Assembly: GCF_009827515.1 (NCBI RefSeq)
Contig: NZ_WTYO01000001.1
Coordinates: forward strand, 663,501 to 727,500
Length of the DNA: 64,000 nt
Source of the DNA: Pelagerythrobacter marinus
GTDB lineage: Bacteria; Pseudomonadota; Alphaproteobacteria; Sphingomonadales; Sphingomonadaceae
Reading direction: 5' to 3'
Below, in pieces: positions 1 through 64,000 of the stretch (positions are counted from its first letter, which is position 1; every line of letters starts with the position of its first letter). The notes under the pieces are model-generated. The model saw only the letters and a program-made list of their open reading frames with translations. It did no database searches and was not told where the DNA came from. The position numbers and the translations under genes are program-made.

Positions 1-422
1 ATCCCGAGCGGATCGTGGGGATCAAGGACGCCAGCGGCGACCTGTCGCGCGTGACCGATCACCGCATGGGGATCGGCAAGGATTTCTGCCAGCTTTCGGG
101 CGACGACGAACTGGCCCTGCCGGCCAATGCGGCCGGCTCTGCCGGGTGCATTTCGGTGACGGCCAACGTCGCCCCCGCGCTCTGCGCGCAGTTCCAGCAG
201 GCCTGCGCCGACAACGACCTTGTCCGCGCGCGGGAACTGAACGACCTGCTCTATCCGCTGCATTACGCGATGTTCGAGGATGCGAGCCCGGCTCCGGTCA
301 AGTACGCCCTCAGCCGGGTGCACGACTGGATCCTGCCCGACGTTCGCCTGCCGCTGGTCAATTGCTCGGACCATGCGCGCAAGGCCGTCGACGCCGCGCT
401 CGAGCATGCCGGGCTGGTCTAG
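1..422 (+). CDS. dapA: 4-hydroxy-tetrahydrodipicolinate synthase, 3' part
   Basis: This is the C-terminal half of DapA, which condenses pyruvate with aspartate semialdehyde in the first committed step of the lysine/diaminopimelate pathway. The frame is already open at base 3 and the 5' end lies outside the window. GIKDASGD at bases 18-41 holds the Schiff-base lysine (codon 24-26), followed by the C-terminal helical region up to the stop at 420-422. The next gene, rpsL, is 424 bases away, so the two are probably separate units. Family assignment rests on the lysine motif and the downstream helices and is firm. Confidence 0.9.
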   Translation, partial: PERIVGIKDASGDLSRVTDHRMGIGKDFCQLSGDDELALPANAAGSAGCISVTANVAPALCAQFQQACADNDLVRARELNDLLYPLHYAMFEDASPAPVKYALSRVHDWILPDVRLPLVNCSDHARKAVDAALEHAGLV

Positions 423-846
423 GCGGGAAGGGGCGCACCGGCGCGATCGGGCGCCGGGGCAGGGTGCCGTCTCTTGACCGGTCGGGCGAATCCCCGTAAG
501 GGCGCGCGCATCCGAAGCGGGTGCATGTCCGCGTCGGCCAGATAGAGCTGAACATTGCCGGTCATGTCCCGGAGGGCCTTGGCGCTGAGCGCCGAAGGCT
601 CTTTTCTATTGAAACGGCCCGCAAGGGCGTTTCGGGGCAGCCGTCAAAGTAACCCGGTGGCCGCAGGGCCGTTCGGGTGGAGTGTTTCAGACTCGCCGCC
701 GGGCCCCGCCGCACTTGCGGAAGGGCCGGTGCCGCGGCCCAGGCGCCGCGACGGGGTTTCCGCCTGGCGGAAACCCGGGCGCAGTCCGGACTTTCTCCAT
801 CCCTCGGCCCGGTGTCACCTCCATACGGTGAAGAGAGAAAGTCTTA
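423..846 (+). other. gene-free region, likely str-operon promoter and leader
   Basis: No convincing gene is visible. A 7-bp hairpin (arms 438-444 and 451-457, loop GATCGG) follows dapA but has no T run, so it is a weak terminator at best. TTGACC at 474-479 with TAAGGG at 497-502 (17-base spacing) is a possible but poor promoter. The last bases hold a purine-rich stretch (AGAGAGAAAG) that serves as the rpsL ribosome binding site. The rpsL promoter should lie here, but I cannot place it with confidence. Confidence 0.5.
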
Positions 847-1218
847 ATGCCGACGATCAACCAGCTGGTCCGCAAGGGCCGCGTTCCGCAGAAGGCCAAG
901 AGCAAGGTCCCTGCGATGGAGCAGAACCCGCAGAAGCGCGGCGTCTGCACCCGCGTCTACACGACGACCCCGAAGAAGCCGAACTCGGCTCTGCGTAAAG
1001 TTGCCAAGGTCCGCCTGACCAACCAGCGCGAAGTCATCTCCTACATTCCGGGTGAAGGCCACAACCTGCAGGAGCACTCCGTCGTGCTGATCCGCGGCGG
1101 CCGTGTGCGCGACCTTCCGGGCGTGCGCTACCACGTGCTGCGCGGCGTGCTCGACACGCAGGGCGTGAAGGACCGCAAGCAGTCGCGCTCCAAGTACGGT
1201 GCCAAGCGGCCGAAGTGA
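847..1218 (+). CDS. rpsL: 30S ribosomal protein S12
   Basis: S12 forms part of the decoding centre of the small subunit. The 123 residues match the family throughout, including TTTPKKPNS with Lys43 (codon 973-975). Residue 88, usually lysine in GGRVKDLPG, is arginine here (CGC at 1108-1110, GGRVRDLPG). Substitutions at Lys43 and Lys88 are classic streptomycin-resistance positions, so this allele may confer intrinsic resistance. It is the first gene of the str operon, with the start supported by a purine-rich RBS. Two hairpins follow immediately, the first overlapping the stop codon. Confidence 0.98.
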
Positions 1219-1276
1219 CCTGTCCGGGGGACAGGTCATCCTGAACAGGTCGCCATAAGCGACCGTGGTTCAGGAT
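1217..1276 (+). other. two consecutive intercistronic hairpins after rpsL
   Basis: The first hairpin has a perfect 9-bp stem (1217-1225 with 1229-1237, loop GGG) that includes the last bases of the rpsL stop codon. The second pairs 1238-1246 with 1268-1276 (9 bp) and contains an inner 6-bp stem (1248-1253 with 1259-1264). No T run follows either one, so they look like RNA-processing, stability or attenuation structures rather than full terminators. Confidence 0.6.
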
Positions 1277-1366
1277 CCATGTGTCCCCCTGGCCTGAGTT
1301 TGCAAGTTTATTGATAGGTCCACCCCTCGCGGCACAATAGACCCTGAAACAAGTTCAGGGTGACGG
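1235..1366. repeat. REP-like dispersed repeat, copy 1
   Basis: The ends are inverted: 1235-1246 is the complement of 1353-1364 at 11 of 12 positions. The right end carries a palindrome (stem 1342-1348 with 1354-1360). The 26 bases at 1341-1366 match 43816-43841 at 24 positions, so this is a dispersed extragenic repeat. It sits inside the str operon between rpsL and rpsG. Repeats of this general look are common between genes in alphaproteobacteria. Confidence 0.65.
1311..1338 (+). promoter_or_regulatory. possible internal promoter before rpsG
   Basis: TTGATA at 1311-1316 and CACAAT at 1333-1338 are 16 bases apart in a locally AT-richer stretch. They could form a sigma-70-type promoter that lets rpsG-fusA-tuf be made independently of rpsL. 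The evidence is only the match. Confidence 0.3.
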
Positions 1367-1396
1367 TAAGGGGAAGGGCTGACAGGAGAATATCCG

Positions 1397-1867
1397 ATGT
1401 CACGTCGTCGTCGTCCCGAGAAGCGGGAAATCCTGCCTGATCCGAAGTTCGGTGATCAGGTGCTGTCCAAGTTCATGAACAACCTCATGCTGGACGGCAA
1501 GAAGTCGGTTGCCGAGCGGATCGTCTACGGTGCGCTCGACACGGTCGAGGCCAAGGCCAAGGCCGATCCGATCGCGCTGTTCCACGATGCGCTGAACAAC
1601 ATCAAGCCGCAGGTCGAGGTCCGTTCGCGGCGCGTCGGCGGCGCCACCTACCAGGTGCCGGTCGAGGTTCGTCCCGAGCGTGCGCAGGCCCTGGCGATCC
1701 GCTGGCTGATCTCGGCCGCGCGCGGCCGGGCCGAAACCACGATGTCCGCCCGCCTCTCGGGCGAGCTGCTGGACGCGGCCAACAATCGCGGCAACGCGGT
1801 GAAGAAGCGCGAGGACACGCATCGCATGGCCGACGCCAACCGGGCCTTCTCGCACTACCGCTGGTAA
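1397..1867 (+). CDS. rpsG: 30S ribosomal protein S7
   Basis: S7 nucleates assembly of the 30S head and touches the E-site tRNA. The 156-residue product is the usual bacterial length and starts [25 protein letters not shown] at 1384-1388 lies 8 bases before the ATG. It is second in the str operon, separated from rpsL by an unusually long, structured 178-base spacer and from fusA by 87 bases. In enterobacteria S7 represses its own operon; whether that holds here is not visible. Confidence 0.98.
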
Positions 1868-1954
1868 GGCGCGACCGGTCTTCAACCGGTCACAAAAACA
1901 ACCATATGGGGGCTGGCCCGAACGGGCGCCCCCACACGATCCGAGGAATTCATC

Positions 1955-4048
<2,094 letters not shown>

Positions 4049-4141
4049 GGCTGGGCAAGCGTCTAGGGGCGGCGCCTGATTCACCTCGGTGCCGTCCGCG
4101 ACTTGGTGAAATTCAATCTGACAGACAGAGGTTACAAGCAA

Positions 4142-5317
4142 ATGGCCAAGGAAAAATTCGAGCGGAACAAGCCGCACTGCAACATCGGCACCATCGGTCA
4201 CGTCGACCACGGCAAGACCACGCTGACGGCTGCCATCACCAAGGTGATGGGCTCGGCGGTCGATTTCGCGAACATCGACAAGGCGCCGGAAGAGCGTGAG
4301 CGCGGCATCACCATCTCGACCGCGCACGTCGAATACGAAACCGATGCGCGCCACTACGCGCACGTCGACTGCCCGGGCCACGCCGACTACGTGAAGAACA
4401 TGATCACCGGTGCCGCCCAGATGGACGGCGCGATCCTGGTCGTGAACGCCGCCGACGGCCCGATGCCGCAGACCCGCGAGCACATCCTGCTCGCCCGCCA
4501 GGTCGGCGTGCCGGCGCTGGTCGTCTACATGAACAAGGTCGACCAGGTCGACGACGAGGAAATCCTCGAACTCGTCGAGCTGGAAGTGCGCGAACTGCTC
4601 AGCAGCTACGACTTCGACGGCGACAACATTCCGATCGTCAAGGGTTCGGCCCTGGCCGCGCTCGAAGGTCGCGATCCGGAAATCGGCGAGAACTCGATCA
4701 AGGAACTTATGGCGGCGGTCGACGAGCACATCCCGCAGCCCGACCGTCCGGTCGATAAGGACTTCCTGATGCCGATCGAGGACGTGTTCTCGATCTCGGG
4801 CCGCGGCACGGTCGTCACCGGCCGCGTCGAGACCGGCAAGGTCAACGTCGGCGACGAAGTCGAGATCGTCGGCATCCGCGACACGCAGAAGACCACGGTC
4901 ACCGGCGTGGAAATGTTCCGCAAGCTGCTCGATTCGGGTGAAGCCGGCGACAACATCGGCGCCCTGCTGCGCGGCACGGGCCGTGACGACGTCGAGCGTG
5001 GCCAGGTCCTGGCCAAGCCGGGTTCGGTCACCCCGCACACCGAGTTCAGCGCGGAAGTCTACGTGCTGTCGAAGGACGAGGGCGGCCGTCACACGCCGTT
5101 CTTCGCCAACTATCGTCCGCAGTTCTACTTCCGCACGACCGACGTGACCGGCGAAGTGATCCTCCCCGAGGGCACCGAGATGGTCATGCCGGGTGACAAC
5201 GTGACGATCGGCGTCAAGCTGATCGCGCCGATCGCGATGGACGAAGGTCTTCGCTTCGCCATCCGTGAAGGCGGCCGCACCGTCGGTTCGGGGGTTGTCA
5301 GCAAGATCACGAAGTAA
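4142..5317 (+). CDS. tuf: elongation factor Tu
   Basis: EF-Tu delivers aminoacyl-tRNA to the ribosome. The start is set at ATG 4142 ([12 protein letters not shown]) because AGAGG at 4127-4131 is 10 bases upstream and the family begins here; an in-frame GTG at 4103 would add 13 unconserved residues. The product has 391 residues with G1 GHVDHGKTT (19-27), DCPGH and NKVD. It is the last gene of the str cluster and is followed by strong hairpins. Only one copy is visible; many proteobacteria have a second elsewhere. Confidence 0.98.
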
Positions 5318-5328
5318 TATAGGCGCGC

Positions 5329-5366
5329 GACCGGCGGGGGATTCGTCTCCCGCCGGTCCGAATTTT
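5329..5366 (+). terminator. terminator-like hairpin after tuf
   Basis: A perfect 10-bp GC-rich stem pairs 5329-5338 with 5349-5358 and is followed by CGAATTTT. It is positioned to end or attenuate the str transcript before rpsJ. Confidence 0.65.
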
Positions 5367-5375
5367 CGAAGGGGG

Positions 5376-5424
5376 GCCGCCCCTGACCGGTTTTCCGGGA
5401 GGCGGGGCAGGCCTTTCTTTTTTG
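5376..5424 (+). terminator. second terminator-like structure before rpsJ
   Basis: A GC-rich region with an inner CCGG-TTTT-CCGG hairpin and flanking GCCCC/GGGGC pairing runs into a T-rich tract (TTTCTTTTTT). Together with the hairpin at 5329-5358 it suggests that str and S10 transcription are at least partly uncoupled. Downstream, AGCTGC and GCAGCT form a further small stem in the rpsJ leader. Confidence 0.5.
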
Positions 5425-5483
5425 TTGGGAGTGAAGCTGCTTCGGCGGCGCAGCTCCTAGGCTCTTTCGCATCGGTATAGGTA

Positions 5484-5795
5484 ATGGAAGCTCAGAACAT
5501 CCGCATCCGCCTCAAGGCGTTCGACCACCGCGTTCTCGACCAGGCCACTGGCGAAATCGCAGACACCGCGCGTCGTACGGGTGCTCTTATTCGTGGCCCC
5601 ATTCCCATGCCGACGCGCATCGAGAAGTTCACCGTGAACCGCGGCCCGCACATCGACAAGAAGTCGCGCGAGCAGTTCGAGGTGCGTACCTACAAGCGGC
5701 TGCTCGACATCGTTCAGCCCAACGCCCAGACGGTCGACGCGCTGATGAAGCTCGACCTGGCCGCGGGCGTCAACGTCGAGATCAAGCTGGCCTGA
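5484..5795 (+). CDS. rpsJ: 30S ribosomal protein S10 / NusE
   Basis: S10 is a 30S head protein and, as NusE, part of the antitermination complex. The 103 residues are full length ([20 protein letters not shown]), with the RGPIPMPTR loop. The Shine-Dalgarno sequence is poor (GGTATAGGTA before the ATG), unusual for such a highly made protein. It opens the S10 cluster but is separated from rplC by 281 bases, where most bacteria have a very short gap. Confidence 0.97.
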
Positions 5796-5831
5796 GTCGG
5801 CTCTGACCGAAATCCTCGCGACGGCGAGGGT

Positions 5832-5849
5832 GGTCCGCCCGGTCGGACC
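5832..5849 (+). other. hairpin in the long rpsJ-rplC spacer
   Basis: GGTCCG (5832-5837) pairs with CGGACC (5844-5849) across a 6-base loop. The remaining spacer up to 6076 is GC-rich with several CCGGC-type short repeats and no gene. It could be an attenuator or the leader of a second promoter; nothing decides between these. Confidence 0.35.
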
Positions 5850-6076
5850 TTAAACGGCCGGGGTGATTTCGAGGGGCTGCATCTGCGGTTCCTGCTTCCC
5901 GCAGAAGCGGAAGCGAAAAGACAACAGGGATACCTCCGGCTCCTGCCGGGCAAGCGTCCCCCGTCTCGCCTTCGCTTCGAAGGCATTTCAGCCCGGACGG
6001 GGCGACGCATCACAATCCAGGGCTGTCACGCACCTTCGGATGGGCCGGGGGTGCCTCTGTGTTAGGAGTCTTAACG

Positions 6077-6946
6077 ATGCGCACCGGCGTTATCGCAAAG
6101 AAAGTCGGGATGACCCGCCTGTTCCAGGAGGATGGACGTCACGTTCCCGTGACCGTCCTCGCGCTGGAAGACTGCCAGGTCGTTTCGCACCGCACGGCCG
6201 ATCGCGATGGCTACTTCGCGCTCCAGGTCGGTTCGGGCGAGGCCAAGCAGAAGAACGTGAACAAGCCGCAGCGCGAAGCTTTCGCCAAGGCGGAAGTTCC
6301 GCTGAAGATGAAAGTCGCCGAGTTCCGCGTCGAGAACGAAGAGGCGCTGATCCCGGTCGGTGCGACCATCAGTGCCGAGCACTTCGTGGCCGGGCAGAAG
6401 GTCGACATCACCGGTCACACGCAGGGCAAAGGCTTTGCCGGCGCGATGAAGCGCTGGGGCTTCGGCGGCCTGCGCGCGACGCACGGCGTCTCGCTCAGCC
6501 ACCGTTCGCACGGTTCGACCGGTAACCGCCAGGATCCGGGTCGCGTCTTCAAGAACAAGAAGATGGCCGGCCACATGGGCGACCGCCGGCGCACCCAGCA
6601 GAACCTCGAGATCGTGCGCACCGACGCCGATCGCGGCCTCCTGTTCGTCAAGGGCTCGGTCCCGGGTTCGAAGAACGGCTGGCTGCTGGTTCGCGACGCG
6701 GTGAAGCTGCCGCTTCCCGAAGGTGCCCCGTTCCCCGGTGCCGTGCTGGAGAAAGCATCGAGCGCGCCGCAGCACGAAGAGGCCGATGCCGGCCTGGTCG
6801 AAAGCGCGGCCGAGCACGAGGTGAACCCGCAGGTCGATGCCGAGCAGCAGGAAAAGCTGGCGGCCGAGCAGCAGGCGGGTGCCGAGAGCGAAGCAACCGA
6901 GAACACCACCGACGGCCAGGCCGGCGGTGAGAGCAAGGAGTCCTGA
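6077..6946 (+). CDS. rplC: 50S ribosomal protein L3 with acidic C-terminal tail
   Basis: L3 is an early 50S assembly protein reaching the peptidyl-transferase centre. The start is ATG 6077 ([14 protein letters not shown]), with AGGAG at 6064-6068. The conserved body ends near residue 225. A tail of about 65 residues follows, rich in Glu, Ala and Gln, with no counterpart in the 209-residue E. coli protein. The total is 289 residues. The RBS of rplD lies inside the last codons. Confidence 0.96.
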
Positions 6947-6948
6947 TC

Positions 6949-7572
6949 GTGAAGGTCAAGGTCCAGAAACTCGACGGCAAGGCGGCCGGCGACGTGGAAC
7001 TGAACGATGCCGTGTTCGGTGTCGAGCCGCGCGCCGACATCCTGCACCGCGTCGTCACCTGGCAGCTCGAAAGCCGGCGCGGCACCGCCCGCCCGACGCG
7101 CGAGCGCTCGGACGTGGCGCGCACGGGCAAGAAGTTCGGCCGGCAGAAGGGTTCGGGCGGCGCTCGCCACGGCGATCGCGGCGCTCCGATCTTCATCGGT
7201 GGCGGCAAGGCCCACGGTGCGCGCAAGCGCGACTTCAACCCGTCGCTGAACAAGAAGATCCGCGCGCTCGGCCTGCGCATGGCGCTGTCGAGCAAGGCGA
7301 AGGACGGCCTGGTCGTCGTCGACAGCCTCGATCTCAAGGACGCCAAGACGAAGGCCGTGGCCGAAGCGTTCGGCAAGAACGGCTGGAACGGCAAGGTCCT
7401 GGTCATCGACGGCGATGCGGTGAACGAGGGCTTCCGCAAGGCGGCCGGCAATCTGAAGGGCGTCAACGTCCTGCCGGCGGTCGGTGCGAACGTCTACGAC
7501 ATCCTGAAGCACGACACGCTCGTCCTGACCAAGGACGCGGTCGAAAAGCTGGAGGCGCGCTTCAATGGCTAA
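6949..7572 (+). CDS. rplD: 50S ribosomal protein L4
   Basis: L4 lines the exit tunnel and in enterobacteria also represses the S10 operon. The 207-residue protein starts with GTG at 6949, only 2 bases after the rplC stop, with AAGGAG in the end of rplC. The tunnel-loop region around [18 protein letters not shown] is intact. It overlaps rplW by 8 bases, which suggests translational coupling. Confidence 0.97.
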
Positions 7573-7873
7573 GAAGCAGGAAATCGATGCGCGTCACTAC
7601 GACGTGATCCTGAGCCCGCACATCACCGAGAAGTCGACCCTGCTTTCGGAGCAGAACGGTGTCGTCTTCAAGGTGGCGAACGACGCGACCAAGCCGCAGA
7701 TCAAGGAAGCGGTCGAAGCGCTGTTCGATGTCAAGGTGAAGGGCGTGAACACGATTGTCGTCAAGGGCAAGTCGAAGCGCTGGCGGGGCAAGCCCTACAA
7801 GCGCAGCGACGTGAAGAAGGCGGTCGTTACGCTGGCGGAAGGTGACTCGATCGACGTCACCGGCGGAATCTGA
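7565..7873 (+). CDS. rplW: 50S ribosomal protein L23
   Basis: L23 sits at the tunnel exit and docks trigger factor, SRP and the translocon. The 102-residue product is of normal length ([18 protein letters not shown] at the N terminus). Its ATG lies within the end of rplD (8-base overlap). rplB follows after 10 bases. Confidence 0.97.
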
Positions 7874-7883
7874 GGCTAGGGAT

Positions 7884-8720
7884 ATGGCACTCAAGAACTA
7901 CAAACCGACGAGCCCCGCGCGCCGCGGTCTCATCCTTGTCGACAAGTCCGGCCTGTACAAGGGCAAGCCGGTCAAGTCGCTGACGGAAGGCAAGCGCAAG
8001 ACGGGCGGCCGCAACAACAAGGGCCATGTCACCTCGCGCGGCATGGGCGGCGGCCACAAGCAGAAGTATCGCTACATCGACTTCAAGCGCCGCAAGTGGG
8101 GCGTCGAAGGCACGGTGGAGCGGATCGAGTACGATCCGAACCGGACGGCCTTCATCGCGCTGGTGAAGTACGACGACGGCGAGCTGGCCTATATCCTGGC
8201 GCCGCAGCGGCTGGCCGTAGGCGACAAGATCGTCGCCGGCGAGAAGACCGACACGAAGCCGGGCAACGCGATGCTGCTGGGCCAGATGCCGGTCGGCACG
8301 ATCTGCCACAACGTGGAGATGAAGCCGGGCAAGGGCGGCCAGATCGCCCGCTCGGCCGGTGCTTACGTGCAGCTGGTCGGCCGCGATCGCGGCATGGTCA
8401 TCGTGCGCCTCAACTCGGGCGAGCAGCGTTACCTGCGGGCCGATTGCATGGGCACGGTCGGCGCGGTGTCGAACCCCGACAACCAGAACCAGAACCTGGG
8501 CAAGGCCGGGCGTCGCCGCTGGATGGGCATCAAGCCGCTCACCCGCGGTGTCGCGAAGAACCCGGTCGATCACCCGCACGGTGGTGGTGAAGGCCGCACC
8601 TCGGGCGGTCGCCACCCGGTTACGCCGTGGGGCAAGCCGACCAAGGGCGCCCGGACCCGCAAGAACAAGGCGACGGACAAGATGATTATCCGTTCACGCC
8701 ACGCGAAGAAGAAGAGGTAA
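7884..8720 (+). CDS. rplB: 50S ribosomal protein L2
   Basis: L2 is needed for subunit association and peptidyl-transferase activity. The start is ATG 7884 ([15 protein letters not shown]), preceded by GGCTAGGG; an earlier in-frame ATG at 7842 would overlap rplW by 32 bases and add unconserved residues. The 278-residue product retains the C-terminal [20 protein letters not shown] segment. It is in tight order with rplW and rpsS. Confidence 0.97.
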
Positions 8721-8727
8721 TCGTCAC

Positions 8728-9003
8728 ATGGCTCGTTCCGTCTGGAAAGGTCCGTTCGTCGAACTCAGCCTTCTGAAGAAGGCCGAGGACGCACAGGAAG
8801 CGGGTGGCCGTGCGCCGATCAAGACCTGGTCGCGCCGCAGCACGATCCTCCCGCAGTTCGTCGGCCTGACGTTCAACGTCTACAATGGCCACAAGTTCAT
8901 CCCGGTCTCGGTTTCCGAAGACATGGTCGGCCACAAGCTCGGTGAGTTCGCGCCCACGCGCACTTTCCCGGGCCACGCCGCCGACAAGAAGGGCAAGCGC
9001 TAA
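8728..9003 (+). CDS. rpsS: 30S ribosomal protein S19
   Basis: S19 is a 30S head protein that forms a complex with S13 and contacts the 50S subunit. The 91 residues match the family from [12 protein letters not shown] to the basic C terminus. GAGG at the end of rplB serves as its RBS. Its TAA overlaps the rplV ATG by one base (TAATG). Confidence 0.97.
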
Positions 9004-9380
9004 TGGGCAAGCAGAAAGCTCCCCGCCGCGTAGGCGAAAACGAGGCTCTGGCCGTCGGCACGACCATTCGTGGTTCGGCCCAGAAGCTGAACCTCGTCGC
9101 CGAGCTGATCCGCGGCAAGAAGGCCGAGGACGCGCTGAACATCCTCGCGTTCTCGAAGAAGGCGATGGCGAAGGACGCGTCGAAGGTGCTCGCCTCGGCG
9201 ATCGCCAATGCCGAGAACAATCACGACCTGGACGTCGATGCGCTGGTGGTTGCGGAAGCTTCCGTCGGCAAGTCGATCACCATGAAGCGCTTCCACACGC
9301 GCGGGCGGGGCAAGAGCACCCGCATCCTCAAGCCGTTCAGCCGGCTGCGCATCGTGGTTCGCGAGCAGGAAGAGGCGTAA
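9003..9380 (+). CDS. rplV: 50S ribosomal protein L22
   Basis: L22 lines the exit tunnel through a long beta hairpin, the site of macrolide-resistance changes in other bacteria. The 125-residue protein has the usual core followed by the basic hairpin ([20 protein letters not shown]). It starts within the stop codon of rpsS, and rpsC begins 2 bases after its stop, so the three genes are coupled. Confidence 0.96.
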
Positions 9381-9381
9381 G

Positions 9382-10077
9382 ATGGGCCAGAAGAGCAATC
9401 CGATCGGTCTGCGCCTGCAGATCAACCGTACCTGGGACAGCCGCTGGTACGCCGAAGGGCGCGACTACGCCAAGCTGCTCAAGGAAGACATCGAGATCCG
9501 CAAGCACATCATCGAGAGCCTGCCGCAGGCAGCGATCTCGAAGGTCGTGATCGAGCGCCCGGCCAAGCTGTGCCGCATCTCGATCTACGCGGCCCGTCCC
9601 GGTGTCATCATCGGCAAGAAGGGCGCCGACATCGAGAAGCTGCGCACCAAGCTCGCGTCGATGACCGAGAGCGAGGTGAAGCTGAACATCGTCGAGATCC
9701 GCAAGCCGGAAGTCGATGCCAAGCTCGTCGCGCAGGGCATTGCCGACCAGCTCGTTCGCCGCGTGGCCTTCCGCCGCGCGATGAAGCGCGCGATGCAGTC
9801 GGCCATGCGTCTCGGCGCCGAAGGCATCAAGATCGTCTGCGGCGGCCGTCTCGGCGGGGCGGAAATCGCCCGTGTCGAACAGTACCGCGAAGGCCGCGTG
9901 CCGCTGCACACGCTGCGCGCCAACATCGACTATGCCGAAGCCGAGGCGCTGACCGCCTATGGCATCATCGGCATCAAGGTGTGGGTCTTCAAGGGCGAGA
10001 TCCTCGGCCATGATCCGACGGCCCAGGACCGTCTGATGATGGAATCGCAGACCTCCGGCGTCCGTCCGGCGCGCTGA
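9382..10077 (+). CDS. rpsC: 30S ribosomal protein S3
   Basis: S3 is at the mRNA entry site and contributes helicase activity. The 231 residues contain the KH-domain GxxG loop ([11 protein letters not shown]) and the C-terminal domain around [14 protein letters not shown] precedes the ATG. The length is normal for the family. Confidence 0.97.
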
Positions 10078-10099
10078 GCATCGAACTTGAGTAGATAAC

Positions 10100-10531
10100 A
10101 TGCTGCAACCGAAGAAAACCAAGTTCCGCAAGGCCTTCAAGGGCCGGATCAAGGGCGACGCCAAGGGCGGCACGACGCTGAATTTCGGCTCGTACGGTCT
10201 CAAGGCGCTCGAACCGGAACGCATCACCGCCCGCCAGATCGAGGCGGCCCGTCGTGCGATCACGCGCCACATCAAGCGCCAGGGGCGCCTGTGGATCCGC
10301 GTCTTCCCCGACGTGCCCGTGTCGAAGAAGCCTGCCGAAGTCCGTCAGGGTAAGGGCAAGGGTTCGGTCGAATACTGGGCCGCCCGCGTGAAGCCGGGTC
10401 GGATCCTGTTCGAGCTGGACGGCGTTGCCGGCCCGCTGGCCGCCGAGGCGTTCGAACGTGCCGCGATGAAGCTTCCGATCAAGACGAAGGTTGTTGCCCG
10501 TCTCGGCGACAACTCGCACCTGGAGGGCTGA
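10100..10531 (+). CDS. rplP: 50S ribosomal protein L16
   Basis: L16 binds near the A-site tRNA elbow and is needed for late 50S assembly. The 143-residue product begins [16 protein letters not shown] and has [13 protein letters not shown], including the arginine that is hydroxylated in E. coli. The RBS is modest. rpmC follows after 2 bases. Confidence 0.97.
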
Positions 10532-10533
10532 TC

Positions 10534-10743
10534 ATGAGCAAGATGGAAGACCTCCGCACCAAGACCGACGACCAACTCGACGCGCAGCTCACCGAGCTGA
10601 AGCGCGAGCAGTTCAACCTCCGCTTCCAGGCGGCGACCAACCAGTTGGAAGCCCCGGCGCGGATTCGCCAGGTTCGCCGCGAGATCGCGCAGATCAAGAC
10701 TCTGCAGAACGAGCGCGCGGCCGCGGCCGAAGCCAAGGCTTGA
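10534..10743 (+). CDS. rpmC: 50S ribosomal protein L29
   Basis: L29 is a small two-helix protein next to L23 at the tunnel exit. The 69 residues show the family pattern [25 protein letters not shown] at the end of rplP gives a good RBS. It lies in the normal place between rplP and rpsQ. Confidence 0.96.
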
Positions 10744-10754
10744 GGAGCTAGACA

Positions 10755-11045
10755 ATGCCGAAGCGTATCCTGATCGGGACTGTCACCTCCGACAAGACCG
10801 ACAAGACCGTCACCGTGCTGGTCGAACGCAAGGTGAAACACCCGCTCTACGGGAAGATCATCCGCCGTTCGAAGAAGTACCACGCGCACGACGAAGCGAA
10901 CGAATACAAGCTGGGCGACACCGTCCGGATCGAAGAGACCAAGCCGATCTCGAAGACCAAGACCTGGCGCGTGATCAACACGGTCAAGGCCGGCGGGGTC
11001 CAGGCGGTCGAGGCCGATCTCGACGTCGAAGCCGCCAGCAACTGA
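10755..11045 (+). CDS. rpsQ: 30S ribosomal protein S17
   Basis: S17 is a primary 16S-binding protein with an OB fold. The 96-residue product shows [18 protein letters not shown] and KYHAHDE and has a short acidic C-terminal extension compared with E. coli. AGGAG lies before the ATG, after the rpmC stop. Confidence 0.96.
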
Positions 11046-11103
11046 GCGATTTGAAGGAACTGCCGGACATGTTCCGGCAAGCCATTGAGAAGGAACCGCA
11101 TCG

Positions 11104-11472
11104 ATGATTCAGATGCAATCGAACCTAGACGTCGCGGACAACAGCGGCGCGAAGCGCGTCCAGTGCATCAAGGTGCTGGGCGGGTCGAAGCGTCGTACCG
11201 CGAGCGTCGGCGACGTGATCGTCGTCTCCGTCAAGGAGGCGCAGCCGCGCGCCCGCGTCAAGAAGGGCGACGTTCACCGCGCGGTGATCGTTCGCACCAA
11301 GAAGGACGTGCGCCGCCCCGACGGCAGCGCCATCCGCTTCGATTCGAACGCCGCGGTCCTCGTCAACAAGAACGAGGAACCGATCGGCACCCGTATCTTC
11401 GGCCCGGTGGTGCGCGAACTGCGCGGCCGCGGCTTCATGAAGATCATCTCGCTCGCTCCGGAGGTGCTGTAA
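11104..11472 (+). CDS. rplN: 50S ribosomal protein L14
   Basis: L14 forms intersubunit bridges and is the docking site of the silencing factor RsfS. The 122 residues are full length ([18 protein letters not shown]). AAGGA lies upstream. Its stop overlaps the rplX start by one base (TAATG). It opens the spc part of the cluster. Confidence 0.97.
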
Positions 11473-11792
11473 TGGCCGCCGCGAAGATCAAGAAGGGCGA
11501 CAACGTCGTCGTGCTCTCGGGCAAGGACAAGGGCCGCACCGGCACCGTCCGCCAGGTCATGCCGAAGGAAGGCAAGATCGTGGTCGAGGGCATCAACGTC
11601 GCCGCCCGTCACCGCAAGCCGAGCCAGGCCAACCCGCAGGGTGGCATCGACCGCTTCGAAGCGCCGATGCCCATCTCCAAGGTGGCCGTGGCCGATCCCA
11701 AGGACGGCAAGCCGACCCGCGTCCGCTTCGAAGAGAAGGACGGGAAGAAGGTCCGCGTTGCCGTCAAGTCCGGGGAGACTATCGATGGCTGA
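11472..11792 (+). CDS. rplX: 50S ribosomal protein L24
   Basis: L24 starts 50S assembly. The ATG at 11472 is chosen because it overlaps the rplN stop and matches the family start ([20 protein letters not shown]). The 106 residues include the KOW motif. It overlaps rplE by 8 bases. Confidence 0.96.
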
Positions 11793-12369
11793 CAAGTACA
11801 CCCCGCGCATGCGCGCCCGCTACGACGAGCAGATCGTCAAGGCGATGACCGAGAAGTTCGGTTACAAGAACCGCTTCGAGGTGCCGCGGCTCGAGAAGAT
11901 CACGCTCAACATGGGCGTGGGCGAGGCGAGCCAGGACAAGAAGAAGGTCCAGGTCGCTGCCGAGGAGATGGCCCTGATCGCCGGCCAGAAGCCGGTCATC
12001 ACCAAGGCCAAGAAGTCGATCGCGCAGTTCAAGCTGCGCGAAGGCATGCCGATCGGCTGCAAGGTCACCCTGCGCCGCGAACGCATGTACGAGTTCCTCG
12101 ACCGCCTGGTGACCATCGCCATGCCGCGCATCCGCGACTTCCGCGGGCTGAACCCGAAGAGCTTCGACGGGCGCGGCAACTACGCGATGGGCCTGAAGGA
12201 ACAGATCATCTTCCCCGAGATCAGCTACGACAGGATCGAGAAGGTCCGGGGCATGGATATCATCGTGACCACGACGGCGAAGACCGACGAGGAAGCCCGC
12301 GAACTGCTGCGCCTGTTCGGTTTCCCGTTCCCTGCAGAGCAGGCCGCCGAAGAGAAGGAGGCCGCGTGA
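11785..12369 (+). CDS. rplE: 50S ribosomal protein L5
   Basis: L5 carries 5S rRNA into the central protuberance. The start at ATG 11785 ([16 protein letters not shown]) lies inside rplX with GGGGAG upstream; the 194 residues include an acidic C-terminal extension ([10 protein letters not shown]) beyond the 179-residue E. coli form. It is coupled to rplX by the 8-base overlap. Confidence 0.97.
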
Positions 12370-12412
12370 GCGGCCCCCTGAACGCTAGGAAAGCAAAGAG
12401 AGCTTAAGTCCA

Positions 12413-12718
12413 ATGGCGAAACTGAGTTCCATCAACAAGAACGAGCGTCGCAAGAAGCTCGTGAAGAAGTACGCGGGCAAGTACGCCCGTCTGAAGGCGA
12501 TTGCCGACGACGAGTCGCTCGACGAGAGCGAACGCCTGATCGCGCGCCTGAAGATGGCGGAGATCCCGCGGAACGGAAATCCGACCCGCGTGCGCAATCG
12601 CTGCACCACCACCGGCCGCCCGCGCGGCTATTACCGCAAGTTCGGCCTCAACCGCATCGAACTGCGCGACCTCGGCAACAAGGGCCTGATTCCGGGCCTG
12701 ACCAAGTCGAGCTGGTGA
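12413..12718 (+). CDS. rpsN: 30S ribosomal protein S14, zinc-free form
   Basis: S14 is a late-assembling 30S head protein. The 101-residue product is the long form without the CxxC pairs of the zinc-binding form (the core reads [20 protein letters not shown]). The RBS is weak. It lies in the usual place between rplE and rpsH. Confidence 0.97.
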
Positions 12719-12728
12719 GGACTGACAG

Positions 12729-13124
12729 ATGGCTATGACCGATCCCCTGGGTGACATGCTCACCCGCATCCGCAACGGCCAGCAGGCGAAGAAGGATTCC
12801 GTCCTCTCGCCGGCATCGAAGCTGCGTGCGAACGTGCTCGAGGTTCTTCAGCGTGAAGGCTACATCCGTGGCTACAGCGAGGATTCGACCGGCAAGCACC
12901 CCGCGCTGCGGATCGAACTGAAGTATTTCGAGGGCGAACCTGCGATCAAGCACGTCGCCCGCGTCTCCAAGCCCGGCCGCCGGATCTACTCGGGTTCCAA
13001 GGAACTGCCGACGGTGCGCAACGGCCTGGGCATCACCATCGTCTCGACGCCGAAGGGCGTGCTCTCGGACAACGAGGCGCGCACCCAGAACGTCGGCGGC
13101 GAAGTGCTGGCGGAGGTGTTCTGA
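12729..13124 (+). CDS. rpsH: 30S ribosomal protein S8
   Basis: S8 binds the 16S central domain and in E. coli represses the spc operon. The 131 residues include the C-terminal RNA-binding [13 protein letters not shown] region. GAGGA precedes the ATG. The TGA overlaps the rplF ATG by one base. Confidence 0.97.
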
Positions 13125-13657
13125 TGAGCCGCATCGGCAAGAAGCCGGTGGCGATCCCGAGCGGGGTCACCGCCACGATCGACAACGGCACGCTGACCGT
13201 GAAGGGGCCGAAGGGCACCCTTTCGATGGGTCTTGTGGACGAAGTGGTCTACAAGCTCGAAGGCGACGAGATTTCGGTGCAGCCGGCCAACGACAGCCGC
13301 CGCTCGCGCGATTTCTGGGGAATGCAGCGCACGCTCGTCTCCAACCTCGTCGAAGGCGTCACCGAAGGCTATACCAAGGTGCTCGAGATCTCGGGCGTCG
13401 GCTATCGTGCGCAGGCCCAGGGCAAGAAGCTCAAGCTTCAGCTCGGCTTCAGCCACGACGTCGATCTCGACGTGCCCGAAGGCATCGAGGTGAAGACCCC
13501 GGATCAGACCACGGTCGAGATCAGCGGGATCGACAAGCAGTCCGTCGGGCAGTTCGCCGCAGAGATCCGCCGCTGGCGCAAGCCCGAACCCTACAAGGGC
13601 AAGGGCATCAAGTATCGCGGCGAGTACATCTTCCGCAAGGAAGGGAAGAAGAAGTAA
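13124..13657 (+). CDS. rplF: 50S ribosomal protein L6
   Basis: L6 lies near the sarcin-ricin loop and factor-binding site. The 177-residue protein is of normal length ([15 protein letters not shown]), ending with [10 protein letters not shown] and a basic tail. It starts in the rpsH stop with GGAGG upstream. Confidence 0.97.
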
Positions 13658-13658
13658 G

Positions 13659-14003
13659 ATGGCCAAGCTTTCCCTTTTCGAACGCCGCCGTCGCCGTGTC
13701 CGCACGGCCCTGCGCAGCCGCGCCGGCGATCGCCCGCGCCTGTCGGTCCACCGGACCGGCAAGCACATCTACGCCCAGATCATCGACGACACCCAGGGCA
13801 AGACCCTGGCTGCCGCGTCGACCCTGGGCGGCAAGGCCTCGGGCGCCAATGTCGATGCTGCCAAGCAGGTCGGCAAGGATATCGCCGCGGCCGCCAAGAA
13901 GGCGGGCGTGACCACCGTCGTGTTCGATCGCGGCGGGTTCCTGTTCCACGGCCGCGTCAAGGCGCTGGCCGACGCCGCCCGCGAAGGCGGGCTGGAGTTC
14001 TGA
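13659..14003 (+). CDS. rplR: 50S ribosomal protein L18
   Basis: L18 binds 5S rRNA with L5. The 114 residues show [18 protein letters not shown] and the conserved C-terminal [20 protein letters not shown]. The gene begins 1 base after rplF and its TGA overlaps the rpsE start. Confidence 0.97.
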
Positions 14004-14863
14004 TGATGGCTGAAGAAAACAAGACCGAAAACACCGAGACGCCGAAGGTCGAGGAGACCAAGGTCGAAGAGACCAAGGCCGAAACGGTCGAAGCCAAGGC
14101 GGAAACCGAGCACGCCGTGAGCGAGGAGCCGAAGATCGACAACGCGGGTTCCACCCCGACGTCGACCACGGCGCCGACCGAGGCGGCCGAGAACCAGTCG
14201 GCGGCTTCGGGCGATCCGGCCCAGCCGCGCGGTCGCGGCCGGGGCGGGCGCGACGGCGGTGACCGTGGCGGTCGCGGCCGGGGCCGCGGGCGCGACGATC
14301 GTCGCGGCGGCCGGCGCGAGGAAGAAGACGACGGCATCATCGAGAAGCTCGTCCACATCAACCGCGTCAGCAAGACGGTGAAGGGCGGCAAGCGCTTCGG
14401 TTTCGCGGCGCTGGTCGTGGTCGGCGACGGTTCGGGCCGGGTGGGCTTCGGCCACGGCAAGGCCCGCGAGGTGCCCGAGGCGATCTCCAAGGCGACCGCT
14501 TCGGCGCGCAAGAAGATGATCCGCGTTCCGCTGAAGGAAGGCCGCACGCTGCACCACGACGGCAATGGCCGTTTCGGTGCCGGCAAGGTCACCGTTCGCA
14601 CCGCACCTCCGGGGACCGGCATCATCGCCGGCGGCCCGATGCGCGCCGTGTTCGAAAGCCTGGGCGTTTCCGACGTCGTGACCAAGTCGGTCGGCACGTC
14701 CAACCCCTACAACATGATCCGCGCCACGTTCGCCGCGCTGCAGGACCAGACTTCGCCGAAGTCGGTTGCCCAGCGCCGCGGCAAGAAGGTCGCCGACCTT
14801 CTCGGTCGCGGTGGCGCCAGCGAGGCGGAGGCTGAAGCCGACGCCGCCGCGATTGCGGAGTAA
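14003..14863 (+). CDS. rpsE: 30S ribosomal protein S5 with long N-terminal extension
   Basis: S5 controls decoding accuracy and mRNA unwinding. The conserved S5 body starts only near residue 110 ([20 protein letters not shown]). In front of it are about 75 acidic residues (Glu/Thr/Ala/Lys) and an Arg-Gly tract at residues 76-104. The 286-residue total far exceeds the 167 of E. coli. ATG 14003 overlaps the rplR stop; ATG 14006 is an alternative that removes one residue. Confidence 0.95.
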
Positions 14864-14868
14864 GTTCG

Positions 14869-15054
14869 ATGGCCAAAGCGAAAACCATCAAGATCAAGCA
14901 GGTCGGTTCGCCGATCCGCCGCCCGGAAGCCCAGAAGAAGATCCTGGTCGGCCTGGGCCTCGACAAGATGCACAAGGTCGTCGAACGCCAGGACACCCCC
15001 GAGGTGCGCGGCGCGATCGCCAAGATCCCGCATCTCGTGGCGATCGTCGACTGA
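14869..15054 (+). CDS. rpmD: 50S ribosomal protein L30
   Basis: L30 is a small 50S protein. The 61-residue product reads [18 protein letters not shown] and contains the LGL-KMHK core typical of the family. GGAG lies at the end of rpsE. It is followed by a structured 165-base spacer before rplO. Confidence 0.96.
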
Positions 15055-15060
15055 CCGGCC

Positions 15061-15084
15061 GGCCCCTGCCGCGAGGCGGGGGCC
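15061..15084 (+). other. strong hairpin after rpmD
   Basis: Ten base pairs (15061-15070 with 15075-15084, one G-U) close a GCGA tetraloop of the GNRA type. There is no T run, so it may be a stability or protein-binding element rather than a terminator. Confidence 0.55.
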
Positions 15085-15153
15085 ACCGGCAGCGCCGGCG
15101 CGTTACGACCGCCGGCGTTGTGATCGTCGGCACGTGTAATCGTCGGCACTGGG

Positions 15154-15184
15154 CTCCCACCGCGCGTGGGGCTCGTGATTTTTT
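15154..15184 (+). terminator. possible weak terminator or attenuator before rplO
   Basis: CCCAC and GTGGG (extended by one G-T pair) form a short stem around 15156-15171, followed a few bases later by six T residues (15179-15184). The stem is short, so full termination is doubtful; partial attenuation is possible. Confidence 0.35.
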
Positions 15185-15219
15185 GAAGCGCGAAGAAAAG
15201 CGAAAGCGAGTGCAGGATT

Positions 15220-15711
15220 ATGAAACTTAACGACATCCGCGACAACGAAGGCGCCCGCCACCGGAAGATCCGCGTCGGGCGCGGCATCGGTTCGGGCAAG
15301 GGCAAGACCGGTGGCCGGGGCCAGAAGGGCCAGAAGAGCCGTTCGGGCGTGGCCATCAAGGGCTTCGAGGGCGGCCAGATGCCGCTGCACATGCGCCTGC
15401 CGAAGCGCGGCTTCAACAACCCGTTCGGCAAGGACTACGCCGAAGTGAACCTGGGCATGGTCCAGAAGTTCATCGACGCGGGCAAGCTCGATGCCAAGAA
15501 GGTCGTCGATCACGAAGCGCTGAAGGCCGCGGGCCTCGCGCGCGGCGGCAAGGACGGCGTGCGCCTTCTGGGCAAGGGCGAGCTGAAGGCCAAGGTCCAG
15601 TTCAAGGTCGCCGGCGCATCCAAGGGCGCCGTGTCGGCGGTCGAGAAGGCCGGCGGTTCGGTCGAGGTGATCGCGCCGAAGAAGGCCGCCGACGGCGACA
15701 GCGCCGAGTAA
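15220..15711 (+). CDS. rplO: 50S ribosomal protein L15
   Basis: L15 is a 50S assembly protein rich in Gly, Arg and Lys. The 163 residues show [20 protein letters not shown] and the [18 protein letters not shown] loop. AGGA precedes the ATG. It is placed before secY as usual. Confidence 0.97.
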
Positions 15712-15816
15712 GCGGGAAAAATAGGGGCGGGGGGTTCGACAACGTGCCCCCCGCACCCTATCTAGCCTGTCCGAGCCGGGAGGGTCCGGCGCCGAGTTAG
15801 GGCACAAGCATTTCTC

Positions 15817-17181
15817 ATGGCATCACGCGCGGACAATATCGCGAGCAATCTCAGCCTCGCCAACTTCTCGAAGGCGACCGAGCTCAAGAACCGGATCTGG
15901 TTCACGATCGGGGCGCTGATCGTGTTCCGTTTCCTCAGCTTCGTGCCGCTGCCGGGTGTGAACCCGCTGGTGCTGCAGGACCTGTATGACACCGCGCGGG
16001 GCGGCATCCTCGACCTGTTCAACACCTTCTCGGGCGGTTCGCTCGAACGCATGAGCCTGATCGCGCTCGGCGTCATGCCCTACATCACGGCCTCGATCGT
16101 GGTGCAGCTGGCCGCCGCGCTCCATCCCTCGCTCGCCGCGCTGAAGAAGGAAGGCGCCACCGGGCGCCAGAAGCTGAACCAGTACACCCGTTACGGCACG
16201 GTCTTCCTCTGCGCGATCCAGGGCTGGTTCCTGGCTTCCGGGCTCGAGGCCTATGCCGCGCAGAGCGGCCTCCAGGCCGTGGTCCAGCCGGGGATGATGT
16301 TCCGCGTCGGCGCGGTCGTCAGCCTCGTCGGCGGGACGATGTTCCTCCTCTGGCTGGGCGAACAGATCACCAGCCGCGGGATCGGCAACGGCGTGTCGCT
16401 GATCATCATGGCCGGCATTGTCGCCCAGTTCCCCGGTTTTGCGGCGAACATGTTCGAAGGCGGCCGCAGCGGCTCGATCTCGCCCGTCATCATCGTCGGC
16501 TTCGTCGCGATGGTCGTGATCCTGATCCTGTTCATCTGCTTCATGGAGCGTGCGCAGCGGCGCCTGCTGATCCAGTATCCCAAGCGCGCGACGCAGCGGG
16601 GCGGGATGCAGGCCGATCGCAGCCACCTGCCGCTCAAGCTCAACACCGCGGGCGTCATCCCGCCGATCTTCGCCAGTTCGCTGCTGCTCCTGCCGCTGAC
16701 GATCAGTCAGTTCGCCGGCAACCAGGTCGATACCGAGAGCACGTTCGGCAGCGCGATCGTCTGGCTGAACCAGTATCTCGCGCACGGGCAGCCGATCTAC
16801 ATGCTGCTCTATGCGATCGGGATCATCTTCTTCTGCTTCTTCTACACCGCCGTGGTCTTCAACCCGGAGGAGACGAGCGAGAACCTGAAGAAGAACGGCG
16901 GCTTCATTCCCGGCATCCGCCCGGGCAAGCGGACCGCCGAGTATCTGGATTACGTTCTCACCCGCATCACCGTGATCGGTGCGATCTACCTGACCCTGGT
17001 CTGCGTGATCCCCGAGTACATGATCGCGCAGACGGGCATCCCGCTGTTCCTCGGCGGTACGAGCCTGCTGATCGTGGTCAACGTCACGGTCGACACGATC
17101 AGCCAGATCCAGTCGCACCTGCTGGCGCACCAGTATGGCGACCTGATCAAGAAGGCGAAGCTGAAAGGCCGCATGCGCTGA
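15817..17181 (+). CDS. secY: preprotein translocase subunit SecY
   Basis: SecY is the membrane channel of the general secretion pathway. The 454-residue protein has about ten hydrophobic segments and conserved stretches including LGVMPYITASIVVQL and the C-terminal cytoplasmic loop with PGKRTAEYLD. ATG 15817 fits the family start. It lies between rplO and adk as in many proteobacteria. Confidence 0.97.
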   Translation: MASRADNIASNLSLANFSKATELKNRIWFTIGALIVFRFLSFVPLPGVNPLVLQDLYDTARGGILDLFNTFSGGSLERMSLIALGVMPYITASIVVQLAAALHPSLAALKKEGATGRQKLNQYTRYGTVFLCAIQGWFLASGLEAYAAQSGLQAVVQPGMMFRVGAVVSLVGGTMFLLWLGEQITSRGIGNGVSLIIMAGIVAQFPGFAANMFEGGRSGSISPVIIVGFVAMVVILILFICFMERAQRRLLIQYPKRATQRGGMQADRSHLPLKLNTAGVIPPIFASSLLLLPLTISQFAGNQVDTESTFGSAIVWLNQYLAHGQPIYMLLYAIGIIFFCFFYTAVVFNPEETSENLKKNGGFIPGIRPGKRTAEYLDYVLTRITVIGAIYLTLVCVIPEYMIAQTGIPLFLGGTSLLIVVNVTVDTISQIQSHLLAHQYGDLIKKAKLKGRMR

Positions 17182-17211
17182 TCGCAACCGCCAGGAAATA
17201 GGGGAAGCGGC

Positions 17212-17856
17212 TTGGATATCATCCTTCTCGGGCCTCCGGGGGCAGGCAAGGGCACGCAGGCGCAGCGCCTGGAGCAGCGCCACGGCATGCGGCAGCTGTC
17301 CACCGGCGACATGCTGCGCGGCGCGGTGCGCGCCGGTACGCCGGTGGGCATCAAGGCGAAGGCGGTCATGGATCGCGGGGAGCTGGTCTCGGACGAGATC
17401 GTTTCCGAGCTGATCGATGCCGAACTGACCGCGATGGGCGACGATGTCGGCGCGATCTTCGACGGCTATCCGCGCACGGCCGCGCAGGCGAGCGCGCTCG
17501 ACGAGATCCTCGCCCGGCACGGCCGCTCGCTGGACCACGTGATCGAGCTGGTCGTGGACGAGGACGCGCTGGTCGAACGGATCACCGGCCGCTTCACGTG
17601 CGCCAATTGCGGCGCGGGCTATCACGATTCGTTCAAGCAGCCGGCGAAGCCCGGCGTGTGCGACGAATGCGGCGCGACCGAGTTCAAGCGCCGGCCCGAC
17701 GACAACGAGGAAACGGTCCGCACGCGCATGGTCGAATATCGCGCCAAGACCGCGCCGATCCTGCCGATCTACGAAGAACGCGGCATCGTCAGCCGGGTGG
17801 ACGGGATGCAGGCGATCGACGAAGTCACCGGGAATATCGACGCCGTCCTGGCATAG
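17212..17856 (+). CDS. adk: adenylate kinase, zinc-lid type
   Basis: Adk interconverts ATP, AMP and two ADP. The start is a TTG (17212): GGGGA lies 7 bases upstream and the family begins at once with MDIILLGPPGAGKGT. The lid holds Cys130, Cys133, Cys150 and Cys153 in a CxxC...CxxC arrangement, indicating the zinc-binding lid that Gram-positive enzymes have and E. coli lacks. The length, 214 residues, is normal. It is followed by a secreted protein rather than directly by rpsM. Confidence 0.96.
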   Translation: MDIILLGPPGAGKGTQAQRLEQRHGMRQLSTGDMLRGAVRAGTPVGIKAKAVMDRGELVSDEIVSELIDAELTAMGDDVGAIFDGYPRTAAQASALDEILARHGRSLDHVIELVVDEDALVERITGRFTCANCGAGYHDSFKQPAKPGVCDECGATEFKRRPDDNEETVRTRMVEYRAKTAPILPIYEERGIVSRVDGMQAIDEVTGNIDAVLA

Positions 17857-17924
17857 CGATGCGCCCGGGCTTTGCCTCGTGCGTCCGGTTGTGGAATAGC
17901 TGCCGGCGCGAGGGAGGATTACCG

Positions 17925-18707
17925 ATGGCGATGCGCTCCACCACCACACCCCGGGCGGCCCGCGCCGCCGGCACCCGTGGCCTTGCCGCTATGCTGGCTG
18001 CCGCGGCGCTGGCCCAGGCCGGCCCCGCCGCGGCGGAAGTGGTCGAGGCGGGCGAGGGGACCTTCGTCACCCGCCATGTCCGCGTGGTCGAAGCGAGCCC
18101 GCGCGAAGCGTGGATGGCGCTGATTTCCCCGGCGCGCTGGTGGAGCGACGGCCACACCTGGTCGGGCGATGCCGCCAACCTGACCCTCACGCCCCAGGCG
18201 GGCGGCTGTTTCTGCGAACGCATCCCCGAAGTCGATACCGCCGAGACGGTCGGCCTTGCCGGCAGCGTCCGGCACATGGAAGTGATCTATGCCGCGCCCG
18301 ACAGCGCGCTGCGGATGCGCGGCGCGCTGGGCCCGTTGCAGAGCGAGGCCGTGACCGGCGTGCTGACGATCGCCTTCGACGCGCAGGAAGACGGGACGGC
18401 CGTGACCTTCGAATATGTCGTCGGTGGCTACATGCGGTATGAAACCGCGAAAATCGCGGCCGCGGTGGACGCCGTGATCGCCCAGCAGCTCGACGGTCTG
18501 GCCACGCTGCTCGGCCCCGCCGACTCCCCGGCGGCTCCTGAACAGCCGGCGGAACAGCCCGAAGAAGCGGGCGCCGCCGGCGAAGAGGGCGAAGAGGCCG
18601 CGCCAGATGCGGACGAGGGGGCAGGCGCGGGCGCGGGCGAGGGCGCGCGCGAGGCGCCTGCGCGCGAAAGCGTCGAGCAGGCTTTCGAGGACTTGTCGGA
18701 CGGCTGA
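17925..18707 (+). CDS. secreted SRPBCC (START-like) domain protein
   Basis: ATG 17925 follows GGGAGG and gives 260 residues. An N-terminal signal peptide (cleavage near residue 38, after PAAA) precedes a START/Aha1-like domain with EAWMALISPARWWSDGHTWSG and AGGCFCER. The last 70 or so residues are Glu/Ala/Gly-rich and probably disordered. The domain commonly binds small hydrophobic ligands; the ligand here is unknown. Its position between adk and rpsM is not part of the classical alpha operon. It may share the adk transcript, while a promoter candidate follows it. Confidence 0.8.
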   Translation: MAMRSTTTPRAARAAGTRGLAAMLAAAALAQAGPAAAEVVEAGEGTFVTRHVRVVEASPREAWMALISPARWWSDGHTWSGDAANLTLTPQAGGCFCERIPEVDTAETVGLAGSVRHMEVIYAAPDSALRMRGALGPLQSEAVTGVLTIAFDAQEDGTAVTFEYVVGGYMRYETAKIAAAVDAVIAQQLDGLATLLGPADSPAAPEQPAEQPEEAGAAGEEGEEAAPDADEGAGAGAGEGAREAPARESVEQAFEDLSDG

Positions 18708-18752
18708 CCCGCCGGTGCGCCCGCGGGGCGTGGTAAACGCGGCCGAAGCCTT

Positions 18753-18781
18753 TTGACCGCAGGGCAAAGCTGATATACGCT
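18753..18781 (+). promoter_or_regulatory. candidate promoter for rpsM-rpsK-rpoA-rplQ
   Basis: TTGACC at 18753-18758 is followed by an AT-rich GATATACGCT at 18772-18781, giving TATACG at 15 bases or TACGCT at 17 bases. It is the most AT-rich spot in this leader. Strength and exact -10 are uncertain. Confidence 0.45.
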
Positions 18782-18800
18782 GACCTTGCAGCCAGCCCCT

Positions 18801-18821
18801 CACCGCCCGCATCGGGCGGTG
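18801..18821 (+). other. leader hairpin before rpsM
   Basis: A perfect 9-bp stem (18801-18809 with 18813-18821) closes the 3-base loop CAT about 20 bases downstream of the promoter candidate. It could be an attenuator or an RNA target for ribosomal-protein feedback; there is no T run. Confidence 0.5.
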
Positions 18822-19056
18822 TGACGGTATGCGCGCGCATGGCTGTTGACGCGCGAGGAGAATCGCCCTAAGCGCGCTCTTCATTCGGCATTTGCGGGGT
18901 AGTTCGAGAGGCGGCAGCATGAAACGCGCGCCATTCGGACTTTTTGCCATTTCCGGCATTCGTCTTTCGCCGATGAACGATAGCGTTGAGATAGGGGAGG
19001 CCGAGTGCTCGCGTGGCGAGCCGGCCGGTCGGCCCCTGTGGAGCATGGAGAAGTAA

Positions 19057-19425
19057 GTGGCTCGTATTGCCGGGGTAAACATCCCCACCAACAAGCGCGT
19101 GATCATCGCGCTCACCTACATTCACGGTATCGGCCGCACCACGGCCGTGCAGATTGCCGACAAGCTCGGCATCGATCATTCCCGCCGCGTTCAGGACCTG
19201 AGCGACGCGGAGATCCTGCAGATCCGCGAGACGATCGACTCCGACTACCAGGTCGAGGGCGATCTTCGCCGCAACACCGCGATGAACATCAAGCGCCTGA
19301 TGGACCTGCGTTCGTATCGTGGCCTGCGCCACCGCGCCGGCCTGCCCGTCCGCGGGCAGCGCACGCACACCAACGCCCGCACCCGCAAGGGCAAGGCGAA
19401 GCCCATCGCGGGCAAGAAGAAGTAA
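19057..19425 (+). CDS. rpsM: 30S ribosomal protein S13
   Basis: S13 is at the top of the 30S head and contacts P-site tRNA and the 50S subunit. The start is a GTG (19057) with GGAG upstream, giving [20 protein letters not shown] and 122 residues. The C-terminal [17 protein letters not shown] tail is intact. It is the first gene of the alpha cluster. Confidence 0.97.
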
Positions 19426-19487
19426 GCGAACGCTTTTCGCAAGGCTTCGCTTTCAGTCACTTCTTTTAAGAACAGGATACCGAACCA

Positions 19488-19877
19488 ATGGCACGCGAAC
19501 CCGGCCGGATCAGGCGGCGCGACAAGAAGAACATCTCGAGCGGCGTCGCGCACATCAACGCCAGCTTCAACAACACCATGATCACCATCACCGATGCGCA
19601 GGGCAATGCGATCAGCTGGTCCAGTGCCGGCATGATGGGCTTCAAGGGTAGCCGCAAGTCGACGCCCTATGCCGCCCAGGTCGCTGCCGACGATGCCGGC
19701 AAGAAGGCGGCGGAACACGGCGTGCGCACGCTGGAAGTCGAAGTGAAGGGCCCGGGGTCGGGGCGCGAGAGCGCGCTGCGCGGTCTCGCCGCGGTCGGCT
19801 TCACGATCACCTCGATCCGCGACGTTACCCCGATCCCGCACAACGGGGTGAGGCCGTCGAAGCGCCGCCGCGTCTGA
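19488..19877 (+). CDS. rpsK: 30S ribosomal protein S11
   Basis: S11 lies on the 30S platform near the E site. The 129-residue protein has [20 protein letters not shown] and the C-terminal [22 protein letters not shown] lies upstream. It is in normal order between rpsM and rpoA. Confidence 0.97.
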
Positions 19878-19989
19878 TCCGTACCTGCCCGGCGGCCTGG
19901 CGTTCGACGCGAGGCCGCCGACCCTGACGGACCGGACGCGCCCACCAGCGCAGCCGGTCCCGCCCGTATTAGAACCCTAGGGGAAATCC

Positions 19990-21045
19990 ATGGCCGTCAA
20001 CACCAAGAACTGGCAGGAACTCAAGAAGCCCAACAGCCTCGAAATTAAGGCCGTAGGCGACAAATCGCGCAAGGCCACCTTCGTCGCGGAACCCCTCGAA
20101 CGCGGCTTCGGCCTGACGCTCGGCAACGCGCTGCGTCGCGTGCTTCTCTCCAGCCTCCAGGGCGCGGCGATCACCTCGATCAAGATCGAGAACGTGCTGC
20201 ACGAGTTCTCCTCGCTGGCCGGCGTGCGCGAGGACGTGACCGACATCGTGCTCAACGTCAAGCAGATCGCGCTCAAGATGGAAGGCGAAGGCCCCAAGCG
20301 GCTCCAGCTGAACAAGACCGGCCCCGGCGAAGTGACCGCCGGCGACATCGCCGTTTCGGGCGATATCGAGGTGATGAACAAGGATCTCGTGATCTGTCAT
20401 CTCGACGAGGGCGCGAACCTGAGCATGGAACTCACCGCCGACACCGGCAAGGGCTATGTCCCCGCGGTCCAGAACCGTCCGGCCGATGCGCCGATCGGCC
20501 TGATCCCGGTCGACTCGCTCTATTCGCCCGTGCGCCAGGTCAGCTACAAGGTCGAGGCGGCCCGCGTCGGCCAGGAACTCGATTTCGACAAGCTGAACCT
20601 CACGGTCGAAACCGACGGCACCGTCACCCCCGAAGACGCCGTGGCCTATGCCGCGCGCATCCTGCAGGACCAGCTGACGCTGTTCGTCCACTTCGAGGAA
20701 GGCATTCCGCAGCCGAGCTCGGCCATGATCGGCCAGGCCGCGCAGCCGGAAGAAAGCGACGCCAACCAGCTCAACCGCTACCTGCTCAAGAAGGTGGACG
20801 AGCTGGAGCTGTCGGTCCGCAGCGCCAATTGCCTGAAGAACGACAACATCATCTACATCGGCGACCTGGTCCAGAAGACCGAGGCCGAGATGCTCCGCAC
20901 GCCGAACTTTGGCCGCAAGTCGCTGAACGAGATCAAGGAAGTGCTCTCGTCGATGGGTCTGCGCCTCGGCATGGACATCCCGGGCTGGCCGCCTGAGAAC
21001 ATCGAGGAAATGGCCAAGAAGCTCGAACAGGAACTTCTGGGCTGA
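19990..21045 (+). CDS. rpoA: RNA polymerase alpha subunit
   Basis: The alpha subunit starts RNA polymerase assembly and binds UP elements and activators. The 351-residue product has the N-terminal dimer domain ([20 protein letters not shown]) and a full C-terminal domain ([33 protein letters not shown]). AGGGG precedes the ATG. It is slightly longer than the 329 residues of E. coli. Confidence 0.98.
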
Positions 21046-21140
21046 TACGGGTTCCGGCGGCGCGCCCCCCATGACGGGAAAGCGCCGCCAGCACTGGGCT
21101 ACCTCGCACGGGCCCTTTTCGAACGAAGGAATATATCGAG

Positions 21141-21563
21141 ATGCGTCACAAGATTTCCGGCCGCAAGCTGCAGCGCAAGACCGGCCACCGCAAGGCCCTG
21201 TTCCGCAACATGGCCACCGCGCTGATCAAGCACGAGCAGATCCTGACCACGGCTCCCAAGGCCAAGGAACTGCGCCCCTACGTCGAAAAGCTGATCACGC
21301 TGGCCAAGCGCGGCGGGCTCAGCAACCGCCGCCTGGCGATGAGCCGCCTGGGCGACGAGACGCAGCTGAAGAAGCTGTTCGACGTCCTGGCCGAGCGTTA
21401 CGCCGATCGCGACGGGGGCTACACCCGCGTGATCAAGGCCGGCTATCGCGACAGCGACGCGGCGCAGATGGCGGTGATCGAGCTGGTCGACCGCGACGTT
21501 GAGGCGAAGGGCCAGGACTCGGGTCCGATCACGAGCGACGAAGACACTTTCGAGGACGCGTAA
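21141..21563 (+). CDS. rplQ: 50S ribosomal protein L17
   Basis: L17 is a 50S assembly protein near the tunnel exit. The conserved part starts [20 protein letters not shown]. The 140 residues include a C-terminal acidic extension of about 20 residues (ending SDEDTFEDA). It ends the ribosomal block and is followed by a clear terminator. Confidence 0.97.
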
Positions 21564-21588
21564 GCGCACCTCGACGAAGGGTAGCGAA

Positions 21589-21618
21589 GGGCCGCGGGGG
21601 AAACCTCGCGGCCCTTTT
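21589..21618 (+). terminator. intrinsic terminator after rplQ
   Basis: GGGCCGCG (21589-21596) pairs with CGCGGCCC (21607-21614), directly followed by TTTT. It is in the expected place to close the alpha operon. Confidence 0.85.
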
Positions 21619-21665
21619 GCCTTGGGGCATTTGCCCGCGCGGCGCATCGTGGCACAAGGCAGCGC

Positions 21666-23021
21666 ATGATCCGCCATGTCATCGCCGCAGCCGCGCTCCT
21701 CGCGCCCGTTTCCGCCGTCGCGCAAAGCCAGCAGGACGCGCTCGACGCCCGCTACGACCGCGCGCTGGCCGCCGGGTACAAGGCGCTGTTCCTGTGCAGC
21801 GCGATCGCCAACGCCGAACGCGCCGGCGCCACGCGCACCCCCGAGAGCGTGATGGCCTGGGAGCTTGCCGGCATTCAGGCGCCGCTGGATACGATCGTGC
21901 CCGAACTGCCGTTCGAGATCGTGCGGGACCGGGGGGACGGGCAGGTCCGCCACGTCAGGGTCGATTGGGCCGACGACATGCCCCCGCGCATTGCCGACCA
22001 CGATTCGCTGCGCGGTTGCCACCTGCTCCCGATCGGCGGCGGGCTGCCGCCGATCGATGCGCTGCGCGCGACCGAAGCCGGCCCGTCCGCACCGGTCGTC
22101 GCCCCGCGGGACGCGGCGCTGGCAGCGGTGATGGAGGCGGGCTTCTCGCCGCTCTACGGCGACGGCACGCGCACGACCGCGGTGCTGGTGCGCCGCGACG
22201 GCGAAACCTTGGGCGAGGTCTACGCCGAAGGGTTCGGGCCCGACGTGCCGCAGCGCACCTGGTCGGTCGCCAAGAGCATCGCGGCCACGCTGGTCGGGGC
22301 CGCCGTCCATCGCGGAGAGGCGGATACGGCGCAGCGGGCGGGGCTGGGGCATTCGCCGTCCGACGGGCGATCCCGGATCACGATAGACCACCTGCTGCGC
22401 ATGGCTTCGGGCCGCTATTCCGACACCGCGGGCAACCGCACCGATCCGCTCTATTTCGGCGGCGCGACGGTGGACGAACGCGCCGGGGCCTGGCCGCTGG
22501 TCCACCCGCCCGGCACCGTCTATCGCTATGCCAACAACGACACGCTGATGGCGATCGAGGCGATCGCGGACACGTTCGAACGGCACCCGCCCGACGCGTT
22601 CTTCGCCCGTGTCGGCATGGTGGACACCGTGGCGGAGCGCGACTGGCAGGGAAATTACATCCTTTCCAGCCAGGTCTGGTCCACCGCGCGCGATCTTTCG
22701 CTGCTCGGCCAGCTCTATCTCGACGACGGTGTGCTCCCCGGCGGCGAGCGCGTCCTGCCCGAAGGCTGGAGCGATTACGTCGCCCGCCCCAGCGGCCCAC
22801 AGCCCGAGGGGCCCTTCGGCTATGGGGCGGGGTTCTGGCTGTTCAACGCCAGCGAAGGCGTGCCAGCCGATACTTATGCGGCGATGGGCAACCGGGGGCA
22901 GTTCGTGGTCGTGGTGCCGAGCCGCGAGGTCGTCATCGTTCGCCGCGGCGAGGATCCGCCCGGCAGCGGCTTCGACATCGCCGCCTTCACCCGCGACGTG
23001 CTTGCCGCGCTGGACAACTGA
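21666..23021 (+). CDS. exported class C beta-lactamase-fold serine hydrolase
   Basis: The 451-residue protein begins with a signal peptide (cleavage near residue 19, AVA). Its C-terminal two thirds form a beta-lactamase/penicillin-binding-like domain. SVAK (Ser200-Lys203) is the SxxK active site and YAN (288-290) the second motif. Relatives include esterases and 6-aminohexanoate-dimer hydrolases, so substrate and true beta-lactamase activity cannot be told. The first 140 residues are not part of the usual fold. A prolyl oligopeptidase follows on the same strand, 73 bases later. Confidence 0.82.
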   Translation: MIRHVIAAAALLAPVSAVAQSQQDALDARYDRALAAGYKALFLCSAIANAERAGATRTPESVMAWELAGIQAPLDTIVPELPFEIVRDRGDGQVRHVRVDWADDMPPRIADHDSLRGCHLLPIGGGLPPIDALRATEAGPSAPVVAPRDAALAAVMEAGFSPLYGDGTRTTAVLVRRDGETLGEVYAEGFGPDVPQRTWSVAKSIAATLVGAAVHRGEADTAQRAGLGHSPSDGRSRITIDHLLRMASGRYSDTAGNRTDPLYFGGATVDERAGAWPLVHPPGTVYRYANNDTLMAIEAIADTFERHPPDAFFARVGMVDTVAERDWQGNYILSSQVWSTARDLSLLGQLYLDDGVLPGGERVLPEGWSDYVARPSGPQPEGPFGYGAGFWLFNASEGVPADTYAAMGNRGQFVVVVPSREVVIVRRGEDPPGSGFDIAAFTRDVLAALDN

Positions 23022-23094
23022 TCCCTCCCGGATTGCAAAGCGCCGCGCGCCGGTTACATCTGCAACCAGTGACAAGGCCCTTCGGGAGATGACA

Positions 23095-25248
<2,154 letters not shown>

Positions 25249-25262
25249 CGGGATCGCGTGGT

Positions 25263-25308
25263 GGGCGGCCGAATGCCGGGGCGATGCCCCGCGCCCGGCC
25301 GCCCTTTT
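25263..25308 (+). terminator. intrinsic terminator after the prolyl oligopeptidase
   Basis: GGGCGGCCG (25263-25271) pairs with CGGCCGCCC (25296-25304), with a second GGGGC/GCCCC stem inside and TTTT directly after. This is a good match to a rho-independent terminator. Confidence 0.82.
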
Positions 25309-25444
25309 CACAGCCCGTTCATATTGGGTGGGCGTTTTCTGAACACCCGCTGTCACGCCAATTCAGCGTCGTCTCACGGCCCATGTCCTAGAAGGGCCCT
25401 CGTAGCCCGGAGCAGTCCCGTTCCGGCCAGCGAGGAAGAGAGCC

Positions 25445-25969
25445 ATGAAGACCGTAAGCAAAGCCCTGGTCGGGACCGTCGCGGCAGGCGCGATGGCGAT
25501 GACATCCGCCACTCCCGCACTGGCGCGGGACCACGACGACGGGATCGATGCCGGCGACGTTATCGCCGGCGCCGTGATCATCGGGGGCATTGCCGCCCTG
25601 GCCGGCGCGTTCGACCGCGACGACCGGCGCTATCGCGACCGGCGCGGCCATCGCTACGGCGCGCGCGGCGCGGTCGAACGCTGCGTCAGGGCGGTGGAGC
25701 GCGATGCGCGCCGCTCCGGCTATCGCATGGCCAATGTGACCGAGATCCGCGATGTCGATGGCAGGCGCGGGAACCTGCGGGTTCGCGGCCGCCTGGTCGT
25801 CGATGGCCGTTACGACCGCTATGACCGGTATGGCTACGGTCGCTACGATCGCCGCGGCTATGGCCGCTACGACCGCAACCGCGGGTACGATCGCGGCAAG
25901 TTCACCTGCCGCATCAGCCGCGGCCGCGTTTACGACATCGATTACAGCGGGATCCGCGGACTTCGCTGA
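25445..25969 (+). CDS. secreted basic protein, paralogue of the next gene
   Basis: I do not recognise a named family. The 174-residue product has a signal peptide (cleavage near PALA, residue 27), then DGIDAGDVIAGAVIIGGIAA, a hydrophobic Gly/Ala/Ile segment. An Arg/Tyr/Asp-rich, low-complexity middle and a small C-terminal domain with two cysteines (one in ERCVRAVERDAR, one in FTCRISRGRVYDIDY) follow. GAGGAAGAGAG gives a good RBS. The next gene has the same layout, so this is a tandem duplication. Envelope location is inferred from the signal peptide. Confidence 0.75.
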   Translation: MKTVSKALVGTVAAGAMAMTSATPALARDHDDGIDAGDVIAGAVIIGGIAALAGAFDRDDRRYRDRRGHRYGARGAVERCVRAVERDARRSGYRMANVTEIRDVDGRRGNLRVRGRLVVDGRYDRYDRYGYGRYDRRGYGRYDRNRGYDRGKFTCRISRGRVYDIDYSGIRGLR

Positions 25970-26130
25970 GGCGGGCGTCCGCCGCCCGGCCAGTTCACCG
26001 GCCACCGAGCGGCGGTTCAGCATGGCGACATGCTGGGCCGCCCATTCCCGCGCCGTCCCCGGCGGCCCCGATGCCGGCCCCAACGCTGACATTGCGGTGC
26101 CTGCCGCATCACTTTACGGGTATTGAGACT

Positions 26131-26853
26131 ATGGTTCGTCACGCAAGAACAGCCCCCGTCCTCGCCGGCCTCGCCGCGCTGTCGATGGCCGCGAGCCCCG
26201 CAGCCGCAGCCGACCTTGTCGCGGCAGCAGCGCCCGCTCACGCCGGCCCTGCTCAAGCCGGCGCCTGGGGCGGTGCCGACGTCGCGGCCGAGCACTCGCG
26301 CTGGCGCCATCGCGACCGGCGCTGGCACCGCCATCGCGATCGCGGGATCGATGCCGGCGACGTGATCGCCGGCGTCCTGATCCTGGGCGGCATTGCCGCG
26401 GTCGCGAGCGCGATGGACAACGACACGCCCGATCGGCGCGCCGATTACCGGCCCCCGCGGGACGATTATCGCAATGGCGGGCTCGACCGCGCGGCGCAGA
26501 TGTGCGTCGCCCGGATCGAACGCGACGTCCGCGTCGCCTCGGTCGATGCCGTGGACCGCACCGCGCGCGGCTGGCGCGTCGAAGGCGCGCTCTACGATGG
26601 CGAGCGCTTTACCTGCCACATCGGCAACGACGGGCGGATCGACGATATCGACTTCGGCCGCGGCGGGGTGACCTATCGCACCCAGGCCCGCGACGGGCAG
26701 TGGAGCGATGCGACTTACGCCGCGGCGTGGAGCAATGTCGATCGCGGCACTGCGACGGTGCCCGCGGCTCCGGCGGCGCAGCCCGCCTATCCCGGCGGCC
26801 CGCTGCCGGGCGGGCCGGGCTATCCCGAAGGTGAATACGACCACGGCGGCTGA
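26131..26853 (+). CDS. secreted basic protein, second paralogue
   Basis: ATG 26131 is chosen because a signal peptide (MVRHARTAPVLAGLAALSMA) begins there. The mature part repeats the layout of the preceding gene: RGIDAGDVIAGVLILGGIAA, a charged spacer, then a two-cysteine domain (MCVARIERDVR and FTCHIGNDGRIDDIDF). A Pro/Gly/Ala tail is added, giving 240 residues. The RBS is weak. It converges on the TRIC-type gene with a 21-base gap. Function is unknown. Confidence 0.75.
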   Translation: MVRHARTAPVLAGLAALSMAASPAAAADLVAAAAPAHAGPAQAGAWGGADVAAEHSRWRHRDRRWHRHRDRGIDAGDVIAGVLILGGIAAVASAMDNDTPDRRADYRPPRDDYRNGGLDRAAQMCVARIERDVRVASVDAVDRTARGWRVEGALYDGERFTCHIGNDGRIDDIDFGRGGVTYRTQARDGQWSDATYAAAWSNVDRGTATVPAAPAAQPAYPGGPLPGGPGYPEGEYDHGG

Positions 26854-26874
26854 CGCGCCGCGTGGCGGGCAGGC

Positions 26875-27519
26875 TCAGTCGGGCTTGTCCGCCCGCCGCC
26901 GTGCGCGCTCGCGATAGCTGGGAAGGGCCAGTTCCCACCGGATCGCCGCGCCGCGCAGGGCGAACCCGGCAATCCACGCCGCCCCCCAGATCCAGGCGAG
27001 CGGAAGCCCCGCCACGCTGCCGACCACGGTGATCCCGGCGGAAAGCGCAGCGGCGGTGACGTAGAGCTCGGGGCGCATGATGATCGAGGGCACGCCCGCG
27101 ATCACGTCGCGCACGACGCCGCCGGCGCACCCGGTCACCACGCCCAGCACGGCGGCGGGCAGGGGCTCGACCCCGAAGGCGAGGGCCTTGGCCGCGCCGA
27201 GCACCGCGAAAGCGGCAAGGCCCGCCGCGTCGGCCCATTCGAGCAGGCTCCCCTCCCACCAACGCCGCGGCGTGAACCATGCCACCAGCGCGGTGCCGAA
27301 GACGACCAGCGCCACCCACGGATCGCGCAGCCAGAAGGCGGGCGCGCCGATCAGCATGTCGCGCAGCGATCCGCCGCCGACCCCGGTGACGAGCGCGAAG
27401 AAGGCCATCGTGACGAAGGTCTGCCGCAGCCGCGCGGCGAGCAGGGCCCCGGTAAGCGCGAAGATCGCGGTTCCGGCAAGGTCGAGAACCGGGGGCAGGG
27501 CGGGGGCGGCGGTGAACAT
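26875..27519 (-). CDS. TRIC-type (UPF0126/YicG) cation channel protein
   Basis: The 214-residue inner-membrane protein has about seven hydrophobic segments and the internal repeat of the family: GVGGGSLRDMLIGAPAFWL in the first half and GCAGGVVRDVIAGVPSIIM in the second. Bacterial TRIC homologues form trimeric monovalent-cation channels. The physiological ion here is unknown. It lies 123 bases downstream of the amidase stop and may be a separate unit. Confidence 0.85.
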   Translation of the reverse strand: MFTAAPALPPVLDLAGTAIFALTGALLAARLRQTFVTMAFFALVTGVGGGSLRDMLIGAPAFWLRDPWVALVVFGTALVAWFTPRRWWEGSLLEWADAAGLAAFAVLGAAKALAFGVEPLPAAVLGVVTGCAGGVVRDVIAGVPSIIMRPELYVTAAALSAGITVVGSVAGLPLAWIWGAAWIAGFALRGAAIRWELALPSYRERARRRADKPD

Positions 27520-27642
27520 GACCGGGCGCCCCTAGCCGCCTTTGCCCGGCAAGGGAACGGCCCGGGTCGTGCAGCGCGCGCAGTCGCGGTCGGAGGTGTG
27601 GTCCGGCTCGGCGGCGGGGCAGGGGCGCGGGGCGCGCACCGA

Positions 27643-28977
27643 TCAGCCGTGGAGAACGTCGCCGATGGCCCGGGCCGCGGCGATGCAGCCGAGATCGTGC
27701 CAGCGCGGCCCGACCACCTGCATCCCGCAGGGCAGGCCCTGGCTCTCGCCCACCGGCAGCACGGTCGAAGGCAGGTTGGGGAATGTCGCCAGGCCGGCCC
27801 ATGCGAGCGCCGCGCCGGCATCTTCCTCGCGCCCGTTGATCGCCAGCTTGCCGTCGAACACGCGCCCCTCGCCATGCGGCAGGGCGAGTACCGGGGCCGG
27901 GGGTGCGAGGACGAAGTCGTAGACCTCGAACAGGGCCCGCCAGGCCTCTTCGCAGCGCGCCTGCGCGTCGAGCAGGTCGAACCAGTCGCTCGCGCTCGCG
28001 CGCTTGCCGTCGGGTCCGGGCATCCCGCGGGCGAGCGCGATGTTGAGCATCTTCATGTAGCTGCGCTGCTGCGCGGCGAGATCGGGCAGGAGATCGCTCG
28101 ACCGCGCGACCTGGACGCCCGCGCCCTCGAGCGCGTCGGCTGCCGCCTCGACCGGGCCGCGGACCGCGTCGTCCACCGGGCTGCCCGGATAGTCGGCGAC
28201 CAGCAGCATCCTGCACCCGGCGAGCGGGCGTACCTGTTCGGGCAGGGGCATCGTGGCCGTGAGGCGCAGCAGCAGCGCCAGATCCTCGGCATTGCGGGCG
28301 ATCGGGCCGGCCACGCCCAGCGCCACCTCGGCCCGCGCGTCCTGGCCCAGCATCGGGTGCGCGTGGCCGCGCATCGGCACCAGGCCCCAGCTCGCCTTGT
28401 GGCCCCAGACCCCGCAGAAATGCGCCGGAACGCGGATCGAGCCGCCGATGTCGGAGCCGTATTCGCACGGCACCATGCCGCTCGCCACGGCCGCCGCCGC
28501 CCCGCCCGACGATCCGCCCGGGGTGCGCGCGGTATCGTGCGGGTTGCGCGTGCGGCCATAGACCGGGTTGCGCGATTGCCAGTCGGCAAGGTCGGGCGGC
28601 ACGTTGGTCTTGCCCAGGAAGATCGCGCCCGCCGCCTTGAGCCGTTCGACCACGAAGGAATCGCGCCGGGCGATATTGTCGGCGAAGCGTTCGTGCCCCC
28701 AGCAGGTGGGCAGGCCGGCAATGTCGAAACTTTCCTTGATCGTCATCGGCACGCCGAACAGCGGACGATCGTCGCCCGGCACCTGCCCGTCGAGCGCCTC
28801 GGCAGCGGTGCGCGCGCGTTCGAAATCGCACACGACCACCGCGTCGATCGGCATGTCGCGATCCTCGATCCGCGCGATCGCCGCCTCCACCGCCTCGCGC
28901 GGGGAGAGCTCGCCGGCCCGGATCTGCGCCGCGAGCGCGATCGCCCCCGGCTGGTCGGTCAGTCTGGGTATCGCCAT
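27643..28977 (-). CDS. amidase-signature-family hydrolase
   Basis: The 444-residue enzyme has the Ser-cisSer-Lys triad of this family: Lys81 (MTIKES), Ser156 (GGSSGG) and Ser180 (DIGGSIRVP). The two serines are 24 apart, as in fatty-acid amide hydrolase. AGGAG lies 6 bases before the ATG. The substrate cannot be deduced; members include GatA, nicotinamidases and nylon-oligomer hydrolases. No gatC or gatB is adjacent, so GatA is unlikely. It lies 46 bases downstream of lpdA and may be at the end of the TCA transcript. Confidence 0.88.
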   Translation of the reverse strand: MAIPRLTDQPGAIALAAQIRAGELSPREAVEAAIARIEDRDMPIDAVVVCDFERARTAAEALDGQVPGDDRPLFGVPMTIKESFDIAGLPTCWGHERFADNIARRDSFVVERLKAAGAIFLGKTNVPPDLADWQSRNPVYGRTRNPHDTARTPGGSSGGAAAAVASGMVPCEYGSDIGGSIRVPAHFCGVWGHKASWGLVPMRGHAHPMLGQDARAEVALGVAGPIARNAEDLALLLRLTATMPLPEQVRPLAGCRMLLVADYPGSPVDDAVRGPVEAAADALEGAGVQVARSSDLLPDLAAQQRSYMKMLNIALARGMPGPDGKRASASDWFDLLDAQARCEEAWRALFEVYDFVLAPPAPVLALPHGEGRVFDGKLAINGREEDAGAALAWAGLATFPNLPSTVLPVGESQGLPCGMQVVGPRWHDLGCIAAARAIGDVLHG

Positions 28978-29023
28978 GGCCGCTCCTGTTGCGCCGCCCG
29001 TTGTAACGGGCGGCGTGCAGCGG

Positions 29024-30413
<1,390 letters not shown>

Positions 30414-30421
<8 letters not shown>

Positions 30422-30770
30422 ATGAGGTCTCGTTCTTCCTGAAGCTGTCTATCGCGGCGACGTTCTTCGCGCTCGCGGTGGTGAAGGTAATGAAGTGGGC
30501 GAAGCGCCTGCCGTCTGCGCTGCCGCTGGCCGCGCCGGTCTTGCCGTGCGTGGCGACGCGATCGACCTGGATCGCCCGCGGCTTGTCGGCAATGGCCGCC
30601 CTGATCGCCGGCGCCCCGGTCACCCGGTCGCCCGCAGGCAGGGCCCAGACCGTGTCGTCGTCCAGCAGCCCGCCGCTCCAGGGGCCACCCTCCAGCGCAA
30701 TTGCAAGGTCCTCGACGGCCTTGTTCTTGGGGGAGTTGCCACAATCGGCGGAGCGGGTCAGCTGGGTCAT
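30414..30770 (-). CDS. small NTF2-like (SnoaL-type) protein inside the TCA operon
   Basis: The 118-residue protein shows DCGNSPKNKAVEDLAIALEG, LLDDDTVWALPAGDRVTG, a THGK motif and a C-terminal FTTASAKNVAAIDSFRK, resembling small NTF2-fold proteins from memory. No catalytic role can be assigned. It starts 6 bases after the sucB stop without a clear Shine-Dalgarno sequence and overlaps lpdA by 8 bases. Translation is therefore probably coupled on both sides, and its product would be made in step with E2 and E3. Confidence 0.7.
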
Positions 30771-30776
30771 GACAAG

Positions 30777-32021
<1,245 letters not shown>

Positions 32022-32032
32022 ATTCGCGTTCC

Positions 32033-34882
32033 TCAAGCCTTCTTCTTGCCGGCAGCCTTGCCGTTCCGCGCGGCCTCGCCGCCATCGTTGAGACCCAGCG
32101 CCATCGAGACGAGGCAGCGCTGCTGCTCCTCGTGCCGCCTGGCGAGGCCGGTTGCGGGGGAGGCGGCGACTTCGCGGCCCGCGTAGCGCGGGCGCATGCC
32201 GTCATGCCCGGCGGCGGCGAGCGCTTCCTCGATCTGGCTCTCGACGAAGAACCACGCGCCGTTGTTCTTGGGCTCTTCCTGGCACCAGATCACCTCTTCG
32301 AGGTTCGTCATCCGGCCGAGGCGCACCGCCAGGGGTTCGCCGGGGAAGGGATAGAGCTGCTCGATCCGCACGATCGAGACATCGTCCAGCCCGGCCTCGT
32401 CGCGCTTCTCGATCAGGTCGTAGGCGACCTTGCCGCTGCACAGCACGAGGCGCCGGATCTTCTTGTCCTCGATATCCGTCGTGTCGCTGACGATGCGGCG
32501 GAAATGGCTCTCGCCCAGGAATTCCTCGGCCGCGCTCTTGGCCATCGGGTGCCGCAGCAGCGACTTGGGCGTCATGATGATCAGCGGCTTGCGGAACGAA
32601 CGCTTCATCTGCCGGCGCAGGACGTGGAAATAGTTGGCCGGCACGGTGATGTTGCAGACGCAGATATTGTCGTTCGCGCACAGTTGCAGGAACCGTTCGA
32701 GCCGGGCGGACGAGTGTTCCGGCCCCTGGCCTTCGTAGCCGTGCGGCAGGAGCATCACGAGCCCGTTCGCGCGCAGCCACTTGACCTCGCCGCTGGCGAC
32801 GTACTGGTCGATCATGATCTGCGCGCCGTTGGCGAAATCGCCGAACTGCGCTTCCCACAGGACCAGCGTTTTCGGGTCCGCCATGGCGAAACCGTATTCG
32901 AAGCCGAGCACGCCGTATTCGCTCAGCGGGCTGTCGTAGACCTCGAACTTGCCGTGGGGCAGCTGCGTCAGCGGGATGTACTTGTGCTCGTCGGTCTGGT
33001 CGATCCAGACCGCGTGCCGCTGGCTGAAGGTGCCGCGGCCCGAATCCTGCCCCGACAGGCGCACGCCGTACCCTTCGGTGACGAGGCTGCCGAAGGCGAG
33101 CGCCTCCGCCGTCGCCCAGTCGAAGCCCTCACCGGTGTCGAACATCTTGCGCTTGGCGTCGAGCACGCGGCCCAGCGTGCGGTGGATCGTCAGGTCATCC
33201 GGCACTTCGGTCAGCGTGCGGCCGAGGCTGTCGAACAGCTTGTCGGAAACGGCGGTCTCGACGTTGCGGCGCGCGGTTTCCGGGTCGGCCGGCTTGTTCA
33301 GCCCGGCCCAGCGCCCGCCGAACCAGTCGGCCTCGTTCGGCTTGTAGCTCTTGGCCGCCTCGAACTCGTCTTCCAGCTCCTTGACGAACTCGGCCGAAAG
33401 CCGGTCGCGCTCGCCTTCGTCGATCACGCCTTCTTCCACCAGGCGGGCGGCGTAGATCTCGCTCACCTTCGGGTGGCTCTTGATCGCGTCGTACATCAGC
33501 GGCTGGGTGAACTTGGGCTCGTCGCCCTCGTTGTGGCCGAACCGGCGATAGCACCACATGTCGATCACGATGTCGCGGCCGAAGCGCTGGCGATACTCGA
33601 CCGCCAGCTTGCATGCGAACGTCACCGCTTCGGGATCGTCGCCGTTGACGTGCAGGATCGGCGCCTGGACGCCCTTCGCCACGTCGGACGGATAGGGCGA
33701 GGAGCGCGCGAACTGCGGGCTGGTGGTGAAGCCGATCTGGTTGTTGATGACGAAGTGGATGCAGCCGCCGGTATTGTACCCGCGGACCCCGGAAAAGCCG
33801 AAGCATTCCCACACGATGCCCTGGCCGGCGAAGGCCGCGTCGCCGTGGATCAGCACGGGCAGGACCTGCTCGTGCTTCTTCAGGTCGTCGCGGATCGCCT
33901 GCTGGGCGCGGGTCTTGCCGAGGACCACCGGGTCCACCGCTTCCAGGTGGCTGGGATTGGGGACCAGCGACATGTGCACGTCGATCCCGTCGAACTCGCG
34001 ATCGGTGCTGGTGCCCAGGTGATACTTGACGTCGCCCGATCCGCCCACGTCTTCCGGGTTGGCGCTGCCGCCGGAAAATTCGTGGAAGATCACCTTGTAC
34101 GGCTTGCCCATCACGTTCGCGAGCACGTTCAGCCGGCCGCGGTGGGCCATGCCGTAGATGATCTCGCGCACGCCCGACTGGCCGCCGTACTTGATCACGG
34201 CTTCCAGCGCGGGGATCATCGATTCGCCGCCGTCGAGGCCGAAGCGCTTGGTGCCGACGTATTTCTTGGCGAGGAACGCCTCGTACTGTTCGCCGCGAAC
34301 GACCGCGGCCAGGATCGCCCGCTTGCCTTCCGGCGTGAACTGGATGACGTCTTCGGGCCCTTCGAACTTTTCCTGCAGGAAACGCCGTTCCTCGACATCG
34401 GCGATGTGCATGTATTCGAGGCCGACCTTGCCGCAGTAGTTCGCCCGCAGCAGCTCGGCCAGTTCGCCGACGGTCACCCATTCGCGGCCGAGCAGCCCGC
34501 CGACGAAGACTTCCTTGTCTTCCTGCCCGTCGAAGCCGTGCCATTCCAGCGTCAGGTCTTCGGGCAGCTCGCGGTTGCCCAGGCCCAGCGGGTCGAGGTC
34601 GGCCGCCATGTGGCCGCGCACGCGGTAGAGCCGGATCAGCAGCATGGCGCGGATCGAATCCGACGCCGCTTCCTCGATCGCCTTGGGATCGGTGGCCTTG
34701 CCGGCCTTTTCCGCCGCGGCCTTGACCGCGATCTTCATCGCGGTCGGGTCGAGCGCCTGGGTCAGGTCGCTCTCGGCGTCGATCCCGGTCAGCGGCCAGC
34801 GCGGGTTGCCCCAGCTCGGCCCCGGCTGCGGGCCGTCTTGCCCGGCCAGTTCGGGGAGGAAATCGTGGTTCTCGTTGCCCAT
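32033..34882 (-). CDS. sucA: 2-oxoglutarate dehydrogenase E1
   Basis: E1 is the thiamine-diphosphate enzyme that decarboxylates 2-oxoglutarate. ATG 34882 ([18 protein letters not shown]) is preferred over GTG 34891, since AGAGG lies 8 bases before it. The 949 residues include the N-terminal E2-binding part, [10 protein letters not shown], the thiamine-diphosphate region around [17 protein letters not shown], and the C-terminal [11 protein letters not shown]. The length fits the family. It lies 97 bases downstream of sucD. Confidence 0.97.
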
Positions 34883-34979
34883 CCGGGTCACCTCTAACGC
34901 CGACGGTCGTGCCGGCTTACCATGGCAATGCCTCGGCGGCGCGGACGCTCCCGGGGAGGAAGGCGACCCGCGCCGGACG

Positions 34980-35866
<887 letters not shown>

Positions 35867-35870
<4 letters not shown>

Positions 35871-36339
35871 TGCGTGTCCATTTCCTTGAATTCGCGCGCG
35901 ATCTGACGCCAGGTGCCCTGCGACTCTGGTTCCAATTCTTCTCCGGGGAAGTGGATTTCGCCGCTTCCTTCATCGCCGCTCACGTCATAAAATCCCACTC
36001 CGTGTTTGACAGCTAAACTTCGGACGAGGGGATAACTAGTTCGGCTTCTGACCAGCGAAATCCCGCATAAATTACATGATGCCCGATGCAATAATCACCA
36101 AGCCGATCCTCGACCCCCGGTTTCATTAGATCTTGGTCGGTCACTGATTCCGGACCGTTCATATTCGGGTAGCTCTGGCGAATATCCTCGTACCATGCGG
36201 CGAGAGCCGCCGTGGTATTTGTTGGATCATCGTAGGAGTGACCCTCCGACCACTCCGCTTGATGATGGTACCATTCAACGAAAGCAGCCCGCTCACGCGG
36301 TGCAACCTCTGCGTCAAAAACCATCAAATCGTAGCTCAT
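35867..36339 (-). pseudogene. frameshifted small gene between mdh and sucD
   Basis: Two overlapping frames appear to be one protein of about 155 residues. The first (36339 to 36013) starts MSYDLMVFDAEVAPRERAAF and runs to GFRWSEAE, then goes out of frame. The second frame continues with [29 protein letters not shown] and [10 protein letters not shown] to a TGA at 35867. The break lies near 36036-36042 and looks like one missing base. The end overlaps sucD as ATGA. GC content (near 50%) is clearly below that of the neighbours. The family is unknown to me by name. A sequencing error or programmed frameshift is the alternative. Confidence 0.7.
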
Positions 36340-36349
36340 AGCGTCTTCC

Positions 36350-37330
<981 letters not shown>

Positions 37331-37440
37331 TCACGCTACGCGGGACAGCCGATGCCTGGCCGTGAGATGCGCGGCCCCCCTGTCCCGCGGGAAGGCCACG
37401 CGCGGCGAACGGCAGCCGACCTAGGCCGGGGGCAAACCGA

Positions 37441-37499
37441 TTGCAACCCGGGAAAGTCGAGCGAAGTCAACTATCTTTGCAACTAGTTTGCAATTGCAA
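37441..37499. promoter_or_regulatory. TTGCAA motif cluster upstream of mdh
   Basis: Four copies of the palindrome TTGCAA lie in 59 bases (37441, 37477, 37488 and 37494). Two are extended to TTTGCAA at 37476-37482 and 37487-37493, exactly 11 bases apart, about one helical turn. The last two form a perfect 12-base palindrome. From memory, TTTGCAA-type sites are bound by RamB/PccR-like acyl-CoA-linked regulators. The mdh promoter should be between here and 37313. Confidence 0.5.
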
Positions 37500-37528
37500 T
37501 AGCATCGGCGTGTCCGGCAGGCGCGCCG

Positions 37529-39490
37529 TCAGATCGCGATCCGCTGCGGCGTCTCCTCGTCGCGCTCCTGCGCCAGCAGCATGGCGGCGAGGTAGTCGGG
37601 CACGGCGCGGCTGAAGTAATAGCCCTGGCCGAGCGTGCAGCCGGCTTCGCGCACGGCGGTGACCTGCTCGATCGTCTCGAGCCCTTCGGCCACGATTTCC
37701 ATGTCGAGCTGCGCGCCCATTTCGGCGACCGCGCGGATGATCGCCTCCGTCCGGCGCGAGACATCGGGGCCGGAGACGAAGCTGCGATCGACCTTGATCT
37801 TCTTGAACGGGTACTTGTTGACGTAGGAAAGCGAGGAATAGCCGGTGCCGAAATCGTCGAGCGCGAAGCGCACGCCGCGGGCCGAAAGGTCGCGGATGAA
37901 GGCATCGGTCGCCTCGCTGTCGTCGAGGAACAGGCTCTCGGTCACTTCCAGCTCCAGCCGCGTCGGGTCCAGCCCGGCCTCGCGCAGGGCGCTGACGATG
38001 CCGAGCGCCGCGCCCGGCGCCTTGATCTGGAGCGAGGACAGGTTGACCGCGATCGTCACGTCTTCGGGCCACTGCGCGGCGGCCTTGGCCGCCTGGGCCG
38101 TGATCCAGTTGCCCAGCGTCACGATCACCCCGGTTTCCTCGGCCACCGGGATGAATTCGTCGGGGCGCATCTCGCCCTTCTGCGGGTGGAACCAGCGCAC
38201 CAGCGCCTCGAACGTGCGGATGCGGCCGGTCGCGAGGTCCACGATCGGCTGGAAGAAGATCGACAGCTCGTTCTTCTGGATCGCGCTGCGCAGTTCGGCC
38301 TCGATCTCGCGCCGGCGGGCGAGGTCGCGGCTCATCGAGCTGTCGAAGAAGCAGGTCTGCCGCCGCCCGTTGACCTTGGCGTGATAGAGCGCGAGGTCCG
38401 CGGCCTGCATCACGCTGTCGGCATCGGGCCCGTCCTCGGGCAAGACGGCGACGCCCAGCGAGGCGCCGATTTCCAGCCGTTCGCCGTCGATCCGCACCGG
38501 GCGCATGATCTCGGCATGGACTTCGCTTGCCAAGCGCATGCAGTCGGCCCGGCTCTCGATCTCGCAGAAGACGATGAACTCGTCGCCGCCGAAGCGCGCG
38601 ACCGTGGTGCCGCTGGGCGTGATTTCCTGCAGCCGCCGCGCGACCGTCTGCAACACGCGGTCGCCGACCGGGTGGCCGAGCAGGTCGTTCACTTCCTTGA
38701 ACCGGTCGAGGTCGATCCAGATCAGGCCCATCATCTGGTCCTCGTCGATCTCCATCAGCTTCTCCACGATCTCGTGGTTCAGCCCGGCGCGGTTGGCGAG
38801 GCCGGTGACGGTATCGGTCCGGGCGAGCTGCTGCATCTTGGTCGCCAGCCGGGCGCTGGTTTCGGCCGCCGCGATATTGTCGCGCAGCAGGTGGAACACG
38901 CTCATCGTGATCGAGGCCATGGCCGGGACCATCAGCAGGATCGTGATCGCGAAGACCAGGAAGGGCAGCGACTGGAGATAGAGACAGGCGAGGCTGATCG
39001 GCAAGCAGACCAGGACCAGCTGGCCGATCGCGATCACCGGGCGGCCCGCGTTGCGCGCGCAGATCGCGATGCCGTAACCGATCGCGTTGGCCGCCATCAT
39101 CACCTCGGCCGCCGGATCGACTTCGAGGATCAGCGCGGTCGCCGTCGCCGTCCCCAGCAGGAGCGCATAGGTGAAGGCACCGACCTCGTAGATCTTTTCC
39201 AGCGTGCTGGTGCTGGCATCGCTGTCGGGCGAAATGCCGAACGCGAGCGTGACGCGCACCGCCGCGACCAGGCACAGCGCGGCGCTGAGCCCGTACATGG
39301 CCGCGGAATCGCTGACGTAGGCGACGACCAGCGAGGAGACGATCCCGCTCGCCGCGCCGGCGGCCAGGCTGCTCGGCTGGGTATAGAGGGTGCGAACGAG
39401 GATACGGCGGACGCGTTCGGACAACGCATCGCCTTTCTGGAAATAGGACAAGGCCCTGGTGACCTTCCCCCGGGGTTCGCAGCTCGCCAT
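37529..39490 (-). CDS. membrane GGDEF-EAL cyclic-di-GMP enzyme
   Basis: The 653-residue protein has five or six hydrophobic segments in residues 45-200, then a GGDEF domain (GGDEF at 301-305) and an EAL domain (EAL at 428-430, with DDFGTGYSS and VTESLF intact). Both catalytic motifs are intact, so it could be a diguanylate cyclase, a phosphodiesterase or both. No RxxD inhibitory site is visible just before GGDEF. The membrane region is not a named sensor that I recognise. It stands upstream of the TCA operon on the same strand but 216 bases away. Confidence 0.93.
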   Translation of the reverse strand: MASCEPRGKVTRALSYFQKGDALSERVRRILVRTLYTQPSSLAAGAASGIVSSLVVAYVSDSAAMYGLSAALCLVAAVRVTLAFGISPDSDASTSTLEKIYEVGAFTYALLLGTATATALILEVDPAAEVMMAANAIGYGIAICARNAGRPVIAIGQLVLVCLPISLACLYLQSLPFLVFAITILLMVPAMASITMSVFHLLRDNIAAAETSARLATKMQQLARTDTVTGLANRAGLNHEIVEKLMEIDEDQMMGLIWIDLDRFKEVNDLLGHPVGDRVLQTVARRLQEITPSGTTVARFGGDEFIVFCEIESRADCMRLASEVHAEIMRPVRIDGERLEIGASLGVAVLPEDGPDADSVMQAADLALYHAKVNGRRQTCFFDSSMSRDLARRREIEAELRSAIQKNELSIFFQPIVDLATGRIRTFEALVRWFHPQKGEMRPDEFIPVAEETGVIVTLGNWITAQAAKAAAQWPEDVTIAVNLSSLQIKAPGAALGIVSALREAGLDPTRLELEVTESLFLDDSEATDAFIRDLSARGVRFALDDFGTGYSSLSYVNKYPFKKIKVDRSFVSGPDVSRRTEAIIRAVAEMGAQLDMEIVAEGLETIEQVTAVREAGCTLGQGYYFSRAVPDYLAAMLLAQERDEETPQRIAI

Positions 39491-39579
39491 GAAGACACCG
39501 TTACCCCAAAATTGGTCACCGCATAGTTAAGAGGTGCCTTACACCCCTTGCCGGTGGCCGCTGGAAGGCGGTGGAAACC

Positions 39580-39933
39580 CTACTGCGGGAGGGTTTCGTT
39601 CGCCGAGGGCGCGACCCCCTCGGTCCGCAGGCCGGCGGCCGTCGTCCGCTCCAGACCGCGGGCGAGCCGCGCGTCGAGCGTGCGGCAGATGCCGTGCCAC
39701 CAGTCGTACGAAGCGCGGTCGCCGGCGAAGAAGGCGCGCTCGGCCTGGCGGCGCGCCTCGCGCGCGGCGCCCAGGCCATGGCGGGCGAAGTGGTGGAGCG
39801 CGGCATGCAGCATCCGGTCGTTGCCCCGTTCGGTGCAGTTGTCATTGGCCGCGCGACCGGGCTTGCGCCGGCGCAGCGCGCGGGCAAGGGGGCTCTGCGT
39901 CGAACGGCGCGATGCGGCGAAATGGACCGTCAT
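39580..39933 (-). CDS. small conserved hypothetical protein
   Basis: The 117-residue basic protein carries RMLHAALHHFARHGLGAA and AERAFFAGDRASYDWWHGIC, then RTLDARLARGL. I recall similar short proteins in sphingomonads but no function. There is no signal peptide or membrane segment. It precedes the GGDEF-EAL gene by 89 bases. Confidence 0.6.
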   Translation of the reverse strand: MTVHFAASRRSTQSPLARALRRRKPGRAANDNCTERGNDRMLHAALHHFARHGLGAAREARRQAERAFFAGDRASYDWWHGICRTLDARLARGLERTTAAGLRTEGVAPSANETLPQ

Positions 39934-40151
39934 GACAAGGTGGGCCTTCCGGTATGCTCTTCGCGGCTGGCGGCAAAGGCGGGTTGCGACTTGCGCGCCG
40001 CTCTAGGCGCGGCAGCCCTAAGCAGGGGTTTTGCCCTAGGGTTTCCGCCGCTTTAACGATTTGCGCCCGATCGGGGCGCAGGGCCGAGAGCAAAGGGGCG
40101 CGAGCGACCGGCTGGCAAGAAAGCCTTGCGGGGAAGCCTTGCGAAAAGGCC

Positions 40152-41270
40152 TCAGGGGCGGGCGATCCAGCGCCCGCTGTTCGCATATTCGGGCTTCACC
40201 CCGCCGCCGCCCGGCAGGTTGCCGCCGGCGGCGTCGGCCGCGCCTTCGCCCGGTCGCGCGGCCTGTCCGGCAGGCGCGGGGCCGGGGAGGAGGGGCGGAG
40301 TGGCGGCGCGCGTGTCGGGAACGGCCCGGCCCGGCGCGGGCACGTCGCGCGCGGCGGCGAGCGCGGCGCCGGCGGCATCGCCGCGCGGGGCGGCCGCGAC
40401 CGGCTCGCTCCCGCGATAGGCGGCGGTGAAGGCGGCCGGGCGGCCGGCCGATCCGCGCCAGCGGTAGAACCGGTGCGCGCCGATCACCCCGACGGTGTCG
40501 AGGCTCGGCGCCCAGTAGGGGTTGATCCAGATCGTGTGGTAATGGGTCGCCAGGCCGACCGGGGCATAGACGTCGCCCGAAAGCGCCTGCCGCGCGACCC
40601 GCAGCGCGCGGTCCCAGGCCGCCTTGACCGGCCTGCGCGCGAGCGAGCCGTCGCAGGTGAAGGTGAACTGGCAGCCGGTCCTGCGCTCGCTGCCCTGGAA
40701 AACGACGCCGCACACGCTGTTCGGATAGGTCGGGTGCGCCACGCGGTTGAGCACGACCTGGGCGACGGCTTTCTGCCCGCCCAGGGTCTCGCTCGCCGCC
40801 TCGTAATAGACGGCGCTGGCCAGGCAATGCAGCGCGCGGGCGCGGTCGATCGCGCTGCCGCCGCCGGTGAAGCTGCGCGCGGCCGGGCCGGCGGTGCGCG
40901 CCGCGGCCAGTTCGGCCGCCTCGCCATCGCCGGTGCCGGTGGGGTCGAACACCGCGGCGAGGTCGTCGCGCGCCGACGGCACGACGCGCGGGCTGTCTTC
41001 GAGGAAGTAGAACGCCGAACCGGGGAACGAATGGCCGGCGCGTTCGAACGGCATCGGGCGGACGGTTTCTGCCGGCGCGGGCTGGGCCGCGGGCTGGCCG
41101 AACGCGTGCCAGTCGTCCGGCGCGGCCATCGCCGGCACGCCTAGCGCCGCGGCGATCGCGAGGATGCGCCGCCCGCGATGCCGCCCGGCCGGGCCGCCGC
41201 GCAGCAGGCGCGACCAGGCGCTCGCCGGCTTGCGGCGGGTGCGATCGGTCCTGGCCGGGCCGTGGTGCAA
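40152..41270 (-). CDS. SleB-type cell-wall hydrolase
   Basis: The start appears to be a TTG at 41270 with AAAGGA 6 bases upstream; the next in-frame ATG lies past the hydrophobic segment. An Arg-rich N terminus and a hydrophobic stretch (ILAIAAALGVPAMAA, 36-50) suggest export or anchoring. The SleB domain (about 145-260) has CLASAVYYEAASE with the likely catalytic Glu157, VAQVVLNRVAHPTYPNS and CQFTFTCDG. The last 110 residues are Pro/Ala/Gly-rich. Peptidoglycan cleavage is the family role; non-sporulating alphaproteobacteria use such enzymes in wall turnover. Confidence 0.88.
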   Translation of the reverse strand: MHHGPARTDRTRRKPASAWSRLLRGGPAGRHRGRRILAIAAALGVPAMAAPDDWHAFGQPAAQPAPAETVRPMPFERAGHSFPGSAFYFLEDSPRVVPSARDDLAAVFDPTGTGDGEAAELAAARTAGPAARSFTGGGSAIDRARALHCLASAVYYEAASETLGGQKAVAQVVLNRVAHPTYPNSVCGVVFQGSERRTGCQFTFTCDGSLARRPVKAAWDRALRVARQALSGDVYAPVGLATHYHTIWINPYWAPSLDTVGVIGAHRFYRWRGSAGRPAAFTAAYRGSEPVAAAPRGDAAGAALAAARDVPAPGRAVPDTRAATPPLLPGPAPAGQAARPGEGAADAAGGNLPGGGGVKPEYANSGRWIARP

Positions 41271-41469
41271 GCTGCGTCCTTTCGGTTGTCCGCCGCCGGG
41301 TGCGGGCGCGCCCCGGGCGCGTAGCAGCGCAAATGATGAACTGCGAACGCGCCGTCTCCCCCGTCCCTTGGCGGGACAGGTCGCAAGCGGCGGTTAAGCG
41401 GCGTGGCTAGCGAGAGGTTAACGCGCGCCCCGCTTGCCCGGGCCCGACGGCGCGGCTAAGGGCCGCCGC

Positions 41470-41660
41470 ACGTCACGGGTTGTCCGCCCGCCCGCAAGGC
41501 GGCGGACCGAAGAGGGAAGGGGGTAGAAGCCCCCGCTGCCCCCGCAACTGTGACCGGGGAGTGCCCGTTCGGCAAGCCACTGGGGAACCGGGCCACCGGC
41601 AAACCGGGAAGGCGAAGCGCGGCGCGTCGATCCGGGAGCCAGGAGACCTGCCCGCCGACG
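41470..41660 (+). ncRNA. cobalamin riboswitch
   Basis: The conserved blocks are all present in order: AGGGAA (41513-41518), CCCCCGCAACTGTGA (ending near 41553), GCCACTGG (41576-41583), CGGGAAGGCG (41605-41614) and the B12 box AGCCAGGAGACCTGCC (41637-41652). It lies about 100 bases before a BtuB-type receptor gene. The outer ends are approximate. By family knowledge, adenosylcobalamin binding would lower receptor expression. Confidence 0.95.
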
Positions 41661-41699
41661 GTCGTTCGTGCTGCCGGGCGGGGTGTACCGGAAGCAAGC

Positions 41700-41723
41700 G
41701 GAAGGGGCATGCGCCCCCGTTCC
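41700..41723 (+). promoter_or_regulatory. expression-platform hairpin of the B12 riboswitch
   Basis: GGAAGGGGC (41700-41708) pairs with GCCCC (41713-41717) and TTCC (41720-41723) around the loop ATGC, with a CG bulge. No strong T run follows, and the receptor RBS (CAGGAG, 41748-41753) comes 25 bases later. Translational control is thus more likely than termination, but this is inference. Confidence 0.5.
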
Positions 41724-41759
41724 GTCATGGGCGACATTCGTTCGTGACAGGAGTATCCC

Positions 41760-43664
41760 ATGCGTAACCACTTGATTTTTGGCACCAGCATCCTTGCGCT
41801 CTCCGCGCCTCTCGCGGCGCAGGAGGCAGCCGACCCCTATGGCCAGTTCCGGCCCGAAGAGACCGAGATCACCGTCACCGCCACCGGCACCCGGATCGAG
41901 GTGGAGGACACCGGCCAGCCGGTCACCGTGATCGGCCGGGACGAGATCGAAAGCGTCCAGGGCGCCGACCTGACCCGCGTGCTGGAGCGAGTGCCCGGCC
42001 TGTCGTTCAGCCGCAACGGCGGCCCGGGCGCGGTGACCGGCGTGCGCCTGCGCGGGGCGGAGGGCGAGCAGCTCCTCGTCATCGTCGACGGGGTGCGCGT
42101 GTCCGACCCGGCGGCGCCCGGCGGCGGGTTCGATTTCGGCAACCTGCTCGCCACCAACCTCGGCAAGGTCGAGGTCCTGCGCGGGTCGAACTCCACGATC
42201 TGGGGCTCGGACGCGATCGGCGGGGTCCTGGTCGCCAGCACGCGCAGCGAAACCGGGCTGGAGGCGAGCGCCGAGTACGGATCGCGCGATACGCTGACCG
42301 GCGCGGTTTCCGGCGGCGTCGGCGGCACGGCCGGGTTCCTCGGCGGATCGGCCAGCTATTACCGCACCGACGGCTTCTCCCAGGCGGCCAGCGGCACCGA
42401 GCCCGACGGCTTCGAGCAATGGGCCGTCAACGGCCACGGGCGGCTCTACCTCACCCCCGGGTTCGAGGTCTTCGCACGCGGCCGCTGGGCCGAAGGCGAC
42501 CTCGATCTCGACGGTTTCCCGCCGCCCGATTACGCGCTGGCCGACACCGAGGATACGCAGCACACGCGCCAGTACTCGGCATCGGCCGGCGCGGTCTACG
42601 ACGCGGGGCCGCTGTTCGTCAGCGCCGCCTATTCCTTCGCCGATACCGAGCGCGCGAACCGCAGCGAGGGTGTGGACGATCCGACTTTCGCCAGCGACGG
42701 CCATTCGGACCGGGTCGAGCTGCGCGGCGAATGGCGCCCGATCGGGCCGCTGCTGGTCAATTTCGGAGCGGAGAACGAGTGGAGCGACTATCGCACGCTG
42801 ACCGACGACGCGCGGCACAGCACGCGGATCTTCGGCGCCTATGCCCAGCTCGGGATCGAGATGGGGCCGCTTTCGGCCCATGCCGGCGCCCGGCTCGACG
42901 ATCACGCCCGCTTCGGCAGCGAGACGAGCTTCGGCGCGGACGTCAGCTATGCCCTGGCCGGCGACCTGCGCCTGCGCGCGAGCGTGGGCGAAGGGTTCAA
43001 GGCGCCGACGCTCTACCAGCTCTATTCCGACTACGGGAACGAGGCGCTCCAGCCCGAACGGAGCACCAGCTACGACATCGGCCTGGTCCACGGCGACCGG
43101 TCGCTGTCGGGCACGCGCTTCTACGGCGCGGTCACCGCGTTCCGCCGCGATGCGCGCAACCAGATCGAGTTCGCCAGCTGCTGGCAGAACCCGGCCCCGC
43201 TCTGCGCCGATCGCCCGTTCGGCTTCTACGACAATATCGGCCGCGTCCGGGCCGAGGGGATTGAGGTCGAACTGGGTGCGCGCCCGTCCGATCGCTGGGT
43301 CACTCGCGCGGTCTATGCCTGGGTCGATACCGAGAACCGCACCGCCGGTTCGGCGAACGAGGGCAATGTCCTCGCCCGCCGTCCGCGCCACACGCTGACG
43401 CTGTCGGCCGACTGGGAAAGCCCGCTGGCCGACTTCACCCTGGGCGGCGACGTGCGGCTGGTGAGCGATTCGTTCGACAATGCCAGCAACCTGACCCCGC
43501 TCGACGGCTATGCCCTCGCGAGCCTGCGCGCGGCGCTGCCCTTCGGCGAGCGGTTCGAGCTGTTCGGCCGGGTCGAGAACCTGTTCGACACCGAATACCA
43601 GACGGCGGCTGGCTATGCGACGGCGGGCCGCAGCGCCTACGTCGGCGCGCGCGCGCGGTTCTGA
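41760..43664 (+). CDS. btuB: TonB-dependent vitamin B12 receptor, BtuB-like
   Basis: The 634-residue outer-membrane protein has a signal peptide (cleavage after Ala20), a TonB box (ETEITVTATG, 34-43), a plug domain (VLERVPGLSFSRNGGPGAVT, LVIVDGVRVSD, VEVLRGSNSTIWGSDAIGG) and a beta-barrel ending in YVGARARF with C-terminal Phe. The upstream cobalamin riboswitch makes B12 the probable substrate. No btuCDF or cob genes are next to it. A strong bidirectional terminator separates it from the convergent peptidase gene. Confidence 0.92.
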   Translation: MRNHLIFGTSILALSAPLAAQEAADPYGQFRPEETEITVTATGTRIEVEDTGQPVTVIGRDEIESVQGADLTRVLERVPGLSFSRNGGPGAVTGVRLRGAEGEQLLVIVDGVRVSDPAAPGGGFDFGNLLATNLGKVEVLRGSNSTIWGSDAIGGVLVASTRSETGLEASAEYGSRDTLTGAVSGGVGGTAGFLGGSASYYRTDGFSQAASGTEPDGFEQWAVNGHGRLYLTPGFEVFARGRWAEGDLDLDGFPPPDYALADTEDTQHTRQYSASAGAVYDAGPLFVSAAYSFADTERANRSEGVDDPTFASDGHSDRVELRGEWRPIGPLLVNFGAENEWSDYRTLTDDARHSTRIFGAYAQLGIEMGPLSAHAGARLDDHARFGSETSFGADVSYALAGDLRLRASVGEGFKAPTLYQLYSDYGNEALQPERSTSYDIGLVHGDRSLSGTRFYGAVTAFRRDARNQIEFASCWQNPAPLCADRPFGFYDNIGRVRAEGIEVELGARPSDRWVTRAVYAWVDTENRTAGSANEGNVLARRPRHTLTLSADWESPLADFTLGGDVRLVSDSFDNASNLTPLDGYALASLRAALPFGERFELFGRVENLFDTEYQTAAGYATAGRSAYVGARARF

Positions 43665-43690
43665 TCCGCCGCAAAGTCTGAAGCACGAAA

Positions 43691-43725
43691 AAGCGCCCGG
43701 CCTCGCGGTGAGGCCGGGCGCTTTT
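43691..43725. terminator. bidirectional intrinsic terminator
   Basis: A perfect 14-bp stem (43691-43704 with 43710-43723) with a 5-base loop is flanked by A residues on the left and T residues on the right, so it can work for btuB. In the other direction it lies beyond the peptidase gene ending at 43883. Confidence 0.9.
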
Positions 43726-43750
43726 CTGTTTCGCTCTCTCTCCGTCTCGC

Positions 43751-43841
43751 GTCATGCTGAACTCGTTTCACCATCCATCGCGCCTTCATGGGCTGAGTCC
43801 CGAGAGGACGAATGGACCCCGAAACGAGTTCAGGGTGACGG
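43751..43841. repeat. REP-like dispersed repeat, copy 2
   Basis: The 20 bases at 43751-43770 are the inverse of 43820-43839 at 17 positions. The right end (43816-43841) matches 1341-1366 at 24 of 26 positions. It is located between two convergent genes next to the bidirectional terminator, a common site for such elements. Confidence 0.75.
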
Positions 43842-43882
43842 GGGGCGGCGCCGCGGGCCGCCCCTCAGGAGCGCTTACCCCC

Positions 43883-46120
43883 TCAGTCCTCGGTCGTTTC
43901 GGGCGGCAGCGGGCCGTCCGACGTGGTCGGTTCGGCTTCCGCCTCGCCGCCCAGCAACCCGCGAGCCTCGAGCATCGGCGTCACGTCGGGCTGGCGCCCG
44001 GCGAAGTTCTCGAACATCTTGAAATAGTCCATCGTCCCGCCGCGGCTGAGCACGGTCTTGCGATAGTGATCGCCGTTCGCGCGCGTCAGCCCGCCGTTGT
44101 CGAGGAACCACTGCCGGCTGTCGCGGTCGAGCATCTCGGTCCAGAGGTAGGAATAGTACCCCGCGCTGTAACCGGCCGGGCTGGAGAAGATGTGGTTGAA
44201 ATAGGTCGAGCGATAGCGCGGCGGCACCAGGTCCACTTCCAGCCCCAGTTCCTCCAGCGCGCTGCGTTCGAAGGCATCGACTTCCTCGGGCGTGTCGATC
44301 GCCGCCGCTTCCTCGGCGCTCAGCGCGTGCCACTTCATGTCGAGCAGCGCGGCCTCGACCACTTCGCCGAAATCGTATCCCTGGTTGAACTTGGCCGCGG
44401 CCTCGATCTTCTCGACCAGCTCGGCCGGGATCGTCTCGCCCGTTTCGTAGTGCTTGGCATAGTTGCGCAGGACCTCGGGATATGTCGCCCACAGCTCGTT
44501 CACCTGGCTCGGGTACTCGACGAAATCGCGCGCGGTCGCCGTGCCCGAGAGGCTGGCGTATTTCTGGTCGGCGAAGAAACCGTGCAGCGCGTGGCCGAAC
44601 TCGTGGAACAGCGTGTTGACGTTGTCGAAGCTGACCAGCTGCGGTTCGCCGTCGGCGGCCTTGGGGATGTTGAGCACGTTGTAGATCACCGGCTTGGTGC
44701 CGTAGAGGTGGCTCTGGTCCACGAAGTTGCTCATCCACGCGCCGCCGCGCTTGCTCGGCCGCTGGAAGGGATCGAAATAGAAGATCCCCAGCTCGCTGCC
44801 ATCGGCATCGAACACGGTATAGGTCGTCACGTCGGGGTGGTAGACCGGCAGGTCGGTGCGCTGTTCGAACGACAGGCCGTAGAGCTTGTTCGCGGCGTAG
44901 AACACGCCGTTTTCGAGCACGCTGGTCAGTTCGAAATAGGGCTTAACCGCGTTCTCGTCGATGTCGTACTTCGCCTTGCGGACTTTCTCGGCATAGCGAT
45001 ACCAGTCCCACGGGCGCACGTCGAAATCGCCGCCTTCGGCCCGGATCTGCTCGTTCAGCAAGGCCGCCTCGCGCCGCTGGGTCGCGGCGAGGGCGGGGAC
45101 CATCTGCTCCATGAAATCGAGCGCGGTCTTCGGGTTCTTGGCCATGCGGTCGTACATGACGTAGCTCGCCCAGTCGGGCTGGCCGAACAGGGCCGCCTTC
45201 TGCGCGCGCAAGCCGGCGATTTCGGCCAGCAGGGTGCGCGTGTCGTTCTCGCCGCCGCGGTCCGCGCGGTGATAGCTGTTCATGAACAAGGCCTCGCGCG
45301 TGGCGCGGTCTTCCAGCTCGGGCAGGAGCGGCTGCTGCGTCGTGTTCTGCAGCGCGATCACGTACTTGCCATCCAGCCCGCGCTCGGTCGCCAGCTTGGC
45401 GGCAGCCTCGATATCGGCATCGGACAGGCCGGCGAGCTGGGCCCTGCTGTCCACCACCAGCGCGCCGTCCACCGTCGCCTGGCGCACTTTCTGCGAAAAC
45501 TCGGTGGTCAGTTCGGACAGGCGCGAATTGATCGCCTTCACCTGTTCCTTCTGCGCCGGGTCGAGCAGGGCGCCGGCATGGACCATCTGGTCGTAGGTTT
45601 CTTCCAGCAGCTTGGCGTCTTCCGGCGTCATCGTCATCGCCGCGCGGTTGTCGTACACCGCCTTGACCCGCTGGAACAGCACCGGATCGAGCGTGATCGC
45701 GTCCGAATGCTGCGACAGCTTGGGGCCGATCTCGGCCTGGACCGCGTCGAGCGTGTCGTTGGTGTTCGCGCCGGTCAGCGCGTAGAACACCGTCGCCACC
45801 CGGCCGAGCATCCGGCCCGAGGTTTCGAGCGCGACGATCGTGTTCTCGAACGTCGGCGGCTCGGGGTTGTTCTTGATCGCCTCGATCTCGGCGCTGTGGA
45901 TCGCCATCGCCTGTTCGAAGGCGGGCTTGTAATCGCTATCGTCGATCTGCGTGAAATCGGGCGCGTGGAACGGCAGGCTGCTCGCTTTCGCGAAATAGCC
46001 GGTTGCCTCGGGAATCGCGCTCTCGGCAGCGGCAGTATCGGCGGAATTCACGGCACCCTCCTCGATCGTGGAGCACCCGGCGAGTGCGAATGCGATGGTG
46101 GCCAGGATATGGGCCTTCAT
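43883..46120 (-). CDS. M3-family zinc metallopeptidase lipoprotein (Dcp-like)
   Basis: The start is set at 46120, where a lipoprotein signal begins (MKAHILATIAFALAGC, Cys16 after LAG). The 745-residue protein carries HEFGH (506-510), the zinc site of the thimet/oligopeptidase family, and overall resembles dipeptidyl carboxypeptidase or oligopeptidase A. With a lipoprotein signal it would act in the periplasm on peptides from protein turnover. The C-terminal 20 residues are acidic. Confidence 0.92.
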   Translation of the reverse strand: MKAHILATIAFALAGCSTIEEGAVNSADTAAAESAIPEATGYFAKASSLPFHAPDFTQIDDSDYKPAFEQAMAIHSAEIEAIKNNPEPPTFENTIVALETSGRMLGRVATVFYALTGANTNDTLDAVQAEIGPKLSQHSDAITLDPVLFQRVKAVYDNRAAMTMTPEDAKLLEETYDQMVHAGALLDPAQKEQVKAINSRLSELTTEFSQKVRQATVDGALVVDSRAQLAGLSDADIEAAAKLATERGLDGKYVIALQNTTQQPLLPELEDRATREALFMNSYHRADRGGENDTRTLLAEIAGLRAQKAALFGQPDWASYVMYDRMAKNPKTALDFMEQMVPALAATQRREAALLNEQIRAEGGDFDVRPWDWYRYAEKVRKAKYDIDENAVKPYFELTSVLENGVFYAANKLYGLSFEQRTDLPVYHPDVTTYTVFDADGSELGIFYFDPFQRPSKRGGAWMSNFVDQSHLYGTKPVIYNVLNIPKAADGEPQLVSFDNVNTLFHEFGHALHGFFADQKYASLSGTATARDFVEYPSQVNELWATYPEVLRNYAKHYETGETIPAELVEKIEAAAKFNQGYDFGEVVEAALLDMKWHALSAEEAAAIDTPEEVDAFERSALEELGLEVDLVPPRYRSTYFNHIFSSPAGYSAGYYSYLWTEMLDRDSRQWFLDNGGLTRANGDHYRKTVLSRGGTMDYFKMFENFAGRQPDVTPMLEARGLLGGEAEAEPTTSDGPLPPETTED

Positions 46121-46242
46121 GGTCTCTCCAATCGTGTGTCGGGCCGGGCGCGGGGCACCGGGCAGGACAGGTTTGCTGCTGCGCGTTGAACCGGAGATCG
46201 GGGGCGAATGCAAGGACTTGCCGACGAACGGCAGGCGCCGCG

Positions 46243-46776
46243 TCAGCCGAGGGGGAAATCCTCCAGCCGTGCGTAGTCCGATCCGCCCGCCGTCAGCCGG
46301 CTTTCATAGAGCGCGAAGCATTCGACGGGCCAGGGCTCGGTGGCCAGCAGGGCATTGTCGGCCAGCCAGCCGCCGATCGGCCCGCTGGAGGCATTGAGCC
46401 GGGCAAGCGTGACGTGGGGCACGAACTTGCGCGTTTCCGGTACCAGGCCGGCCGCGCGGCAGGCGCGTTCGACCCGCCGCTGGAGAATGGCGAGCGGCTC
46501 GCTCGGGGCGAGGGCCGCCCAGACCGCGTGCGGCCGCCCCTTGCGCGCGAAATGCCCGACCCCGCGGATCGCGAGTTCGAAGGCCGGCGCCCGCACCGCG
46601 GACAGCGCGGCGACGAGATCCTCGGCCACCGGCGGATCGATCTCGCCGGCGAAACGCAGGGTGAGATGCAACTGCTCCTCCCCCTGCCAGCGCGCGCCCT
46701 CGATCCCGTCCATCGCGTCCAGCAACCGGTCGCACACCGTTTCGGGCAGGGGCAGGGCAACGAACAGGCGATGCAT
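46243..46776 (-). CDS. thpR: RNA 2',3'-cyclic phosphodiesterase (2H family)
   Basis: The 177-residue protein has the two HxT motifs of the 2H phosphoesterase fold: HLTLRF near residue 37 and HVTLAR near 124. The family opens 2',3'-cyclic phosphates on RNA ends and was long known as LigT. It starts MHRLFVALPLPE. It lies upstream of the M3 peptidase on the same strand, 122 bases apart; no functional link is evident. Confidence 0.9.
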   Translation of the reverse strand: MHRLFVALPLPETVCDRLLDAMDGIEGARWQGEEQLHLTLRFAGEIDPPVAEDLVAALSAVRAPAFELAIRGVGHFARKGRPHAVWAALAPSEPLAILQRRVERACRAAGLVPETRKFVPHVTLARLNASSGPIGGWLADNALLATEPWPVECFALYESRLTAGGSDYARLEDFPLG

Positions 46777-46932
46777 GCGCCCCGCCTAACAGAACCCGCG
46801 CCGCGCGTGGACCCCGTTGGGGCGGCACGCGTTGCATCACCGGCGACAGGCCCCACATCCAGCGCCGCCCCGCCGCGATCGCGGCGCCCGGGGGCGGGCG
46901 GTCCGCGCCCGTTGCCCCCACTTGACCCGGGC

Positions 46933-46947
46933 GAACAATTCAGGAAC
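46933..46947 (+). promoter_or_regulatory. SOS box (LexA site) of uvrA
   Basis: GAAC-N7-GAAC (46933-46936 and 46944-46947) is an exact match to the direct-repeat LexA site of alphaproteobacteria (read as GTTC-N7-GTTC on the other strand). It ends 10 bases before the uvrA ATG, and TTGACC at 46922-46927 may be the -35 element. Confidence 0.8.
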
Positions 46948-46957
46948 ACGGCTTCGC

Positions 46958-49897
46958 ATGGCACTTACCCAGATTTCCGTCCGCGGCGCGCGCGAGCATA
47001 ACCTCAAGGGCATCGATATCGATCTGCCGCGCGACAGCCTGATCGTGATCACCGGCCTTTCCGGCTCGGGCAAGTCGAGCCTCGCCTTCGACACGATCTA
47101 CGCCGAGGGGCAGCGGCGCTACGTCGAATCGCTCAGCGCCTATGCGCGCCAGTTCCTCGAGATGATGCAGAAGCCCGATGTCGAGCATATCGACGGGCTC
47201 TCACCCGCGATCTCGATCGAGCAGAAGACCACCAGCCGCAACCCACGCTCCACCGTCGCCACCGTTACCGAGATCTACGACTACATGCGCCTTCTGTGGG
47301 CGCGCGTGGGCGTGCCCTATTCGCCCGCCACCGGCCTGCCGATCGAGGCGCAGACCGTCTCCAACATGGTGGACCGGGTCATGGACTTGCCCCAGGGCAC
47401 GCGGCTCTACCTGCTCGCGCCGGTGGTGCGCGGGCGCAAGGGCGAATACCGCAAGGAACTGGCCGAATGGCAGAAGGCGGGCTTCACCCGCGTGCGGATC
47501 GACGGCGAACTCTACGCGATCGAGGACGCGCCCGCGCTCGACAAGAAGTTCAAGCACGACATCGAGGTCGTGGTCGACCGGCTCGCGGTGAAGGCGGGCA
47601 TCGAGACCCGCCTCGCCGACAGCTTCGAAACCGCGCTCAAGCTCGCCGAAGGGCTCGCCTATGTCGATCTCGCCGATGGCGCGGTGCCCGGGCGCGAGGG
47701 CGAGGGGGACACCGCCGGCGGCGCGATGAAGGGCGCGGGGATTCCCGCCAACCGCATCGTCTTTTCGGAGAAGTTCTCCTGCCCGGTCAGCGGCTTTACG
47801 CTCGAGGAGGTCGAACCGCGGCTGTTCTCCTTCAACGCGCCGCAGGGCGCCTGCCCGACCTGCGACGGCATCGGCGAGAAGCAGCTGTTCGACCCGCGGC
47901 TGGTGGTCCCCAACGAGGCGCTCAGCCTCAAGAAGGGCGCGGTGGTGCCCTGGGCGAAGAGCAACCCGCCGTCGCCCTATTACATGCAGGTGCTCGCCAG
48001 CCTCGCGAAGGAATACGAGTTCGACCTGACCACCCCGTGGCAGGAGTTCGACCAGGAAATCCGCGACATCATCCTGTTCGGCACCAGGGGCCGCGCAATC
48101 CCGCTCACCTTCAAGGACGGGCGCAAGCAATATACCGTCAACAAGCCGTTCGAGGGCGTGATCGGCAATCTCAACCGCCGCATGCTCCAGACCGAGAGCG
48201 CGTGGATGCGCGAGGAGCTGGCCAAGTTCCAGACCGCGCAGCCGTGTGAGACCTGCGGCGGCAAGCGGCTCAACCCCAAGGCGCTCAGCGTCAAGATCCC
48301 CGGCCCCGCGGGCCCGACCGACATCGCCACCCCCACGCAGATGAGCGTCGCCGATGCCAAGGCGTGGTTCCTCGGGCTCGACGATCACCTGACCGAGCAG
48401 CAGGCGCAGATCGCGAAGGCCATCCTCAAGGAAATCAACGAGCGGCTGGGCTTCCTCGACAATGTCGGGCTCGACTATCTCAACCTCGACCGCACCAGTG
48501 GCACGCTATCGGGGGGCGAGAGCCAGCGCATCCGCCTCGCCAGCCAGATCGGCAGCGGGCTGTCGGGCGTGCTCTACGTGCTCGACGAACCCAGCATCGG
48601 CCTGCACCAGCGCGACAACGACCGGCTGCTCGAAACGCTGAAGCGCCTGCGCGATCTCGGCAACACCGTGATCGTGGTCGAGCACGACGAGGACGCGATC
48701 CGCGCCGCCGATTACGTGGTCGATCTCGGCCCCGGCGCTGGCGTCCACGGGGGCGAGGTGGTCGCCGAAGGCACGCTGAAGCAGGTGCTGAAGAACAGGA
48801 AATCGCTCACCGCCGCCTATCTCACCGGCCGCCGCGAGATCGCGGTCCCGGCCACGCGGCGCAAGGGCAACGGGCACAAGCTCACCGTCCACGGCGCGCG
48901 CGCGAACAACCTGCGCGACGTCACCGCCTCGATCCCGCTGGGCACCTTCACCTGCGTCACCGGCGTCTCGGGCTCGGGCAAGTCCAGCTTCACCATCGAC
49001 ACGCTCTACGCCTCCGCCGCGCGCGAATTGAACGGCGCGCGCATCGTCGCGGGCGCGCACGACAAGGTTACCGGGCTCGAATATTGCGACAAGGTGATCG
49101 AGATCGACCAGTCGCCCATCGGCCGCACCCCGCGCTCCAACCCGGCCACCTACACCGGCGCCTTCACCCAGATCCGCGACTGGTTCGCGGGCCTCCCCGA
49201 AAGCCAGGCGCGCGGCTACAAGCCCGGGCGCTTCAGCTTCAACGTCAAGGGCGGCCGCTGCGAGGCGTGCCAGGGCGACGGCCTCATCAAGATCGAGATG
49301 CACTTCCTGCCCGACGTCTACGTCACCTGCGAACAATGCGACGGCAAGCGCTACAACCGCGAAACGCTGGAGGTGAAGTTCAAGGGGCACTCGATCGCCG
49401 ACGTGCTCGACATGACGATCGAGGATGCGGAAGAATTCTTCAAGGCGGTCCCGCCGATCCGCGACAAGATGCATATGCTGAACGAGGTCGGCCTCGGCTA
49501 CGTCAAGGTCGGCCAGCAGGCGACCACGCTGTCGGGCGGCGAGGCGCAGCGCGTCAAGCTTGCCAAGGAACTCGCCAAGCGCAGCACCGGGCAGACGCTC
49601 TACATCCTCGACGAGCCGACCACGGGCCTCCATTTCGAGGACGTCCGCAAGCTCCTCGAAGTGCTCCACCGGCTGGTCGACCAGGGGAACTCGGTCGTGG
49701 TGATCGAGCACAACCTCGACGTGATCAAGACCGCGGACCATGTGCTCGACCTGGGGCCGGGCGGGGGCGTGCGCGGGGGTGAGGTCGTGGCGGAGGGGAC
49801 GCCGGAGGAGGTGGCTGCGGTCGAGGGGAGTTACACGGGGCAGTATCTGCGTCCGATGCTGGATCGCGCAACCCGGAACGAGCCTGCCCCGGTGTAG
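46958..49897 (+). CDS. uvrA: excinuclease ABC subunit A
   Basis: UvrA recognises bulky DNA damage and loads UvrB. ATG 46958 gives [20 protein letters not shown], the family start; AGGAA lies 11 bases upstream. The 979 residues contain two ABC ATPase halves (GLSGSGKSS at 33-41 and GVSGSGKSS in the second), two LSGGE signatures and CxxC zinc modules ([26 protein letters not shown]). A LexA box overlaps its leader, so SOS induction is expected. Confidence 0.97.
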
Positions 49898-50022
49898 GCT
49901 GGGGTCGGAGTAGATTGCCAAGGCGCTGGAGAGAGGTATTCAAAGCGACACCTCAAGCCGATGCTGGAGCAGCGGAGGGACGCGACGAAGTAATGCGAGA
50001 GCAGCGCAATACGTTACCTGAT

Positions 50023-51666
50023 TTACGATCGTGGAGGAAAGTGATGCCTGCCGTACCATGTGTCAGCTAGTTGCTCATCTAGGTGCATTATCACCCATGG
50101 TTGCGCGCGATAAGGCACAATAGTCAGGTAAGCCGCTAGTAGAGCTGGAAAAGGCTCAAATGCTTTTGCCAAGCTCCAATCGCTTAATCGCACGGCCTCT
50201 TCTATTTGTTCTAACCAAGTGCTGTCAAATATCTGTTGCCCGGAATTCTCGCCTTCTTTGGAATGCTGAGGCGAGAAAAAATCGTTGTCGGGCACCCGAA
50301 CAGACTCATGGAGGAGGTTGGAGTATACTCTCCAGAAATTCTTACATGTTTGCTTCCAGTTGCGTTTTGCTACCATTAAAAAAAGTGCTTTCGCGAAGTA
50401 AGATCGATTCAGCGCTATGTCGCGACTAATATCGCTTTTGTCTCCCACGATTCCTCCGGAAGTAAGGTAGAGGACTTCATCAAACCGATAGTATGGGGGG
50501 GAATTCGCAGCCAACGCGCTGTCTCGCCGACGCGCCGCCGAAATTACCGCTCCTAGCACCGAGATGAGAGCCAGATCGGGTTTACGCGTGGCATCCAGTT
50601 TTCGATATGCCCAGTATCGCACAATCATTGATGGTATGACGGCCTGACCCCAAAGGGTATTCGGGCCGAAGCTGTATTCTAGCAATTCTCTCAAGTAGGT
50701 TCGCTTCTCAGGGCTCAACTCCACGCCGAAGAGGACCAGGAACGCGCCTGCGTCAGCGATGAGGCGCCTTCTTTCGATCATAATGTCCACTTCGGCCAGC
50801 GGGTTCCGCTGTGCCCACATTAGCTTTGGATCGTAGTCAAGTTCAATCGCTTCAGATATTAAGCTGTTTGCATGCTCCGCCGCGACTTCTAGATACTCGG
50901 CAATCAAAACTGTGCCATCATCCCTGTCCGCAAGGGGGATACATCTAACTGCTGCGAGAACACTGATTAAAAACATAGAGTAGTGATCTTCGCTTTCGCG
51001 CCACGGCCTTTTTAGGATCTCCGAGAATAAGAGGCTAGCGGTAATGATCGCTCGCTTACGCGAGGCAGTCATCTTGTACGGGTCCTTCATGGCCTCCTCT
51101 ATCGAGGCTGATATAAGCTGGATGTCCGGTAGATCTCGCCCTTCATGGGTGTAGACCTTCAAGACACGGCTCATAGCTTCGGGAGAAGAGGGCCATACTT
51201 TCTCAATTTGAGGCGTAAAGCGATTTAAAAGGTTACCGCGAGACCAGTATTCGACCTTGCTTGCGGCAACTCCAGGTTCCCCGCAGTGCTTGGCTACATT
51301 CTCGAAAAGCACCATCGCCGCTTCGTCAATTTCGCCGTTCGTGCAAAAGACGAAAACATGTCTCTCGTTCTTGGTAGCCTGGTATGCGTCCGGTACGAAG
51401 CTAATCATACCCTCACGAAATTGCCCGAGCAGTGACTGGGCTTCCGACTTTGAAACACGCGTGCCCGGGTTCCCTTTTAACTGAATGGCATACAGGGTTC
51501 CATCTGGAGCGCGAGCGATTACATCCTTGCCAAACTCAAGAGCCGTGTGGCGCGTGTTGTGAAGAACGTCCCAACCTTCAGAAATCAGGAGCTGGACGAA
51601 GGCCGGCTGGTATTGCCTCTCAGACTGATTATCCAGCCAAGATTCGACGAGCTTGTTCGCGATCAT
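50023..51666 (-). CDS. Mrr-like nuclease-domain protein of a low-GC island
   Basis: The 547-residue protein is not a family I recognise as a whole. Residues 15-75 show a PD-(D/E)XK core of Mrr type: YQPAFVQLLISEGWDV, then FGKDVIARAPDG with Asp48, then YAIQLKGN with Gln62-x-Lys64. The remaining 390 or so residues look helical and match nothing I know. AAGG within the upstream gene gives a good RBS, and the two genes overlap by 38 bases. GC content (roughly 47%) is far below the flanks, a sign of transfer. A defence role is plausible but unproven. Confidence 0.7.
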   Translation of the reverse strand: MIANKLVESWLDNQSERQYQPAFVQLLISEGWDVLHNTRHTALEFGKDVIARAPDGTLYAIQLKGNPGTRVSKSEAQSLLGQFREGMISFVPDAYQATKNERHVFVFCTNGEIDEAAMVLFENVAKHCGEPGVAASKVEYWSRGNLLNRFTPQIEKVWPSSPEAMSRVLKVYTHEGRDLPDIQLISASIEEAMKDPYKMTASRKRAIITASLLFSEILKRPWRESEDHYSMFLISVLAAVRCIPLADRDDGTVLIAEYLEVAAEHANSLISEAIELDYDPKLMWAQRNPLAEVDIMIERRRLIADAGAFLVLFGVELSPEKRTYLRELLEYSFGPNTLWGQAVIPSMIVRYWAYRKLDATRKPDLALISVLGAVISAARRRDSALAANSPPYYRFDEVLYLTSGGIVGDKSDISRDIALNRSYFAKALFLMVAKRNWKQTCKNFWRVYSNLLHESVRVPDNDFFSPQHSKEGENSGQQIFDSTWLEQIEEAVRLSDWSLAKAFEPFPALLAAYLTIVPYRAQPWVIMHLDEQLADTWYGRHHFPPRS

Positions 51667-52258
51667 ATTCAGCCTTCTTTTCGCATACTATCATAGACAA
51701 GCGCCGTTTGTACTCTGCTTTTTCGTGAGCCGATTGATTTCTATGCCTCTCAGCCATCCGCTCTATCTGCTGAGGTGTCAGCAAAATTGAGGGCGCTTGC
51801 CACTTCCCATCAGCATCGAAGGAGTGGGACATTGTAGACAAGGCCTCAAGGAGGAGTTCTTCGGACAACGGTTTGCCTTCTCCACTTATCACATTGCCGG
51901 ATTTATCTGCACCTTCGCTGATGGCATCGATGATCTGCTTGGCAGTGCTTTGCGCAAGCTGTTGTGCCATTTCCCACAGTTTCTCGAGTACATCTTGATA
52001 TGAAAACTCATCGATGGGGGCGATACGTATTTCTACAGAGCCTTCATGCTTTTCAATTTTCGTCTTATCTGTCTCGCCGCTTTCTCTCACAATCTCGCTT
52101 GCGGAGCCTTCAAAAATGCAGTGTCTCGCGATATCGGCAACGATTGGCTCGATCTCACCGACCATCTTTCGCATGATGTCGATGTTCGATTTCTCTCTTG
52201 TTGAGACAATTTTTTGGAAAGCCGGCAGCATGCTGAGAGCATAGCCGCTTTCCGCCAT
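51629..52258 (-). CDS. unknown partner protein of the Mrr-like island
   Basis: The 209-residue product has no domain that I recognise. It contains a predicted amphipathic segment (DVLEKLWEMAQQLAQSTAKQ, about residues 89-108) and a highly charged C terminus (AEYKRRLSMIVCEKKAEYDR). It has no signal peptide. The start is uncertain: no Shine-Dalgarno sequence stands near ATG 52258, and ATG 52231 is an alternative. Low GC and the 38-base overlap with the nuclease gene indicate that both were acquired and are expressed together. Confidence 0.65.
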   Translation of the reverse strand: MAESGYALSMLPAFQKIVSTREKSNIDIMRKMVGEIEPIVADIARHCIFEGSASEIVRESGETDKTKIEKHEGSVEIRIAPIDEFSYQDVLEKLWEMAQQLAQSTAKQIIDAISEGADKSGNVISGEGKPLSEELLLEALSTMSHSFDADGKWQAPSILLTPQQIERMAERHRNQSAHEKAEYKRRLSMIVCEKKAEYDREQARRILAG

Positions 52259-52626
52259 TACAAGTCAGGCTGGTCTCCCTTTTCCACATCTTAGTGACCT
52301 GCTAAATTCTGACCTACACGCCTCTCACTTATACTAGATCCGTTCGCTGCCCCACAAGCAGACGAACCAATGCACAATCTTCCTTTAGACCCTCAAGCAC
52401 CGGGCGCGGGCCGGCTGCGCTTTGTCGCACGGGCTCAGATGCGCCGTCGCCCCCTGCCTCAAGTGCGCCTCGGTTACTTTTGACAGACTGGCGGTTCGGA
52501 GGCGCAGTGTCGGTACGCCCTCCGACCTTCACCCACCATCCACCCCAGCACCCCACAAACCATTTTCCTACAGCCCCCTGCATCGCATAAGTGGTTCGGT
52601 TCGTTCATCCATGCGGAGTCCGAACC
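52259..52626. other. intergenic boundary between the low-GC island and the HTH gene
   Basis: No gene is seen. The left 110 bases are low in GC and hold a promoter candidate for the island. GC content rises from about 52400 towards the HTH gene, so the right edge of the foreign DNA is probably between 52330 and 52480. No attachment-site duplication, tRNA or insertion sequence was recognised. Confidence 0.5.
52328..52357 (-). promoter_or_regulatory. candidate promoter of the two-gene island
   Basis: On the minus strand TTGTGG (52357-52352) and TATAAG (52333-52328) are 18 bases apart. The -10 is about 70 bases before the ATG at 52258. The match is moderate. Confidence 0.4.
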
Positions 52627-53706
52627 ATGATCCTCTCTCCCCTCGTTTGCGCTGAAACCCCGGGCCCGGGGGCGCCTGTGCCGGTCGGGGCGGCCGGTGG
52701 GGGCCGGCGCATGAACGCGCCCGCGACTATTCCCACGCCGAACCTGCCCGCGCTGATCGATGCGCTGCCGTCCGATTCCACGCGCGCGCCGCAGACCGAG
52801 TTCACCCGCGCGCGGCAGGTCGTGTTTCTCTCCGCGCTCGCGGCCAGCGGCTCGGCCCGGCGGGCGGCGAAGGCGGCCGGGGTCAGCCACCAGACCGCCT
52901 ATCGCATGCGCCGCGCCAGCGCCGAGTTCCGCCGCGCCTGGAACGCGGCGCTGCTCGCCGCGCGCGCCGCGGCCGAAGACGTGCTCGCCTGCCGCGCGCT
53001 CGAAGGGGTGGAGGAACAGGTGTTCTACCACGGCGAAGTCGTCGCCACCCGCCGCCGTTACGATTCGCGGCTGCTGCTGGCGCACCTCGCGCGGCTCGAC
53101 AAGCTGACCGAGGATGCCGCCACCTGCGCCTTCGCCGACGATTTCGAGGCCGCGCTCGACCGCTTCGCGCGCGGGGAGCCGCAGCCGGAACCGCAACCGG
53201 AGCCGCAGCCGGACCCCCGGGCCGAACCCGCCGGCGCCGCGCCCGCCGCAACGCCGCGCGAAGGGGGCGGAATTTCATCTCCAGGACAGTGTAACAGGCG
53301 GTCCATGTCTCGACCCGGAACCCCGGACGAGGGGGAGGGGCACGCGGCCGATCAGGCGGGCGACGGCGTGCCTGGCGGGGACGGGGCGGCCCGGCCGCCG
53401 GGCGCGCCGCCGCCGGGGCGCAGCCTGCCGCCCGGATACGACGCGTGGGAGCCGGACATGGACGATCCCGACCACTGGCGCGGCGGGGTCTACATCCCGC
53501 CGCTCTCCCGCCTGCTCAACGCGATGGAGGCCGAACGCCCGCCCGGCGCGCCGCTGCCGCACCAGCTGGCCCGGCGCGGGTTCGACACCGACGCGGTCGA
53601 GGCCGAGCAGGTCGCCGCCTTCGAGGCGGGGGTGGAGCGCTGGTGGCTGGTCGTCCCGCCGGAAGAGGGGGAGGACCCGGAGGCCTGGCACTTCGCGGAG
53701 GACTAG
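52627..53706 (+). CDS. helix-turn-helix protein of unknown role
   Basis: ATG 52627 has GGAG 8 bases upstream and gives 359 residues; ATG 52711 (MNAPATIPTP) is an alternative. Residues about 60-155 hold a helix-turn-helix of the type found in terminase small subunits and transposase-like proteins (SGSARRAAKAAGVSHQTAYR). A Pro/Glu repeat (EPQPEPQPEPQP) and a Gly/Pro-rich linker follow, then a C-terminal part with GYDAWEPDMDDPDHW. Unlike the adjacent island, its GC content is high. Function is unknown. Confidence 0.6.
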   Translation: MILSPLVCAETPGPGAPVPVGAAGGGRRMNAPATIPTPNLPALIDALPSDSTRAPQTEFTRARQVVFLSALAASGSARRAAKAAGVSHQTAYRMRRASAEFRRAWNAALLAARAAAEDVLACRALEGVEEQVFYHGEVVATRRRYDSRLLLAHLARLDKLTEDAATCAFADDFEAALDRFARGEPQPEPQPEPQPDPRAEPAGAAPAATPREGGGISSPGQCNRRSMSRPGTPDEGEGHAADQAGDGVPGGDGAARPPGAPPPGRSLPPGYDAWEPDMDDPDHWRGGVYIPPLSRLLNAMEAERPPGAPLPHQLARRGFDTDAVEAEQVAAFEAGVERWWLVVPPEEGEDPEAWHFAED

Positions 53707-54006
53707 CGCCCGGCGGTGGGCGAGGGCGCGGGGAAGGCGCGGCGGGAGCCGTCGCAGCATTGGCACGGCTGGCCGATTGGGGCGGACCCGGCGCGGCGGG
53801 GCATCATTGGGGCGGGAGAGGCGGCGCGCGGCCTTCGACTCCCTCTCCCCCCTCTCCCGAGGTTCCGCGCGCCCCCTCGGTCCCTCTCAGGACCGGGCGC
53901 GCCCGCCGAAACCACCGAGGGCGGGCGCGCCCCTCCCGGGCCCCGCGCGCGGCAGGCGGCGGGGGCCGTCGGTATGTGCCGACAGGATGCGCGGTGGCAG
54001 GGGTGC
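53707..54006. other. convergent intergenic region with a long hairpin
   Basis: A perfect 13-bp GC-only inverted repeat (53895-53907 with 53920-53932, 12-base loop) lies between the convergent HTH and RlpA genes. It lacks a T run on either side but is in the place for a shared terminator. Nothing else is seen in these 300 bases. Confidence 0.5.
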
Positions 54007-54561
54007 TCAGTCGAGCAGGACCATCTCGACCCGGCCATGCCCGCGGCGGACAAGGCCGAGCTCGCCCGCGGCGGCGCGCGAGAGGTCGATCGTGCGGCCC
54101 TTGTGAAACGGCCCGCGGTCGTTGATCCGCACGACGACCGACTTGCCGTTGCGCGGGTTGGTCACCTTGACCCGGCTGCCGAAGGGCAGGGTGCGGTGCG
54201 CGGCGGTCATCAGGCCGGGATCGAAGATCTCCCCGCTCGCGGTCGGGCGGCCGGCAAAGCGGCGGCCGTAATAGGATGCCACCCCGGCGCCGAGCGGCTT
54301 GCCCGCCGGCTCGACCTCCACCGGCGGATCGATCGCGGCGATGTCCACCGCGCCGACGCTGGGCGCGGCCAGGGTGCGCGGCGCGGGCAGGTGGGCGAAG
54401 CTCGCCTCGAACTCGCCCCCGGTCGCGGCGCTGGCGGCGGTGACGGCAGGGCCGGTGTCGGCCAGCGCGGGGCCGCCCGCGGGCGCGGTCAGCATCAGCG
54501 CGGCGGCCAGCCCGGCGAGCTTGCGCGCGGGGATGCGGCGGTATGGTCTGGTCCCGTCCAT
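54007..54561 (-). CDS. rlpA: RlpA-type septal-ring lytic transglycosylase family protein
   Basis: The 184-residue protein has an N-terminal signal-like segment ([20 protein letters not shown]) and a C-terminal double-psi beta-barrel: [37 protein letters not shown] and [19 protein letters not shown]. This is the RlpA catalytic domain, which in some bacteria cleaves denuded glycan. No SPOR domain or lipobox is present, so septal targeting by SPOR is not expected. Confidence 0.87.
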
Positions 54562-55346
54562 GACGGTTCCCCCTATACCCGCTGCCGACGCCGGCCGGGA
54601 CCACCTGGCCGTCCGCCTGCCCCGAAAGGCGTTCGGCTCGTCGCGCCCGGGGGAACGGTCAACCGCGATCCCGGCCCGGCGAATCGGGTGTCGCGGCGGG
54701 CATGAGGGGGGGGAGGGAGGAGCGAATGCCGGAACGGGGCGGGCGTGAAAATGGGGCCGGCATCGCTGCCGACCCCACTCTCACCGATGCGTGGTCTTCC
54801 GTCGTGGCGGACCAGTCGGGAAGCGCTTGGCGCCCGGTGTTTTCGCAAGCTATCCGGCGAACCGGACCGCCGCGTCTGTCACCGGCGCTCGCACCGGCAT
54901 CCGGTTCCGTCGGGGGCGGGTCGGGCCCGGGGGCCTTCGCGCGCCTTCCGGCGGTTCCGCAGCCGGTCGATCGCGAATGGCCGGTTGTCTTAAGCGGCCT
55001 TGCGCGGCTTGCACCGTGCAGGGCCTCGACACCCGGCCGGATCGTCCGGCCCGTGACGGCAATGCTTTCGCGTTCCTCTCAAGCGGTGCCCTTGCATCCG
55101 GCCGAAGCCTTCTGCAGGTGTCCCTCGAAGACCGCGCGGACAGATGCCGCCACGTCGAACGAGTGCAAGAAACTTCAGTGTTTTCAGGCTGTTAGGCCAT
55201 CAAACGCGAGGCTTTCTGCGCCCTTTCGATGGTTCGAGATTGCGCCGCGAAAGCGAGTCGCGCAAGCGCGCAAGCCCCGGGTTATCCACTATGCCCGGAT
55301 TTCGCTGTGGACAGGGGTGGCTATGTCCACCGCTTGTCGCAAGATG
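54562..55346. other. 785-base gene-free region between rlpA and argG
   Basis: This is the longest gap without a gene. Several open frames cross it but none has an RBS or recognisable protein. Two DnaA-box-like 9-mers in opposite orientation lie at 55282-55290 (TTATCCACT) and 55306-55314 (TGTGGACAG). The upstream part is GC-rich with no visible AT-rich promoter. No tRNA or known structured RNA was recognised. Confidence 0.4.
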
Positions 55347-56561
55347 CTAGCGGTCGCGCTTCGCCAGGAGCTTCAGCCGCAGCGCGTTGAGCTTGATGAA
55401 GCCCTGCGCATCGGCCTGGTCGTAGGCGCCGGCGTCGTCCTCGAACGTGACGTGCGCTTCGGAATAGAGCGAATGGGGCGACTTGCGCCCGACCACGGCG
55501 GCCTGGCCCTTGTAGAGCTTCAGCCGCACCGTGCCGCTGACCTTCTCCTGGCTGAGGTCGATCGCGGCCTGGAGCATCTCGCGTTCGGGGCTGAACCAAA
55601 AGCCGTTGTAGATCAGCTCCGCGTACTTGGGCATCAACTCGTCCTTGAGATGCGCCGCGCCGCCGTCGAGCGTGATCTGTTCGATGCCGCGATGGGCGCG
55701 GGCGTAGATCTCGCCGCCGGGGGTCTCGTACATCCCGCGGCTCTTCATGCCGACGAAGCGGTTCTCGACCAGGTCCAGCCGGCCGATGCCGTGCCGGCGC
55801 CCGCGGTCGTTCAGCGCCGCGAGCAGTGTCGCCGGGCTCATTGCCTCGCCGTTGAGCGCGATGCCGTCACCCTTCTCGAAGTCGATCGTGACGTATTCGG
55901 GGGTATCGGGCGCGTCCTCCGGGTGGTCGGTGCGCGAATAGACGTAGTCGGGCGTCTCCTCCCACGGGTCTTCGAGCACTTTGCCTTCGGACGAGGTGTG
56001 GAGGAGGTTGGCGTCGGTCGAGAACGGGCTTTCGCCGCGCTTGTCGGTCGGCACCTGGATCTGGTGCTTCTCTGCCCAGGCGATCAGGGCAGTGCGGCTG
56101 TTGAGGTCCCACTCGCGCCACGGCGCGATCACCTTGATGTCGGGATCGAGCGCATAGGCGGACAGTTCGAAGCGCACCTGATCGTTGCCCTTGCCGGTCG
56201 CCCCGTGCGCGATCGCATCGGCCCCGGTCTCGCGGGCGATCTCCACCAGGCGCTTCGAGATCAGCGGCCGGGCGATGCTGGTGCCGAGCAGGTAATCGCC
56301 CTCGTAGCGGGCATTGGCGCGCATCATCGGGAAGACGAAGTCGCGCACGAACTCCTCGCGCAGGTCCTCGATGAAGATGTGCTTGTCGGGGATGCCCATC
56401 GCCCGCGCCTTGGCACGCGCGGGCTCGATCTCCTCGCCCTGGCCGAGGTCGGCGGTGAAGGTCACGACCTCGAGGCCGCGTTCCACTTCCAGCCACTTGG
56501 CGATCACGCTGGTATCGAGGCCGCCCGAATAGGCGAGGACGACACGTTTCACATCGGACAT
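55347..56561 (-). CDS. argG: argininosuccinate synthase
   Basis: ArgG joins citrulline and aspartate with ATP in arginine synthesis. The 404 residues include the ATP pyrophosphatase loop AYSGGLDTS (10-18), the GNDQVRFE segment and [13 protein letters not shown]. The length is that of the common 400-residue bacterial type. It has no arg neighbour; a fatty-acid cyclopropane synthase-like gene lies upstream on the same strand. Confidence 0.97.
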
Positions 56562-56666
56562 TACGCTAGCACTCCGTCAATCGGCGGGGCCGGTATCAGG
56601 GCGCGCGCAAGGGGGCAACGGGGAAGGTGTTGTCGCGCATCAACAGCGGCTTGGCCGGGCGGGGCG

Positions 56667-57923
56667 TCAGGCGTTTTCGCCGAGGAGGCGCAGCTCCGCC
56701 TCGCGCATGTAGTCGCGCGCGAGCGGCAGGGCGCGGCGGTCGCGGACGAACTGGATCTGGTAATTGCACATGCCCCCGCTTTCGAAGGCCGAAGTGGCCC
56801 CGGCGAGGTAGAAGGTCCACATGCGATAGAAGCGCGCGTCGAACAGGCGCTGGATCTCCTCGCGGTGCGCCTCGCAATTGGCGTACCAGGCGCGCAGCGT
56901 GCGCGCGTAGTGCAGCCGCAGCGTCTCCACGTCGGAGGCGATGAGGCGCACCTTCTCGCTCGCGGCGACCGTTTCGCTCAGCGCGGGGATGTAGCCGCCG
57001 GGGAAGATGTACTTGCGGGTGAAGGCATCGGTGCTGCCCGGGCCGCCCATGCGCCCGATCGTGTGGAGCAGCATGACCCCGTCGTCTGCCAGCATCCGGG
57101 CGCTGGCGCGGAAGAAGGTTTCGAACTGCGGGCGGCCGACGTGTTCGAACATGCCGACCGACACGATCCTGTCGAACCGGTCGCCGCGCTCGGCAAGGTC
57201 GCGGTAATCGACCAGCGCGAACTCGACCCGGTCGGCGACCCCGGCGGCCTCCGCCCGCTCGCGCGCGAGGGCGATCTGTTCCCGGCTGAGCGTGATCCCC
57301 TTCACGCGCACGTCGAAATGCCGCGCGAGGTAGATCGCCATGCCGCCCCAGCCGCACCCGATATCGAGCACGGTCTGCCCGTCGCCGATCGCCAGCTTGG
57401 CCGCGATATGCGCCAGCTTGGCTTCCTGCGCCTCGGCCAGCGTCATGTCTTCGCGCGGCCAGTAGGCGCAGCTGTACTGCATGTGCTCGGCATCGAGCAT
57501 CAGCGCGTAGAGCGCGTTCCCGATGTCATAGTGGTGCGCGACGTTGCGGCGCGAGGAGCGGGCCTGGTTGAACGATTCGACCGCGAAGCCGATCGCGTTG
57601 GCCAGCCGCCGCCCCGGGCTGCCGGCGCGCAAGTCGGCATTGGCTTCCCACGGGGCGTTGGTGCGGATCAGCTGGACCAGCTGCATCACGTCGCCCTGTT
57701 CGATCACCAGGCGCCCGTCCATGAACGCCTCCGCCGCGCCCAGCCGGGGATCGAGCACGATGTCGCGCGCCACGCGCCTATCGGCGAAGCGCACGGTCAC
57801 TTCGGGAAAGCCGGGGGCAGGCTCGCCGAAGCGCGCGCAGCGTCCATCGGCATGGTGCACCGTGAGCCGGCCGGACTTCACCGCCCGGCCGATCGCCTTG
57901 TCGAAGAGCGATGCGGCATTCAT
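56667..57923 (-). CDS. cyclopropane-fatty-acyl-phospholipid synthase family methyltransferase
   Basis: The family adds a methylene (or methyl) from SAM to unsaturated membrane acyl chains. The 418-residue protein has HYDIGN (131-136), the SAM motif VLDIGCGWGG (185-194), KGITLSREQ and a C-terminal YQIQFVRDR. An N-terminal domain of about 115 residues fits Cfa. Other products, such as tuberculostearate-like methylation, are possible. No partner desaturase or oxidoreductase is adjacent. Confidence 0.9.
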   Translation of the reverse strand: MNAASLFDKAIGRAVKSGRLTVHHADGRCARFGEPAPGFPEVTVRFADRRVARDIVLDPRLGAAEAFMDGRLVIEQGDVMQLVQLIRTNAPWEANADLRAGSPGRRLANAIGFAVESFNQARSSRRNVAHHYDIGNALYALMLDAEHMQYSCAYWPREDMTLAEAQEAKLAHIAAKLAIGDGQTVLDIGCGWGGMAIYLARHFDVRVKGITLSREQIALARERAEAAGVADRVEFALVDYRDLAERGDRFDRIVSVGMFEHVGRPQFETFFRASARMLADDGVMLLHTIGRMGGPGSTDAFTRKYIFPGGYIPALSETVAASEKVRLIASDVETLRLHYARTLRAWYANCEAHREEIQRLFDARFYRMWTFYLAGATSAFESGGMCNYQIQFVRDRRALPLARDYMREAELRLLGENA

Positions 57924-57980
57924 CGAGGCCGGGGGATAATGCCCTTCTGCGGGGGAGGGAAGGGGCTTTTCCCGCTGCCT

Positions 57981-58718
57981 TCAGACGCCGGCATACCACT
58001 GGTAGCCGCGATCCTCCCAGTACCCGCCCGCGCCGCCGCCGATCCCATCGAGGCTGGCGACCGCCTCGATCGCGGTCAGGTACTTCGCATGCTTGTAGCC
58101 GAGCTGCCGCTCGACCCGCAGGCGCAGGGGCGCGCCGTTGCGCTCGGGCAGGGGTTCGCCGTTCAGCCGATGGGCGACGATCGTCTGCGGGTGGAAGGCG
58201 TCGATCAGGTCGATGCTCTCGTAATAGGGCGCGCCGCGCAGGCGGTCTGCGCAGCGGAAGACGACGTATTTCGCCTGCGGCAGGAGCTGCGCGGCCGAGA
58301 GGATCAGGCCCAGCTGCGGCCCCGTCCACTCGCCGATCGCGCTCCACCCCTCGACGCAGTCGTGCCGCGTGACCTGGGTGCGCTGGGGCAGGCGGCGGAT
58401 GTTGTCCATGCTCAGCGACAGCGGGTGGCGCACCAGCCCGCGCACGTTCAGCCGCCAGTCGGCGAAGCCGCTCGCCAGCGAAGCGCGATAGGCGTCGGTA
58501 TCGACGGTGAGCGAGCCGTTGCCGCGAAAGCTGGGCGAGATGGCGGCGCGATCGTATTCGGGCGCGAGCGCGGTGCGCGCGGCAAACAGGCGCTGAGCCT
58601 TGCGGTGCCAGTCTTCCGCCGCTGCCAGCGCCCGCGCGCCGGGGCCGCTATCGGCAATGCGCGAGCACCCGGCGACGGCGGCCGCCCCCAGCCCGACGAG
58701 CAGGCTGCGCCGCTTCAT
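57981..58718 (-). CDS. Tat-exported molybdopterin-dependent lipoprotein
   Basis: The 245-residue protein begins MKRRSLLVGLGAAAVAGC, with a twin-arginine motif and a lipobox ending in Cys18. It has the sulfite-oxidase fold core, including Cys121 in RHDCVEGWSAIGEW, the expected molybdenum ligand. It resembles MsrP/YedY but is shorter and a lipoprotein. It overlaps the upstream cytochrome b gene by 4 bases (ATGA), so electrons probably pass between that haem protein and this enzyme. The substrate is unknown. Confidence 0.88.
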   Translation of the reverse strand: MKRRSLLVGLGAAAVAGCSRIADSGPGARALAAAEDWHRKAQRLFAARTALAPEYDRAAISPSFRGNGSLTVDTDAYRASLASGFADWRLNVRGLVRHPLSLSMDNIRRLPQRTQVTRHDCVEGWSAIGEWTGPQLGLILSAAQLLPQAKYVVFRCADRLRGAPYYESIDLIDAFHPQTIVAHRLNGEPLPERNGAPLRLRVERQLGYKHAKYLTAIEAVASLDGIGGGAGGYWEDRGYQWYAGV

Positions 58719-59377
58719 CGCCGGCCCCCCGTGACCATGTCGCGCACCTGGCGCAGGGGCCGCGACAGGAGGACGAGGGCGACGTGAACGACGACGAAGC
58801 CGAACAGCGCCCAGGCCGCGACGAAGTGGATCGAACGGACCGACTGGCGTCCGCCCATGCTCTCGATCATCCAGTGAAGATGCGGCTCCCAGCCCGGGCT
58901 GATCCCCATACCGGTGGCGATCATCAGCGGCAGGAGGATGCCGAACACGATCCCGTAGGCGATTCTCTGCAGGAGGTTGTACCCGCCCCGCCGGTGCCGG
59001 AAATCGAGCCGCAGATGGGCCGCGATATCGGCGCGCAGGGCCGCCCAGCGCCATTCGCGGCGCCCGGTGGCAATGTCGCGGCGGAAATGGCCGTTCGCGA
59101 GCATCGCGATCCAGATGAACAGCAGGCCCAGCGCGAAGGGCCAGGCCGCGAGGATGTGCCAGTCGCGCGCGGCGGCAAGGCTGTAGTGTCCCGGTATCGT
59201 CATCCATCCGGGGAAGCGCGGCACACTGAGCCAGGCATCGCGCGGGTCGAATCCCCAGTCGCCCCAGTAGAGGTGCGGATGGGCGTTCGAGATGTTGAGG
59301 CCCGACATGAACAGCACGACCACGCAGGCGAGGTTGAGCCAGTGCCACAGCCGCGTGGACAGCGCGTGCCGTGTCAC
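58715..59377 (-). CDS. membrane cytochrome b, partner of the molybdoenzyme
   Basis: The 220-residue integral membrane protein has about four or five hydrophobic helices and histidines placed as haem ligands (STRLWHWLNLA with His12, ARDWHILAAWPF, SIHFVAAWALFG, VVVHVALVLL), resembling the b subunit of NiFe hydrogenases and formate dehydrogenases. It starts at GTG 59377 with GAAGGGG upstream. Start and stop overlap both neighbours by 4 bases. It likely links the quinone pool to the molybdoenzyme. Confidence 0.88.
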   Translation of the reverse strand: MTRHALSTRLWHWLNLACVVVLFMSGLNISNAHPHLYWGDWGFDPRDAWLSVPRFPGWMTIPGHYSLAAARDWHILAAWPFALGLLFIWIAMLANGHFRRDIATGRREWRWAALRADIAAHLRLDFRHRRGGYNLLQRIAYGIVFGILLPLMIATGMGISPGWEPHLHWMIESMGGRQSVRSIHFVAAWALFGFVVVHVALVLLSRPLRQVRDMVTGGRR

Positions 59378-60159
59378 GCCGCGGCCCCTTCGCGGGCGAG
59401 GTAGATCACGTCGCGCGGCTGCGACAGCAGGTGCTGTCCGCTATCGACATAGAGCGTTTCGCCGCTCGCCAGCCAGCCCTGGGCCAGCCACAGGCAGGCG
59501 CCGGCGATCTCGTCCGCCCCGGTCTTGCGCCGCAGCAGGTTGAGCCGGTGCGAAACCTCGGTTTCCGCTTCGCTCTGGTCGTGGCTGGCCAGGATCGCGC
59601 CCGGGGCCAGGGCATAGACGCGGTCTTCCGCCCGCGCCGCGCCCATGGCCAGCATCGGCACGGTGGCCGCGGCGGCGTGCTTGCTCATCGTGTAGCTGAA
59701 GAAATCGGGGTTGGGATTGGCCAGCTTCTGGTCGGTCACCTGGATCACGCGCCGGCCGGTTCTGCCGCGCGCGCGGGCGAGGAAGGCCTGTGCCATGCGC
59801 GCCGGCGCAAGCGCATTGACCCGCATCGCCCCGGTCCAGGTGGCGGGATCGAGGGCGGACGCCTCGTCGCGCTGGAATACGGAGGCAGAGTTTACCAGTA
59901 CGCGCCAGTCGGGCAGGCGCTCCGCCAGTCCGGCGATCATGGCCGCCGCCGCCGCGTGGTCGGACAGATCGCAGGCGACCGTCTCGGCCGAGGGGAGGGT
60001 GGCGGCCAGCTCCTCCGCCGCCCGGGCCGAGCGGTGATAGTGGATGACGACGTGCCACCCGTCTTCGCCGAAGGCGCGGGCGATCCGCGCGCCGATGCGC
60101 CTGGCGGCGCCGGTGATCAGGGCGGCGGGGCGGTCGGGCCTCTGGTCGTGCTCGCTCAT
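59374..60159 (-). CDS. PTR1/FolM-like short-chain dehydrogenase
   Basis: The 261-residue SDR has TGAARRIG (16-23) for NADPH and, in place of the usual Ser-Tyr-Lys, Asp143, Tyr156 and Lys160. The 13-and-4 spacing and the aspartate match pteridine reductase 1 (Asp181/Tyr194/Lys198) and FolM-type dihydrofolate reductases. Pteridine or dihydrofolate reduction is therefore the best guess. It overlaps the cytochrome b gene by 4 bases, a link with a pterin-cofactor enzyme that could be functional. Confidence 0.85.
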   Translation of the reverse strand: MSEHDQRPDRPAALITGAARRIGARIARAFGEDGWHVVIHYHRSARAAEELAATLPSAETVACDLSDHAAAAAMIAGLAERLPDWRVLVNSASVFQRDEASALDPATWTGAMRVNALAPARMAQAFLARARGRTGRRVIQVTDQKLANPNPDFFSYTMSKHAAAATVPMLAMGAARAEDRVYALAPGAILASHDQSEAETEVSHRLNLLRRKTGADEIAGACLWLAQGWLASGETLYVDSGQHLLSQPRDVIYLAREGAAA

Positions 60160-60198
60160 CGCGCCCGTTCAAGCACATGAGGCGGCGCGGGCAAAGCG

Positions 60199-60236
60199 AA
60201 AGGCGCGCCGCCCGGGGGCGGGCGACGCGCCTTTTT
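60199..60236. terminator. terminator between the glycine-zipper and SDR genes
   Basis: AAAGGCGCG (60199-60207) pairs with CGCGCCTTT (60226-60234), with an inner CGCCCG/CGGGCG stem. A residues on the left and T residues on the right make it bidirectional; it would end the glycine-zipper transcript on the minus strand. Confidence 0.75.
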
Positions 60237-60260
60237 CGCGCAACCTCTCGCGCGATCAGC

Positions 60261-60680
60261 CTAGCGGCATTTCAGCGTGCCGCGATCGATCTCGCGCCCC
60301 ACGACCGCGCCGATCGCGCCGCCCAGGATCGCGCCGAGCGTGCGGTCGCCGCCGTTGCCGGCGATCTCGTGACCGGCCAGCGCGCCGACGCCGGCGCCGA
60401 TGACAAGCCCGGTCGTGCCGTTGTCGCGCTTGCAATAGTAACGCCCGTCGCGGCCGCGCCACATGCGCGAATTGCGCGTGATCCGGCGCGGTTCGCGATA
60501 GCGGCCGCGGCGGTCGTAACGATCGTGGTCGCGCCAGCGGTCGCGGTCATAGGCGGTCGAAACGTCGAGGAAGGCGGCCGTTCCGGCCTGCGTCGGCGCG
60601 GGCAGTTCGGCGGCCGTCGCGGGGGCGGCACCGGCCGAAAGGCCGATCGCGGCGGCAGCAAAGAGGGTCTTCTTCAACAT
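60261..60680 (-). CDS. exported glycine-zipper (2TM) protein
   Basis: ATG 60680 has AAGGAG 8 bases upstream and begins a signal peptide (MLKKTLFAAAAIGLSAGAAP). A basic Arg/Tyr/Asp-rich middle leads to a glycine zipper (TGLVIGAGVGALAGHEIAG and TLGAILGGAIGAVVGREID). The layout is that of 17-kDa-antigen-like outer-membrane proteins, but no lipobox is present. The protein is 139 residues long. Its charged middle and hydrophobic Gly/Ala tail resemble the pair at 25.4-26.9 kb only loosely. Confidence 0.8.
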   Translation of the reverse strand: MLKKTLFAAAAIGLSAGAAPATAAELPAPTQAGTAAFLDVSTAYDRDRWRDHDRYDRRGRYREPRRITRNSRMWRGRDGRYYCKRDNGTTGLVIGAGVGALAGHEIAGNGGDRTLGAILGGAIGAVVGREIDRGTLKCR

Positions 60681-60833
60681 CGTTCGTTCTCCTTCGCAGC
60701 ACGGGGCAGGTCGTGGGTTCAACGCCGATGTCTCGTTCAGCGATCCACAACGCTGGATGAACGAACGGGCCCGGGCGGGACAATGCGACCGGCCGTGCGC
60801 GACAGGCGGCGAACGGCCGACCGAGAGGGTGCA

Positions 60834-61430
60834 TCACAGCTCCGCGATCGCCGCCTTGGCGTCTTCGATCGCCTGGGCGCGCACGTCCGGCCCGAAACCG
60901 GTCTTCTCGGCCCGGATGAACTCGACATCGGGCAGGCCGATGAAGGCGAAGAAATCGCGCAAGTAGGAATCCTGGTGCTCGGCCGGGCCGCCCATCTCGT
61001 AGGCACCGCCGCGCGCCGAGGCGACGATCACCCGCCGGCCGCCGGCGAGCCCCTTGGGCGCGCCGTCCTCGTAAGCGAACGTGACGCGGGGCACGCCCAG
61101 CCGGTCGATCCACGACTTGAGCTGGCTGGGGATGGTGAAATTGTACATCGGCGCCCCCACGATCACGATGTCCGAGGCGAGAAATTCGTCGAGCACCGCG
61201 CGTTCGGCGGGAAAGGCTTCCGCCATGGCCGCATCGTGCGCTTCGGGCGGCTGGCGGATCGCGCCGGTGCGCGCTTCGTCGATATGGGGCAGCGGATCGG
61301 CGACGAGATCGCGCTCGATCACCGTTGCCTCGGGATGGGCGGCCCTGAAATGGTCGAGGATCGCCTGGGTCAGCTCGCGGCTGACGGAGCTTTCGCCGGT
61401 GGAGGCGCTGTCGATACGGAGGATCTGCAT
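60834..61430 (-). CDS. azoR: FMN-dependent NADH-azoreductase / quinone reductase
   Basis: The 198-residue flavodoxin-like enzyme shows [33 protein letters not shown] and [11 protein letters not shown], typical of AzoR. The family performs two-electron reduction of quinones and azo compounds and protects from thiol-reactive electrophiles. AGGAAA precedes the ATG. It is divergent from an HxlR-type regulator with a 41-base gap, the usual arrangement for quinone-sensing control. Confidence 0.93.
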
Positions 61431-61455
61431 GGTTATGGATTTCCTGGTTACGGAT
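61430..61455. promoter_or_regulatory. direct repeats between azoR and the HxlR regulator
   Basis: TGGTTATGGAT (61430-61440) and TGGTTACGGAT (61445-61455) match at 10 of 11 positions and start 15 bases apart. The intergenic space is so short that both promoters must overlap them, making them the likely HxlR operator. Confidence 0.5.
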
Positions 61456-61471
61456 GATAACTAGGGGGCAT

Positions 61472-61897
61472 ATGGATACTGCCGCACCGCTGCCGCAAGA
61501 AGGCACATTGCCGTCATCAGGGCACACCGATGTGCCTGCCGGGGCCTCGATCGCCGCCGACTGCCCGGCGGTGAACGACGTCCTCGCCCGCGTTGGGGAC
61601 AAGTGGTCGATGCAGGTCGTGATGACACTGGCCGACGGGCCGGTCCGCTTCAACGCGCTGCGCCGGGCGATCGACGGGATTTCCCAGCGCATGCTGACCC
61701 GCACCTTGCGCGCGCTCGAGCGCGACGGGCTGGTGGTGCGCGCGGTGACCCCCAGCGTGCCGCCGCGGGTGGACTATTCGCTCACCGAACTGGGCCGGTC
61801 GCTGCGCGAGCCGGTGCGGGCGCTCGGTGCCTGGGCGATCGCCCACCGCGCGGCAATCGAGGCGGCGCGCGCGGACTTCGACCGGCGCGAGGCCTGA
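61472..61897 (+). CDS. HxlR-family transcriptional regulator, putative redox sensor
   Basis: ATG 61472 is next to a GGGGG run; ATG 61454 is an alternative without RBS. The 141-residue product has a winged helix ([20 protein letters not shown]). Cys31 just before the helical start ([11 protein letters not shown]) corresponds in position to the sensing cysteine of YodB-type regulators, which respond to quinones and diamide. The divergent azoR gene is the probable target. The 30-residue N-terminal extension is unusual. Confidence 0.88.
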
Positions 61898-61902
61898 AGC
61901 GG

Positions 61903-62541
61903 TCAGTCCGCGGGCACGCGGCGCACGCGCTCGATCGTGACCGGGGGGCTGAGCATCTGCCCTTTCAGCCACCCTTCGCCCTTGTCGGGATCGGTCGGCG
62001 CGGCGTGGATCGCCTCGACCACGTCCATCCCTTCGACCACGCGGCCGAAGGCGGCATAGCCGGCCCTCAGATCGGGGTCTTCGGAAGACGGGTCGGCGTC
62101 CATGCCCGGCTGTTCCTGCAGCATGATCGAGAAGTCGCCGGTTGCCGTGCCCGGCGCATTGCGCGCCATCGACAGCGCGCCGCGCACATGGGCGATCCCG
62201 GTCTCGCTGGTCGTCTCGTGCGCGATCGGGGGCAGGACCCGCTCCGGATCGTGCTGCGTGCCCGCCTGGATCAGCCCGTTCGGCTGATCGCCCCATTCGA
62301 GCGGCATGGCGCGATAGAACGCCGTGCCGTCGAACCGCCCCTCGTCGACGTAGCGCAGGAAATTGGCCGCGGTCACCGGCGCGCGCTCGACCTCGATCTC
62401 GGCGGTGATGTCGCCGAGCTCGGTCTCGATCACGACGCGGGCGGTTTCGTGCTCCTCGGCCGGGGCAGGTGCGGGGGCGTCCTGCGCGGCGGCGGCGGTG
62501 AGCGCGAAAGGGGCGGCAAGAAGGGCGAATCGCTTGAACAT
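61903..62541 (-). CDS. exported cyclophilin-type peptidyl-prolyl isomerase
   Basis: ATG 62541 is preferred over 62550 because AGGA is well spaced from it. The 212-residue protein has a signal peptide (MFKRFALLAAPFALTAAAAQ) and a cyclophilin domain (ARVVIETELGDITAEIE, TAANFLRYVDEGRFDGTAFY, ALSMARNAPGTATGDFSIM). The family catalyses proline isomerisation in folding periplasmic proteins. It converges with the HxlR gene, only 5 bases between stops. Confidence 0.9.
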   Translation of the reverse strand: MFKRFALLAAPFALTAAAAQDAPAPAPAEEHETARVVIETELGDITAEIEVERAPVTAANFLRYVDEGRFDGTAFYRAMPLEWGDQPNGLIQAGTQHDPERVLPPIAHETTSETGIAHVRGALSMARNAPGTATGDFSIMLQEQPGMDADPSSEDPDLRAGYAAFGRVVEGMDVVEAIHAAPTDPDKGEGWLKGQMLSPPVTIERVRRVPAD

Positions 62542-62600
62542 GCGGGACATCCTAGCCAGCGTGGCCCGCCGGTCCCAGACGTCTCGCCGTGCCGGTGCCC

Positions 62601-63755
62601 TCAGGCGCCGCGGCGGCGAAGCATGGTGCGGTCGAGTTGCTCGGTCCCGGTCACGCCCATCAGGCGCATCCCCCGCTCGATCTCGTCGCGCAGCAGCGCC
62701 AGCGCGCGCTCGACCCCCGGCTGGCCGGCGGCGGCGAGGGCATAGAGGTAGAGGCGCCCGCCCGCAGCGGCGCTCGCCCCGGTGGCGAGCGCTTTCAGGA
62801 CGTGGGTGCCCCGGCGCACCCCGCCGTCGCAGATGATCTCGATCTCGCCGCCGACCGCATCGACGATCTCGGCCAGCTGGTCGAACGGGGCGCGGCTCCC
62901 GTCGAGCTGGCGGCCGCCGTGGTTGGAGACCATGATCGCGTCGGCCCCGATCTCCACCGCGCGGCGCGCATCGGCCGCGCTCATCACGCCCTTGAGGCAG
63001 AAGGTGCCGCCCCAGTCCTGGCGGATGCGGGCGGCGGTGTCCCAGTCCATCGCCGTGTCGAGCATGGTGTTGAAATACTCGGCGATGCTCACCGCCTTGC
63101 CGGTCCCTTCGCGCACGTGGGTGTCGAGGTTGGGGAGGCGGAATTCCTCGCGCAGCAGGTAGTCGAGCGTCCAGCGCGGCCGCGTGGCGTAGGACCAGAG
63201 CGCCGCGGGCGTGAAGCGGGGCGGGGTGGTGAACCCGCTGCGCTGGCAGCGCTCGCGCTTGCCCGAAACGATCGTGTCGACGGTCAGCGCGAGGGCGTCG
63301 AACCGCGCGGCCCGGCACCGCTCGATCATCGACGCGTTCAGCCCCGCGTCCTTGTGGACGTAGAGCTGGAACATCTTGGGCGCGGATACGAGCGCGGCGA
63401 TCTCCTCTATGCTCACCGTCGCGAGGCTGGAGATGCCGAACCACAGGCCGAAGCGTTCGGCCGCGCGGGCGACGGCGCGCTCCCCCTGCCAGTGAAAGAC
63501 GCGCTGGAGCGCGGTCGGGCTGAGTATCAGGGGCAGGGCGCTGTGCCGCCCCATGATCGTGCAGCCGGTGTCGATCCGCGCAACCCCGGCCAGGACGTTG
63601 GGTACAAGGTCCACCTCGTCGAACGCCGCCGTGTTGCGCGCCTTGGTCACCTCGTCGTCGGCCGCGCCGTCGATATAGTCGAAGACCGGCCAGGGCAGGC
63701 GCTTCCGCGCCAGCAGGCGCATGTCCGCGATGTTGTGGCAGTCCGACAAACGCAT
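62601..63755 (-). CDS. FMN-dependent alpha-hydroxy-acid dehydrogenase (LldD-like)
   Basis: The 384-residue TIM-barrel enzyme has FDYIDGAADDE near the N terminus, Lys255 (CLKGV) and the catalytic His279/Arg282 pair (SNHGGRQLDG). The family oxidises L-lactate, glycolate or mandelate with FMN. L-lactate dehydrogenase is the likeliest function, but the substrate loop cannot be read with certainty. It lies 59 bases upstream of the cyclophilin on the same strand, without a clear functional tie. Confidence 0.9.
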   Translation of the reverse strand: MRLSDCHNIADMRLLARKRLPWPVFDYIDGAADDEVTKARNTAAFDEVDLVPNVLAGVARIDTGCTIMGRHSALPLILSPTALQRVFHWQGERAVARAAERFGLWFGISSLATVSIEEIAALVSAPKMFQLYVHKDAGLNASMIERCRAARFDALALTVDTIVSGKRERCQRSGFTTPPRFTPAALWSYATRPRWTLDYLLREEFRLPNLDTHVREGTGKAVSIAEYFNTMLDTAMDWDTAARIRQDWGGTFCLKGVMSAADARRAVEIGADAIMVSNHGGRQLDGSRAPFDQLAEIVDAVGGEIEIICDGGVRRGTHVLKALATGASAAAGGRLYLYALAAAGQPGVERALALLRDEIERGMRLMGVTGTEQLDRTMLRRRGA

Positions 63756-63811
63756 GACCGGGCTCTACCAGCGCCGTGGGGCTGCGCCAATCGGTTCATC
63801 CAGGCTTAATG

Positions 63812-63847
63812 TTTACAGGCGTAGTCGAATTGCCTACAGATGTAGGC
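63812..63847 (+). promoter_or_regulatory. promoter with two BlaI-type operator boxes
   Basis: TACAGGCGTA (63814-63823) and TACAGATGTA (63835-63844) match the TACANNTGTA box of BlaI/MecI repressors, the first with one mismatch. They start 21 bases apart, two helical turns. The second is extended to a 7-bp palindrome (63832-63847). TTTACA (63812-63817) and TACAGA (63835-63840), 17 bases apart, make a promoter overlapped by both boxes. Confidence 0.75.
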
Positions 63848-63859
63848 GAGGAGGCAGCG

Positions 63860-64000
63860 ATGGCCAGGCCAGACGACGAGAGACCCGATCGCATCAGCGA
63901 AGCCGAACACGCGGTGATGGAAGTGCTTTGGGCGCGCAGCCCGCAGACCGCGGCCGAAGTCTGCGCCGCCGTGTGCGAAGAGCGCGACTGGAGCCTGCCG
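63860..64000 (+). CDS. BlaI/MecI-type transcriptional repressor, 5' part
   Basis: The frame runs off the window after 47 codons. GAGGAG precedes the ATG. RISEAEHAVMEVLWARSPQT and AAEVCAAVCEERDWSLP match the N-terminal winged helix of BlaI/CopY-type repressors. Two operator boxes directly upstream point to autoregulation. A BlaR1/M56-type sensor peptidase would be expected next, outside the window. Confidence 0.88.
   Translation, partial: MARPDDERPDRISEAEHAVMEVLWARSPQTAAEVCAAVCEERDWSLP

Follow-up and report, generated by a model that had tools for sequence, protein, structure and literature searches.

What is encoded by two overlapping genes of unusually low GC content that stand directly behind uvrA in the alphaproteobacterium Pelagerythrobacter marinus, and do they form a defence system? 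We addressed this question in a window of 64,000 nucleotides, the whole stretch of DNA that was analysed (positions 663,501 to 727,500 of contig NZ_WTYO01000001.1). An earlier sequence-only reading had proposed an accessory phage-defence operon consisting of a first gene without recognised domain and a second gene coding for an Mrr-like nuclease. Its gene coordinates and the overlap of 38 bases were confirmed on the minus strand, and the features of the locus are as follows:

51629..52258, minus strand: gene A (P0002), a partner protein of 209 aa, the founding member of the A family described here.
50023..51666, minus strand: gene B (P0001), a 547-aa effector with a putative N-terminal PD-(D/E)XK (Mrr-like) nuclease and a helical C-terminal region.
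51187..51666, minus strand: putative nuclease domain of B (residues 1-160), with Glu16, His40, Glu44, Asp48, Gln62, Lys64 and Gln82.
50026..51186, minus strand: C-terminal region of B (approximately residues 161-547), predicted to be mostly helical; homologous to OloB of the Olokun system and probably to the C-terminus of caspase-type effectors.
51629..51666, minus strand: overlap of A and B, 38 nt, out of frame, which would allow translational coupling.
49898 to about 52400-52500, no strand assigned: insert of low GC content that separates the 3′ end of uvrA from the following gene; the site varies among same-genus genomes.

The pair has a GC content of 50.4% (51.1% for B, 48.3% for A) compared to 67.1% across the window: the low-GC patch is real, although the previously suggested value near 47% was too low. 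Only 8 of 618 windows of 2236 bp showed a GC content of 53.4% or less, and every one of them starts within 49701-50401. The uvrA reading frame (named by eye) ends at 49897; B is convergent with it and its end lies 125 nt from the uvrA 3′ end. No tRNA was detected in the window by ARAGORN.

Sequence searches of all 6 other same-genus genomes yielded neither A nor B, and a profile scan of their uvrA sites found neither gene as well. Alignment of the flanks and reading of the stretch between them showed that the interval between uvrA and the next gene holds different sequence in 5 of the 6 genomes (G004 stops at a contig edge, and the right flank of G005 is a match of 53 bases). At this position G003 carries a protein with an HD domain (Pfam score above the cutoff) and a neighbour weakly resembling poly(A) polymerase (below the cutoff), G002 a ParE toxin together with a low-GC ORF of no known kind, G005 and G006 lower-GC ORFs of no known kind, and G001 a 185-aa ORF of ordinary GC content. 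The genus varies at the 3′ side of uvrA, where five same-genus genomes have differing and often low-GC genes. A coiled-coil-like protein is also seen among the genes at the uvrA site in the same-genus loci (L077, L078, L079, L080, L082).

Outside the genus, Sphingomonas arenae (L022) carries its own A-B pair at a like place, again convergent with uvrA, and in another alphaproteobacterial genome (L019, 8058-12498) the pair follows uvrB after 46 bases on the same strand (both by eye). With the window, a uvr gene thus adjoins the pair in three loci, namely uvrA in two and uvrB in one, the names having been assigned by eye; visual inspection of the other neighbours listed revealed none. This proximity is what would be expected of a housekeeping accessory of DNA repair tied to nucleotide excision repair. 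However, the pair is missing from the other genomes of the genus, whose uvrA sites hold unrelated sequence, the other neighbours listed show no uvr gene recognisable by eye, and the GC content is low, which together make a repair role highly improbable.

A scan of genome contigs by alignment of three B proteins resulted in 30 loci, and in 30/30 an A-family ORF stands immediately upstream of B. L033 among them duplicates the record of the query locus L019 and was counted once; hence 29 loci are new, and the pairing holds in 29/29, which exceeds chance. The two genes therefore do occur together in other genomes, contrary to the outcome that would have refuted the sequence-only reading. Adding the window, L018 and L003 gives 33 distinct loci: in 33/33 the genes overlap by 32-53 nt in an identical frame relation, the start of B having been set manually so as to agree with the alignment. 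Starting from A instead, six genomes gave believable matches (G000, G051, G234, G334, G803, G969), in which the next gene is B in four cases and a caspase-like gene in two. The hosts of the B-scan loci include Sphingomonas, Caulobacter, Brevundimonas, Bradyrhizobium and others; further record titles name Beta- and Gammaproteobacteria, Marinimicrobia, Poribacteria, Pedobacter, Mycolicibacterium, Kribbella and more. Searches with A profiles yielded believable genomes in 3 of 385, 2 of 398 and 2 of 246; the samples overlap, and each count includes the window's own genome. The pair is rare and patchily distributed across several bacterial phyla.

We compared the distances within the A and B families over 22 pairs and found them to correlate with r 0.87, a value reached by 0 of 5000 permutations. 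Such a correlation is expected for co-inheritance, but could reflect shared ancestry alone. Between L025 and L031 the crude dN/dS was 0.21 (A) and 0.08 (B), and between L042 and L043 it was 0.15 and 0.12, respectively, with dS near saturation; the values of both genes are far under 1. The A-B pair is a real unit of two conserved coding genes.

P0001 on its own gave no match in Pfam, PADLOC, NCBIfam or PDB, and single-sequence searches of the genome contig and viral contig collections returned nothing. A weak P0001 match in G157 was rejected as chance (66 residues with 4 stops). On plasmids one distant relative was found by tblastn, annotated as ‘restriction endonuclease’ on a Rhodococcus plasmid, with 31% identity over residues 1-157; this protein (P0003) passes the gathering score of the Pfam Mrr_cat family (PF04471; 22.8 vs 21). 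For a family alignment we used 29 of the 33 B genes, leaving out L028, L037 and L040 (two ORFs each) and L044 (short). Glu16, His40, Glu44, Asp48, Lys64, Gln82 and Gly111 are invariant in 29/29 proteins and Gln62 is kept in 28/29. The FGKD...QLK motif was numbered correctly from the outset, with FGKD ending at Asp48 and followed by Gln62 and Lys64. At E 0.01 the Mrr_cat profile matches 8 of the 29 members. B was not found in phage and viral collections. In L028, L037 and L040 (3 of 33 B genes) the A ORF is present and B is broken into two ORFs, which may reflect decay or sequencing error.

Structure prediction of B (AlphaFold2, 28 rows) gave a model with pLDDT 88.9 and pTM 0.79. Residues 1-141 are predicted to start with two helices and three strands, followed by helix, strand, helix and strand, an order expected for a restriction-endonuclease-like fold; beyond residue 141 the model is nearly all helix with two short strands, in line with the helical remainder of about 390 residues described before. 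Foldseek found no significant match of the model in the PDB: EcoO109I, the sole restriction enzyme among the best 50 of 489 rows, ranked 23 (E 1.1, probability 0.66). A profile of the nuclease domain run against the PDB returned chance matches, mostly kinases, which we discarded. As no fold was matched significantly in these structure searches, the assignment of the N-terminus as a PD-(D/E)XK nuclease draws on motif, sequence profile and predicted topology: it is good as far as motif and profile are concerned and no more than consistent as regards the fold, and it bears out the Mrr-type call of the sequence-only reading. B resembles the Mrr-type restriction endonucleases (PF04471) in the catalytic order Glu / Asp / Gln-x-Lys. 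Mrr itself carries a DNA-binding winged helix. In contrast, the nuclease of B would be N-terminal and is combined with a long helical C-terminus and a constant partner gene.

Olokun is a defence system. A 2026 review (PMC12926258) agrees with this role in a table and gives the mechanism as unknown. The PADLOC model of its OloB protein (PDLC03926) matches 7 of the 29 B members at E 0.01, with a best value of 4.3e-11. In order to compare the families directly, we collected OloB proteins from 299 genomes of the phylum of the window; of 5 strong matches a 45-residue fragment was dropped and four were used. Alignment of the B family with these four proteins by HHalign gave 98.3% and E 1.4e-14 over 419 columns. 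By this comparison B is a distant homologue of OloB, with the two families related along most of their length. Both systems consist of two genes, and the homology runs along the nuclease-like N-terminus and the helical region. There are differences, however: the B protein of the window (P0001) has no match to the OloB model, and the gene adjoining OloB is larger, with 300 to 497 aa in four loci (three perhaps cut by the end of the locus). A is unrelated to a profile of these genes, which we took as OloA by position (HHalign 0.7%), and none of five A proteins scanned matched the OloA models in PADLOC. As the OloB-like effector is combined with a different partner, we did not file the pair of the window as Olokun. 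The best, non-significant profile match to the C-terminal end of the presumed OloA (A15) is formed by A residues 41-82, the region of a beta hairpin.

The A family was aligned from 26 of 35 collected A genes, of which 33 stand with a nuclease-type B and 2 with a caspase; nine with uncertain starts were dropped. None of the 26 members matches Pfam at E 0.01, in agreement with the earlier statement that A has no recognised domain, and among 5 A proteins scanned no relevant PADLOC model was found. The predicted structure (pLDDT 84.9, pTM 0.61) contains two long helices (residues 87-120 and 177-208) together with a beta hairpin (residues 54-66); Foldseek searches of BFVD and PDB with this model gave no significant match. 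Conserved positions follow the pattern GN-(V/I) ... G ... DG ... P, and a basic C-terminal helix mostly ends in R-x-L. Matches of A to Pfam dATP-dGTP_PPHyd and to PADLOC Cas8f and CARF3 were dismissed as weak, the Pfam one not being common to the family. Weak A matches in G281 (neighbourhood read) and G571 (E 1.2 on rescoring) were regarded as chance.

A second kind of locus, in which A precedes an enzyme of another type, came from a P0002 search in 197 relatives. It yielded one further A gene (G051, E 1.2e-5), which overlaps by 4 nt with the gene of a 646-aa caspase-like protein standing in place of B. The arrangement of A before a caspase-like gene was observed in three loci: L006 (7072-9695), L007 on a Sulfitobacter plasmid (7983-10510) and L084 in G969 (3234-5806). 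Their caspase-like proteins measure about 630-650 aa and include an extended C-terminal region, and A and effector overlap by 4 nt in each case. The proteins of L006 and L084 are 73% identical to each other and each about 29% identical to that of L007; we therefore distinguish two caspase-type lineages. By tblastn the caspase-like domain of L007 matches 28 plasmid records including itself, and most of the other 27 are annotated as caspase family. AGHG and DAC motifs are present in the two proteins checked, and the two scanned against Pfam gave no match above threshold. The designation ‘caspase-like’ is accordingly a putative one, based on the tblastn relatives and the AGHG/DAC motifs. In viral contigs an alignment search did not find the caspase-type effector.

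In order to confirm that the proteins preceding the caspase-like genes are A proteins, we scored them with an A profile built without caspase-type rows: the three caspase-associated proteins reached 84-97 bits, compared to 9.4 for the best of 9000 shuffles and at most 2.7 for reversed proteins. The effectors appear to be linked through their C-termini. HHalign of the C-termini of nuclease-type and caspase-type effectors (29 vs 3 rows) gave 93% and E 2.6e-7 over 220 columns, and in HMMER the three caspase proteins scored 22.3, 9.3 and 8.1 bits, with 5.2 for the best of 3000 shuffles. An earlier comparison of the effector types with two-row profiles showed no link. Because the relation is seen with 29 and 3 rows and in the C-termini alone, we grade it as probable: the caspase-type C-terminus is probably related to the helical C-terminus of B, with few caspase rows contributing. 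A and the helical domain thus seem to be the constant elements, and the enzyme seems exchangeable. Type IV Thoeris is a caspase-containing defence system. The caspase-like domain of L007 is related to plasmid caspases, and at 5 of the 28 plasmid records, whose loci were inspected, an annotated TIR gene adjoins in 4. In contrast to the A loci, these 5 plasmid loci have no A-family gene by profile scan, and in the A loci the caspase continues into a long additional region and has A ahead of it.

Some pairs lie beside known defence genes. Two neighbours are PD-T7-1-like, L046 has a type III restriction enzyme and a TIR protein, L039 a type I/IIG enzyme, L003 a Hachiman-like helicase, and L030 a gene that looks like a restriction enzyme by eye and has no PADLOC match. 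The scan covered 79 hand-chosen of 124 near neighbours, and families are the best 25 of 67; having no control set, it provides context and carries no claim of enrichment. Many pairs stand between housekeeping genes and not in defence islands (by eye). In L045 (3484-9518) the pair adjoins genes resembling, by eye, head genes of Mu-like phages, possibly a prophage-borne copy.

The restriction-enzyme-like neighbours in L030 (by eye), L039 and L046 and the Mrr_cat similarity of B would also fit a type IV-like restriction system, in which modified or foreign DNA would be the direct target of B, with A as a DNA-binding or specificity subunit. We consider this quite unlikely, as A has no known DNA-binding domain and is also the partner of caspase-like effectors that have no nuclease. 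A toxin-antitoxin pair deserves somewhat more weight but is still unlikely: A would be the neutralising antitoxin of the nuclease toxin B, and the pair would serve addiction or stabilisation of an element, not phage sensing. A small gene overlapping a larger nuclease gene downstream, relatives on two plasmids and the ParE toxin gene at the equivalent site of a same-genus genome all agree with such a role. On the other hand, B is a large protein in which some 390 additional residues, mostly helical, are shared with OloB, the A family also pairs with caspase-like proteins, and several loci lie on contigs >1 Mb (L022, L026, L041, L042), so that the pair is not confined to plasmids.

Another class of multi-gene defence was considered. 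ABC-3C systems have an ABC ATPase component beside a middle component and an effector, and their families are present in Pfam. The insert of the window has no third gene of ATPase size, and the aligned A and B members gave no match to the ABC-3C families in Pfam; at the Rhodococcus locus a short gene for an ATPase lies upstream. No description of the pair was found in titles and abstracts of open PMC papers, a search that leaves subscription papers and preprints mostly outside.

The explanation we favour, and regard as reasonably probable, is a mobile two-component immune module that combines a regulatory part, made of A and the helical region of B, with an N-terminal nuclease effector as the swappable enzyme. 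It builds on two conserved coding genes with constant pairing and overlap, on the invariant nuclease residues, on the homology to OloB and on the presence of A beside two enzyme types. A would act as sensor together with the helical C-terminus of B, and the PD-(D/E)XK domain, as killer or restriction enzyme, would be kept inactive in a complex of A and B, whose genes may be translationally coupled. Upon sensing of phage infection the nuclease would be released and DNA, its presumed substrate, would be cut; in the sister loci a caspase-like protease would sit on the same regulatory part. The defence role proposed before is supported: the OloB homology, the known defence genes among the neighbours of some loci, the patchy distribution and the effector swap suggest an anti-phage function. 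Both the OloB link and the caspase-type variant were absent from the sequence-only reading and were found in this analysis.

More broadly, and with confidence a little short of even, these loci may belong to a so far unrecognised immune module family that crosses phyla. A new protein of ~200 aa (A, with no known fold relative) and the conserved helical domain would form its common sensor, onto which a nuclease or a caspase-like protease is grafted as killer, and Olokun would be a cousin in which a large sensor replaces the small one.

Taken together, the A-B pair looks like an undescribed anti-phage system whose nuclease side is related to Olokun. For annotators it provides two profile families: A, for which neither a Pfam model (26 members) nor a relevant PADLOC model (5 members) gave a match, and B, covered in part by Mrr_cat and OloB. 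A small relative of Olokun with a 200-aa partner and two kinds of effector would offer a tractable route to the signal that these systems detect: the sensor should reside in the constant parts, and effector swapping would therefore show it directly.
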